Source: Lathyrus oleraceus
Taxonomy: Eukaryota > Streptophyta > Magnoliopsida > Fabales > Fabaceae
DNA length: 64,000 bases
NCBI RefSeq assembly: GCF_024323335.1
Contig: NC_066579.1
Location: 247,931,575-247,995,574 of the forward strand
Reading direction: 5' to 3'
Part shown: positions 1 through 64,000 of the stretch, one piece after another
Numbering within the stretch: position 1 is the stretch's first letter
Layout of the letters: each line of letters begins with the position of its first letter
The notes under the pieces: generated by a model
What the model saw: the letters and a program-made list of their open reading frames with translations, nothing else
What the model was told of the DNA's origin: nothing
Databases searched by the model: none
Made by a program: the position numbers and the translations under genes

Positions 1-1394
1 GCATCAATTATAGGTTAACCCTCAATGCTCCATCTTTTGAGTCTTCGATTTATAGATAGAACGATCCCTATGTGATATCCTTGATTCTCCTATTCAGTCT
101 TTCTACTTTTATCTATTCTCTTCTTTTTTATCATTGTATGACATGTTGCTTGAGATTAACTTTGTGTTAATTCTCTAACTTGTCTAAAACGTACATTGAT
201 ATTGACCGACCTCGGATAGGTATGACTTCCACATAAGCCTACTTACGATTGCTTAACATAGCGCTAAATTATCCCAACATGATTAATTGACCATTAACTC
301 CTAACATTACTTCGTGTTCTTTACATTATTGACATTTAAATCTTTCCATTTAATTCAAGTCATTTAGTTTTTGTCATTTAATTTTATGCCATTTACTTAA
401 TGCATTTTAATTTCATGTATTATTAATCATCCCATCATCTCATAATATATTCATATTACCTTATTCATTTGTTGCTTCATATCTTATTTGATTGATTTAC
501 TTGTTAATCTTAATGAATCAAAACATGATAAAGCAGCTTGGACTTAATCTTAACCATATGCTTGACTTGGAGTTTTTAAGACCTTTTGGACTTTGAACTT
601 TGACTTAGGTTTAAACCCTTTGCTTGACTTGGAGTGACCCTGGGACTCATGGACCTTGTGTACTTTTTGACTTGCTTTTGAGTTTGTGGTCCTATTCCTC
701 TATTTTATTCATATGTTTTATGCCTCTTACATTCATCTGGTTAGGTTTAGCACACCTTTTACACACACATGACTTTCTCTTGGGTTACCTAACAATGAGA
801 CATAGGATAATACACTTTGCACCAATATGGCTTTCTCTTGGGCTACCTAACAATGAGACCTTAGGCTAGTTTGTATGGTCATGCATCTTTGTTTGTTCAT
901 CAATCCCTTTCCTTTGATTTGGCTTGATCAAATTCCCATTTGATCAACTAGATCCTTTCATCTGTTACATTTCCCCTTTGTATTTGGCAAGTGACTATAA
1001 TTCCCTTGGTCACTTGATGGGACTTGTCTTTGTTACTTTAGAGCATAAACCTCTCAACTATTTCAAAATTCCTAATGGATTACAAATCTCTTCATCAGAT
1101 CTCGGTCATCTGGTTTACCCCCACGAGCATCTTCGGGAACCTGTTTCAACAACTTGTCAGTCATTAACTAGGCTTGCATGCCATGAGCCTTAAGCAATAT
1201 AAAATTATGAGAGGGGGTCTTCCCTAAACTTGTCTAGAATATCTTTGAGTACAAGACGAATGACCCAGTTGCTCGGAGTAATTGTCTCTGTTCATAGACT
1301 TTAGTGCAATTCCCGTCAACTCACCGTCAACTATGCAACTAACCTTGTGGCTCTTTTTTCTCTTCTTTTGGTTTAAACACAATTTCTCACAATC

Positions 1395-1990
1395 TTGGGA
1401 TACACCGTCATGGTTATTCCCATTTCTTGGTTTTGACACCCCAATTTTGGGATACAACTTTATAGTCATTCCGCTTTCTTGGTGTAAACACCATTGCTCA
1501 CATTTTCGGGATACACCTTTATGGTCATTCCCCTTTCATGGTTTTGACACCGCTATTTTGTGATACACCTTCATGGTCATTCCCCTTTCTTGGTTTTGAC
1601 ACCACAATTTTGGGATACACCTTCATGGTCATTCCCCTTTCTTGGTTTAAACACCATTGCTCACATTTTTGGTATATACCTTCATGGTCATTCCCATTTC
1701 TTGGTTTTGACACCACAATTTTGGGATACACCTTCATGGTTATTCCCCTTTCTTGGTTTTGACACCACAATTTTGGGATACACCTTCATGCTCATTCCCC
1801 TTTCTTGGTTTTGACAGCACAATTTTGGGATACACCTTCATGGTCATTCCCCTTTCTTGGTTATAACACCACTTTATTTTTGGGATACACCTTCATGGTC
1901 ATTTTCCATTTCATGGTTATAACACCATTTTCTTTTAGGATACACCTTCATGGCCATTCTACATTTCTTGGTATAAATATCATCCCTTAA
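1395..1990. repeat. Tandem array, period about 52 bp, about 11 units
   Basis: Units read roughly 'gggatacaccttcatggtc' followed by 'attcccctttcttgg' and 'ttttgacaccacaatttt', with spacings of 52-58 bp. Variant units have 'gtttaaacaccattgctcac' in place of the last part. Because the period is often a multiple of three, several frames stay open on both strands; these are repeat artefacts, not genes. A degraded unit recurs around the insertion site of element B (3490-3530 joined to 25132-25170). Confidence 0.85.
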
Positions 1991-2154
1991 CATGTGAGAC
2001 CAAGTGCTTTGGTAAGACCCTTATCATGACAGTCCCTACGCTTTGATAAGTTCCTATTTTCTTACCTACCATATCAGTGTCAATGCCTTGGTAGGCCTCT
2101 TTTCCTTCCTTTAGTTTAAACACCACCCCCAATCATCTTCTTTTTCAGATTTTT

Positions 2155-2480
2155 CCTCCGAACTATGGAGCTCTGACTTCCTTATTGCATTATGAGGATA
2201 CGTAGGCACAAGGATGTGAATCCTTGGCGATCACCTTTCTCCATCCTTCTTTCCTCTCCCCATTTTCATTCTCTGGTTCTCCAAACTATGGAGCTCTGAG
2301 TTCCTTATTGCACTATGAGGATACGTAGGCACGAGGATGCGACTCCTTGGCGAGCACCTTTCTCCATCCTTCTTTCCTCTTCCCCCTTTTTCTTTCCCTA
2401 GTTCTCTGAACTACGAGGCTTTGACTTTCTCATTCCACCATGAGAATACATAGGCATGAGGGCCCCAATCCTCCTCGAGC
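2155..2480 (+). repeat. Three tandem copies of a conserved LTR motif, about 124 bp each
   Basis: Copies start near 2158, 2281 and 2405. Each has 'gaactatggagctctga' or a variant, then 'ttccttattgca', 'gaggatacgtaggcac' and 'tccttggcga', then a pyrimidine-rich stretch. Single copies of the core occur near the 3' end of the LTRs of A and B (for example 53865-53920), and two copies occur in the N1 LTR at 16490-16690. Confidence 0.75.
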
Positions 2481-2744
2481 CCCTTTTTCTAACCCCTTAT
2501 CTTTTGCAGGTACATGAAGATAATAACATCCATCAAAGCAAGAGCGTTCAAAAAGCTTCCATTGGAGTACCATGAATGTGAGGGGTGTTAATACCTTCCC
2601 GATGCATAACCTATTTTCTTACCTATTTCTCTGTTCCCCCTTGGGTTTTATAGATATTTTCCCTTCCCTCTTTTGTCATAAATAAAGTTTAATGGCGAAT
2701 CTGTTGTACCTTCGAGCATGGAATGTGTTCGGTAGGCATATTCC

Positions 2745-3525
2745 AGTTAGGTTCGGGAGTGACCTTGGACCCTTGGACCTTATGGACACTTTTACTTTGC
2801 ACATTGTTCGCTTGTTGAACTATTGAACTTATTTTTGTTCACTTGGTTTATGTCTCTGCTTATCATATTCATCTATTTAGGTTATCACACATTAGCACAC
2901 ACATGGCTTTCTCTTGGGCTACCTAACAATAAGACTAGGCTTAGTACACTTTGCAACAACATGACTTTATCTTAGGATACCTAATAATGAGACCCTAAGT
3001 TAGTCTATATTTGACCATGCATTGTATGTTCTATTCTTCTCATTCCCTCTGATTTAGCTTGATCAATTTCCATTTGATCAACTAGATCCTACAACTTTGC
3101 ACATATTCCCTTTGTCTTTGTTAAGTGACCGTAAGTCCCTTGGTCACTTGATGGGACTTGTCTTTATCACTTTGGAGCTTCAGCCTCTCAGCAAGTACAA
3201 GACCTCAAGCACCAGTCAGACATCACCCATCTGCCTCATTCGTACAGTTCATCTTTGAGAAACAATTTCAATAACTTGTCAGACATTGACAAAGATTGCA
3301 TGCCATAAGCCTTAAGCAATAGATAAGGGGTGATTGGGAGCATTCTTATCCTTATTCTGAATATTTTGGGTACAGGACGAATAACCTAATTGCTCAGAGT
3401 ATTCATCTATATTCATAGATTTTAGTGCAATTTTAGTCAATTCACTAACAAGTCTGCAACTAGCCCTGTGGCTTCTCCTTTTAGATCCTTTTAGTTTAAA
3501 CACCATTGTAACTTCCTCCTTGGAA
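2745..3525 (+). repeat. Second copy of the 620-1490 segment
   Basis: Positions 2757-3500 repeat 628-1500 in the same orientation: 'gggagtgacc', the twin 'ggctttctcttgggctacctaacaat' motifs, 'gatcaactagatcct', 'gcatgccat(g/a)agccttaagcaat' and the 'ttagtgcaatt' block. The offset is about 2.1 kb. It continues past element B at 25132. It may be a second LTR of the outer element or an internal duplication. No coding signal. Confidence 0.7.
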
Positions 3526-3530
3526 CACAC
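3526..3530. repeat. Target-site duplication of element B, left copy (CACAC)
   Basis: CACAC directly precedes the LTR start, and the identical CACAC follows the 3' LTR at 25127-25131. Five bases is the normal size for LTR retrotransposons. Confidence 0.9.
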
Positions 3531-5681
3531 TATAAGACCCCAATTTTGACCCTAAGATCCCTCATGCAATTTCATCATATGCATTAGCATTAGGATCATA
3601 CCTTGGCATCCTCCTTAACCCTATTTCATTGGGTTTGCTTTGGGAGAGATCACCAAGCACTATGTGTTTGTATCATACTTGTATATTATCATTTTACTAA
3701 CCAAAATACCAAATATGTCTTTGCATTTTCCTAACTCTTTTGGAGGTAGGGCATGATCATCATTGATCTATCAAGTTCATATTTAGGGTTTAAGACCCTC
3801 ATAGCTAAGAGCACAACCAAGGCTTGATTCACAATGTCTCAAAGCATCATATATGACTCCCAATGATCTCTACATCTTATATTGATCAAGCATTCTTCAA
3901 GAATTTGGAGGTGATTTGCCTTGGAAACCCTAGTTTGATTGGGTATCTTGAGTAACTTCTCCAACAAGCTATCTCACAAATTGATCAAATTTCTCAAGGG
4001 AAATTTCAAAACTCATGATCTTATGCATATATGATCTACCATGAGCCTAGAAAGTCAAGAGAATTGGAAGTTATCAAGTTGGTTGATGGTGGTTGGCAAG
4101 ATGAATTCATCTAATCAAAGTTGGGCCTCCCTACACCCTATCTCCTACAATTTTCACCATATGGAAATTATTCCAAGAGAAAAGTTACTCTAAATGACAT
4201 TCCAAACAACTTTCACTTTTAAGTCTAGATCTGATTTTGCTTGGAAAGTCATTTTACATGTCGAACCATTATAGGTCATTTTGTCTAAACCCTAATTTGA
4301 AAGTCACCTTCCCAAAACCATAACTTGCTCAAATTTTATGATATGAAAGATTTCCAAGTTGCACATTCAAATTTAAGATGACTACTTCAACTTTGATGTT
4401 TTGAGTGAGAGCTAAATCAACTTTTATGAGCATGTGATATGAGGATACGTTCATGGTCATTCCTCCTTGTGCATATTTTGTTTGCTGGTGTGGTCTTTGA
4501 CCATTAATGTACGTAATAAGAACAAAAACCCTAAAAAACTATTGTGTGGACTGTTGGTTTGATCTTGGACAATTGGAGTTAGAATTTAGATAACATCCCT
4601 ATGCAAAAGGACTTGGCCAATGCCAACTTTCATGTAACCAAGTGCTTGCAATTTGAAACTTCATCAGATTCATCATTGAAGATCCATCTGAAATCATCTG
4701 CAACATGATCATTGTGAAGTTGTTATTTTGAACCTGTGACTTAAGGAATTCATCTGCTACATAGGTCAATTTGAAGAAGATTATGGAGTGGTTAAATCTT
4801 GGATGTGTCCATCTTTTTTTGATGACTTTCTCTTCAAGTTAATATGTTATGCATTGTTTGTTTCTTGATTCTAATTTCTAACGGAATTTGGGTTTCTATC
4901 TGGAATTCTTGCTTATTGGATTGCAGCCCATTGGCCAGATCTTTTCAACTCTTAACTTTTAAATTTATGCTTAGGATTAGTCTCTTCATCTCCTCCCCAC
5001 TTCTTTAAGTTCAAAAATCTCTCCCTCCTTTCAAAAATATTCTTTGCTTGTGTTTGTAGACTTTTAAACTTTGACCACTTTTGCAAACTAGAAACCTTGG
5101 CCTTAAGCCATTGCATTTTCAAACTTCTTTTATTAAATCAAACTTATAAATATACTTAACTATACTTGAATTGAAATTTTCAAAAGCCAAAAAGAACTAA
5201 GTCATTCAAAACATTTTCTAGGCCTTTGTGCCTTTTAAACCTAATTTTCGTTAAAAGCAATGTATCCACTTTGAAATTTGTATCACGAACTACGAGGTTT
5301 TGATCCCTCATTTTTATGTTGGTACGTAGGCACAAGTTCGAAGGTCTTGTCAAACACAAAAATATAATTAATGAACTCTTTTCTCATCCCCCCATTCTAT
5401 TTGTTAGTAAACATCACTTTGTACAAAATACATATGCACACAAGAAAGGGCTCCCTAGGAGTACCTAGGATACTCTGTGTGCCAACACCTTCCCTCTGTG
5501 TAAACAAACCCCTTACCTGTGATCTCTGGCATTTTATTAGTTTTGATTTGAAAACTTCTTATTTTTGGGTTTTATTCGTACTTTTCCCTTTTCCCTTGGA
5601 AACAATAAAAGCGCGGTGGCGACTCTTGTTATTTGATGTCATGCTTATCCATAGCTTAATGATCATGAATTTACCGCTACA
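3531..5681 (+). repeat. 5' LTR of element B, internally deleted
   Basis: Begins TATAAGACCCCAATTTTGAC (the family consensus begins TGTAAG, so the terminal dinucleotide has mutated) and ends 'ccgctaca'. It is 2.15 kb against 4.7 kb for the 3' LTR. At 4449-4466 an 18-bp filler replaces what is 21345-23909 in the 3' LTR, a loss of about 2.55 kb that includes the LTR TATA box. An 'aataaa' signal lies at about 5603-5609. Confidence 0.9.
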
Positions 5682-5690
5682 GAAATTAAG

Positions 5691-5708
5691 TGGCGACTCT
5701 GCTGGCGA
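5691..5708 (+). other. Primer-binding site of element B
   Basis: Nine bases after the LTR end comes TGGCGACTCTGCTGGCGA. It starts with TGG as expected for pairing with a tRNA 3' CCA end. Ogre elements are known to use tRNA-Arg; the tRNA identity here is taken from the family, not checked against a tRNA sequence. Confidence 0.75.
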
Positions 5709-6552
5709 GTAGTCTCCAATGGGTTTAGCCTACTTTTTTGTGTGTATATAACTGTATATATGTGATGTATGTATATTTGTGTAATATAATCTGCTTGTTG
5801 TGCTTGGTGATCTCTGAGTGGTGAGATAAGTTCTAACTCGAACTTGAGTGCAATTAAGATAGGAGGATGGTATAGACATGTTAGACTTGTGTGGAGTAGT
5901 CCTTAACAAGTTGGCTTGAGAACCATCTTCTTAGTGGATACCCTTTTGGATTTGGAATTGTCACATAAGTATTTGTGGTTAAGCATTACTATCTCTAATT
6001 TGGGTCTGAGAAGCTGAAGACCGTAGAACATTTTACCCTCATTGGCCTATTTAGGACGTTGTGCGGAGACTGTTCAAGTGTAGACTTGATAACAATTGTT
6101 ACGCGATACTACACTCAGACGAGTTTCTCTTGTGAATATTATGGGTCGATGAGTCAGTCATCTTAACCTGTAATATTCGATAGATGGAATTGAGACTCTG
6201 GGAACTTTTTAGAACATGATCTACAGGATTTTATCCTTAGTCCACTCCTTTGGGATGGTTCTTACCTAGACTCCATGCTCGTGACTGACAACAAACCCTT
6301 AATTCTTGGTTGATCCAATCAAGTCTTGTCAATATCAATAGAACCTGGGTGTTGATAAGGTGAAAACCATAATCCACCAAAATGGATAATTGATCTTGAC
6401 AATGACTTGATTCATCCCTTTACCTTTGTTTGCTTGCCTTGTATGTGATCCCTTATTTGTGATTGTTGCATTCATGCATTCATACGCATCGTAACATTCA
6501 TCACACAAAAATTTCAAGGAACTGAGGTATTATTTGCACATATTTTCAGACC
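5709..6552 (+). other. Untranslated leader of element B
   Basis: No open frame of note. It matches the leader of element A (37002-37843) along its length, including 'gtgatctctgagtggtgagataagttctaactcg' divided by small differences, so it is element sequence and not host DNA. Confidence 0.8.
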
Positions 6553-8028
6553 ATGGATTGTAGACGAACGAATACTAAGAAGTACAATTTCAGATGCCCC
6601 TACTTGAAAGAGTTAAGGAAGCTAGCATCTTTTGTATTAGATCCCTTGGACTTCAAACAACGCCATGGGAAGCTTCTGTCTATCTTGTCTGTTGATGTAG
6701 TTGAAGGACTTCTGAGTATGTTGGTGCAGTTCTATGATTCTCTCTAACGTTGCTTCACTTTTCCGGATTATCAACTTGTGCCTACGTATGAGGAGTATGC
6801 CCATCTCTTGGGAATACCTGTTTCTAGCAAGGTACCTTTTAGTGGGTTGGAAGAGATTCCCATATCTCATCTTATTGCTGAAGCTCTTCACTTGAAGAAG
6901 CCTGAGATAAAGGCTCATTGTGTGAAGAAAGGAGGATTGTTTAGGTTGCCATCTGATTTCCTCATCAAGGAAGCTACTGCCTTTGCTCAGGCCGGTAGTG
7001 TGGACGCATTGAAGCTATCTTTGTGTTGCTCATTTATGGATTAACTTTGTTCCCTAACTTTGACGGTTTTGTCGATGTTAACGCCATTAAAATTTTCTTG
7101 ATTGGGAATCCTGTGCCGACTTTGCTAGGTGATATGTATTTCTCTTTTCATATAAGGAAATCTAAAGGTGGTGGAACTATTGTCTGTTGCATTCCTCTTC
7201 TGTACAAGTGGTTTATTTTGCACTTGCCTCAGACACCTGCTTTTGTGGAGAACAAACAATGTCTACGGTGGTCTCAGAGATTTATGTCTCTCACTAATGA
7301 TGATATAGTTTCGTATGATCCTTCTTTGAGCAGTTTGGAGATTATTGATCATTGGTACACAAGGAGGAATTAACTACAACCCTGCTTTGGCTCGTCGTTA
7401 ACTTGGGGTCCCCTTGTGAAACAACCCTAATAACACTTTGTTAGAAGGTCTTTTCTATCAACAGGGTAAAGATCCCCAACATTTGAAGCAGAAGATTGTG
7501 CATGCTTGGCATAATGTGCATAGGAAGGGAAGATCCGAGCTTGGTCCACGCAATTGTGTAGCTTTGGAAGCTTACCCTCTTTGGGTGAAGAAGAGAGCTT
7601 CGGAGTTGAAGATGCCTTATCCTTGTGAGAGACCTATGTTTGTGATTGTGGTTGAGCCATTAAATCTCCCTAACCAAGATGTAGAGGAGATGGAAGACAC
7701 ACTCGCCAAGATGAAGCAAGAGAAGGATATGTGGGAAGAGCATTTTCGTGCTTTGAGCAAAAAGAATAAGGAGTTGCAGTTGGAGTCGAAGGACAAAGAT
7801 GCACTCATTGAGCTACTTGAAGACCGAGTGACAAAGAGACAGAGAGAGTCGGAGGCCTCATCTTCCTCTAGCATGCCTCGGCCTCCCGTTGCTTGGAAGA
7901 AGATTGTTGATCAGCTTGTCTTCGAGAAGACTCAGATGAAGGCTTCTTTCGAGACCGAGATTCGACGCATTCAAAGGAAGTACGCGCCTACAGCCAGATC
8001 TTCTGACATTGTTGTTAGGGATCCTTAG
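6553..8028 (+). pseudogene. ORF1 of element B (DUF7745-type protein), broken
   Basis: The extra ORF upstream of gag is a hallmark of Ogre elements; its function is unknown. Start ATG 6553 (MDCRRTNTKKY) matches the start in element A at 37844. Recognisable stretches are LASFVLDPLDFKQRHGKLL, HLLGIPVSSKVPFSGLEEIP, NAIKIFLIGNPVPTLLGDMY and a C-terminal charged, probably coiled-coil stretch near 7680-7840. A stop at 6745-6747, a frame change near 7010-7025 and a stop at about 7371-7373 with another frame shift break it into four pieces. The last piece (7438-8028, 196 aa) is the longest. The family resemblance to DUF7745 is by motif memory. Confidence 0.75.
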
Positions 8029-8148
8029 GATGAATAGTCTCCTTTACTCTTGTACTTTTCATTTGTTTTCTGAAATCGTACTCAGTGTAATCCTTCCAAT
8101 TATAAATGAAAAGAGATTTTTGGTCATATAAAATTGTTGCAATTGTTG

Positions 8149-8208
<60 letters not shown>
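8149..8208. repeat. (TA)n microsatellite
   Basis: About 29 TA/AT dinucleotides in the spacer between ORF1 and gag of element B. Element A lacks it at the matching place (39400-39440), so it expanded after the two copies separated. Confidence 0.95.
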
Positions 8209-8209
<1 letters not shown>

Positions 8210-8270
8210 AAAACAAAAATAAATAAATAAGCATTGCATTTCATGCATCATTTGCACAAGCAAGTTTCTC

Positions 8271-11200
8271 TTGCGCCAGATGTCTCATTGGTGTTTCTTC
8301 TGTGCTTTAGCCAAGCTGACTCATCGGTACAACACCTGCGCCAATCACTCCAGAATCATGGAACATATTGAGCAAGAGAATAGAGAGCTAAAGGATGAGA
8401 TCGCCCGCCTGACTACCATGATGGAGTCAGTTCTAGCTGCACAGAGCCAGTCTTCTCCAATTCCCGCAACTCCTCCTCCTCAGACGACTGTTATTTCAGA
8501 GGTGGCCACCTCTACCATGCCTTCTGCTACCGCTCATTTCGCGCCTACCATGCCTGCTGGATTCCCGTAGGGAATGCCTCCGAACTTCGTTCCTGAAGGC
8601 TTTGCGCCTACATTTGCTTCCATGCCGACATCTAGCCCGGTCATGTCTGTGCCACCTCCCGTAGTGCACACCTTACCTCTTGTGGAAGACACCATTTATC
8701 ATTCTGAGCCATCCGAAGGCCCAGACGTTTATGAGAAAATAGATGAGATGAAGGATCAATTTCTTGAGTTGCGCAAGGAGTTGAAAACATTGAGAGGTAA
8801 GGACCTGTTTGGAAAGAGTGCTGCTGAATTATGTCTGGTGCCGAATGTGAAGATTCCAGTGAAGTTAAAAGTGCCTGACTTTGAAAAATACAGAGGGAAC
8901 TCATGTCCACTTAGTCATTTGGTGATGTATGCCCTCAAAATGTCTACCCAAACAGATAACGATCAGTTGTTAATTCACTACTACCAAGACAGTCTGACCG
9001 GTGCTGCGCTCAGATGGTATATGGGGTTGGACAGTGCAAGCATCCTCAGTTTCAATGATTTGGGAGAAGCTTTTGTCAAACAGTACAAGTATAATGTGGA
9101 TATGGCGCCTGATAGAGACCAATTGAGGTCTATGTCTCAGAAGGATAAGGAGACATTCAAAGAGTATGCACAAAGGTTGAGAGAATTAGTTGTTCAGATC
9201 ACCCCTCCTTTAGAGGAGAAGGAGATGACCAAGATCTTTTTGAAGACCCTGAGTTCATTTTACTATGAACGCATGATTGTCAGTGCCCCCAGTGATTTTA
9301 CCGAAATGGTAAACATGGGGATGAGGCTTGAAGAAGGTGTCTGAGAGGGACGATTGTCAAAAGAGGAGGTATCGTCAAGCAAGAGATACGACAGTAGTTT
9401 TGGGAAGAAGAAAGACAGTGAAGCCAACACAATAACTAGTGGGAGGCAAAGGAGGCCTCAAGCCAGAAGGAATCAACCACCCCGTCAACACCATCATCAA
9501 GTATCCTCCATAATTCCTGTATTTTAGGCAAGTCAGTCAACACCAATTCAACATCAACAACGTCAACAGCAACGACCACAACAATGAACAAACACTTACA
9601 ACAACAACAATACCAACAATCATCAACAACAAACTTTCGAGAGGAAGAAGGTCTCTTTTGACCCAAGTCCTATGACATATGCAGAGCTTTATCCATCGTT
9701 GGTTCTCAAGAACCACTCCAACCGAGGAATCCGCCACAAATTCCAAAACCACTCCCATGGTGGTACAAGCCTGACCTCCGTTGTGCTTTTCATTAAGGAG
9801 CACCCGGACACGACATTGAGAACTGCTATCCGCTCAAATATGAAGTTCAAAAGCTAGTGAAAAGTGGAATGGTGTCCTTTGAAGATCGCGCAACTAATAT
9901 GAAAGCAAACCCACTACCAGCCCATGGAAATTCATTTGTTAATATGGTAGACAGCTGTCCTGGGGAGGTTAAAGTGTTTGATGTCCTTTTCATCAGAAGG
10001 TCTTTGGTGACGATGCATAAGGACATTTGTATGGTGAGCGATTGTGAGCATGACCATGATGGTTGTGCTATTTACAGTGTCGACCTAAGGGGTTGTATGA
10101 TTGTAAAAAGAGACATCCAACGATTGTTGGATGAGGGTATGATTTAGATTGTTCAATCCCGTCATGTAGATGACGATGTGAATGTCATAGTTCCCATTTT
10201 CAAGAATCCAGAAAGAATAGTAATTCAATACGACAGTAGCAGCAGTAACAACATTAGTCAAAGATCGGTATCGCTGTTGGTCATACAGTTAGCGGGCCCA
10301 GTCCCTTATTCATCCGATAAGGTTGTTCCGTATCAGTATAATGCAACTATGGTAAAGCATGGTCAAGTGGTTCCATTGCCTACGACCAGTTCTGTCGTGA
10401 ACATTGCTGATGTTACTAAGGGGACCCGTAACGGTCGAGTGTTTAGGCCGGTGTTCCCAAAAGACGTGGAAGATTAAACAGTTGGTAAGAAGGTGGAAGT
10501 GCCTGCAGTAGATCCAATTAGTAATTTAAAGCGTCAGTCTGGTGAATCTAGCAATTTGAAGACTAATGATGATGATGAGGTGCTTCGGTTGATAAAGAAA
10601 AGTGAGTTTAATATGGTGGAGCAACTTCTACAAACCCCCTCAATGATTTCAGTACTGTCTCTGCTTATGAATTCAGAAGCGCACAGAGAATCACTGTAGA
10701 GAGTTCTAGAGCAAGCATTTGTGGAACATGATGTTACGGTGGATCAGTTTGATCATATTGTGGCTAACATCACTTCCTATAATAATCTCAGTTTCTGTGA
10801 TGAAGAACTCCCTGGGGAGGGTAGGAATCATAATTTGGCTTTGCATATCTCGATGAATTGCAAAGATGACACTTTATCCAATGTATTAGTTGACACCGTG
10901 TCTTCGTTGAACGTACTGCCTAAGTCAACCCTTTCAAAGTTGTCATATCAAGGAGCGCCTATGAGATATAGTGGTGTAATCGTCAAAGCTTTTGACGGTT
11001 CACGCAAAACAGTGATAAGAGAAGTGGACCTTCTAGTGAAGATAGGTTCGAGTGACTTCCAGATTACTTTTCAAGTAATGGATATCCACCTGGCCTACAG
11101 TTGTCTGTTGGAAAGGCCATGGATCCATGAGGCAGGAGCTGTTACCTCCATATTACATCAAAAGCTCAAATTTGTCAAGAATGGGAAGCTTGTTATCGTT

Positions 11201-11631
11201 GACGGGGAAAAGGCGCTATTGGTTAGCCACCTATCATCTTTCTGTTACGTTGAAGCTGAGGATGAGGTTGTAACTCCATTCCAATATTTATCTATTGTTG
11301 TTTAAAAGAGAGTTGGGGTACCTATGTCCTCATTGAAAGATGCAAGGGAGATTGTTGAAGAAGGTAGTGTGGATCAGTGGGGGCGCGTGGTAGAGGTCTC
11401 TAACAACAAAGGCAGAGCCGGACTGGGTTTTCAGCAAGGTTCATCAACTGCTAGATCAGAGGATACGCAACTTAGCTTCCGTAGCAGAGGGTTCATTCAT
11501 GGCAATGAACAACACTTAGTTGTTGTACTAGAGGGTGACGAAGAAGAAAACTGCGCCAATTTTGTGACACATGGAAAGGCTTGCAACAATTGGACTATAG
11601 TTGATATTCCTGTTATTTTGCATCGATCTAA
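8271..11631 (+). pseudogene. gag-protease of element B, broken
   Basis: Capsid/nucleocapsid and aspartic protease polyprotein. The N-terminal part (8331-8440, EHIEQENRELKDEIARL) looks coiled-coil, followed by a Pro-rich stretch. The gag core at 8740-9340 has FEKYRGNSCPLSHLVMYA and a conserved Trp region (GAALRWYMGLD). A Gln/Asn-rich linker follows at 9470-9620. A Cys/His knuckle (9785-9830) has a stop where the Gln of the element A copy stands. The protease lies at about 10870-11190: the expected DTG reads D-T-V at about 10891-10899, so the active site is damaged. In-frame stops occur at 8568, 9342, 10145, 10475, 10697 and 11303. Element A shows sense codons at most of these places, so they are later point mutations. 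Confidence 0.85.
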
Positions 11632-11888
11632 GTAATTGCTTTTATTTATTTTAAAAAATCCTTCTCCTAGGCCTAAGGGGGAAGTGAACATTGTTAGGCA
11701 TTTCAAATTTGATCATCAATAAAATTAATTTTATTCATCCACATCTATGATGTTTTGTTATTACTTTTTGCTTTATTCTGAAAATGGTAATCAACAAAAA
11801 ACATAAATAAATAATATAATTGTCCATCTACATAATATCTAGTCACAAATTCGCTTCTGTAAAATCAAAATATCAAATCATTATGCAG
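11632..11888 (+). other. Intron between protease and RT of element B, donor mutated
   Basis: Matches the intron in element A (42840-43092). Acceptor 'cattatgcag' is intact. The donor reads GTAATT where A reads GTAAGT. Removal would join the protease frame (…HRSK) to LVPNPIEYND of the RT frame. Ogre elements are known for a spliced intron at this place. Confidence 0.8.
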
Positions 11889-12687
11889 GTTGGTTCCTAA
11901 CCCCATTGAATACAATGATCCTTCTCCTTCCCCAAATTTTGAATTCCCTGTGTTTGAGGCTGAGGAGGAAAGTGATGAAGAAATGAGTGATGAATTATCT
12001 CGTCTTCTTGAGAAAGAAGGAAAAGCCATTCATCCATTCGAAGAGCAGATTGGGTTAGTCAACTTGGTTTCTGAAGATGATGTGAATGAAGTCAAGATTG
12101 GGTCTCGACTGTGTCCAGATGCGAAGAAGGGGTTGATTGATCTTCTTCGAGAGTATTCAGATGTGTATGTTTGGTCCTATCAAGACATGCCTGGTTTGGA
12201 TTATGAGATTGTGGAGCATAGATTGCCGTTGAAGCCAGAATGCCCACCAGTCAAGCAGAAGTTGAGAAGAACGCATCCTGATATGGTAGTGAAGATCAAA
12301 GAAGAAGTGCATAAGCAGATTGATGTTGGTTTCCTTGTTATTGCTGAGTATCCGCAGTGGGTGGCCAATATTGTGCCTGTTCTGAAGAAGGATGGAAAAG
12401 TTTGCATGTGTGTTGATTATAGAGATTTGAATAAAGCTAGTCCGAAAGATGATTTCCCTCTGTCGCACATTGATATGTTGGTAGATAATACTCCTAAACT
12501 CAAAGTCTTTTCGTTTATGGATGGATTTTCCAGATATAATCAGATCAATATGGCACCCGAAGATATGGAAAAGACCACATTCATTACACCTTGGGGAACA
12601 TTCTGTTATAGAGTGATGCCTTTCGGTTTGAAGAATGCTGGTGCAACTTACCAAAGACCAATGACTACTATTTTTCATGATATGATG
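11889..12687 (+). pseudogene. Reverse transcriptase of element B, N-terminal part
   Basis: Open for the whole stretch (about 266 codons) from the intron acceptor up to the N1 insertion. Ty3/gypsy RT motifs in order: HRLPLKPECPPVKQKLRR, DGKVCMCVDYRDLNKASPKD, FMDGFSRYNQINMAPEDMEK and ITPWGTFCYRVMPFGLKNAG. An acidic stretch at 11960-12010 precedes the RT. It ends at …IFHDMM, and the frame resumes after N1 at HKEIEVYVDD. The open frame runs 15 codons into N1 (to 12732) and stops there. Confidence 0.92.
12683..12687. repeat. Target-site duplication of N1, left copy (TGATG)
   Basis: TGATG precedes TGTAAG at 12688 and recurs at 17056-17060 right after the LTR end. Removing one copy and N1 restores the RT reading frame exactly as seen in element A (43881-43895). 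Confidence 0.95.
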
Positions 12688-13250
12688 TGTAAGACCCCAG
12701 TTTTGACCCTAAGATCCCTCATGGCATCATAACATTGCATTTGCATTGCCTCAAGGATCTTTAGCATCTTGGTTCCCTTTGCCTTTGGGTTGGACTCCTT
12801 GTGATTCGTTTGAGATCACCAAGCATGCTTGAATTATACATCATTGTTTCTCTTACTTTTGTTTACTAACCAAAAGCATAAAAATGTGTCACTAACATCT
12901 TTTGTTTGAAGCTTGAGTATCATCCAAGACACTTTGTGGGTTCTATTTAGATGATCAGTCAACACAAGGGAATGGCTTGAGAAACTTCCAACAGGTTCAA
13001 ATGGGGTTTATTCGTCAGTCAAAATGTTAATCTTGAAGGAGCAAAAGTTTGTTCATGAGCTGTCATGCTCGCTAGGCGAGCAGAATGGGTCGCCTAGCGA
13101 ATCCCAAGAAAAGCCACCAGAATCACCTACGCTCAGAGGAATTTCTTGAACTGTCATGCTCGCTAGGCGAAGCCCACGTGTTTAACAAAAAAAAAATTAA
13201 AGAAAGAAGAACGAAAAACGAAAAAAAAACAAATAAATAAATAAATAAAT
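12688..13250 (+). repeat. Truncated 5' LTR of N1
   Basis: Aligns with 15311-15870 of the 3' LTR nearly base for base, then stops in an (AAAT)n/(AATA)n microsatellite. The deletion breakpoint therefore lies in a slippage-prone stretch. The TATA-like site of the 3' LTR (offset about 624) is not retained. Confidence 0.85.
13068..13100. repeat. Perfect inverted repeat (TCGCTAGGCGA hairpin) in N1 5' LTR
   Basis: The arms CTCGCTAGGCGA (13068-13079) and TCGCCTAGCGA (13090-13100) are complementary over 11 bases with a 10-base loop. A third half-site lies at 13159-13170. The 3' LTR keeps the same hairpin at 15691-15724 with 12 paired bases. Confidence 0.9.
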
Positions 13251-15310
13251 AATTGATGATTCCCGATAAATCATTTATCTCCTCCGATAAATAAATAAAT
13301 AAATAATAAATAATTGGGCAAGAGCGGTATTTGGTGGTTGATCCTGATAAATCCTTTATCTCCTCGGATAAATTCCCCAGTAGAGTTGTTGGTGTGGTGG
13401 ACCTTGTCTGTGATAACTCTCGTCCTCAGCTGGAATGATTGATGATTCATCCCCTGCAGAGTTCTTTGCTTCCTGGTATCTCTGATCCCCAACAGATTGG
13501 ATACTCCCCGGTGAACTTGGCTTTCTCTCTTGAGATGTAGTACCGGGTGGTTGATTCCTGGACTTAGTTGTGTTAGATATGTCTGTTTGTCAGCATACAT
13601 CATACATAAACCACGCATATTCATGCATAATTATAACATTCAGATATTCATGTTGCATTCTTTGCCATATATCGTTGTTTGCTGTCTCCTGCTATTTGGT
13701 GATATACTTCCCCGAGCAGATGTGTGTGTCTGATCTCTCCATATAGAGTCAGCTCCATAAGCAAAAAGTGTCTATCCTTTCTTCCATATTCCCCACCGGG
13801 TTATATCCTCGTGGATGTCGATTGTTTTTGTTCCTTCCCGACACATATATTGGGATGGTTTTCCCCATTGAGTTATATCCTCATCGGGACAAGTCTTGAT
13901 TTGGTGTGCCTATCTAGTTTGATCCTAGATCGGTCTCTTGAGACTCTTTTCCTGTTTCCCCGTGGTAAATGAACAATTGCTCAATAATTAGTAATTATCA
14001 TCCCCGACGGAGTCTGTGTTTCTCTACCCTCATACCGGTAGTTGTAAACCCTATTTCTTCCCTTTTTGCAGAGTAACTTTTTTTAGCTCATCTTTAATTG
14101 GTGATAGTTATCTTCATCCAATATTCGGTGATGATATCCCCTCATCTGCTTGGATAATTGCCCTGATTATGCAATTTATTCCCAGCGGGTCATCTCTCGT
14201 CTACCTTGTTGTTGTTGGTAACGATTGTTTCTCTCCTGAATTGTTCATCATTATATACCTAGTTTCGGTATCCCGATGCCTCTTCTTTTCGGTCGATTTA
14301 TCCTTTGTTAACCCAGTAACTGGTTCTGGATAATCGTCCATGCGAGTATATTATCTATGTTCTGACGGTAATAGATAGTATATCTCATGCACTCTCAGGT
14401 CTGAAGCCTTTTGTTCTTCCCTAGTTGAGTAAGATTCGTATCCCCTTTGTGGAATCGAGTATCCATCCTGTAATCGAGTTTGCTTTAGCCCTCTTTTGGA
14501 TGATGAGTGTTTTGGGAATATTCCCCAATTCACGCCTTGGTTGGTCACCTATTATATGCCCAGTAACCGGTATCCCTGGTGTTCCTTCCTCTCTGCTCCT
14601 TATTATGACTTTTTGTCCCCTATGGAGTAAGAATCCCTGAGTTGAAGTATACCTTTTAGGTTTTCCTCAGACGTTTTGAAGTTTTGATATCTCTCACCCT
14701 TATACCGGTCTTAGATCTTCATTCTTCCCGAGCATGTTGTATCTCTCGTCCTTTCGTCGGTGTCCAAACCCATTGTCTCGTTGAGCTTATTGCCCAGTAA
14801 CCGGTAATACATCATCCCGCTACTTCCCCAGGAGTGTCCTTGTGGACATCCCCAGCGAAGTCCCTTAGTGGATTGTTTTCATCCGGATTTTATCCGAAGT
14901 ATCCGATGTGGATAGTTTTTTGTTGTATTGGCATATTCCCCAATACATGCATCTTCGAGTCAGCTCGAGTCTTTCCATTGGATATTTTCCCTTTGGAATT
15001 CTGTTCCCCACGCTTTGAGTCGTGACCTGCTCGCGCATTTTTATCCCTTTTCTATCCCCAAGAGAGTCCCCAGGGTCTTGGTCCCATGGAGTGAATTGCT
15101 CATATGGATTATAAGTGGCTTCTGATTTCTTTGCTTTTGTGGACACATATCTCCACAGAGTGCTACCATTTTTCATACCTACATTTGCATCATGAGGTCT
15201 CTTAGGGACCAAATTCGTCTCTTTGTTATTATTTAAGCCCATTCTACCCCGTCGAGACAAAGATTTTAACCTTCACTTCTCCGGCTAGAATGACCTTAAA
15301 TAAGGGCATC
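13251..15310 (+). other. 3' UTR of N1
   Basis: No gene. Pyrimidine-rich sequence with many 'cccc(a/g)gcagagt', 'cccagtaaccggtaat' and 'gttatatcctc' motifs, as in the 3' UTRs of B (18450-20410) and A (47150-49500). It ends with 'cttaaataagggcatc', the polypurine tract before the LTR (about 15296-15310). An (AATA)n stretch lies at 13216-13310. Confidence 0.8.
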
Positions 15311-17055
15311 TGTAAGACCCCAATTTTGACCCTAAGATCCCTCATGGCATCATAACATTGCATTTGCATTGACTCAAGGATCTTTAGCATCTTGGTTCCC
15401 TTTGCCTTTGGGTGGGACTCCTTGTGATTGGTTTGAGATCACCAATCATGCTTGAATTATACATCATTGTTTCTCTTACTTTTGTTTACTAACCAAATGC
15501 ACAAAAATGTGTCACTAACATCTTTTGATTGAAGCTTGAGTATCATCCAAGACACTTTATGGGTTCTATTTAGATGATCAGTCAACACAAGGGAATGGCT
15601 TGAGATACTTCCAACAGGTTCAAATGGGGTCTATTCGTCAGTCAAAACGTTAATCTTGAAGGAGCAAAAGTTTTTTCATGAGCTGTCATGCTCGCTAGGC
15701 GAGCAGAATGGGTCGCCTAGCGAGTCCCAAGAAAAGCCACCAGAATCACCTACGTTCAGAGGAATTTCTTGAACTGTCATGCTCGGTAGGCGAAACCCAC
15801 GTGTTTAAAAAAAAAAAAAAAAAAGAACGAAAAAAAAAAAAACGAAAAACGAAAAATAAATAAATAAAATATAACAGAAAAATTTTGGACTTGGGCCTCT
15901 CTCATTTGAGCCCACAGGTCCCCAAAAATCAGGTTATAAATTCAGAGTTTCAGTGAAACAAAAGGCAATTCTATTCCTATTACCCTGGCAGGAAAAAGAT
16001 AGTGAGAGAAGAGCTAATAGAGTTCAGAGCAACCTCCAGAGACTGAAGGGAACTCATCTGCAAAGAACCAATTCCCTCTCATATAAACCCTAAAAGTGAT
16101 TTGCTTGGTGTTCCACTTTATTTGTGGGGTACCACCTGGAGGTCTATTCCAATTACCTGTACTGACTCACTTTCTTTGATGGTGCTAGCTTGAGAGATCT
16201 CTGGGTTTCTTATCTCTTTAATTGTCGTTGCTTCGGATCTTTATCCATACGGTAGATCTCTCAATCCCTTTACTTTTCCCGCATGTTACCGATTTCTTAG
16301 GTTTCGTATAGCCTCTCGTGGCATGTCATTTAAGGTAGCGCGGTTCCTTCATCTAGGACTGCCTTTTTGCATGAGCATCCCTAAACACCCCAAACTCATT
16401 GATTTTTCTTCTCCTAAGAACACGTTTACTCCTTCTACTACAGGTGAGTAAGTCTCCAAAGGTCGAGCATCCGGTAGATTGCGTAGTAACGTTGTTCAAC
16501 CTTTACCCCGTAGTTAGTCGAACTACATTTTGCTCTGATTTTCATCCCAGATGAGATACGTAGGCATAAGACGTGATGTCTTAGCGAGCACACTCCTCTT
16601 TAACCCCTAGGTAGCCGAGCTACGAAGACTTTGATTCTCAGATTCAGATGAGATACGTATGCAGTGGATGCGACGTCCGTGCGAGTCATTTTCTTTTGAC
16701 CCTTCTTTTAGTAAGTAGTACATTAGATAAACATACACGCTTTTCTCATCCCTTCAATCATGTTTGCACAAATAAATTTTCAAAAAAAAAAACAACAACC
16801 TTTGCAACAAATGTGAAAAGGGCTCCCTAGGAGTACCTAGGATGCTTTGGGTGCCTAATACCATCCCATTGCATAACCAACCCCCTTACCCAGATCTCTG
16901 ACATTTTTACTAGTTTTTGATTCGATAAAACTTTTAGGTTTTTGTTCGCTTTCTAACCATTCCTTTGGATAAATAGAAGTGCGGTGGCAACTCGACTTGT
17001 ATGATTTACCTTGGATTTAGTCAATATCCCTAATGGTAACGAATACCCCGCTACA
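15311..17055 (+). repeat. 3' LTR of N1
   Basis: 1745 bp, TGTAAG…CTACA. It holds the hairpin at 15691-15724, A-rich tracts at 15808-15860, a TATA-like 'ttataaattc' at 15934-15943, two copies of the 'gatacgtaggca' motif (16555, 16650), and 'ggataaatagaagtgcggtggcaactc' near the 3' end. Confidence 0.9.
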
Positions 17056-17060
17056 TGATG
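17056..17060. repeat. Target-site duplication of N1, right copy (TGATG)
   Basis: Identical to 12683-12687. Confidence 0.95.
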
Positions 17061-17865
17061 CATAAAGAGATTGAAGTTTATGTCGATGACATGATTTCTA
17101 AATCGAGTGATGAAGAAAAACATGTTGAGCATTTATTGAAGCTATTCCAGCGTTTGAGGAAGTATAAACTCCGCTTGAATGCCAATAAGTGTACATTTGG
17201 TGTTTGTTACTGTAAGTTGTTGGGCTTTATTGTCAGCGAGAAGGGTATTGAAGTTTATCCTACCAATGTCAAAGCAATACAAGAGATACTTGTGCCCCAA
17301 ACTGAGAAGCAAGTCAGAGGTTTTCTCGACCGCTTGAATTATATATCAAGATTGATTTCACACATGACTACCACATATGCGCCTATATTCAAGCTTCTTC
17401 GGAAAGATCAGTCTTGTGATTGGACCAAAGACTTCCATAAAGCTTTTGATAATATCAAAGAGTGTCTGCTTGAACCTCCGATCTTGTCTCCACCTATTAA
17501 TGGAAGGTCGTTGATCATGTATTTGATTATGCTTGAAGATAGTATGGGTTGTGTTCTTGGTCAACAAGATGAAACTGGAAACAAAGAATTTGCAATTTAC
17601 TATCTCACTATTCTATGCTAGAGAAGACTTGTTACGATTGGCTTGGGCTGCTAAGCGTCTACGTCAATATATGTTGAATCATACCACTTGGTTGATATCC
17701 AAAATGGATTCAATCAAGTATATTTTTGAGAAGCCTAGTTTAACTAGGAGAATCGCCCGTTGGCAGATGTTGTTATCTGAGTATGATATCGAATACCGAT
17801 CTCAGAAGGAGATCAAAGGTAGTATCTTGGCTGACCATTTGGCTCACCAAACAATTGAAGATTAG
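17061..17865 (+). pseudogene. Reverse transcriptase C-terminal part and RNase H of element B, broken
   Basis: Continues the RT interrupted at 12687. The catalytic YVDD lies at 17079-17090 (the two Asp codons at 17085-17090). It is followed by the RT connection (LGFIVSEKGIEVYP) and the RNase H region (LLRKDQSCDWTKDFHKAF, YLIMLEDSMGCVLGQQDE). Compared with element A (44440-44480), about 28 bases are missing near 17610, which removes the stretch around a conserved acidic residue and shifts the frame. The second frame runs to ADHLAHQTIED and a stop at 17863. Everything corresponding to 44725-46590 of A (second RNase H and all of integrase) is absent. Confidence 0.88.
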
Positions 17866-20413
17866 GCAAAAACCTGAAAGGGCGACTTAGGCAAAAATGA
17901 GCGTCTCGGTGGATTAAAAACCCGAAAGGGCGATCCAGGCAAAAATTAGAGACATAAAACAGAAAAAGAATTTTCCCGATAAGTTGAGTACCCCACCCTG
18001 GGGCAACTTATGCAAAAATAAGTGATTTTGGCAAGTAACTGCATTCTGCTGATCTTCCAGTCTTGGAGAAACTTTGTTGAGCACAAGGGTTGACGTCGAT
18101 TCATCATCCGCAGTGGCAGCCAAAAGCACAACAGATATCAAGAGTTGGTGGAAAGATTAGTGATCATTTGTATTCAATGTAACCCTTTTCCATGTAAATT
18201 ACCATTTTAAACTTTGTAAAATCTATGGAGTCTTGTCATTTATGGACTACCATTCTATTAAATAAAGTTGAACTTTTCTCCAAACGTTTCCACTCTTATT
18301 TACTTCAGCCAAATAGTTTTAAATTTTATTATGATCATCTTTGAAATTAAAATTTTAAATCAAAATCATTTTTCTTTAACATATAAAAGCATGAATTTTA
18401 AGAGCAAGTAAAAGAAATGTCAATAGCAATTCAAAAACAGCAAGCCCTAAGTGTGGAGCATTGATGGTTCCCCCGAGCAGTTAACCCTCGGTTATCCCCA
18501 GCCGAGTTGGTCGATTCATTTCCCCTGCGGAGTGTTTGTCCCTAGTGGAGTTTGTGCATAAGTTCCCAGCAGGATCGATGATTACCCAGCCAGTTTGATC
18601 TCCAGCAGAGTGAGGAGGATTTCCTCAGTAGTTTGCATAATGGCGGTAGAACTTTGGTTTCCCCACTAGTTGCCATCCGGCTCACTCCAAGTCAGAGTTT
18701 CCTCCTAGTTTTTGAGAAGCTATTTCCGTTTATTCTCTGTTAATTTTGTCTCCCATTCAATATGGTGTTGATTTAAAATTAGCCGCAGATTCGATAAGGT
18801 CTCCCTTTCTCAGTTGATATCCTCCTTCCCCGACTAGGGTTGAGCCTGTGGGATGTTGATCTCTCTTTTCTCCAGCATTTGTCTCCCTCTTTTATGGATT
18901 GACCGAGGATTGTATCGATAATTCATTTTTGCGACACCTTTGAATCCTTTGCGATTGTTTTGTCAGCATAATCATCATGTATACATATACATATACATAT
19001 ACACCCATATAATCTCATAATTGCATAATATTAATTCATTGTTTGAGATTCTCATTCTCTGTTATGGAGGTACTTTATCCTCATACAAGTTTGGTGTTTG
19101 TCCTCCCTCAATTGTAGAGTGTCAGCCCCTTAAGTATAAAGACTTTAACCTTTCTCCCTTCCCCACTGAGTTATCTCCTCGTGGATGATTATTATTTCAA
19201 TTTCCTCCCTAGTTGATTATCTGGATGGAATCACTCCCCTTGAGTTATATCCTCATTGGTTTGAGTCTTGACTGACAATTTCTTTCTAGATCTTACCTAG
19301 ATAGATGGTTTGGGTCCCCTAATAGTTTATTACCCAGTAACTGGTAATATGCTTCTTAGTTTGCAGTTTGTTACTTTTTGCCCAATACCCGGAAAAAGTA
19401 ACCTTGTTTTTCTCCTCAGTGGAGTCCCTAGTGGATTCATTTCTATGTTTCCCTGGAAGTATATCCTTGACATGTTCATCCTAACCGATGATAGATATTT
19501 TCTTCCCCTGTCTGAGTTTATCCTTGATATGTTCATCCTAACCGATGACGGATACTCTCACCTTTGGTATTCTACCCAGTAAAAAGGTAGTTGTAATCCC
19601 TATGTTATTCCCTAGAGAGTTAATCCTTCATATGTTCATCCTAACCAATGACAAATTTTCTTTCTTTTGAGTTTATACTTGATATGTTCACCCTAACCGG
19701 TGACGAATATTTCTCATCTTTGGTCTTCTGCCCATTAACTGGTAGTTGTGAATCCCATTTTCTGCAGTTTTCCCCAGCAAGGCTATTCTTACCCAGTAAC
19801 CGGTAATGAGTATACCCGCCTGACGGTTCCCTGCGAGTCATCCTTGATATGTTCATCCTAATCGATGACGGGTGTCCTCTCTGCCAGATCTTTATTATCT
19901 CCTTACCTAGTAGCCAGTAGTGGATAATAAATTTCTACTTCTCCTGTGTTGAAGTCTATTTCTTCCCCAGTTGAGTTGAGTGTGTATTTCCTTAGTGAAA
20001 TCCCTTTTCCTACATGATTCAAGTATGCCAATTATATCCTGATCTACTCGTTTCCCCTGCAGGTGGTTTTCCCCGGCTGAGTCCTTCCATTTTATGGAAT
20101 TCCTCTAGTCTCCCAGTTGTTTTTAAGTCGTAGTCTAGCCTACACACAACCTCTTTTATCCCTTCAGAGTCTTTTTCTCCCTAGTTAGCTTTCCTTACGG
20201 AATGCATTACGCTCCTGCGGACTTTCGGTCGCTCTGATTTGCTTTTCCTTTGTGGCAACATTTCCCCACAGAGAATTTGCTTTCATATTCACATCATATG
20301 CATCATGAGGTCTCTTAGGGATCAAAATTTGTTTCTAGATGTTGTTATTTAAGCCCATTCTACTGAGTTGACACGAAGATTTTAACCTTCACCTCCTCAG
20401 TTAGAATGTCCTT
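17866..20413 (+). other. 3' UTR of element B
   Basis: No gene. It starts with two 'cgaaagggcga' blocks and 'gataagttgagtaccccacc', shared with A at 46580-46720. Then come pyrimidine-rich 'cccc(a/g)g' motifs, a (CATATA)n stretch at 18975-19005, and the 'gatatgttcatcctaacc' repeat cluster. Confidence 0.8.
19465..19870 (+). repeat. Tandem repeat cluster in 3' UTR of element B
   Basis: Five copies of 'atccttgatatgttcatcct' followed by 'aaccgatgacggat', near 19465, 19527, 19626, 19676 and 19842, mixed with 'cccagtaaccggtaat' motifs. Element A has about nine copies at the matching place. Confidence 0.85.
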
Positions 20414-20426
20414 AAATAGGGGCAAA
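20414..20426 (+). other. Polypurine tract of element B
   Basis: AAATAGGGGCAAA directly before the 3' LTR, at the position for plus-strand priming. Element A has AAATAGGGGCAGC (49519-49531). Confidence 0.8.
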
Positions 20427-23400
20427 TGTAAGACCCTAATTTTGACCCTAAGATCCCTCATGCAATTTCATCATATGCAATAGCATTGGGAACATACCTT
20501 GGCATCCTCCTGACCCCTCTTTCACTGGGTTTGCTTTGGGAGAGATCACCAAGCACTATGTGATTGTATCATACTTGTACATTATCATTTTACTAACCAA
20601 AATACCAAATATGTCTTTGCATTTTCCTAACTCTTTTGTAGGTAGGGCATGATCATCATTGATCTATCAAGTTCATATATAGGGTTTAAGACCCTCATAG
20701 CTAAGAGAACAACCAAGGATTGATTCACAATGTCTCAAAGCATCATATATGAGTCCGAATTATCTCTATATTTTATATTGATCAAGCATTCTTCAAGAAT
20801 TTGGAGGTGATTTGCCTGGGAAACCCTAGTTTGACTTGGTATCTGGAGTAACTTCTCCAACAAGCTATCTCACCAATTATTCAAATTTCTCAAGGGACAT
20901 TTCAAAATTCATCATCTTATTCATATATTATCTACCATGAGCCTAGAAAGTCAAGAGAATTGGAAGTTAGCAAGTTGGTTGATGGTGGTTGGCCAGATGA
21001 ATTCATCTTATCATAACTGGGTCTCCCTAGACCCTATATCCTACACTTTTCACCATATGAAAATGATTCCAAGAGAAACGTTACTCTAGCTGACATTCCA
21101 AACAACTTTCATGTTGAAGTATAGAGCTAATTTTGCTTGGATAGTCATTTTACATGTTGAAACATTATAGGTCATTTTGTCTAAACCCTAATTTGAAAGT
21201 CAATTTCCCAAAACAATAACTTGCTCAATTTTTATGAGACGAAAGATTTCCAAGTTTCACAATCAAATTCAAGATGTCTAATTCAACTTTGATGTTTTGA
21301 GTGAGAGCTAAATCAACTTTTATGAGCATGTGATATGAGGATACATTATAGGTCATTTTTGCCCTATACCATTGAACAAGTGATTTTCCTCAACTTCAAA
21401 AATGCCTAACTCTATCATTCTAAATCCAAATGACATGAAATCGGTGACCATTTTGAAGGTATTTGAAAGAGTTACAACTTTGACGAAGACACGTTTCTCA
21501 TTTGGAGCTCACATAAAAGGTTAATTAAAGTGGAATATTCAGATATATGACTTAACACTTTGAAAAAATTTCAACATGTTGAAATTTCCAAACTTCCACC
21601 TCAAAATTCACCATGATCCAAGTCCCAAATGGAAAAGTGTCAAACATAAAAGTTGTTCCCCTTGATCTAAAATTTACAAAGAGTCATATTTCATGCATTT
21701 TGGATGAGGTTTGCTAGGGTTGCGCATGGTCTTAATAGGTCTGCATCAAGTGGAAAAATCAAATGTCCAAAACTCCATTTCACATTGCCTTGCCATTCAA
21801 GCATCATTTGAACTCCAGTACAATTGCAATTGGATCAAAATGGATTACTTCATGGTCCTGTACACGCCCATGCAAGCTTGTGCATCATATTGCCAAATTT
21901 AGCAAATTTTCAAGTGTGCAATTATCAATCCCAAATGCTATAAATACAAGGCCTCTGAGCTCATTTCAAAGACACCCTGCGCACCAACTTTTCCCCTCAA
22001 TTGAAACCCTCACAATTCAAAGGAAAACCTGAGAATTTTCAACTTGAAAATTGAGTTTGAATCTCACTGTTTGGAGATTCAAAAACTCCATGATCCAAAG
22101 CTTTGTTCCATCACCAAACCACTTCTGCAAGCTCCTCGAGTGTGATCAAGTCAAGTTTGAAGCAAGCAAGATCCAGTTCTGCACAACATTGAAGGTAATT
22201 TTCAGAAATCTTCTTCTCTTCGATTCTCACTCAATTGTCATCAATTCTCTTGGATATTTGGTTGTCTGAAGTCCTACCAATGTAGGCAAGAAGATTGAGT
22301 TTCTTTGAGGTCAAATCGAAGAAACTCAGTTGACACACCTCAAAGTTCAACTCCTCATATCTTTTTATATATTTGGGGTTAGTTGAAATGGAGGTCAGAT
22401 TCGTGCTCTACGTCATTTTTTCTTTCAGATCATGTCCTCTTTTTTCATTTTTTTGATGGTGATGACTGAACCAGTGCGGTGAGCCTCGCCTAAGAAGGTT
22501 ATCGGAGTTCCAGCAACGGTGGTGTGATGGACAGGTTCTGAGCCATTGATCTCATTTGAAATGTTTTAATCTCACACGTTGGTTCTGATTACCATTGCTG
22601 TGGCGCGCTGACTCAAGTGTACCATGTAGCGCGCATTTTCATCCACTTGATCTGCCACCTCAATTAACGAGGGAGATCAAGTGGTCCACATTTTTTTTTG
22701 ATTATTTGAATTTCATTTAATTTGTTTTATTTTCATCAATTCATATTAATTTTAATGTTGATCCAAAAAATATTAGAGTTTCACCAAAAAAATTTAAATA
22801 AAATCCTCTTTCATATTTTGAATTAAAATTATTTTTTGGATCATTATTAATATTTTTCATGATTTAATTGATTTTGTGAATACTTTTAATTGTTTAAAAA
22901 TACTTTTAAGTTTCCAAAAATTCTGAATTTTTTTCTCCAAGGTCCTTTGACCTTGTTTGACCTATGATAAATCTCATGGCCATTTCTTTGGTGTTTTGAT
23001 CGGATTTTAGGAATTTGAAAAACCATATTTAATTTAATGCATTATTTTTAGTATTTTTAAATTGAATAAATGCCAAATAATTGTGTTGAGCCATTTTAAT
23101 TGATTGTATAAGTTTTACTTGTGTTGTTGGGCCTTGGTCAAGGTTGATTTAACTTTGTTAGGTTAAGATCATTGGATTTAGGGGATTGATGGAATGTACA
23201 TTCCATCTCCCAAAATGAATGAATGATCTTAATTTGGTAAAAGTCCTCCTTTGTCCAATTTGAGTTTTGATCCATCCCCCTCCCTCTTCATCTAATTCCC
23301 TTTCTTTTTGCATCCATTTCATTTGGCCTATGATATCTCAAGGTCCTAAGGCTTGTTGATTGAAAAATCAACATAAGTATGGATGAGATTAGGCCACCTC

Positions 23401-25126
23401 TTTTGCATATTATTTTTTGTGTGTGGTATGTTTAATGAGCATAGTCCATTATACTATGCTCTAACATGCATTAACACCAAAATTCTATTGCTCAGCCTCA
23501 AATAGTTGTGACTTCTACATAAGTCCAATTACGATTACTTAACATAGCGCTAAATTTTTGACACAAAAAGGCATAACATTCTAGTTAGTGAGATTGTAAG
23601 TCTCCCCTCTTTCATGGTATTGTGTGGAAACTTGACCTTTTTTCCTTTCTTTGGAAGATGTCTTGGTTCAAGGATCCACGCTTGTGATAAGTGGGTTTCA
23701 TGTTCTCCAAAGAATGACTTAAACAAAAAAGCAAAAGCAATACTGACTTCTAACTCATTAACAACTAACATTTAATTTCAAGCCATTTACTTTTAATGCC
23801 ATTTAATTTTAAGCTCTATTCATTTGCCATTATTCATACCATTCTAATTGTTTATATTAATGCCATTTTCACTTTGCCCACTTAGACCATATTGTGTGAT
23901 ATATCTTGTTTGTGCATATTTTGTTTGCTTGTGTGGTCTTTGACCATTAATGTTCATAATAAGAACAAAAACCCTAAAAAAACTATTGTGTGGACTATTG
24001 GTTTGATCTTGGACAATTGGACTTAGAATTTAGACAACATCCCTATGCAAAAGGACTTGGCCAATGCCATTTTTCATGTAACCAAGTGCTTGCAATTTGA
24101 AACTTCATATGATACATCATTGAAGATCCATTTGAATTCATCTGCAGCATGATCATTGTGAAGCTGTTATTTTGAACCTGTGACGTGTGGAAATCATCTG
24201 CTACATAAGTCAATTTGAAGAAGATTATGGAGTGGCTAAAGCTTAGATGTGGCCATCTTTATTTGATGCCTTGCTCTTCAAGTTAATATGTTATGCATTG
24301 TTTGTTGCTTGATTCTAATGTCTAAGGGAATTTGGGTTTCTATATGGTATTCTTGCATATTGGATTGCAACCCGTTGGTCAGATCTTTTCAACTCTTAAC
24401 TTTTAAATTTATGCTTAGGATTAGTCTCTTCATCTCCTCCCCACTTCTTGAATTTCAAAAATCTCTCCCTCCTTTCAAAAATATTATTTGCTTGTGTTTG
24501 TAGATTTTTAAACTTTGACCACTTTTGCAAGCTAGAAACCTTGGCCTTAAGCCATTGCATTTTCAAACTTCTTTTCTTAAATCAAACTTATAAATATACT
24601 TAATTATACTTGACTTAAAATCTTCAAAATCCAAAAACAACTAACTCATTCAAACCATTTTCTAGGCCTTTGTGCCTTTTAAACCTAATGTTTGTTAAAA
24701 GCAATGCATCCACTTTGAAATTTGTATCACGAACTACGGGGTTTTGATCCCTCATTTTTATGTTGGTATGTAGGCACAAGTTCGAAGGTCTTGTCAAATA
24801 CAAAAATATAATTAATGAATTCTTTACTCATCCCCCCATTCTATTTGTTTGTAAACATTACTTTGTACAAAATACATATGCACACAAGAAAGGGCTCCCT
24901 ATGAGTACCTAGGACACTTAGGGGGCTAACACCTTCCCTCTGTGTAAAAAAATCCCCTTACTTGTGATCTCTGGAATTTTATTAGTTTTTATTTGAAAAC
25001 TTCTTATTTTTGGGTTTTGTTCGTACTTTTCCCTTTTCCCTTGGAAACAATAAAGGTGTGGTGGCGACTCTTGTTATTTGATGTCTTGCTTATCCATAGC
25101 TTGATGATCATGAATTTATCGCTACA
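20427..25126 (+). repeat. 3' LTR of element B
   Basis: 4.70 kb, TGTAAGACCC…GCTACA. The 'gaactacggggttttgatccctcat' and 'ggtatgtaggcac' motif is at 24732-24778, 'aataaa' at 25048-25055, and a PBS-like TGGCGACTCT at 25062-25071. It contains open frames up to 89 codons that lack coding character. Confidence 0.92.
21939..21946 (+). promoter_or_regulatory. TATA box of element B 3' LTR
   Basis: TATAAATA in 'aaatgctataaatacaaggcc'. Element A's 3' LTR has TATAAATA in the same context (51071-51078). The distance to the LTR end (about 3.2 kb) implies a very long R/U5. It could drive transcription out of B into the flanking remnant of element C (antisense to it). Confidence 0.7.
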
Positions 25127-25131
25127 CACAC
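25127..25131. repeat. Target-site duplication of element B, right copy (CACAC)
   Basis: Identical to 3526-3530. Confidence 0.9.
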
Positions 25132-25356
25132 CTCTATGGTTAACCCCTTTTACTTTCTTGGTTTAAAATCAAGGCAAGTATTAAGAAACTTCGGGGGAAG
25201 AAGAGCCTTCTTGACAATAGAATTGGTCATGAGCCGACCTTTTTTAGGACTTTAAATCTAGATTTCCTGCTTGACTTTATTTTTTAAATAGCAATTGTAG
25301 GGTTGGTGGACCACTTTGTAATCATCTTGGCTTTTAGCGGATTAATGAATATTTCA
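25132..25356. other. Junction between outer LTR-like repeat and the end of element C
   Basis: The first ~45 bp ('ctctatggttaacccctttt', then 'actttcttggttta') continue the degraded tandem-repeat unit of the left flank. The rest, up to the integrase stop, is AT-rich with no gene. I could not identify the polypurine tract or LTR edge of the minus-strand element C here. Confidence 0.5.
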
Positions 25357-26500
25357 CTATGTTTGGATTTTAATCTCTTGTAGCATAGGTTTATATTTCT
25401 TTAAATATTTCCAATTTACTCTCAAGATCCTTCGATTTATATCCATCTCCTGAATCTCATAGGCATTATTCATAAACGTTCGGATTATTTGAAACGGTAC
25501 CTTCCATTTTGGTGACCATTTACCTAGAGTTCGATCTTTTCGATCCATAGGTAGAATTACCTTCCAAACACAATTATTTACTGCAAAGGTTTTCGTTTTA
25601 AACCTTCTGTTGTACACTCTAGCCACACGCGCTTTTTGTCATATTAACACGTCCATTACGACCAATCTTTCTTCGTATAAATCCGTCAGTTTGTCGAATA
25701 ATAATTTCCAATATTGTTCCCGTTGGATATCGTTCTGCCATTGCACTCTGACTGATTGCAAACAAATCTATGTTGGTAACACAACATCGTGCCCAAATGT
25801 CAAATAGAAAGGCGTCAAATCTGTTGCCTCTTTTGGGGATGTTCAACAAGCCCATAAAATCTGGTCTAGTGTTTTGTGCCAGTTCTTTGATTAAACTAAT
25901 CATCACTTTGTTAGCCGCTTCGACTTGGCCATTTGCTTTGGCGTAATAAGGCGTGGAAGTAACCAACCTGAATCCTGTTTCAAGGGAAAATTCCTGCATC
26001 TTTTGTCCCACAAAAACTTAACCTTGATTTGTGTTAATGGTTCCGGGAATCCCAAACCTATATACGATGTGTTTTTGAATGAATTCGATCACAGCCTCTT
26101 GATCCACTTTTACCAAAGGGATATCTTCTATCCATTTTGTAAAGCAGTCTATTCCGACGAGGATAAACTTTTGTTATTTTGATGAAGTCGGTCGAATTTC
26201 GCTGATGACATCTACCGCCCACCCTCGAAAAGGCCATGGCTTGATAATTGCATGCAACTTACTTGATGGTATATGTTGGTCGCTCGTGTGCATCTTACAT
26301 TCTTCGCACCCTTAGACGAACTCGATACAATCTTTTAACATACTTGTCCAATAAACGACCTATCGGAATAAAAGCCATTTCATCTTATGGTCTGCTTGGT
26401 GTGCCCCACAGGCTCCACTGTGTACTTCAGATATGGCCAAGTAAGCTTCTGTATTTCAAAGACACTTGAGAAATATTCCTTCTAAAGATTTCTTTAACAA
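25357..26500 (-). pseudogene. Integrase of element C, broken
   Basis: Reading the minus strand from 26500: the zinc-binding region holds a His/Cys pattern with a final C-x-x-C (GCEECKMHTSDQHIP near 26300). The core begins with WAVDVI near 26215, then VGIDCFTKWIEDIPLVKVDQ. The second catalytic Asp is replaced (GTINTNQG near 26030). The Glu is kept (NGQVEAANK, near 25930). The C-terminal domain (GKWSPKWKVPFQI) sits at about 25490-25540 and the frame ends at 25357. At least four stops and frame changes. Confidence 0.85.
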
Positions 26501-26719
26501 CTCATTTCCTATGCATACATAACTGAAAGCCTTGTACTTGATTTTCCTGTCAGTGTTTTCAACTGGATTTTCCTAGTAATCTATGATTGGTCTTATCCAA
26601 TTTGATTGTGATAAATTGTCAATGGCAAAAACTTCGTGTCTTGCAAGAATTTCAAAAATTTTGAGACATTCGTTGCAGCTGAAGTTGTTGTCAGAGTCTT
26701 CTTCGTCGGAGTCTTCTTC

Positions 26720-27230
26720 TTAGCTGAAGCTGTTGTCGGAGTCCCATGCCCCCCTAGTTTTTGGGATTGCCATACTACGTGACGGTGGGACATTTGACAC
26801 CATCTTTTCCTTTATCTTAATAAAATCCTTGAGCTTTTCTTTCGATATCTTGTACCCTAAGGCGATTTGTGCTAACTCGTTGGCTTCTTGGTTCTTCATC
26901 CTTGGCACATGGGTAATGCTGACAACCTCGAAGCATTCCAATAGTTGTGTCACCATTGCGAAATACATCAACAAATTTTCTTTAATGCACTTGTACTCTC
27001 GTGTGATTTATCTAATCACCGATTCCGAGTCTCCCGTAACCTCTACTTTCTTGGCCCTTAAATCTCTTATGATTTTGAGACCAGTTATTAAGGCTTCTTA
27101 CTCTGCTTCATTAGTGGAACATTTTCCGTCGATATTACATTTTAAATTCGTTGGAATGTTTTATGGGGATAATATTAACACCCCAACTCTTGTTCCATTC
27201 TTGTGGTTTGACTCATCGAAATATCATCGC
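26720..27230 (-). pseudogene. Second (archaeal-type) RNase H of element C, broken
   Basis: Minus-strand motifs in order: YFDES near 27215, NEAE then a stop then EALITGL near 27110, VTGDSESVIR near 27030, and MKNQEANELAQIALGYKIS near 26860-26910. The acidic D-E-D pattern is that of the extra RNase H known in Tat elements. Internal stops break it. Confidence 0.8.
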
Positions 27231-27667
27231 CAAGGGTTTGTGTCAACCATGTTTAGTGAAGGTTCAACTATGGCATGATCCACAATAAAATTTGCCACTA
27301 TCTGGCCCTTCATAGCCCTCAAAGGCTTATATGTTAAAGAAAATTTTGTTAATGCTAGAGCCCATTTCCCAATTCGGCTATGCATAATAGGTTTTGACAA
27401 CATATGTTTAATAACATCACAATGAGACGAAACATAAACATCAACTACTTTAATATATTGCTTTAATTTCATACATGATAAATACAGGCATAGGCATAGT
27501 TTTTCAATCATATTGTACCTAGTTTCAACATCCATCAAAATTCGATTAAGGTAGTATATGGGTCTTTCGACACCACTGACATCCTCTTGAGCTAACATAC
27601 TTCCTATGTTTGTATCTGATGCAGCAATATACAAACTCATATTCTTATTCTTACTGGGAGGTAACAA
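27224..27667 (-). pseudogene. RT-linked RNase H of element C
   Basis: 147 codons open. It starts LYIAASDTNIGSMLAQEDVS and continues PIYYLNRILMDVETRYNMIEK, then LTKFSLTYKPLRAMKGQIVA and NFIVDH. This is the typical Ty3/gypsy RNase H stretch after RT. It overlaps the following domain in another frame. Confidence 0.85.
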
Positions 27668-27715
27668 AATTGGATGGCGTCGAAAGCGTCTTGTTGCTCT
27701 TGTCCCTAGTGAAAA

Positions 27716-28500
27716 TCACTTTCCTTCTTGGTCTTGAGGAGTGGCGAAAAATCCCTCGTCTTGCCACTTAGATTCGATATGAATCTTCTCAACAAGTTTA
27801 TCTTCCCCAACAAAGACTGGAGTTGTTTCTTTGTCGACGGAGGCTTGAAATCCAAAATTTCTTGTCTTGTTTTGATTGATCTTGATGCCTTTATTGTGTA
27901 CCACGAAACCTAAGAAGTCTCCTGCATGTACACCAAAAGCACATTTTAATGGATTCATTTTTAATCCATATTTTCTCATTCTCTTAAATGAGTGTAGAAG
28001 GTGATCAAGATGATCATTTTTAGATGACGATTTTATCACAATATCATCAATGTATACCTGCATAAATTTTTCAATGAAATCATGGAATATAACATTCATG
28101 GCTCTTTGATAGGTTGCCCCAATGTTTTTTTAACCAAATGATATGACAACCCATTCGTATTTCCCCAAAGCTCCAGGACATCGAAACGCCGTCTTGGGGA
28201 TATCATCCTCTGCTATGAGGATTTGATTATAGCTAGAATAGCCATCAAGCATACTCGGATATTTGAAGCCTACGTCCGAATCAACTAGCATCTCCTCCAC
28301 AACATCGAATACTCATCTTTTGGAGTAGCATTATTTAAATCTCTAAAATCTATACAGACTCTGAGAGTTCCATTTTTCTTAATAACATGTACTATATTAG
28401 CTACCCAGTCGACATACGTTGCATTTCTGATGAACCGACTATTGAGAAGACTTTCAATCTCCTGCTTGATATTTATAGTGATCTATGGAGAAAACCATCA
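27716..28500 (-). pseudogene. Reverse transcriptase of element C, broken
   Basis: Reading from 28500 downwards: a degraded N-terminal RT with DFRDLN-like remains near 28350, then IPKTAFRCPGALGKYEWVV near 28170-28220, a stop at about 28128, then GATYQRAMNVIFHDFIEKFM. The catalytic YIDD has its two Asp codons at 28043-28048. LHSFKRMRKYGLKMNPLKCA and DFLGFVVHNKGIKI follow. The 3' part is lost in frameshifts near 27716. Confidence 0.87.
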
Positions 28501-28912
28501 GGGATGTTGCTTTACTGGCCTTTTCCCATGTTAAATAGGCAATAGGTGCTCCACAACACTTCGATCTAGACCAGGCATTTCGCCGTAGTTCTAGGCGAAA
28601 CAGTCTCTGTATTTTGTCAACACTTTGATCAGTTTAACCTTCATCTTTGACCCAACTTTAATACTTATGTACATTGGTTTTTTTGTGACTCCATCTCTTG
28701 GATCAAGTTCTTCAAGTGGGTCTTGTGCTTGCATTTTTTACAACCCATTCAATGGGTTTTTCTCAAACCCCAAAGGCTCATTGTCATAGATGCAATCAAG
28801 CCTCCGAATTTCTGAAGTAGTTGTTTGGTCTTGTCGACCATCTTCTACCTCTTTCTCTTTTAGAGACAAGTCCTGAAGTCTCTCCCTTTCTAGGGATACC
28901 TTTATTTTGTTT
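28501..28912 (-). pseudogene. Protease-RT linker of element C
   Basis: A 67-codon frame (28941-28738) with KVSLERERLQDLSLKEKEV and EIRRLDCIYDNEPLGFEKNP. This acidic/charged linker is usual between protease and RT in such elements. No separate function can be named. Confidence 0.55.
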
Positions 28913-29530
28913 TTAGGGAAATAGGCCAAAATTCGAGCCAAACATTATGACCCAGCAGTCATCTCCATCGGCTGTAGGCCACCCTGTAGGTGGAATTACC
29001 ATCTCTGGCTCCATTTCTTCTTCAACATCCCATATGAATCCGTAGTCGGGATCAAGAATTAACATGTGACTGGTTTTGACTGAAGTATAGGACCCTGATT
29101 CGTCATCACAAGGCGCGATGTTTGCCAAATGTTGGTCGAAAGATTTCTTCGAGCCCTTGGCCTCATCAATCCTATAATAACTCTGGTCAGATTTGGTGTT
29201 TCCTATAATGTCGTCCTTTCGCCATATTATGAGCCTTTGATGTACAGCTGAGGGTACTTCTCCTATTCCATGGATCCATTCTCGTCCTAGGAGTAGTTCA
29301 AAATTTGCTTTGGAATTATTTACCATCAAAAGCGTCGAGCGCGTGGTCATGCCAACGGTTATATCGACCTGGATAACACCAAGTATATTATTGGTTTTTC
29401 CTTCGTAGTTGGATAGAACCATATTGTGCTATTGGAGATCATCATCGCCCTTACCCCATTTTTTTGAATAGGTTATAAGGTATTAAGTTGACAGTTGCAC
29501 CCCCATCTACAAATACCTTGTTCACATGTT
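28913..29530 (-). pseudogene. Aspartic protease of element C
   Basis: The active-site region reads VDGGATVNLIP (codons for D-G-G at + positions 29499-29507), followed by a stop and a 169-codon frame from 29422: VLSNYEGKTNNILGVIQVDI, ANFELLLGREWIHGIGEVPS. D-G-G in place of D-[ST]-G is a variant I recall from related legume elements, so it may not mean loss of activity. Confidence 0.8.
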
Positions 29531-29641
29531 ATCCTATTGACCTTATCCCTTATGAATAAAGGCTTCATATTGACCTTATCCCTTTGGCATAAAGTCTTCT
29601 TTCTATTTTGGATACTTCTGATACCATATCGTATTTAGCAG
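29531..29641 (-). other. Element C sequence next to the insertion of element A
   Basis: Continues the minus-strand gag-protease linker; it includes a near-repeat of 'attgaccttatccctt' (29540-29580). No complete domain. Confidence 0.5.
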
Positions 29642-29646
29642 GCAAT
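29642..29646. repeat. Target-site duplication of element A, left copy (GCAAT)
   Basis: GCAAT precedes the LTR start TGTAAG at 29647 and recurs at 54253-54257. Confidence 0.95.
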
Positions 29647-32600
29647 TGTAAGACCCCAATTTGGACCCTAAGATCCCTCATGCAATTCCATCATAAGCAT
29701 TAGCATTGGGATCATATCTTGGCATCCTCCTCACACCTCTTTCATTGGGTTTGTTTTGGTAGATATCACCAAGCACATTGTGATTATATCATGCTTGTAT
29801 TTTATCATTTCACTAACAAAAATACCAAAAATATGTCTTTGCATTTGTCTATGTCTTTTGTAGGAAGGGCATGATTCCATTGATTCATCAAGTTCACATC
29901 TAGGGTTTGAGACCCTCATGAACAAAGAGCATAACCAAGAATTCATTCAATAATGGTTATGAACATCATATATGAGGCCCAATGTTCTCTACATATTATA
30001 TTGATCAAGATTTCTTCAAGAGTTTGAGGGTGATTTGCCTTGGAAACCCTAGTTTGACTGGGTATCTTGAGTAACTTCTCCAACAAGCTATCTCACCAAT
30101 TGATCAAATTTCTCAAGGGACACTTAAAATTTCACCATCTTAAGCATATATGATCTACCTTGAGCCAATAAAGTCAAGAGAATTGGAAGTTAGTATGTTG
30201 GTTGATGGTTGTTGGCTAGATGAATTCATTTGATCAAAGCCGGGTCTCCCTAGACCCTATTTCCTATGCTTTTCACCATACAAAAATGATTCCAAGAGAA
30301 ACATTACTCTAAATGGCATTCGAAACAACTTTCATGTTGATACCTAGAGCTAGTTTTTCTTGGAAGATCATTTTCTATGTTGAAACATTATAGGCGGTTT
30401 TGTCTACACTCTAATTTGAAAGCCAACCTCCCAAGGCCATAACTTGCTCAATTTTTATGAGATGAAATATTTCCAAGTTGCACAATAAACTTCAATGTGT
30501 CTACTTCAACGTTGATGTTTGGATTGGGAGCTAATTCAACTTTTTTGAGCATGTGATATGAGGTTACATTATAGGTCACTTTTCACCTATACCATTGATC
30601 AAGTCTTTTTTTCAAACTTCAAAAATGCATAACTCTATCATTTTAAATCCAAATGACATGAAATGGGTGACCATTTTTAAGGTCTTTGAGAGAGCTACAA
30701 CTTTTATGAAGACACGTTTCTCATTTCGATTCTCTCAAATTCTTGCTCAATTCTATTGATTTTTTGGTTGTCTAAAGTCCTACCAATTTAGGCAAGAAGA
30801 TTGAGTTGCTTTGAGGCCAAATCAAAACAACTCAGTTCATGTACCTCAAATTTCAACTCCATGTATCTCTCAATCTACTTGGAGTTAGGATGAACTGAGG
30901 TCAGATTCGTGCTCTACGCCATTTTGTCTTTCAGATCATGTCCTCCTTTTTCATTTTTTTAATGGTGATGAGTGAACCAGTCCGACCAGGATTGCCGGAG
31001 AAGACGATCGGCCTTTGGACGCCGGTTATGTGCTGGCTTGGTTCTAAGCCTTTGGATTGATTTGAATTGTTTTAATCTGGAGCGTGCATTTGAATTACCA
31101 ATGTTGCCACACGCTGACTAATGACCAACTAGCATAACGCGTTCCTGGCCACTTGATCTGCCACCTCAATTGATGAGGGTGATCAAGTGGTCCATGCTTT
31201 TTCAGATACTTTAATTTTCATTTTATTTGCTTTATTTTCAATAATTCGTATTAAATTCAATATTGATCCAAAAAATATGGGACTTTCACCAAAAAAATTC
31301 AAATATTTTTCTCTTTCATATTCTGAATTAAAATTATTTTTTGGATCATTATTAATATTTTTCATGAATTAATTGATTTTGCATTTGTTTTTAATTGTTT
31401 AAAAATATTTTTAAATGTCTAAAAATTATGAAATATTCTCTCCAAGGTCCTTTGACCTTGTTTGACCTATGATAAATCTCATGGCCATTTCTTTGGTGTT
31501 TTGATGAGATTTTAGGAATTGGACAAACCATGTTTAATTTAAATGCACTATTTTAGTATTTTTTAATTTGAATAAGTGCCAAATAAATTTGTTGACCAAT
31601 TGTGATGGCTTGTTTATGTTTGACTCTTGTTGTTGGGCCTTGGTCAACGTTGATTTGACTTTGTCAAATTAATATCATTGGATTTAGGGGATTGATGGAA
31701 TGTACATTCCATCTCCCAAAATGAATGGATGGTATTAATTTGGTAAAAGTCCTCCTTTGACCAATTTGTGATTTCATTCATTCCCCTCCCACTTCATCTT
31801 ATTCCCTTTCTTCACTCAATCATTCCATTTGGCCTATGACATCTCAAAGTCCTAATGCTAGTTGATTGAAAAATTGACATGAGCATGGATGAGATTAGGC
31901 CACACCTTTTGCATATTCTTTTTGTGTGTGGTATGTTTCATGAGCATAGTCCATTATACTACGTCACTAACATGCATTAGCACCAAAATTCTATTGCCCA
32001 ACCTCAAATAGTTGTGACTTCTACATAAGTCCAAGTACGATTGCTTAACATAGCGCTAAATTTGTGACATAAAAGGCATAAACATTCTAGTTAGTGAGAT
32101 TGTAAGTCTCTCCTATTTCATGGTATTGTGTGGAAACTTGGCCTTCTTTCCTTCCTGTGGAAACATGGTATTGTGTTGAAATTCATCTTATACTCCTTTG
32201 AAGACATCTCTAAGTTCATCTACAACATGATCATTGTGAAGCTGTTATTTTGAACCTGTGATTTGTGGAATTCATCTGCTACATGGGCTATTTTGAAGAA
32301 GATCATGGAATGGATAAGCTATTTTCAAGATAATATAATTGGGCATTTATGTGTGTCTTTATTCTAAAAGTCCAAGGGAATACTGGGTTTCTATTGACAT
32401 TCTTGTCTATTGGATTGCTACCCATTTGGTCAGATCTTTTCAACTCTAAACTTTTAATTTTTGTGCATAGGATAGTCTCTTCATCTTCCCCATATTTATT
32501 TAATTTCAAAATCTCTTCCTCCATTTTTAAAAATCTTCTTTGTGTGAACTACTTTTGTTCTAAACTCTGACCACTTTGCAAAAAGATAGAAACTTTGGCC

Positions 32601-32964
32601 TTATGCCATTCCATTTTCAAACTTTATTTTTTTTAAATCAAACTTGTAAATAAACTTAACTATACTTGACCTAAACTTTCAAAAAGTCAAAAAGAACTAA
32701 CCCATTCAAACCCTTTTAGGCCTTTGTACCTTTCAAACTTAATTTTGTTAAAAATAATACATCCACTTTGAAATTTGTATCACGAACTACGAGGTTTTGA
32801 TCCCTCATTTTTATGTTGGTACGTAGGCACAAGACCGAAGGTCTTGTCAAACACAAAAATATAATTAATGAATTCTTTTATCATCCCCCCATTCTATTTT
32901 TTTTTAAACCTCACTTTGTACAAAATACATATGCACACAAAAAAGGCTCCTTAGGACACTTTGG

Positions 32965-32967
32965 GTG
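32965..32967. repeat. Target-site duplication of the CACTA element, left copy (GTG)
   Basis: GTG before CACTAC. The right copy is 36770-36772. The 3' LTR of A reads 'ctttgggtgctaacacc' without interruption at 54040-54056. Confidence 0.9.
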
Positions 32968-32989
32968 CACTACGCCAAAAATGACTTTT

Positions 32990-33345
32990 AACAGCGCATC
33001 TTAGACAGCGCTTTTAAAAGAAAGCGCTGTCTAAGGTTAAAATTAAAATAAAACACGGAAAATGTTCCAAAAAAATAATGAAAGCGCTGTCTAAGGGGGG
33101 GTCTTAGACAGCGCTTTCTAAAAGCGCTGTCTAAGACCCCCCCTTAGACAGCGCTTTTAGAAAGCGCTTTTAAATATAGACCTTAGTCAGCGCTTTTGAT
33201 AAAGCGCTGTCTAAAGTCTTTAAATTAAAAAAAAAATTAAAACCAAAAGCGCTGTCTAAGGGGGGGTTTAGAAAGCGCTTTTGGAAAGCGCTGTCTAAGG
33301 CATACCTTAGAAAGCGCTTTCCACAAAAGCGCTGTCTAAGGTCTA
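32990..33345. repeat. Left subterminal repeat region of the CACTA element
   Basis: Roughly ten copies of the 15-bp 'ttagacagcgctttt' unit in both orientations, separated by short AT-rich spacers. Several are arranged head to head and can form hairpins (for example 33080-33150). Confidence 0.88.
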
Positions 33346-33360
33346 ATTAAAATAAAATTT

Positions 33361-35985
33361 CAGACTCCATTTCAATTTTCGTTCTCAGTTCTTTTGTTTT
33401 CCCTCCTGCGAACGTTGAAACCCTATCAGCGAAAACCATAACAGCGAACACGAATACACTTCCATTTTTCGGTTTCAATCATTGGAAGGATGGTTATACC
33501 TTATACGCTGTAACCGTTTTGGACTTCAGTTTTCGCGTAAGCGTTACTTCGTTCTCGATCATCACCTTCTTCGTAGCTTCAAATCCGTTCCCAATTCCGA
33601 CGATCAGGTTCATCGCTTTTTTTTTTCAATTTCATTTCGCCGATTATTTTATCAATTGAATCGGTTCGGTTGATAACGAAGTTAGAAATGTTACTGTATT
33701 GTGTTTGTTAGATTAGATTCTCTGAAACTGAATCTGAAACGGAAACGGAAACGGAAAGTTTCTTTTTCAGGATCCTGTTAGAAGTGCTATTGTGGATTCG
33801 TGTATTCGTGTAATGGATAATGGAAGGGAGAGTATTAACAGAAAAGTATATGCTTACTTTAATCTTTCATTTTTTCATTTTTGTTTTTTATAATAATTAT
33901 TATTGGTTTTTGTGTTCAAATGGTTGCAGGCTTAATGTTTGTTTATCTGCGTGAATTTTTTAGGTGTTTTTCATTTTCACACTATATAACACTTCGAATC
34001 ATAATGATCGATTAAAGGTGAGGTGACTATTAGAGTATTAGGTTTACATTGAAATATAGGTTGTTGTTAATTTGAAATTATGTTTCAATTTGGAATTACA
34101 AAACATGAGTGTTGTAGTTAGGAGCGAGCCGTCCTGAAGAAGCAGCGAGATGGATTCAATGCTTTCATGAAGCGTCTTTGAAGGTATATATGTTTATATA
34201 GTTTATGCATGATCTGAGGCTTTTTTTTAGCTTGTGGTGGAACTGTTTGAATGATGGATGAAGCTATTGTTGTTAATATGTGCAGGGTGCCCCAGAAGAT
34301 ATAGGATGTTCCAAGAGGAAATGGCAGTCTTATAGGTATTTTTATCTTTCCTTTAAATGATTTTTACTGCAACAAAAAGTTTTATGTTGACTGAGTTAAT
34401 AAGCATTTGAAGCTGTCTTGAGCTATATTTTTTTGTTGTATTTGTTGCATGATCTTTTGTTTCTTTTTTGGTGCGATGCTTACAGCTTAAGTGGATCTTC
34501 CAGTAGAAATCACCAAAATTCTATAGACTGGACACTCTCTTCTTCTGATGTTATTGCCCCATCACCTTGGACAATCTTTGGCTGCCAAAATGGTAAAAAA
34601 TTATTTCACAATTGCTGTTTTTTTATTCAAAAATAGTTTTTGTAAGTTCACATGATCAAAACCTAGCTAACACTTGCACTAATGTTTTTATGGGTGTAAC
34701 GAAGGTTTACGACTATTCAAGGAAGCAAAAGATAGGGATTCTGGTGGGAAGGTTGGCAAAGTTTCTTTTCAGTAAAAGGTTGTTTATATTTAATTTAAAA
34801 TGAAAACGACTAATTCTTGAATACCCTGTCCAATCTCTAGAAACGAGATGATCATCCCGCAATAATGGCTGTTGGTGTGGTAGATGGAACTTCAGAAGCC
34901 ATTTTCCAGACTCTTATGGCACTTGGTCCTTCAAGATCCGAGTAAGTCCATTAACTGGATGTAGTCTTGCTCAATGGCACTGCTAGATTAACAAGCAAAT
35001 GTTATTTTATGTCTTGGGATAATTTCATTTCTTTTATTATTGACGCGGGCTTTTAGTGTGTTATGTTACGGGGGGAGTTGGCTTTGCATATTGTAACTTT
35101 TTCTAACAGAAAATGTTAGTACGGAAGTTGAACCTCTGCCCTCCTTTTCACTCCAAGTCCAATGCTTTTGTCCATTCCCTGAAACCAACCCATCCATCTT
35201 ATAACCCCTTGAGATGGTCAGAGTTACAATGTCACCGTATATTATATCTATGCAATTTTACTATATTATTTTTTTATGGGTAAATGATTATATTCCTGTA
35301 CAAGAGATTGTTGGAAGTGTAAGAGCAAAACAAACTAAACCAAAGCTCTGAAGAAATGAAAATAATCCGAATAAACCTTACAGTCTTCTTATGCTCTATC
35401 TTGGAAAGCCATTGGCAAATGGTGTCCTTGCATTCCATCTAAGAACACCATTAGCCCATCATCATTTGCATAAAATAAAAGGACAGCATAATCGAACTTC
35501 ACCCAAGTTCCCTTCTCAGTTTAGTCCCCCCAAAATCTGCCGAATGATATGTCTAATAAAAAAGCTCTGGATTATATTAACAAGTCTACCATCAACCAAA
35601 ACCAACATCAAGATCCTGTGGAACTTTTAACTGGACATTGATAAATGATCTTTTACTTTATGGTCAACAATCTTGCCCATAAACCAAGGTAAACATGAGT
35701 GCTTTGTTTGAAATAATAGTGTGTAGGAATCTGGTCTGTATACTTTTACATTTAACATTTCAATTAACTGCAAAGAGAAAGTTTAGTCATATATAGGTTA
35801 TGTTATAGCAATGGATAGGTAAGCAGAACAATCATGCTGAAATTCTATAAACCATGGTTTTCAAGTGTTTTTTGCCTTGTTACAAACTCTTGGTTTGCAG
35901 ATGGGATTTCTGTTTTTCCAAGGGGAGTGTAGTTGAGCACCTAGATGGTCACACCGACATTATTCTTAAAAGTAATGTATGCTGA
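33361..35985 (+). pseudogene. Captured 5' part of an EDR2-like gene (PH domain and start of START domain)
   Basis: ATG at 33482. Exons read as 33482-33607, 33771-33845, 33964-34017, 34118-34183, 34286-34335, 34486-34592, 34705-34751, 34841-34941 and 35901-35985. Introns have GT…AG ends, and the exon lengths sum to 711 bases: 236 codons plus a TGA, with no internal stop. The first four exons give a PH domain (MEGWLYLIRCNRFGLQFSRK, DNGRESINRK, EEAARWIQCFHEASLK). Later exons give NSIDWTLSSSDV, PSPWTIFGCQN, MAVGVVDGTSEAIFQTLMA and WDFCFSKGSVVEHLDGHTDI, the start of the START domain as in ENHANCED DISEASE RESISTANCE 2. After ILK the match ends. The exon 7 donor (GTTGGC) and exon 8 start are the weakest calls. 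33361-33481 looks like 5' UTR. Family assignment is from motif memory. Confidence 0.85.
34942..35900 (+). other. Long last intron of the captured EDR2-like fragment
   Basis: 959 bp from a good donor (GTAAGT) to 'tttgcag'. It is much longer than the other introns (about 100-165 bp). It holds a 79-codon frame at 35391-35630 that I do not recognise. It could contain a later small insertion; no terminal repeats were found by eye. Confidence 0.5.
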
Positions 35986-36329
35986 AACTGTAGAAATAGT
36001 AAACATTTTTATTTCCTTCTATAAGCTGGTCTCATACTACCTAGAAAATAAATTTAATACTATTGCAATCATGATGTTGCTGCTTTATTCATTTTCATTC
36101 TGAACTTTAAGATTAGTTTGCCAATTCTTGAATCATTTTCCTTCACTTAATCGCTATTGTCATCATATTATCCAATTTATCTATATTTCAGGATTTCCAA
36201 ATTATGTATTTGACATATATAAAATGTGATAATTGTCTGTCAAAATCTGGTTGAAAACAGGTAGAAATTCTGGTTTATAAACCTGGAAAAAATGTGGTTT
36301 AAAACAAAAGCTTCAAAAATTTTCGTATA

Positions 36330-36760
36330 CCTTAGACAGCGCTTTTGTAAAAAGCGCTGTCTAAGGGGGGGATTAGAAAGCGCTTTAGGCAAAAGCGCTG
36401 TCTAAGGGGGGGGGGGGGGGGGGGGGGGGCTTAGACAGCGCTTTTTGAAAAGTGTCGTCTAAGGTATACCAAAAAAAATTAAAATAGGAGGGTCTTAGAA
36501 AGCGCTTTTGGCCAAAGCGTTGTCTAAGGGGGTGGGGCTTAGACAGCGCTTTTCAAAAGCGCTGTCTAAGGTATACCTAAAAAATTTAAAATAAGAGGGT
36601 CTTATAAAGCGCTTTTGGCCAAAGCGCTGTCGGGGGGGGGGGCTTAGACAACGCTTTTAAGATTTAAAAAAGCGCTGTCTAAACCTTTAGCAGCGGAGGT
36701 TTAGACAGCGCTTTAAAGCGCTGTCTAAGGCTAAAAAAAGCGCTGTCTAAGGTCTTGTTT
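36330..36760. repeat. Right subterminal repeat region of the CACTA element, with a G24 run
   Basis: About ten copies of the 'agcgctgtctaag' / 'cttagacagcgct' unit. Position 36406-36429 is a run of 24 G, and shorter G runs lie at 36365-36371 and 36632-36641. Confidence 0.88.
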
Positions 36761-36769
36761 GTTGTAGTG

Positions 36770-36772
36770 GTG
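36770..36772. repeat. Target-site duplication of the CACTA element, right copy (GTG)
   Basis: Identical to 32965-32967. Confidence 0.9.
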
Positions 36773-36983
36773 CTAACACCTTCCCTCTGTGTAACCAACC
36801 CCCTTATCTGTGATCTCTGACCTTTTTATTAGTTTTGATTTGAAAACTTCTTACTTTTGGGTTTTGTTCATACTTTTCCCCTTTTCCCTTGGAAACAATA
36901 AAAGCACGGTGGAGACTCTTGTTATTTGATCTCTAGCTTGTCAATAGCTTGATGATCATGAATTTCCCGCTAACGAAATTAAG

Positions 36984-37001
36984 TGGTGACTCTGTTGGGG
37001 A
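36984..37001 (+). other. Primer-binding site of element A
   Basis: TGGTGACTCTGTTGGGGA, nine bases after the LTR end, equivalent to 5691-5708 in B. Two C-to-T changes relative to B reduce the match to the presumed tRNA-Arg. Confidence 0.75.
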
Positions 37002-37843
37002 GTAGTCTCCAGTGGGTTTAGCCTACTTTTTGTGTGAATATATTTGTACATATGTGATGTTTGTATATATGTATGTGTGATATAATTTGCTTATTGTGCT
37101 TGGTGATCTCTGAGTGGTGAGATAAGTTCTAACTCGAACTTGAGTGCAATTAAGATAGGAGGATGGTATAGTCATGTTCTACTTGTGTGGAGTAGTCCTT
37201 AACAAGTTGGCTTGAGATCCATCTACTCAGTGGAGACTCCTTTGGATTTGGAAATGTCACACAAGTATTTATGGTTACGCATTACTATTTCTAATTGGGT
37301 CCGAGAAGCTGAGGACCTTAGAACATTTAACCCATCTTGGCCTATTTAGGACGTAGTGCGGAAACTGTTCAAGTGTAGACTTGATAACAGTTGTTACGCG
37401 ATATTACACTCAGACGAGTTTCTCTTGAGAATATTATGGGTCGATGAGTCATTCATCTTAACATGTAATATCCGATAGATGCAATTAAGACTCTGGGAAC
37501 TTTTTAGAACATGATCTACAGGTTTTTATCCTTAGTTCACTGCTTTGGGATGGTTCTTACCCACACTCCATGCTCGTGACTTGAAACAAACCCTTGATTC
37601 TTGGTTGATCCAATCAAGTCTTGCCAATATCAATGGAACTTGGGTGTTGATAAGGTGTAAACCTAAATCCACCAAAATGGATGATTTATCTTGACAATGA
37701 CTTGATTCATCCCTTGACCTTTGTTTGCCTTGTGTATGATCCCTTATATGTGATTATTGAATTCATGCATTCGTGCGCATCATAACATTCATCACACGAA
37801 AATTTCAAGGAACTAAGGTATCATTTGCAAAGATTTTCTGACC
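37002..37843 (+). other. Untranslated leader of element A
   Basis: No gene; aligned with the leader of B (5709-6552). Confidence 0.8.
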
Positions 37844-39346
37844 ATGGACTGTGGACGAAGGAACACTAAGAAGTACAGTTTCAGATATCCCGATTTGAAA
37901 GAGTTAAGGAAGCTAGCATCTTTTGTATTAGATCCCTTAGACTTCAAACAACGTCATGGGAAGCTATTGTATATCTTGTCTGCTGATGTGGTTGAAGGAC
38001 TTTTGAGTGTGCTAGTACAATTCTATGATCCTCTCTACCATTGTTTCAATTTCCCAAATTTTCAGCTGGTGCCTACCTTGGAGGAGTATTCTCATCTTTT
38101 AGGGATACCTGTTTCTATTAGAGTGCCTTTTAGTGGATTGGAGGAGATTCCCTGATCTAGTATTATTGCTGAAGCTCTTCACTTGAAGAAACCTGAGATA
38201 AAGGCTCATTCGGTGAAGAAAGGAGGGTTATTTGGGTTAACATCTGTTTTCCTCATCAAGAAAGCTACTACTTTTTCTTAAGCTGGTAGTATGGACACCT
38301 TTGAAGTTATCTTTGTGTTGCTTAACTAGGGTTTAGCTTTGTTCCCTAACATTGACGGTTTTGTTGATGTTAACGCCATTAGACTTTTCTTGATTGGGAA
38401 TCCTGTGCCTACTTTGTTGGGTGATATGTATTTCTCTTTGCATCTAAGGAATTCTAAAGGTGGAGGAACTATTGTCTGTTGCATTCCTCTTCTGTACAAG
38501 TTGTTTATTTCGCACTTGCCTCAGACACCTGCTTTTATGGAGAACAAACAATGTCTAAGGTGGTCTCAAAGACTTATGTCTCTCACTAATGATGATATAG
38601 TTTGGTATGATCCATCCTTAAGCAGTATGGAGATTATTGATAGTTGTGGTGAGTTCTCTAATGTGCCTCTCATTGGTACACAAGGAGGAATTAACTACAA
38701 CCCTGCTTTGGCTCGCCGTCAACTTGGGTTCCCCTTGAGAGACAAACCTAATAACATGTTGTTAGAAGGTCTTTTCTATCAAGTGGGTAAAGATCCCCAA
38801 CATTTGAAGCAGGAGATTATGCATGCTTGGCATAATGTGCATAGGAAAGGAAGATTCGAGCTTGGTCAACGAAATTGTGTAGCTTTGGAAGCTTACACTC
38901 TTTGGATGAAGAAGAGAGCTATGGAGTTGAAGATGCCTTATCCTTGTGAAAGACCTATGTCTATGGTTGTGGTTGAGCCATTAACTCTCCCTAAACAAGA
39001 TGTAGAGGAGTTGGAAGACGCGCTCGCCAAGATGAAGCAAGAGAAGGATATGCGGGAAGAGCGTTTCCATGCTTTGAGCAAGAAGAATGAAGAGTTGTAG
39101 TTGGAGTCTAAGGACAAAGATGCACTTATCGAGCTACTAGAAGACCGATTGATAAAGAGACAGAGAGAGCCAGAGGTTTCACCTTCTAGCATGCCTCAAC
39201 CCTTCGTTGCTTGGAAGAAGATTGTGGATCAGCTTGTCCTCGAGAAGACTCAGATGAAGGCTTCTTTTGAGACCGAGATCCGTCGCATTCGAAGGAAGTA
39301 CGCGCCTTCAGCCAGATCTTCTGACATTGTTGTTAGGGATCCTTAG
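37844..39346 (+). pseudogene. ORF1 of element A (DUF7745-type protein), broken
   Basis: Start ATG 37844 (MDCGRRNTKKYSFRYPDLKE). It is better kept than in B: pieces 37844-38155, 38339-39100 and 39101-39346. Motifs: LASFVLDPLDFKQRHGKLL, HLLGIPVSIRVPFSGLEEIP, NAIRLFLIGNPVPTLLGDMY, VPLIGTQGGINYNPALARRQ, KMPYPCERPM, and a Lys/Glu-rich coiled-coil tail. Breaks: TGA at 38153, TAA at about 38279, frame loss near 38300-38340, and TAG at 39098 (a Gln/Leu position in B). The intact product would be about 500 residues. Function unknown; the position upstream of gag is diagnostic of Ogre. Confidence 0.78.
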
Positions 39347-39485
39347 GATGACTAGTCTCCTTTTCTCTTGTATATTTTTATTTTGGTTTCTGAAATTGTA
39401 CTCAGTGTAATCCTTCCAATTTAAATAATAAAAATAATCAAGCATTGCATTCCATGCATCATTTGCATAAGCAGGTTTTCTCCTG

Positions 39486-42400
39486 GTGTCTGATTGGTGT
39501 TTCTTCTGTGCTTTAGCCAAGCTGACTCACCGGTACAATACCCGAGCCAATCATCATAAAATCATGGAACATTTGGAGCAAGAGAACAGAGAGCTGAAGG
39601 ACGAGATCGCCCGCCTGACTGCCATGATGGAGTCAGTTCTTGCTGCTCAGAACCAAGCTTTTCCAACACCTGCAACTCTTCCCGCAAGGACTGTTACTTC
39701 AGAGGTGACTACCTCTACCATGCCTGCTGCTACCGCCCACTTCGTGCCAAATATGTCTTCCGGATTCCCGTGTGGAATGGCGCCTAACTTTGTGCCTGAA
39801 TGCTTTGCGCATACATTTGCTTCCATGCCGGCATCTAGCCCGGTCATATCAGTGCCACCGCCAGTTGTGCATACTTTACCTCGCGTAGAGGATACCATCT
39901 ATCATTCCGAGCCGTCTGAGGGTCCGGATGTTTACGAGAAGATGGACGAGATGAAAGATCAGTTTCTTGAGTTGCACAAGGAATTGAAGACGCTGAGAGG
40001 TAAAGATCTATTTGGGAAGAGTGCTGTCGAGTTATGTTTGGTGCCCAATGTTAAAATCCCGGTGAAGTTCAATGTGCATGACTTTGAAAAATATAAGGGG
40101 AACTCTTGTCCGCTCAGTCATCTTGTGATGTATGCCCGTAAGATGTCAACTCAGTCAGATAATAATCAATTTCTTATTCACTACTTCCAAGATAGCCACC
40201 TTGTGCTGCACTCCGTTGGTACATGGGGTTGGACAGTGCAAGCATTCGCACTTTTAACAACTTGGGAGAGGCTTTTGTGAAGTAATACAAGTATAATGTG
40301 GACATGGTGCCGGATAGAGACCAATTAAGGTCTGTGTCTCAGAAGGACAAAGAGACATTTAAAGAGTACACGCAAAGATGGAACGACTCCCAGATCACTC
40401 CTCCTTTGGAGGAGAAAGAGATGACAAAAATCTTCTTGAAAACCCTGAGTTTATTTTATTATGAACGCATGATCGCTAGCGCCCCCAGTGATTTTACCGA
40501 AATGGTAAATATGGGGATGAGGCTTGAGGAAGGAGTCTGTGAGGGACGATTGTCAAAAGATGAGGCGTCAACGAGCAAGAGATATGGTAGCAACTTTGGT
40601 AAGAAGAAGGATAGTGAAACCAATGCAGTAATCAGTGGGAGGCAGATGAGGCCTCAGATCAGAAGAAATCCACCACCCCGTCAGCATCATCATCATCAAG
40701 TGTCGTCGGTAATTCCGGTATTTTCTAATCAACAAGCAACTCCAATTCAACAACGACAACATTAACATCAATAACAACAACCGCAACAAAGAACGAACAT
40801 CTACAACAACAACAATACCAACAATAATCATCATCAGCAAAACTTTGAGAGGAAGAAGGTCTCTTTTGACCTGATTCCTATGTCGTATGCAGAGTTGTAT
40901 CCCTCGCTAGTTCTCAATAACTTAATTCAACCGAGAAACCCACCGCAGATCCCAGAACCACTTCCCTGGTGGTAAAAACCTAAACTCTGTTGTGCTTTTC
41001 ACCAAGGAGCACCCGAACATGATATTGAAAACTGTTATCCATTGAAGTATGAGGTTCAAAAGCTTATGAAGAGTGGTATGATGTCCTTTGAGGACCCCGC
41101 GCCAAATGTGAAAGCAAATCCCTTGCCCACTCATGGGAACTCTTTAGTGAATATGGTGGACGGTTGTCCTGGAGAATTCAAATTTTTTGACATCCGGTTT
41201 ATCCGAAGATCTTTCGTGCAGATGCATAAGGATATCTGTTTGGTGAGTGATTGTGAACATGACCATGAGGGTTGTGTTGTTTGTAGTGTGAACCCAAGAG
41301 GGTGTGATGTAGTGAAAAGGGACATCCAACGTCTGATGGATGAAGACATGATTCAAATTGTCCAATCTCGTCATGTAGATGACGACGTCAATGTCATAGT
41401 GCCCATTTTCAAGCAACAAAAATGGTTGGTAATTCAATATGATAACATCAACAATTTTAATGTCAATCAAAGATCAGTATCTTCGTTGGTAATACGGTTA
41501 GCGGGCCTAGTCCGGTATTCATATGATAAGGTTGTACCGTACCAGTACAATGCTACAATGATAAATAATGGTCAGGAGGTCCCGTTACCTACGACTAGTT
41601 CAGTAGTGAGCATTGTCGATGTAACGAAGGTGACCCGCAGTGGTCGAGTGTTTGGGCCGGTGGTCCCAGAAAACAAAGACGAAACGATTGTTGGTAAGAA
41701 GGCGGAGGTGCCTAATGTAGATCCGATTGGTTGTTCAAAAGATAAGTATGGTGAATCCAGTAACTTGAAATTTAATGATGATGATGAGGTACTCCGATTA
41801 ATAAAGAGGAGCGAATTTAATATGGTAGAGCAGTTGCTCCAGACTCCCTCAAAAATCACAGTGTTGTCTCTACTGATGAATTCTAAAGCACATAGAGAAG
41901 CACTATAGAGAGATCTTGAACAAGCATACGTAGAGCATGATGTTACTGTGGATCAGTTCGATCACATCATGGCTAACATCACTTCATGCAATAATTTGAG
42001 CTTCTGCAATGAAGAACTCCCTGAGGAGGGAAGAAATCATAACCTGGCTTTGCATATTTCAATGAACTGCAAGGAAGATGCTTTGTCAAATGTGCTTACT
42101 GGCACCGGTTCGTCACTGAATGTGCTTCCGAAGTCAACTTTGTTAAAGCTATCATACCAAGGAGCGCCCATGAGGTATAGTGGAGTAATCGTCAAAGCTT
42201 TTCATGGTTCGTGCAAGACAGTAATTGGTGAAGTGGACCTTCCAGTTAAGATAGGTCCGAGTGATTTTCAGATTACTTTAAAGTAATGGATATCCACCCG
42301 GCCTACAGATGTTTATTGGGAAGGCCATGGATTCATGAGGCAGGAGCTATTACCTCCACTCTGCATCAAAAATTGAAATTTGTCAAGAATGGCAAGCTTG

Positions 42401-42839
42401 TGATTGTTGGAGGAGAGAAGGCGTTGTTGGTTAGCCATCTGTCATCTTTCTCGTATGTTGAAGCTGAGGATGAGGTTGGAACTCCGTTCCAAGCCTTTTC
42501 CATTGCTGCTGAGAAGAGAGTTGGGTCACCTATGGCCTCGTTGAAAGATGCTCAAAAGATTGTGGAAGAAGGTAAAGTTGATCAGTGGGGGCGCATTGTA
42601 GAGGTCTCCGACAACAAAGGCAGGACCGATTTGGGGTTCCATAAAGGCTCATTGATTGCAAGATCTGAAGATATGCAACTTAGCTTCCGTAGCGGAGGGT
42701 TCATTCATGGCAATTAACAACACTTAGTTGTTGTTCTAGAGGATAGCGAAGAGGAAGACTGCACCAACTTTATAACGCATGGAAAGACGTGCAACAATTG
42801 GATTGCCGTTGATATTCCTGTTATTTTGCATCGATCTAA
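39486..42839 (+). pseudogene. gag-protease of element A, broken
   Basis: Same layout as B. Coiled-coil start (EHLEQENRELKDEIARL), Pro-rich stretch, and gag core (KYKGNSCPLSHLVMYARKMS) broken by a frameshift near 40190-40290. It resumes at 40298 (DRDQLRSVSQKDKETFKEYT). A Gln/His/Asn-rich linker sits at 40670-40850, a C-C-x-F-H…H…C knuckle at about 40990-41030, then MKYEVQKLMKSGMMSFEDPA. The protease is at 41948-42440: the active site reads T-G-T-G-S where D-T-G-S is expected (about 42097-42111), so the catalytic Asp is lost. Stops at 40765, 41908, 42286 (frame change) and 42717. The final stretch leads into the intron donor. Confidence 0.85.
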
Positions 42840-43092
42840 GTAAGTGCTTTTATATTTTAAAAATCCTTCTCCTATGCCTAAGGGAGAAGTGAACATTGTT
42901 TGGGAATTTTAAATTGATCATCAATAAAATTATTTCTATTCATCCACATCTTTGATGTTTATTTTTACTTTTTTGATTTATTCTGAAAATGGTAATTATA
43001 AAAAACATAAATAAATAATATAATTGTCCATCTGCATGATATTTGGTCACAAATTCACTTCTCTAAAATCAAAATATTATGTCATTATGCAG
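42840..43092 (+). other. Intron between protease and RT of element A
   Basis: 253 bp, GTAAGT…TATGCAG, AT-rich, with stops in all frames. Splicing joins …HRSK to LVPNPIEYND in phase. Ogre elements are known to splice here in part of their transcripts. Confidence 0.85.
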
Positions 43093-44805
43093 GTTGGTTC
43101 CTAACCCCATTGAATACAATGATCCTTCTCCTTCTCCAAAGTTTGAATTCCTTGTGTTTGAGGCCGAGGAGGAAAGTGATGTAGAAGTGAGTGATGAATT
43201 GTCTCGTCTTCTTGAGCAAGATGAGAAGATTATTCAACCGTTTGAATAACAGATTGAGCTAGTCAACTTGGGTTCCGAAGACGATGTGAAGGAGGTCAAG
43301 ATTGGGTCTCGACTGTGTCCAGATGTCAAGAAGGGGTTGATTGATCTTCTTCGAGAATATTCAGATGTGTTTGCTTGGTCCTATAAAGACATGCCTGGTT
43401 TGGATTCTGAGATCGTGGAGCATAGATTGCCATTGAGGCCAGAATGCCCGCCAGTCAAGCAGAAGTTGAGAAGAACGCATCCTGATATGGCTGTGAAAAT
43501 CAAAGAGGAAGTGCAGAAGCAGATTGATATCGGTTTCCTTGTAACTGTTGAATATTCACAATGGGTGTCCAATTTTATACCTATGCCGAAGAAAGATGGA
43601 AAAGCCCGCATGTGTGTTGACTATAGATATTTGAATAAAGCCAGTCCGAAAGATTATTTCCCTCTGCCACACATTGATATGTTGGTAGACAATACTGCTA
43701 AATTCAAAGTCTTTTCATTTATGGATGGATTTTCCAAATATAATTAAATCAAGATGGCACCCGAAGATATGGAGAAGACCATATTCATTACACCCTGGGG
43801 AACATTCTGTTATATAGTGATGCCTTTCGGTTTAAAGAATGCTGGTGCAACTTACCAGAGAGCAATGACTACTCTTTTTCATGATATGATGCATAAAGAG
43901 ATTGAAGTATATGTCGATGACATGATTGCTAAATCAATTGATGAAGAGGAACATGTTGAGCATTTGTTGAAGTTATTCCAGCGTTTGAGGAAATATAAAC
44001 TCCGCTTGAATCCCAATAAGTGTACTTTTGGTGTTTGTTCTAATAAGTTGTTGGGCTTTATTGTCAGCGAGAAGGGTATTGAAATTGATCCTGCCAAGGT
44101 CAAAGCAATACAAGAAATGCCTGAGCCCAAAATTGAGAAGAAAGTCAGAGGTTTTCTCGGCCGCTTGAATTATATTTCCATATTCATTTCCCACATGACT
44201 GCCACATGTGCGCCTATATTCAACTTCTTCGGAAAAATCAGTCTTGTGATTGGACCGAAGACTACCAGAAAGCTTTTGACAGTATCAAGGAATATCTGCT
44301 TGAGCCTCCGATTTTGTCTCCACCTGTTGAAGGAAGACCGTTGATCATGTATTTGTCTGTGCTAGAAGATAGTATGGGTTGTGTTCTTGGTCAGCAAGAT
44401 GAGACTGGAAAGAAAGAATTTGCAATTTACTACCTCAGTAAGAAGTTCACCGACTGTGAGACTCGGTATTCTATGCTTGAGAAAACATATTGCGCATTGG
44501 CTTGGGCTGCTAAGCGTCTGTGTAAGTATATGTTGAATCATACCACTTGGTTGATATCCAAAATGGATCCAATCAAGTATATTTTCGAAAAGCCTACTTT
44601 AACTGGGAGAATTACCCGTTGGCAGATGTTGTTATCAGAGTATGATATCGAATACCGATCTCAGAAAGAAATCAAAGGTAGTATCTTGGCTGACCATTTG
44701 GCTCACCAACCAATTGAAGATTACCAGTCAGTGCAGTATGACTTTCCGGATGAAGAGATTTTGTACTTGAAAATGAAAGATTGTGATGAACCATTGTTTG
44801 AATAA
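43093..44805 (+). pseudogene. Reverse transcriptase and RNase H of element A, broken
   Basis: RT motifs: HRLPLRPECPPVKQKLRR, DGKARMCVDYRYLNKASPKD, ITPWGTFCYIVMPFGLKNAG and YVDD (Asp codons at 43916-43921), then LGFIVSEKGIEIDPAKVKAI. RNase H: YLSVLEDSMGCVLGQQDETG and YYLSKKFTDCETRYSMLEKT. Breaks: a stop at about 43247, a stop at 43745 in the FMDGFSKYN motif, and a one-base-type frameshift near 44215-44240 between RT connection and RNase H. Both catalytic regions are otherwise well kept. It ends with an acidic tail (DYQSVQYDFPDEEILYLKMK) before a stop at 44803. Confidence 0.92.
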
Positions 44806-45336
44806 GGGCCAGAACCTGGTTCCCGTTGGGGCATGGTATTTGATGGAGCTGTTAATCAATATGGAAATGGCATTGGGACAATGATTATTACTCCTCAAGG
44901 CACGCATCTACCATTTACAGCTAGATTGACTTTCAAGTGTACAACCAACATGGCAGAATATGAAGCTTGCATTATGGGGCTCGAAGAGGCCATTAATCTC
45001 AGAATCAAGCATTTAGATGTCTTTGGAGATTCTGCTTTGGTTATGAATCATATCAAAGGGGAATGGGAGAAAATTCAACCCGATTTAGTACCATATAGAG
45101 ATTATGCGAGGAGGATTTCAACTTTCTTTACAAAGGTTGAATTTCATCATATCCCTCGAGATGAAAACCGGATGGCAGACGCTCTTGCAACGTTGGCATC
45201 GATGATTGTAGTAAAGTTTTGGAATGAAGTTCCCAATCTATCTGTGATGCGTCTTGATAGGCCAGCTTATGTGTTTGTTGTTGAAGAGTTTAAAGACGAG
45301 AAGTCATGGTATTACGACATCAAATGTTTCATCTAA
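44806..45336 (+). pseudogene. Second (archaeal-type) RNase H of element A
   Basis: MVFDGAVNQYGNGIGTMIIT, NMAEYEACIMGLEEAINL, LDVFGDSALVMNHIKGEWEK and PRDENRMADALATLASM supply the D-E-D-D acidic pattern. The domain itself is open from 44833 to 45336 (167 codons). This second RNase H next to the RT-linked one is a known feature of the Tat lineage. Element B has lost it. Confidence 0.9.
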
Positions 45337-46554
45337 AGTCATATTTACCCTCCTGGGGCATTTTTGAAAGATAAGAAGACTTTGAGGAGATTAGCCGGTA
45401 ATTTTTACTTGAATGGTGATATACTATACAGGAGAAACTTCGACATGGTTTTGCTCAGATGCGTGCATAGACACGAAGCAGACTTGTTGATGACCGAAGT
45501 GCACGAAGGTTCCTTTGGAACTGATTCCAATGGACATGCAATGGCAAAGAAGATGTTGCGAGCAGGTTACTATTGGCTGACAATGGAATCTGACTGTTTC
45601 AAATTTGTGAAGAAATGCCATAAATGTCAAATTTATGCTGATAAGATTCATGTTCCTCCGACACTATTGAATGTCATCTATTCCCCATGGCCCTTCTCCA
45701 TGTGGAGAATTGATATGTTTGGGATGATTGAGCCCAAAGCTTAGAATGGACATCGTTTCATTTTGGTGGCAATTGACTACTTCACAAAATGGGTTGAAGC
45801 GGCATCATATGCAAATGTAACCAAGCAAGTTGTTGTAAGGTTTATCAAGAATCAGATTATATGTCGTTATGGTGTGCCAAGTAAGATCATTATTGATAAT
45901 GGATCGAACTTGAATAATAATATCGTGGAAGCCCTTTGCAAAGACTTCAAGATTGCACATCATACTTCTTCTCCCTACAGACCCAAGATGAATGGGGTTG
46001 TTGAAGCTGCGAATAAGAACATCTAGAAGATTATCCAGAAGATGGTTGTCACATATAAGGATTGGTATGAGATGCTCCTATTTGCTTTGCATGGGTATCG
46101 TACATCCGTCCACACTTCAATAGGGGCAATCCCTTTCTCTCTTGTGTATGGTATGGATGTAGTGCTCCCCGTAGAGGTTGATATTCATTCATTGCGTGTG
46201 ATTATGGAAGCCAAGTTGACTGAAGTTAAATGGTGTCAGACCAGGTTTGACCAGTTGAATTGGATTGAAGAGAAGAGATTAACTGCCATGTGTCATGGTC
46301 AGTTATATCAGCCGAGAATGAAGAAGGCTTTTGATAAAAAGGTCAAACCTCGTGTATTCAGAGAAGGTGACCTTGTGCTCAAGAAGATTTTGACGTTCAA
46401 GCCACATTCCAGAGGAAAATGAACTCCTAATTATGAAGGTCCATATGTTGTTAAGAGAGCCTTTTCAGGTGGTGCATTGATTCTTACAACTATGGATGGT
46501 GAAGAGTTCACTTGTCCTGTAAACGGAGATGCAGTCAAGAAATACTTCGCCTAA
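45337..46554 (+). pseudogene. Integrase of element A, broken by three stops
   Basis: One frame throughout, with stops at 45742, 46024 and 46420. Zinc-binding region: H…H (HRHEADLL…EVHEGSFG) and C-x-x-C (CHKCQIYADKIH). The catalytic core has Asp in WRIDMFG, Asp in IIDNGSN and Glu in VVEAANK. The C-terminal part has GDLVLKKILTFKPHSRGK and YEGPYVVKRAFSGGALILTT. It ends at TAA 46552-46554. Because only nonsense changes are seen and no frameshift, this domain decayed later than the gag part or by chance was spared indels. Confidence 0.92.
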
Positions 46555-49518
46555 AAAAGAAAAGAACAACTCACTAAGTTGAAAACCCGAAAGGGCGGCT
46601 TAGGAAAAAATGAGCGTCTCGGTGGATTGAAAACCCGAAAGGGCGATGCAGGCAAAAATTAAAGACATAAAACAGAAATAATTTCCCGATAAGTTGAGTA
46701 CCCCACCTTGGGGCAACTTATGCAAAAATTAGGGATTATGGCCAGTAACTGCATTCTGCTGATCTTCAGTGTTTTGAAGGCTTGTTTGAGCACAAGGGGT
46801 CGACATCGATTCATCACCCCAATAGCGGTCAAGAGCACAGTGAATATCAAGAGTTGGTAGAAGGATTAAGGATCATTTGTACTCAATGTAACCCTTTTCC
46901 ATGTAAATTACAATTTTCAACTTTGTAAAATCTATGGAGTCTTGTCATTTACAGACTACCATTCTATTAAATAAAGTTGAGCTTTTATCCAAATTGTTTC
47001 TATTCTTATTTACTTCAGCCAATAATTTTAAATTTTATTATGATCATTTTGAAATTAAATTTTTAAATCAAAATCAAGTTTTCTTTAATATATAAAAGCA
47101 AGAATTTTTCCAAAGCCAGTAAAAGGAATATCAACAGCATTTCAATGGATAACAAGTCCTTAAGTGCGAAACATCAGAGGTTCCCAAGCAGTTAACCCTT
47201 CGGGTATCCCTAGACATTAGTGTTGATTCAGTTCCTCGGTGGAATGTTTGATCCTCAGCGGAATTTCTTTGTCCCCAGCTGATTTGGTTGATTCAGATAT
47301 CCTGCGGCGGGTTGTTTTCCCCGACAGAGTTTCTGCCTTCCCCAGCGAAGTTCGTACATCCTCAGCAAGGTTGATCTTCAGAGATGGTTGATCTTCCCCA
47401 GTGGATCGCTTTGGTGTCCTCACCGATCGCCATCCAACTTCCTCCTAGTCAGAGTTTCCTCCTGGTTTCTGAGCAACTTTTGTTATGATTATTTTTTTGT
47501 AGGGTTGTCTCCCATTTTTATGGTGTTAACCTAAAATTCCCCACAGATTGGATGTTCTATCCTCAGCAGATCTCCTCCTTCCCTAGTTAGGTTTGAACCT
47601 TTGAGATGTTGATCTCTCTGTTCTCCAACTTTTGTCTCCATATTTTGTGGATTGACCGAGGATTGTACCGGTGGTTCAAATTCTTTGCGACACCTCTGTA
47701 TACTTTGTGATCATTTTGTCAGCATAACCATCATATATACATATACATTCATATAATTTCATAATTTTCATATCTCTCATCTTCATATTTGATTTGTTTG
47801 AGATTCTTATTCTCTGTTATGGCGGTATTTTATACCCATACTAAATCTGGTGTTTGTCCTCCTTCAATTATAGAGTGACAACCCCTTAAGCAGAAAGACT
47901 TTAATCTTTCTCTGTTTCCCCACTAAGTTTGTTTCCTCGTGGGTGGTTGTTATTTCAGTTTTCTCTCTAGTAGATTTTCTGGATGGAATTACTCCCCTTG
48001 AGTTATGTCCTCATTGGGTTGAGTCTTGATTTGATTGTTTCTTTCTAGCTCTTACCTAGATAGATGCTTCGGTCCACAAAGAGTCTATTACCCAGTAACT
48101 GGTAATATTCTTCTTAGTTTGCAGTTTGTTACTTCTTGCCCAATACCCAACAAAAGTACCCCTTTCTTTCCTCAGTAGAGTCCCCAGGAAGTATATCCTT
48201 GATATGTTCATCCTAACAGGTGACATATATCTTTCCTTCCTCTGTTGAAGTCTATCCTTAATATGTTCACTTTAATCAGTGACGGATATTCTCATTTATG
48301 GTATTCTACCCAGTAAAAAGGTAGTTGTAATCCCTATTTTGTTCCCCAGAGAGTTAATCCTCGATATGTTCATCCTAATCGGTGACGAATTTTCTCTTAT
48401 ATGGTATTCTATCCAGTAAACGATAGATATAATCTCTATTTTTTCTCCTCATCAGAGTCGATCCTTGATATGTTCATCTTAACCGGTGACAAATTTTCTC
48501 TTTGATTGGTCTTCTGCCCAGTAAGTGGTAGTTATAAATCCTACTTTGTCCCCTCGTAGAGTATATCCTTGATATGTTCATCCTAACCGGTGACGGATTT
48601 TCTCTCCGATGGTCTTCTATCCAGCAGTCGATAGATGTAATCCCTTTTTGTTCAGTTGGTATATCCTTGATATGTTCATCCTAACCGATGACGGGTATCC
48701 TCCTTGGCATTTCCAGGAAAGTATATCCTTGATATGTTCATCTTAACCGATGACGGATTTTCTTCCCTGTCGAGTTTATCCTTGATATGTTCCTCCTAAC
48801 CGATGACGGATACTCTCACCGTTGGTCTTCTACCTAGTAACCCGTAGTTGTAAATCCTATTTTCTGCAGTTTTCCCCAACTAGGCTATTCTTACCCAGTA
48901 CCTGGTAATGAATTTCCTCTCCTTGAGATCCTCAGCGAGTCATCCTTGATATGTTCATCCTAACCGATGACGAGTGTTCTCTCTGTCAGATCTTTATTAT
49001 CTCGTTACCCAGTAACCAGTAGTGGATAATAGATTTTTGCTCCTCCTGTGTTGAAGTTTATCTTCCCCAGTTGAGTTAAGTGCACATTTCCTTAGTTAAA
49101 TTGCTTTTCCTGTATGATTCAAGTACATCAGTTTTATCCTAACTTACTCGTATCCCCTGCAGATGTTATTTCCCTGGCTGAGTCTTTCTATTTTGTATGG
49201 AATTCCTCTAGTCCCCCAGCAGTTTTAAGTCGTAGCCTGTCCTACGCATAACTCCTTTACCCCCCTCCCTAGAGTCTTTGTCTCCCCAGTGAGTTTTCCT
49301 TATGGAATACATTATACTCCTGCGGATTTTCGGTCTCTTTGTATTCTTTTTCCTTTGTGGAAATATTTCCCCGTAGGGCATTAACTTTTGCATTCATATC
49401 ATTTACATCATGAGGTCTCTTAGGGACTAAAATTTGTTTCTATATGTTATTATTTAAGCCCATTCTACTGAGTCGACATGAATATTTTAACCTTCGCCTC
49501 CTCAGTTAGAATGTCCTT
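46555..49518 (+). other. 3' UTR of element A
   Basis: No gene. It starts with 'aacccgaaagggcggc' and 'aacccgaaagggcgatg' (46590-46645). It continues with pyrimidine-rich 'ccccag' motifs and ends with the repeat cluster below. Confidence 0.82.
48190..48985 (+). repeat. Tandem repeat cluster in 3' UTR of element A
   Basis: About nine copies of 'tatccttgatatgttcatcc' followed by 'taaccgatgacggat', near 48195, 48252, 48357, 48462, 48565, 48664, 48726, 48778 and 48944. The spacing is irregular (52-165 bp), with 'ttctacccagtaaccggtagttgtaatccc'-type sequence between. Such 3' UTR repeats in Ogre are known sources of satellite DNA. Confidence 0.88.
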
Positions 49519-49531
49519 AAATAGGGGCAGC
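49519..49531 (+). other. Polypurine tract of element A
   Basis: AAATAGGGGCAGC directly before the 3' LTR. Confidence 0.78.
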
Positions 49532-52500
49532 TGTAAGACCTCAATTTTGACCCTAAGATCCCTCATGCAATTCCATCATAAGCATTAGCATTGGGATCAT
49601 ATCTTGGCATCCTCCTCACACCTCTTTCATTGAGTTTGTTTTGGGAGAGGTCACCAAGCACTTTGTGATTATATCATGCTTGTATTTTATCATTTCACTA
49701 AAAAAATACCAAAACTTGCTCAATTTTATCATGCTTGTATTTTATCATGCTTGTCTAACTTTTTTGTAGGAAGGGCATGATTCAATTGATTCATCAAATT
49801 TACATCTGGGGTTTGAGACCCTCATGAACAAAGAGCATAACAAATAATTGATTTAAGAATGGTCATGAACATCATATATGAGGCCCAATGTTCTCTACAT
49901 ATTATATTGATCAAGTTTTCTTCAAGAGTTTGAGGGTGATTTGCCTTGGAAACCCTAGTTTGACTGGGTATCTTGAGTAACTTCTCCAACAAGCTATCTC
50001 ACCAATTGATCAAATTTGTCAAGGGAAACTTAAAATTTCATCATCTTAATCATATATGATCTACCATGAGCCAATAAAGTCAAGAGAATTGGAAGTGAGC
50101 AAGTTGGTTTATGGTGGTTGGCCAGATGAATTCATTTGATCAAAACTGGGTCTCCCTAGACCCTATCTCCTATAATTTTCACCATATTAAAATGCTTCCA
50201 AGAGAAAACTTACTCTAGGTGACATTCCAAACAACTTTCATGTTTAGACCTAGGTCTAGTTTTGCTCGGAAAATCATTTTCTATGTTGAAACATTATAGG
50301 CCATTTTGTCTAAACCCTAATTTGAAAGTCAACATCCCAAGGCCATAACTTGCTCAATTTTTATGATATGAAAGATTTATAATTTGCACAATCAAATTCA
50401 ATGTGCCTACTTCAACTTTGATGTTTAGAGTGGGATCTAATTCAACTTTTTTGAGCATGTGATATGAGGTTACATTATAGGTCACTTTTGACCTATACCA
50501 TTGAATAAGTGATTTTTCCAAACTTCAAAAATACATAACTCTATCATTTTAAATCCAAATTACATGTAATTGGTGAACATTTTAAAGGTCTTTGAGAGAG
50601 CTACAACTTTGATGAAGACACTTTTCTTATTTGAAGCTCATATAAAGAGTTAAGCAAGATGGAATATTGAGACATGTGGCTTGACACTTAGAAAAATTTT
50701 GATATGTCAAAAATTTCCAAACTTCCACCTCAAATTTCTCTAAGTTCCAAGCTCCAAATGAAAACGTGTTGAACATGAAAGTTGTTCCTCTTGATCACAC
50801 CTTTCCAAAGAGCTCAAATTCATTCATTTTGGACAAGGAATGCCTAGGTTCCACATGGCATGAACATGGTGACATCACTTGGCAAGGATCAAACTTCAAA
50901 TTCAAATGCACACCTGCCATGCAATCCAAGTTCAATTCAGACTATCTAACACTCATTTGTGGACTTATTGCAATGATCTCATGGGCCTGTACATGCCCAT
51001 GCACCCATGTATCACCATTTTTCCAAATTTGGAAAGTAATTTCAAGTGTGCAAATATCAATGATTTCAACTATAAATAGAGCTCCAATTGCTCAGAATTT
51101 AACACACATTCACGTCAGCTTTGATCCCCCATCTCCAACCCTCACTTTGCAAAGGATAAACCTGAGAAATTCTTTTGAATTTGAGGTTGAATTTCAACTG
51201 TTTTGAAATTCAAATCTCCAGGAATCCACAGCCTTGTAAGCATCCAATCCTTCTTCGGCAAGCAAGTGGAGTGAGAGCAAGCACAAGCAAGATCAAGATC
51301 AGTTGAATCTAGACCTCCATTGAAGGTATTTTCCAGAAATTTTGAACTCTTCGATTCTCTCAAACTCTTGCTCAATTCTATTGATTCTTTGGTTGTCTGA
51401 AGTCCTACCAATGTAGGCAAGAAGATTGAGTTGCTTTGAGGCCAAATCGAAGCAACTCAATTCATGTACCTCAAATTTCAACTCCATGTATCTCTCAATA
51501 TACTTGGAGTTAGGATGAACTGAGGTCAGATTCGTGCTCTACGCCATTTTTTCTTTCAGATCATATCCTCCTTTTTCATTTTTTTAATGGTGATGAGTGA
51601 ACCAGTCCGGACAGGGTCGCCAAAGAAGACGATCGGCCTTTGGACACCGATGATGTGCTGGCTTGGTTCTGGGCCTTTGGATTGATTTGAATTGTTTTAA
51701 TCTGGAGCGTGCATTTGAATTACCAATGTTGCCACGCGCTGACTAGTGACCAGCGTGGATAGCGCGTTCCTGGCCACTTGATCTGCCTTCTTAATTAATG
51801 AGGGAGATCAAATGGTCCACGTTTTTTCTGATATTTTAATTTTCATTTTATTTGCTTTATTTTCAATAATTCATATTAAATTCAATATTGATCAAAGAAA
51901 TATGGGACTTTCACCAAAAAAATCCAAATATTTTTCTCTTTCATATTCTGAATTAAAATCATTTTTTGGATCATTATTAATATTTTTCATGAATTAATTG
52001 ATTTTGCATTTGCTTTTAATTGTTTAAAAATATTTTTAAATGTCCAAAAATTATGAAATTTTTTCTCCAAGGTCCTTTGACCTTGTTTGACCTATGATAA
52101 ATCTGATGGCGATTTATTTTGTGTTTTGATAAGATTTTAGGAATTAGACAAACCATATTTAATTTAAATGCACTATTTTAGTATTTTTAATTTGAATAAA
52201 TGCCAAATAAATTTGTTGACCAATTGCGATGGCTTGTTTATGTTTGACTCTTGTTGTTAGGCCTTGGTCAAAGTTGATTTGACTTTGTCAAATTAATATC
52301 ATTGGATTTAGGGGATTGATGGAATGTACATTTCATCTCCCAAAATGAATGGATGATTTTAATTTGGTAAAAGTCCTACTTTAACCAATTTGTGATTTCA
52401 TTCATTCCCCTCCCACTTCATCTTATTTCCTTTCTTCATTCATTCATTCCATTTGACCTATGACATCTCAAAGTCCTACTGCTAGTTGATTGAAAAATTG

Positions 52501-54252
52501 ACATGAGCATGGATGAGATTAGGCCATACCTTTTACATATTCTTTTTGTGTGTGGTATGTTTCATGAGCATAGTCCATTATACTATGTCTCTAACATGCA
52601 TTAACACCAAAATTCTATTGCCCGACCTCAAATAGTTGTGACTTCTACATAAGTCCAATTACGATTGCTTAACATAGGGCTAAATTTGTGACATAAAAGG
52701 CATAAGCATTCTAGTTAGTGAGATTGTAAGTCTCCCATATTTCATGGTATTGTGTGGAAACTTGGCCTTCTTTCCTTCCTTTGGAAGATGTTTTGGCTCA
52801 AGGATTCATTCTTGTGATAAGTGGGTTGAGTGTTCTCCAAAGAATGTCTTGAAACGAAAAGTAAAAGCAAAACAATACTAACTTCTAACCTACTAACTAC
52901 TAACTTTTAATTTAAAGCCTTTACTTTAATGCAATTATTTTTAGCACTCTATTTCATTTTCCTTTGTTCATATCATTCTAATTGTTTATGTTAATGCAAT
53001 TTTCACTTTATCCATTTGGACCATATTGTGTGATATATTTTGTTTGTGAATACTTTGCTTGTTTTTGTGGTCTTTGACCATTAATGTACATAATAATAAC
53101 AAAAACCCTAAAAAAAAATTCAGTGGGCTGTTGCCTTGATCTTGGACAAATGGATTTAGAATCTATGCAACCTTCCTATGCTAAAGGACTTGGCCAATGC
53201 CAACTTATTGAAGAATCAAGTGCTTGCAATTTGAAATTCATCTGATACACCTTTGAAGACATCTCTAAGTTTATCTGCAACATGATCATTGTGAAGCTGT
53301 TATTTTGAACCTGTGACTTGTGGAATTCATCTGCCACATGGGCTATTTTGAATAAGATCATGGAATGGATAAGCTTGGATGAGGCCATCTTTATTTGATG
53401 CCTTGCTCTTCAAGATAATATAATTGTGCATTTATGTGTTGCTTGATTCTAAATGTCCAAGAGAATTCTGGGTTTCTATTGACATTCTTGTCTATTGGAT
53501 TGCTACCCACTTGGTCAGATCTTTTCAACTCTAAACTTTTAATTTTTGTGCATAGGATAGTCTCTTCATCTTCCCCCCATTTCTTTAATTTCAAAATATC
53601 TTCCTCCATTTTTCAAAATCTTCTTTGTGTGAACTAATTTTGTTCTAAACTTTAACCATTTTGCAAAAAGATAGAAACTTTGGCTTTATGCCATTGCATT
53701 TTCAAACTTCTTTTTTTAAATCAAACTTGTAAATAAACTTAACTATACTTGGCCTAAACTTTCAAAAAGTCAAAAAGAACTAACTCATTCAAACCCTTTT
53801 AGGCCTTTGTGGCTTTCAAACTTAATTTTGTTAAAAACAATGCATCCACTTTGAAATTTGTATCACGAACTACGAGGTTTTGATCCCTCATTTTTATGTT
53901 GGTACGTAGGCACAAGACCGAAGGTCTTGTCAAACACAAAAATATAATTAATGAATTCTTTTATCATCCCCCCGTTCTATTTTTTTGTAAACCTCACTTT
54001 GTACAAAATACATATGCACACAAAAAAGGCTCCCTAGGACACTTTGGGTGCTAACACCTTCCCTCTATGTAACCAACCCCTTTACCTGTGATCTCTGACC
54101 TTTTTACTAGTTTTAATTTGAAAACTTCTTACTTTTGGGTTTGGTTCATACTTTTCCCCTTTTCCCTTGGAAACAATAAAAGCACGGTGGTGACTCTTGT
54201 TATTTGATCTCTAGCTTGTCAATAGCTTGATGATCATGAATTTCCCGCTACA
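49532..54252 (+). repeat. 3' LTR of element A
   Basis: 4721 bp, TGTAAGACCTCAATTTTGAC…CCCGCTACA. It serves as the uninterrupted reference for the 5' LTR. 'tatcacgaactacgaggttt' and 'ggtacgtaggcac' at 53860-53915; 'aataaa' near 54174. A 146-codon frame (50766-51206) spans the TATA box and start region and is not treated as a gene. Confidence 0.94.
51071..51078 (+). promoter_or_regulatory. TATA box of element A 3' LTR
   Basis: TATAAATA in 'tttcaactataaatagagctcc', 1.54 kb into the LTR and conserved with 21939-21946. The equivalent stretch is missing in the 5' LTR of A. Confidence 0.72.
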
Positions 54253-54257
54253 GCAAT
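54253..54257. repeat. Target-site duplication of element A, right copy (GCAAT)
   Basis: Identical to 29642-29646. Confidence 0.95.
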
Positions 54258-55315
54258 ACTAATACAATGTTGTAGTTCACGATAAAATTTTCACCATAAG
54301 TATCATCGTTCATATCATCATGCATGTCCTCGTCGAACTCTTTATCATACTGGATAGAGTATTCAAGTTCCTTCTCCTTCGACTGAGGGGAGTATTCAGG
54401 CTCCTCCTCTTTCTATTTAAGCACGTCCTCTGTCTCTACTTCATTCTCAACATGAGGTGAGCATTTCATACTTTGAGAAGATACCACACCTGTCTTCCCT
54501 GTAGGATCAACAGTCATTTCCATTGTTTTATTAGCCACAATCTTTCCTTTTCTACCCACACTGCTTTTGGGAAATGCCCCTTTTGTCCAGAGGTTTTGAC
54601 AGGGTTCAACTGCAAAGTCAAAGCCTCCTTCCCAGCTTTTTTGCTCCGCTGGTAACGCCTCTATTGTGTTCTGGTCACTTGGTTTTTTCCCTTGTAGTTG
54701 GGAGAAACCACATAGCCCCTCGCTTCGAACTTCTTTTCTGGAGCCGTGGTTTCTTTTTATAAGTATAACACTCTCCACTTTGGCTTCTTTCCCTCCTTAT
54801 GGTTCACCGATTCCACCCATTTCTCATGTGGGACATCTGGCAGCGGAAGGAAATTCTTTGGTCGAGGCTGCTGGAACTGCCTCCTGTATTCTTTGTTTCG
54901 ATGTGGTGCTCCCTGTTTGTCGAACACGAATCTGTGGACGACAAGCTTCTCCTCTTTTGATGCCTTCTTTTTGTCAGCCTCTAATATTTCAGCGGCTTTC
55001 TCATCGAATACAATGCTACACTTTGTACATAGGATCGCTTTTGACCCACTTATATTAGGTTTTTGCCTGCTTGGGGATAAGCTGATTCTAGTCCACCTTC
55101 AACTCTTTTGTCGAAACCATCAGTAGTTTTAACCATTAGTACTTGAAAAGACTCAGCTAGATACACTACATCTGAAGAATCCACGAGACCATTAGTAGTC
55201 TCTACCATCATGCATTCAAGAGGTTCAAAATACAAGGCTTCTTCAACCTTTACAGGATTAGAATCCACTTGCATCTTTGGCCTTTCGCCAAATTGAAGTC
55301 TTCCTTTTTTCAATG
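54258..55315 (-). pseudogene. gag-protease linker of element C
   Basis: Two minus-strand frames: 55346-55050 (only up to 55315 is element C; includes LQKALKKGRLQFGERPKMQV and NPVKVEEALYFEPLECMMVE) and 54778-54413 (charged, no known domain). The first continues directly from the gag zinc knuckle across the insertion of D: 62994 joins 55315 and gives FRDLV-stop-KALKKG. This is the usual segment between gag and protease in legume Tat elements. Confidence 0.75.
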
Positions 55316-55320
55316 CCTTT
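55316..55320. repeat. Target-site duplication of element D, left copy (CCTTT)
   Basis: CCTTT before TGTAAGGGCA; right copy 62989-62993. Confidence 0.93.
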
Positions 55321-55537
55321 TGTAAGGGCAAACTGTCATACAACATACGATCATAGGTTTCGATGATGACAAATTACCACCATGGATGAATCAGCATTGT
55401 CGAATCCACCTCTACAAAACAAATGCAACATATCACTTATCATATCCTTTTCTATGTTCATCCAAACTGTTATATTTCATACAACATATGTGGATAAAAT
55501 GTGGTCATGACAAAATGCATGAAAACCACAAAATGCA
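55321..55537 (+). repeat. Truncated 5' LTR of element D
   Basis: 217 bp that match 61228-61443 nearly base for base up to 'gaaaaccacaaaa'. It then passes straight into pol sequence; the TATA box of the LTR (offset 528) is absent. Confidence 0.9.
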
Positions 55538-56573
55538 ACCATCTTGTTACTAACTATTCAGGACCCAATAAGCCATTGGGTACCTTCTCGTGTTAATTGC
55601 TTTTCCATAGGTACAATGCCTCGAGACCACCGAGAGAAGATGGGTTCTCGACAGTGGATGCTCAAGGCACATGTCAGGAGACATATCACTCTTCATTGAC
55701 TTTGTGGCTAAGAAGAAAGGATATGTAACCTATGGTGACAACAACCGTGGAGCAATACTAGGTAAAGGTAGTGTAGGTAACCCTTCTTCCACTACTATTT
55801 CTGATGTATTGCTTGTCGAAGGTCTTAAACACAATCTACTTAGCATCAGTCAATTATGTGACAAAGGATACAATGAATCTTTTTCAAAAGATTGTTGCAA
55901 AATTGTACATAATGATGATAAGAAGAGTATGTTTAATGGCCTGCGAGTGAATAATGTCTATATGTTAGATTTGAACGAAGTATCGTTAACAAGTGACAAA
56001 TGCCTTGTAACAATGAGTGAAGATTCATGGTTATGGCATACGCGTTTAGCACATGTTAACTTTGACTTACTAAATAAAGTAGTCTCAAAAGATTTGGTCT
56101 TAGGTCTCCCCAAAATAAAGTTCACCAAGGATCACCTTTGTGATGCTTGTCAAAAAGGGAAGCAAACGAGGATCTCATTTAAATCCAAAAATATCGTTTC
56201 AACAACGAGACCTCTCGAACTTCTTCATATGGACTTATTTGGGCCGTCTAGGATTAAAAGTCTAGGAGGAAATTATTACGGTTTCGTAATAATGGACGAT
56301 TTTTCTAGATTTTGTAGGACTATCTTTTTAGTAAGCAAGAGCGATACGTTCGTCGCCTTTGAAAGGTTTGCTAAGATTTCCCAAAATAAATTAAATACAA
56401 ACATTGTTTCAATTAGAAGCGACCATGGGGGTGAGTTCGAAAAAACCATTTATTTGAAGAATATTGCGGTAACCATGGTATCGATCATAACTTCTCCGTT
56501 CCACGTACTCCTCAACAAAATGGGGTTGTGGAGCGTAAAAATCGAATTTTGGAAGAATTGGGAAGAACAATGA
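55538..56573 (+). pseudogene. Protease and N-terminal integrase of element D
   Basis: Protease active site D-S-G at 55650-55658 (LDSGCSRHMSG), with a stop or frame problem upstream where gag should be. Then GAG-pre-integrase (DSWLWHTRLAHVNFDLLNKV), the zinc-binding motif H…H…C-x-x-C (LCDACQKGKQ), and the integrase core (LLHMDLFGPS with Asp, IRSDHGGEFE with Asp). Open from 55671 to about 56430. A frameshift then garbles the stretch before the catalytic Glu, which lies in the next frame. Confidence 0.9.
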
Positions 56574-57163
56574 TTAACGAAAGTGGTTTACCGAAATATT
56601 TTTGGGCCGACGCCATTAGTACGGCGTGTTATGTTTTAAATAGGGTGCTCATTCGCCCCATTCTAAATAAAACACCGTATGAGCTTTTAAAAGAGCGAAA
56701 GCCAAATGTTTCTCACTTACATGTTTTCGGTTGCAAATGTTTTGTATTAAATAATGGAAAGGAAAACTTGGGCAAATTCGATTCCAAGGCCGACGAAGGT
56801 ATCTTCCTCGGATACTCTTAATCGAGTAAAGCATATAGAATATATAATAAACGATTACTTGCTGTGGAAGAGTCTGTACATGTCACTTTTGACAAATCCT
56901 ATCCGAGAAACTTCGAAAAGGGTAGTGTTGTTCATGGTGCAGGTACATCTACAGAAGACATACTCAAGGGTGGCGAGCCGGGGATTGATCAACCCGACAA
57001 AGTCAAAGTTGAGGAGGATAAAGATGTACACCATGAGGAAACCGAGGTAGCTCATCCGCCTTCAAACGATGATCTCCCTCAAGCTTGGAAGTCTCGCAAA
57101 GACCATCCAATTGACAACATTCTGGAGATATATCAAAGGGTGTTACAACTCGATCGAAGCTAA
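56528..57163 (+). pseudogene. C-terminal integrase and integrase-RT linker of element D
   Basis: After the frameshift: NGVVERKNRI (the catalytic Glu at about 56528-56533), ACYVLNRVLIRPILNKTPYE, HVFGCKCFVLNNGKENLGKF and GIFLGYS, then a stop at 56819-56821. The next frame continues AVEESVHVTFDKSYPRNFEK with an acidic linker (EEDKDVHHEETEVAHPPSND) and ends at a stop in 57161-57163. Typical of Ty1/copia. Confidence 0.88.
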
Positions 57164-58740
57164 GTAATTTCTGTTATCACTTCGCTTTCGTTTCATAAAT
57201 GGAACCTAAAAACCCTAAAGAAGCCCTACTTGATGAACACTGGTTTTTGTCAATGCAGGAGGAACTAAATCAGTTCACTAGAAATGAGGTTTGGGACCTT
57301 GTCCCTTCTCCGCGAGGTCATCGAGTAATCGGCACCCGATGGGTGTTTAGGAACAAGTTGGACGAAAATGGGGTAATAACCCGTAACAAGGCGCGTTTAG
57401 TCGCGCAAGGGTATAACCAAGAGGAAGGCATCGACTATGAGGAAACTTATGCGTCGGTTACCCGACTCGAGGTTATACGCCTTCTCCTTGCCTTCGCTTG
57501 TGCGAAAGACTTTAAACTATTCCAAATGGATGTTAAGAGTGCGTTCCTTAACGGTTACATAAATGAAGAGGTCTACATCGCACAACCTCTGGGTTTTGAA
57601 TCTCATGAGTATCCTGATCATGTTTACAAACTAAAAAGGGCTTTATATGGTCTCAAACAAGCTCCTAGAGCTTGGTATGAGCGACTAAGTAAATTTTTAC
57701 TTGATCAAGGTTACTCAAGAGGAAAGGTTGACACAACTCTCTTTATTAAACGTCAAGGAAAGCACTTGATATTAGTACAAATTTATGTTGACGATATTAT
57801 ATTTGGGTCTACTAACATGAATATCGTGAGAGAGTTTTCGGATCTTATGCAGGGTGAATTCGAGATGAGTATGATGGGGGAGCTCACATACTTTCTCGGT
57901 TTGCAAATTAAACAACTCAATGAAGGAACATTCGTGAGTCAAACAAAGTATTGTTTGGACCTTATCAAGAGATTTGACATGGCAAAAGCCAAGGCCATTG
58001 ACTCCCCCATGCCAACATGTGCAAACTTGAATAAAGATGAAAACGATAAGGACGTAGAGGTAAAAAGGTATAGAGGTATGATTGGATCACTTCTCTATCT
58101 TACGGCTTCTCGTCCCGACATTATGTTTAGCGTGTGTATGTGCGCAAGATACCAATCATGTCCCATGGAATCCCATCTAAAAGTTGTCAAACGAATACTT
58201 TGATACATATCCGGTACTCCGAAGTATAGACTATGGTATTCCAAAGGTAATGATTGCTCATTGGTAGGTTTCTCCGATTCCGATTTTTCCGGTTGCAAAT
58301 CGGATAGGAAAAGCACTAGTGTTACTTGTCAATTATTTTCAAATTGCTTGGTCAGTTGGCATAGCAAGAAATAAGTTTCAGTTGCTTTGTCAACCGCCGA
58401 AGCGGAATACATTGCCGCCGGTAGTTATTGTGCTCAAATCCTATGGGTTAAGCAACAATTATTGGATTTTAATCTCAAACTCGAACCTATTCCCATTTTC
58501 TATGACAATACAAGTGCCATTAATCTTACCAAAAATCCTGTGTTGCATTCTTGCACCAAACATATCGAAATTCGACACCATTTTCTTCGGGATCATGTAG
58601 AGAAAGGTGATGTTGTATTTGAACATGTTAACACTAAAAATCAACTAGCGGACATTTTCACAAAGCCGCTAGCTACTGAGCCTTTCTTTCATATTGGCCG
58701 AGAACTTGGTATTCTCGACATTTCGGAACGGGCGTTATAA
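57164..58740 (+). pseudogene. Reverse transcriptase and RNase H of element D, broken late
   Basis: The RT is open 57199-58203 (334 codons): RVIGTRWVFRNKLDENGVIT, ARLVAQGYNQEEGIDYEETY, FQMDVKSAFLNGYINEEVYI, ALYGLKQAPRAWYERLSKFL and the catalytic YVDDIIFGST (Asp codons 57790-57795). A stop at 58201-58203 is followed by RNase H in the same and then another frame: GFSDSDFSGCKSDRKSTS, STAEAEYIAAGSYCAQILWV and NQLADIFTKPLATEPFF, ending at 58740. RT is the best-kept pol domain. Confidence 0.93.
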
Positions 58741-59320
58741 ATTGCTTGCTTTATCTTATTTCATTTAAAACTATAATCTTGTACTTCTAACAAGTTAATG
58801 TTGTTTCAAGCACAAGTATATTGTTCATCAAGTTATTCCGGTATCGAGGTGATATTGTTCCTTTACCCTTCTCTCTCTCTCCCAACCTTCATGGTTAAAT
58901 GGTTGTGTTACATGATAATATTGTGTATATATGATGTGTTTCTTATACCATATCTGTTTGGATGTTTAATGTTGTGTGGCATTCTATTTATGCATCAAAC
59001 ATGTGAGCATATGTGCATAACAGTGAAAATCTGCAAAATTTGCCTGTATGAGTCGACCATAACAGGGCAATGGTCGACGCACACCTTAAAAATTTTCTTT
59101 TTTCAAAAAATTCAAACAATATGCATCGACGCATGCAGAGGGTATGGTCGACGCATCGCACGAAAAATCAGTTTTTCTGCATAAAATGTTCAAACTTCCC
59201 TATGCATTTGCATTTCAAATTCTCATTAAGTGTGCATTTAACCTACTACATTATGAGTTGCATCTACCTAGTGCCTATTGTCTCTTGGCCTCTCCTCTTC
59301 CCAAAACCCTAAATCTTCAT
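58741..59320 (+). promoter_or_regulatory. Spacer with an LTR U3-like stretch upstream of the third ORF of element D
   Basis: 59020-59185 resembles 61440-61690 of the 3' LTR in the same order: 'aaaatctg…tttgc', 'tgagtcgacca', 'atggtcgacgca', 'tttttca', 'atgcatcgacgcat', 'tatggtcgac'. In the LTR this block lies just upstream of the TATA box; here it lies 140-300 bp upstream of another TATA box. The short frames in the stretch (58798-59184 and others) do not look coding. Confidence 0.65.
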
Positions 59321-59321
59321 C

Positions 59322-59328
59322 TATAAAA
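59322..59328 (+). promoter_or_regulatory. Candidate internal TATA box of the third ORF of element D
   Basis: TATAAAA in 'cttcatctataaaaagggca', 65 bases before ATG 59393. With a normal start about 30 bases downstream the 5' UTR would be about 35-40 bases. No experimental support is available from sequence alone. Confidence 0.6.
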
Positions 59329-59392
59329 AGGGCAAACCTCCTTCTTGCAAATCATTCTCAAAATCTTACACCAAGCTTCAGAATCATTACCA

Positions 59393-60826
59393 ATGGCTTC
59401 CTCATCCCGCAAACCTACCGGTAAGAGATCAAGGGGATCATCCTCTGCCTCCCTACCCATTACCGCTGTCTCATTAGTTCCACCAGCTCTTGTCGACACC
59501 TTTAACAATGACATTGGTCAAAGAGGAGTCGTGAGGCAACATGCCTTCTACAAACTCACAGCAGAACGCATGCATCTCGTAGACATCATGTCTCTGCTAC
59601 AATATCACGGTATTGTTAAATTCCTGGAATGCAATGCCAAATATAGCGAAGACCTAGTTTGTGTGTTCTACACTTGTCTTCATGACAAATTTCGTGGTCA
59701 AAAGTTTCACTCCAGGATCGGCACAATAAAGGTAATTGATTCTCACACAATAGAAGAATATGAGTTTAAGAGCGCTTTGAACGCTATGCTGAAACGACCC
59801 TACCCAGACCACATTGTGAATAGTGATGCATTCCCACGAACTGTCACTGCCGGTAAGCTGAAAACAGGTGAGCGCATTCTTCAGTGGATTGTGGCGCGCA
59901 TCCTGCGACCTAAGAAGGGTGGCCTTTCCCGAGTTGAACAGGCTGAGGTTCATCTCATATATATCCTGAAAAATCAGCGCAAAATAAACTGGCCCTACTA
60001 CATTGCTAGTAGGATGTTCAGTTTACGAGATTCCGGACGAGGCACTGCTCTTGCCTATGGATCTCTTATTCAAGAGGTTCTTACTGCAGCCGATGTTGAT
60101 TATCCGTCCTTTCCTTATACCTCCATTTCCTCAGATAAAGAATTCAGCCCAAAAACTCTCTCTATGATGGGATACTTTTGGTCTGATGAGCGGAAAGCAT
60201 ACAGATTTGTTCGCAGGGGGTATATTCCTACGACTGTTGAAGAATATGATGAAAGTGATGAAAGTGAAGAGGAAGACCAAGAGGAAAACGAAGAAGAAGG
60301 AGCGGGACAAGCATTTGAGCAGCATGATAGTCCTCCACAAGCAGACACACACGACTACACAAACACCGCTTGGGTTCAGAATACCTGTTCGACTGAAGAA
60401 GATGCCCCCAACCATGGTGGCTGGGGTGAATGGCAACATATGGGTTGGTCAACACAACGCCAATTCTATCAGCCGTATCAATATGGTGCTGAAGAATCTC
60501 CACCGTCTCCTCCGCAGCAAGAAAATTCTTCTGAAGTTTTAGATATGATGCGAGATATGCAGCTGGCTCAACAATCATTCATACAAACTCAGGATGAGCG
60601 CTATGCTAATATAAGCAGCCAGCTTCAAGCACAAAATGAGAGGCTCGATAGCCTCTCAACCAGCATGAATGAACGGTATGCAGCATTCACCGAAACATTT
60701 TCACGACAGGAGCGTTCCGTCGATGTGGGCCTCAAGTATCTAAGTAGTGTTGCTGACCAAATGACTTCTTTGGCAGATCCTGACAGAAACCCGGATGTTT
60801 GTTACGGTCGAGGACGAGGCTATTAG
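59393..60826 (+). CDS. Third ORF of element D, intact, unknown function (env-position ORF of a Sirevirus-like element)
   Basis: 477 residues without a stop, in an element whose pol is broken. I chose ATG 59393 (context accAATGG) over the upstream in-frame ATG at 59345, because it follows the TATA box at a normal distance and starts a basic, Ser-rich segment (MASSSRKPTGKRSRG) that may be a nuclear signal. A globular region follows (residues about 30-270; VVRQHAFYKLTAERMHLVDI, LVCVFYTCLHDKFRGQKFHS). Next is a very acidic stretch (EEYDESDESEEEDQEENEEE), a Gln/Trp/Tyr-rich part, a probable coiled coil (SSQLQAQNERLDSLSTSMNE) and a GRGRGY end. No signal peptide or membrane segment is evident, so a true envelope is unlikely. 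The globular region faintly recalls the 'putative plant transposon protein' family found in plant retroelements. Confidence 0.72.
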   Translation: MASSSRKPTGKRSRGSSSASLPITAVSLVPPALVDTFNNDIGQRGVVRQHAFYKLTAERMHLVDIMSLLQYHGIVKFLECNAKYSEDLVCVFYTCLHDKFRGQKFHSRIGTIKVIDSHTIEEYEFKSALNAMLKRPYPDHIVNSDAFPRTVTAGKLKTGERILQWIVARILRPKKGGLSRVEQAEVHLIYILKNQRKINWPYYIASRMFSLRDSGRGTALAYGSLIQEVLTAADVDYPSFPYTSISSDKEFSPKTLSMMGYFWSDERKAYRFVRRGYIPTTVEEYDESDESEEEDQEENEEEGAGQAFEQHDSPPQADTHDYTNTAWVQNTCSTEEDAPNHGGWGEWQHMGWSTQRQFYQPYQYGAEESPPSPPQQENSSEVLDMMRDMQLAQQSFIQTQDERYANISSQLQAQNERLDSLSTSMNERYAAFTETFSRQERSVDVGLKYLSSVADQMTSLADPDRNPDVCYGRGRGY

Positions 60827-61213
60827 GGCATAAAACTGCATGTGCATCTGTACTTTTGTTGTTTGACTGAACTTATTATCTGTTATGCTTGTTTGTTAAT
60901 CTAGTTTAATGTTATCTCCTTTTCAATTTGTTCAGTAATAATATTTGGTGTGGTATTGTTATATGATTTGCTATCTCCTGTTGAATATCATGTTATGTTG
61001 AATTATAGTTCTATTTCTCTTTTTGATGTTGTCAAAGGGGGAGAAGAGCATGTACCAAAGCCAAGAAAGAGAATGTACGAAAGTCAAGCCAAGATATTCA
61101 CAACAATTAACACTTTGTTATTTTGCAGCCAGTCTTAGATTACAAAAGAAAGGGGGAGTGCGTGTAAATATTGCATGTTGTTTTTCTTTGGTTTCACACA
61201 GGTTGTCATCATC
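60827..61213 (+). other. Spacer with repeated polypurine tracts of element D
   Basis: No gene. It carries AAAGGGGGAG at 61034-61043 and AAAGGGGGAG at 61149-61157, before the functional-position tract. Repeated tracts of this form upstream of the 3' LTR are a recognised Sirevirus trait. Confidence 0.75.
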
Positions 61214-61227
61214 AAAAAGGGGGAGTA
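61214..61227 (+). other. Polypurine tract of element D
   Basis: AAAAAGGGGGAGTA directly before TGTAAGGG of the 3' LTR. Confidence 0.8.
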
Positions 61228-61464
61228 TGTAAGGGCAAACTGTCATACAACATACGATCATAGGTTTCGATGATGACAAATACCACCATGGATGAATCGG
61301 CATTGTCGAATCCACCTCTACAAAACAAATGCAACATATCACCTATCCTATCCTTTTATATGTTCATCCAAACTGTTATATTTCATACAACATATGTGGA
61401 TAAAATATGGTCATGACAAAATGCATGAAAACCACAAAAATCTGAATTTTTGCAGATTTGCAAG

Positions 61465-61690
61465 GTTTGAGTCAACCGCAGGGTCGGCGCATAACATAGT
61501 GCAATTTGTCATGGGTCAGCGCACGGAGGCTTGAGTCGACCACAGGGTCGGCGCATGAAGTTTTCAATTTCCCACGGGTCAGCGCACGCCGACCTATGGT
61601 CGACGCATACTGATGTGTTTTTCAGTTTGTCCAAAACTGCAGGCTATGCATCGACGCATAGACCTGCTATGGTCGACCGTTCGCGCGCAA
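61465..61690 (+). promoter_or_regulatory. GTCGAC/GTCGGCGCA motif cluster in the LTR of element D
   Basis: Recurrent (g/c)gtc(g/a)(g/a)CGCA motifs: 'gggtcggcgcat' (61481, 61546), 'gggtcagcgca' (61514, 61577), 'gtcgacgcat' (61599), 'atcgacgcat' (61650), 'ggtcgaccg' (61671), mostly 30-50 bp apart. It lies within 300 bp upstream of the TATA box, a typical place for U3 control sequences. Confidence 0.7.
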
Positions 61691-61755
61691 ATACTGTTTT
61701 TAAGCAATTCCCACCTTGTTTGAAAAGCTGTTAAGTGGATTGGTTGGTTTGTTAC

Positions 61756-61763
61756 TATAAATA
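61756..61763 (+). promoter_or_regulatory. TATA box of element D 3' LTR
   Basis: TATAAATA in 'gttactataaatagaagttc', offset 528 in the LTR. Confidence 0.78.
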
Positions 61764-62988
61764 GAAGTTCAGCTACTTGTATCAAAGTAACATTTGACAA
61801 ATTGATTCAAGTGTACAAAGAACAAGAAAAAGTGAAATAGGTGTCCAAGATTCTTCATCTTCATCTTCAACATCTCACAACACATCAATTACACACAACC
61901 ATTTTTGAAGTGCTTTGTGATTGGTTAAAGGTGATAACGTTCGAAGCCGAGATTGGGGAATCCGGTTCGGGTTCAAGCTTGCGACAGGTTTTTTCTTGAA
62001 TAAAACCTTTAGGGTTTTATCCTCCAAGATTGGTTTGATTTTGGGGGTTTTTGGACGATTTCTTCATCAATTTTCAGCTAAGCGAAGGTGATTGAGAAGA
62101 GGAAGTCTTCATCAATCTAGTAGCGGATTCAGTGATATTGAAGGGAAGATTTCGGGTTCGATTTGTTGTAGTTGAGATGAGCCGGGCCGAGGGTTTGAAG
62201 AACTGAGAGTTATTCAACAAAGGGGCTGGAATCGGAGGTCTATCAACAACAATCGAAGGACTTGATTCACCTTGAATCAAGGAACAAGGAGTGGAAGCAA
62301 CATTAAACGTCTTGAGAATTCTGTTGTATATTTGCTTGTCAATCCTTGTATAAACTGTTATACTCAACAAGTGATATCTATTAAAGCAATCTCAATTCTA
62401 GTTTTAGAATTGAGGGCAGACGTACCCCGAAGCGAGGACGACAGGGGAACTGCCTCATCAAACCTTTGTCTTCTCTATTTTTCAGCATATTTGTTTTGGC
62501 TTTAAAATAAGTGATTTTTGTATAAGCACTTTTATCAAACCTTGATATTAATTGAGTAAGAAGTTAAAACTCTGTTTTTGAATCCAAAGTACAATAAGAT
62601 ATTGTACTAGACTAATTGGAATCACTTACTCAACATAAATATCAGTTGGAGTGTTTTTACACACCAAGTGTTTGATAATTTGCCTAAACCAAAATTATCT
62701 TAGTTGTGTATCTAGTTTGGTTTGCTCTTTGAATCATTGGAACTAGGAATCCTAGCAAGTGAAATAAATCATTGATATTGTGACTAGTGTAGTGATTCTT
62801 ATTCTACATTATCACTAATCCATAGGCTAGACGCATATCCGGTTTTCCAATAACCGTTCGTTTTAGACTATATTTTCGTCGGCCGCTTCCGCACTTAAAA
62901 CCAATTTTTAATTGGTTGCGCCGACTCAAATTTTTAATTGGGATCTATTCAACCCCCCCCCCTTCTAGATTCGTGCCATAGTCTAACA

Positions 62989-62993
62989 CCTTT
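62989..62993. repeat. Target-site duplication of element D, right copy (CCTTT)
   Basis: Identical to 55316-55320. Confidence 0.93.
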
Positions 62994-63976
62994 TACACCA
63001 AGTCCCTGAAAAGAACACACTGATAAGTTTTATGACCAAGAAAATTATGAAACTTACAGAATCCATTTTTCTTTTTCTGTTTTAGAGGGGGATCTTTTAA
63101 ACCCTGAGGGAGGATGATTTGACCATCTTTAACCAGTAGATCAAATATCTTGTTGCACTTAGATACATCAAACATGTAAGTCTTTGCAACGTATCTATCT
63201 ATTTTTTCAGCTTCGGTGGTATTTTTCCCATTCGATGGTTTTAAAACTTTACACATGTAAGGAGGTCCAGGCTTTAGTTCAGCTACATTGACCTCGCTTT
63301 CATCGATCAACTATTCATCGTCATAAGAGTATTCCTCCACTACGATATAAGACACTTTTTCTTTCTTATGGTACCAACCCGTCTTGGTCTTTTCAGCTTT
63401 CAGGCGTTCGACGTTTCAAACTCTGTCAGCTAATTGTGCCATATCCCTCAGATATTAAGTATCCAATTTCTTTCTGATAGAATAATCTAAACCGCCTACG
63501 ACTATCTCTACCAACTCGTGCTCAGGGACTTGAGTAAAGCATCTAGCCTTCAACAGTTTACACATGTTTAGGTACTGATCGACTGACTCAACAGTCTTTC
63601 GTTTGACGCTGGATAATTCTTTCAGACTTATTTTCGATTGTTTCATGCAAAACTATTGACGAAACAATCTATCTAACTGCATCCCCATTTCAACGGACTG
63701 TGGAGGCAACATCGTAAACCAAGTGAACGCATTCCTTGTGAGAGAACTTGGGAAGTATTTAAACTTCAAATCCTCATTATTCGTTATGTCGCCAACTTCG
63801 GTTTGATACCTGGAAACATGTTCGACAATAGATTCTTCGATATCCCCGGTGAACTTGGTGAATTTTGGGACCTTCCACCCCCTAGGATATTCTGTTTGTA
63901 AAACAAAATCTAGTAAAGGAGAAAAGTATGTTAGCCTCTGTAGGACTGCCCTTGGAGAGAGTTCTAAGTTTGTCAA
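62994..63976 (-). pseudogene. gag of element C, broken
   Basis: Minus-strand pieces: 63976-63653 (YPRGWKVPKFTKFTGDIEES, SSLTRNAFTWFTMLPPQSVE), 63646-63455 (VKRKTVESVDQYLNMCKLLK, HELVEIVVGGLDYSIRKKLD) and 63310-62994 (GPPYMCKVLKPSNG, then a C-x2-H-x4-H-x4-C knuckle CKFHNFLGHKTYQC and VLFRDLV). These match the retrotransposon gag core and nucleocapsid. Stops and frame changes separate the pieces. The start of the gene lies near or beyond the right edge. Confidence 0.85.
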
Positions 63977-64000
63977 TTTCTGAAGACATTCAAGAAGTTG

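Follow-up and report, generated by a model that had tools for sequence, protein, structure and literature searches.

A CACTA element with part of an EDR2-like gene

The window, a stretch of 64,000 nucleotides from the pea (Lathyrus oleraceus) genome assembly, holds a Pack-CACTA copy of 3,802 bp on the forward strand, here called E1 (Table 1). A preliminary description had placed a CACTA transposon with EDR2-like exons at 33361-35985. This interval does lie inside a CACTA element, but the element itself is larger (32968-36769), and 33361-33484 is transposon leader rather than host gene. E1 begins with CACTACGCC... and ends with ...GTTGTAGTG. Read with CACTA first, the inverted repeats at its termini are CACTACGCCAAAAATGAC and CACTACAACAAACAAGAC, equal at 14 of 18 positions as counted by eye. 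A 3-bp GTG target-site duplication borders the element on both sides, and an unoccupied copy of the target is 97.5% identical to the joined flanks of E1 over 400 bp without gaps. The subterminal repeat AAAGCGCTGTCTAAG (up to two mismatches) was found 29 times in the window, on both strands, compared to an average of 0.06 in shuffled sequences, with all 29 matches confined to the two subterminal parts of E1. The inverted repeats, the 3-bp duplication with its empty site, the subterminal repeats and the tnp2 relatives described below are those of the CACTA (En/Spm) superfamily. No open reading frame of at least 250 aa was found inside E1, which is non-autonomous yet was mobile after capture.

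Table 1 Features of E1 and its borders, numbered from the first base of the window.
Feature	Position	Strand	Remarks
Left target-site duplication GTG	32965..32967	.	Partner 36770-36772; uninterrupted target copy 53851-54250
Whole Pack-CACTA element E1, 3802 bp	32968..36769	+	
Left transposon part (terminus, subterminal repeats 33000-33340, leader 33361-33484)	32968..33484	+	Common to family members, best 516/517 bases (L020)
Capture junction, transposon ...CATTG + donor (A)TG-GAAGG, 2-bp TG overlap	33482..33484	+	Same 28-mer at 5 genome places
Donor-derived DNA, second ATG (exon 1) through intron 11, less 358 bp deleted internally	33485..36203	+	Last 5 bases AAATT common to transposon part
Exon 1, begins TTG	33482..33607	+	
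Exon 2, holds first in-frame AUG (residue 57)	33771..33845	+	
Exon 3	33964..34017	+	
Exon 4	34118..34183	+	
Exon 5	34286..34335	+	
Exon 6, two synonymous differences from donor (fixed differences include CTC/CTT and AAT/AAC)	34486..34592	+	
Exon 7	34705..34751	+	
Exon 8	34841..34941	+	
Exon 9 plus, in frame, the very end of exon 11, joined by private 358-bp deletion	35901..35971	+	
Last part of 711-nt frame with its TGA, lying in former intron 11 (GT read through)	35972..35985	+	
Right transposon part: short transposon-intron piece, subterminal repeats 36331-36751, terminus	36204..36769	+	
Right target-site duplication GTG	36770..36772	.	

The repeat into which E1 inserted has further copies in the window at 5271-5679, 24715-25124 and 53851-54250. 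Dating by these neighbouring repeat copies was set aside, as they are not established as an LTR pair. A run of 24 G is located in the right subterminal part (36406-36429). In the copy E4 (L013:3968-4092) the same run is 112 bases long and runs out in 13 N, hence the assembly breaks at that point.

The captured reading frame

The nine exons of E1 join to 711 nt, or 236 codons without an internal stop, and all eight internal introns are GT/AG. This reproduces to the base the frame given in the preliminary description. That account had also taken the cargo as the first part of an EDR2-type PH-START gene, copied from genomic DNA with its introns kept, which is borne out by the match to an intact donor (see below); the retained introns rule out a retrocopy origin.

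The proposed start and terminal stop of the frame did not hold. Codon 1 is TTG, the capture junction having destroyed the donor ATG, and the frame runs upstream into TGA without meeting an ATG. Once spliced, the frame meets its first AUG at residue 57 of 236, past the midpoint of the PH match (residues 2-104). Leader RNA from 33361, spliced as in the donor, would present its first AUG out of frame, opening an ORF of 7 codons. UUG initiation may be conceivable from the sequence. The last codons (SNVC-TGA) are former intron 11, read on through its GT splice site, and follow a 358-bp deletion (breakpoint ~35965) that fuses exon 9 in frame to the end of exon 11. This deletion is private to E1: the segment is kept in the other four copies and in the donor. 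Its size was taken from three of the copies and from the donor, where it is 357 bp. The stop is thus not native. At a threshold of 0.001, Pfam recognises PH in the 236-residue product and gives no match to START. The complete PH domain claimed earlier is not supported as a product of translation from an AUG. Judged against PH, START and EDR2_C with an AUG start, the cargo product has PH alone and no AUG.

An intact donor on C5

The best match to the cargo elsewhere in the genome is an intact EDR2-like gene at C5:614017155-614024834 on the minus strand, for which a hand-built model of 21 exons is open throughout and encodes 732 aa. A Pfam scan of donor residues 1-668 identified PH, START and part of EDR2_C. 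Among 7995 candidates scored, 648 donor residues match 809 proteins at E 0.001. The best 120 matches range from 97% (Vicia villosa) down to 66% identity, and nearly all contain the three domains; close homologues occur across flowering plants. The donor, with PH, START and EDR2_C, thus resembles the PH-START-DUF1336 proteins of the EDR2 / At2g28320 type, whereas the cargo differs from these in lacking EDR2_C, most of START and the AUG. One close homologue (P0112) is labelled 'like AT2G28320'. According to those sections of Vorwerk et al. (PMC1955445) that deal with At2g28320, this protein has the domains of EDR2 but shares only 36% identity with it, and its expression is unresponsive to biotic stress. 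Hence, the 'defence gene' label of the preliminary description is weak and over-reads the likeness.

One capture gave rise to four insertions

A search of the pea genome itself (3.795 Gb) with the cargo returned the donor and five cargo copies (E1 to E5) among at least 42 matches, a lower bound given that 40 of 502 candidates were scored. All five share one left junction, where the leader ...GGTTTCAATCATTG meets GAAGGATGG. The donor reads ...TCAATGGAAGG at the corresponding place, while the eight family members compared go on with AACGTG.... The join is seen directly: transposon base 517 connects to the donor inside its second ATG, identically in the five copies, and the A of this ATG is replaced by a transposon T, giving TTG. 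The donor's first ATG lies upstream of the junction, outside the captured segment. By exact search, 5 places genome-wide carry the chimeric 28-mer and 136 carry the leader 24-mer.

Of the five copies E2 (C5:611.19 Mb) is the longest. It reaches donor exon 12 and then switches to a transposon open reading frame, which is also present in the family members L017, L019, L020 and L021 and gave no Pfam match when tested in L020. The other four copies are without this right part; their donor DNA stops at AAATT, a motif that is also found in the transposon intron.

The target-site duplications differ, being GTG for E1, GTT for E3, AGA for E5 and, if its last base has mutated, TAT for E2. E3 and E4 have 2,087 bp of left flank in common at 99.95%, and thus represent one insertion, either duplicated or assembled twice. 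Their loci (L012 and L013, at C4:268.997 and 269.014 Mb) are ~16.6 kb apart, the duplication being either segmental or an artefact of assembly. One capture therefore underlies four insertions, each carrying the common left junction and a different duplication. The preliminary description had suggested searching for the host EDR2-type locus and for other copies with the same cargo; these searches yielded the C5 donor and the five copies. It had also named a contrary case, in which the exons belong to a host gene and the CACTA ends beside it to unrelated elements, and this is ruled out by a junction common to five copies with duplications of their own.

Divergence of the cargo and the case for selection

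Comparison of E2 to the donor shows that introns differ at 61 of 2117 sites and exons 1-11 at 3 of 856 (p = 2e-6). Exon 12 adds 3 differences in 70 sites, giving 6/926 for the exons together (p = 4e-5). When restricted to columns that are gap-free in all five copies, fixed differences number 52/1728 in introns and 0/537 in exons. Taken alone, the exon deficit between donor and cargo could resemble past selection on the cargo. It would favour a selected gene, whose transcription begins in the leader and whose EDR2-like frame is maintained for the decoy or dominant-negative role that the preliminary description had proposed, as would the joined exons, which are open in E1 to E4, and the existence of database gene models for the cargo. 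Private changes, those found in a single one of the four insertions, do not follow this pattern. They are as frequent per site in exons (6/3105) as in introns (16/8080; p = 1.0, on 22 events only), and four of the six exon changes alter an amino acid. Furthermore, all five copies miss the ATG, E1 has lost most of START, E5 exons 5-6 and E2 the exon 6 splice acceptor. The left transposon part of E1 differs from that of the cargo-free element L020 at 1 of 517 bases and is too young for 3% divergence after capture, unless transposon ends were exchanged. The evenly spread private changes and this young left part tell against selection on the cargo, and the exon deficit probably has another cause (see below). 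A decoy or dominant-negative was thus rejected as the main reading, the AUG being absent and the truncation private; we regard a selected gene as highly improbable, and the role proposed has no support of its own.

The captured allele had probably already diverged from the donor allele present in the assembly. In exon 12, SGGYV is present in E2 and in each of the six plant proteins compared, but SGEYV in the donor, so that the change falls on the resident allele. The opposite applies at the PHQK site, where the element has H and both the donor and Vicia villosa have R; one clover has H. Alternatively, the capture could be older, with transposon ends exchanged later and most of the ~3% intron divergence arising after capture. 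Such exchange is conceivable, given that the ends of family members are near-identical. However, at half of the intron rate ~13 exon changes would be predicted after capture, where 3 are seen (p = 0.001; with exon 12 included, 6/926, p = 0.02). The share of C>T or G>A is also lower among fixed intron changes from donor to element (9/52) than among private changes (11/22; p = 0.008), which is a weak argument against post-capture divergence, as the contrast is not significant when introns alone are used (private 6/16, p = 0.16). An older capture thus seems improbable compared to divergence that preceded the capture.

The transposon family and a possible local parent

A family member with the same left end and leader (L018) contains an ORF of 1090 codons (476-3745, minus strand) with four domains of tnp2-type transposases (Transposase_21, DUF4218, DUF4216 and Transpos_assoc), and may supply the family with transposase. 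Another, L055 (C5:614053204-614059026), has the left part and the right end together with the open reading frame that is joined to exon 12 in E2, and is located 28.4 kb upstream of the start of the donor and on its strand. No other family element was found within the 58 kb examined around the donor. Assuming random spread, the chance of a family element this near the donor is 0.2% (based on 136 leader-carrying copies) or 1.2% (791 exact left ends), for a proximity that was noticed after the fact. Over the left 517 bases L055 is 98.6% identical to E1, compared to 99.8% for L020, and is not the closest relative; this test does not resolve the parent because members differ by few bases. L055 is therefore a possible parent of the capture, with a local origin unproven.

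The main rival to capture by repair synthesis needs no such synthesis. In the general model published for Pack-TYPE elements, as outlined in parts of two reports (PMC8903248; PMC13317346), family elements on either side of a donor segment are mobilised as one and undergo terminal deletions. The presence of L055 shows that insertions near the donor do occur. Nevertheless, this route requires one insertion inside donor exon 12, and both the donor ATG and exon 12 are uninterrupted in the assembly, where L055 is on its own within 58 kb, albeit that the captured allele may have been a different one. At the left junction, an overlap of 2 bp fails to discriminate between the two routes. On balance, we consider two insertions rather unlikely.

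Other genes in sibling elements

Beyond the EDR2-like cargo, we assembled 35 family loci without it (8 from the cargo search and 30 from a leader search, less 3 duplicates). At least eight of these contain pieces of other genes, a lower bound as ORFs were inspected in 19 of the 35 (8 on the forward strand only, 11 on both) and the remainder compared with family interiors. In L015, scanned on the forward strand only, RWD and RRM pieces were identified, with RRM just below the cut-off, and L016 and L022 have the same pieces by DNA match. The others correspond to an F-box (L032), a ubiquitin hydrolase (L038, with nearly the same ORF in L042), an E1-E2 ATPase (L040) and the autoinhibitory domain of a Ca2+-ATPase (L052). 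The long ORFs of L051 and L043 gave no Pfam match. In L047 the leader 24-mer is followed, ~156 bases downstream, by what appears to be a second CACTA left end nested in a family member.

For a comparison of strands, the three longest ORFs were taken from each of 11 loci (18 forward, 15 reverse). Of eight forward ORFs scanned, five (an F-box, two ubiquitin hydrolases, an E1-E2 ATPase and a Ca2+-ATPase) reached a Pfam cut-off, and none of ten reverse ORFs scanned did so, with two weak matches below it. This hints that captures are biased to sense, on the strand of the leader. That the family as a whole took its cargo from a diverged lineage was also considered and is unsupported for the genes tested. 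L015 differs from L057 at 6 of 1451 bases and from L058 at 22 of 1222, these two being listed at 95-96% versus L015 because the search identity counts indels.

The pea family might be a serial captor that repeatedly takes host gene segments, in sense and behind its leader, where they replace the element's gene region. We propose this tentatively and as a joint proposition, which includes template switching onto genes near a parent element as well as transposon-promoted chimeric genes annotated as real; in this full form it is doubtful.

Cargo annotated as pea genes

A protein search using the 236-residue product gave at least 100 matches. Among these, P0123 (hypothetical protein KIW84_012886, 191 aa) starts with M at the position of the TTG in the DNA and is without exon 3; for its placement, E1 is the only cargo match on C1 among the matches listed. 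P0121 (290 aa, from another pea contig and a cluster of 15 sequences) ends in SNVC and carries the element's H, which suggests a cargo copy from a different assembly. P0192 (145 aa, named ENHANCED DISEASE RESISTANCE 2) corresponds to E2 exons 8-12 plus flank, joined through a GC-AG intron (L011 6830-7951) to DNA 388 bp beyond E2. The GC-AG intron suggests that this model has RNA support, and the three models hint that the cargo is transcribed. As judged from their match to the copies, P0123 and P0192 are transposon cargo labelled as pea genes, and at least these two database proteins need their annotation corrected.

Proposed origin of the element

The element carries host gene DNA, has its donor elsewhere in the genome and was mobile after capture, and is thus a Pack-CACTA: a known kind of element with an unusually clear capture history. 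We consider it likely that donor genomic DNA was acquired by template-switch repair copying near a sister element, that transposition then spread the product, and that the cargo is an inert passenger. In the proposed mechanism, repair synthesis near the parent family element would have switched from the transposon to the EDR2-like gene, on an allele diverged beforehand, and then back. Transposition to further sites would have followed, and then decay. The further losses are seen directly in the copies, from intron 11 to the transposon intron across AAATT in four of them, of exons 5-6 in E5 and from exon 9 to exon 11 in E1. Transcripts are predicted to start in the leader and splice the captured exons, leading to chimeric RNA or small RNA as opposed to a normal protein. 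We infer the repair-synthesis capture, the local origin, the diverged allele and the absence of protein function.

To our knowledge, the route by which CACTA elements pick up genes is still unsettled. No earlier account of the pea element was found in the open-licence literature. The closest precedent for captured exons spliced into chimeric RNAs is Tgm-Express1, a soybean CACTA element in the wp allele of F3H, for which the portions of the report concerned (PMC1947982) describe captured exons that are spliced and joined to flanking exons. It shares with the pea element the intron-containing host gene fragments within a legume CACTA, and an exon joining of the type that the P0192 model suggests for E2. 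In contrast, its five fragments derive from unrelated genes, it resides inside a gene intron and its transcripts are proven, whereas the pea element has one gene in five copies, known here from DNA and gene models. Pack-CACTA and other Pack-TYPE elements of Arabidopsis, rice and maize, as characterised in part of PMC8903248, are likewise non-autonomous with captured coding DNA between family ends. The pea case differs in that the left junction is resolved to the donor start codon and the longest copy retains the right junction, while the assembly also holds an intact donor and a possible local parent.

A single assembly thus contains the intact donor, a same-strand element 28 kb away, a copy with both junctions and deletion derivatives, which makes repair copying versus two insertions testable in pea germplasm. 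If the family is indeed a serial captor, genome annotation would already count transposon-promoted chimeric genes as real.
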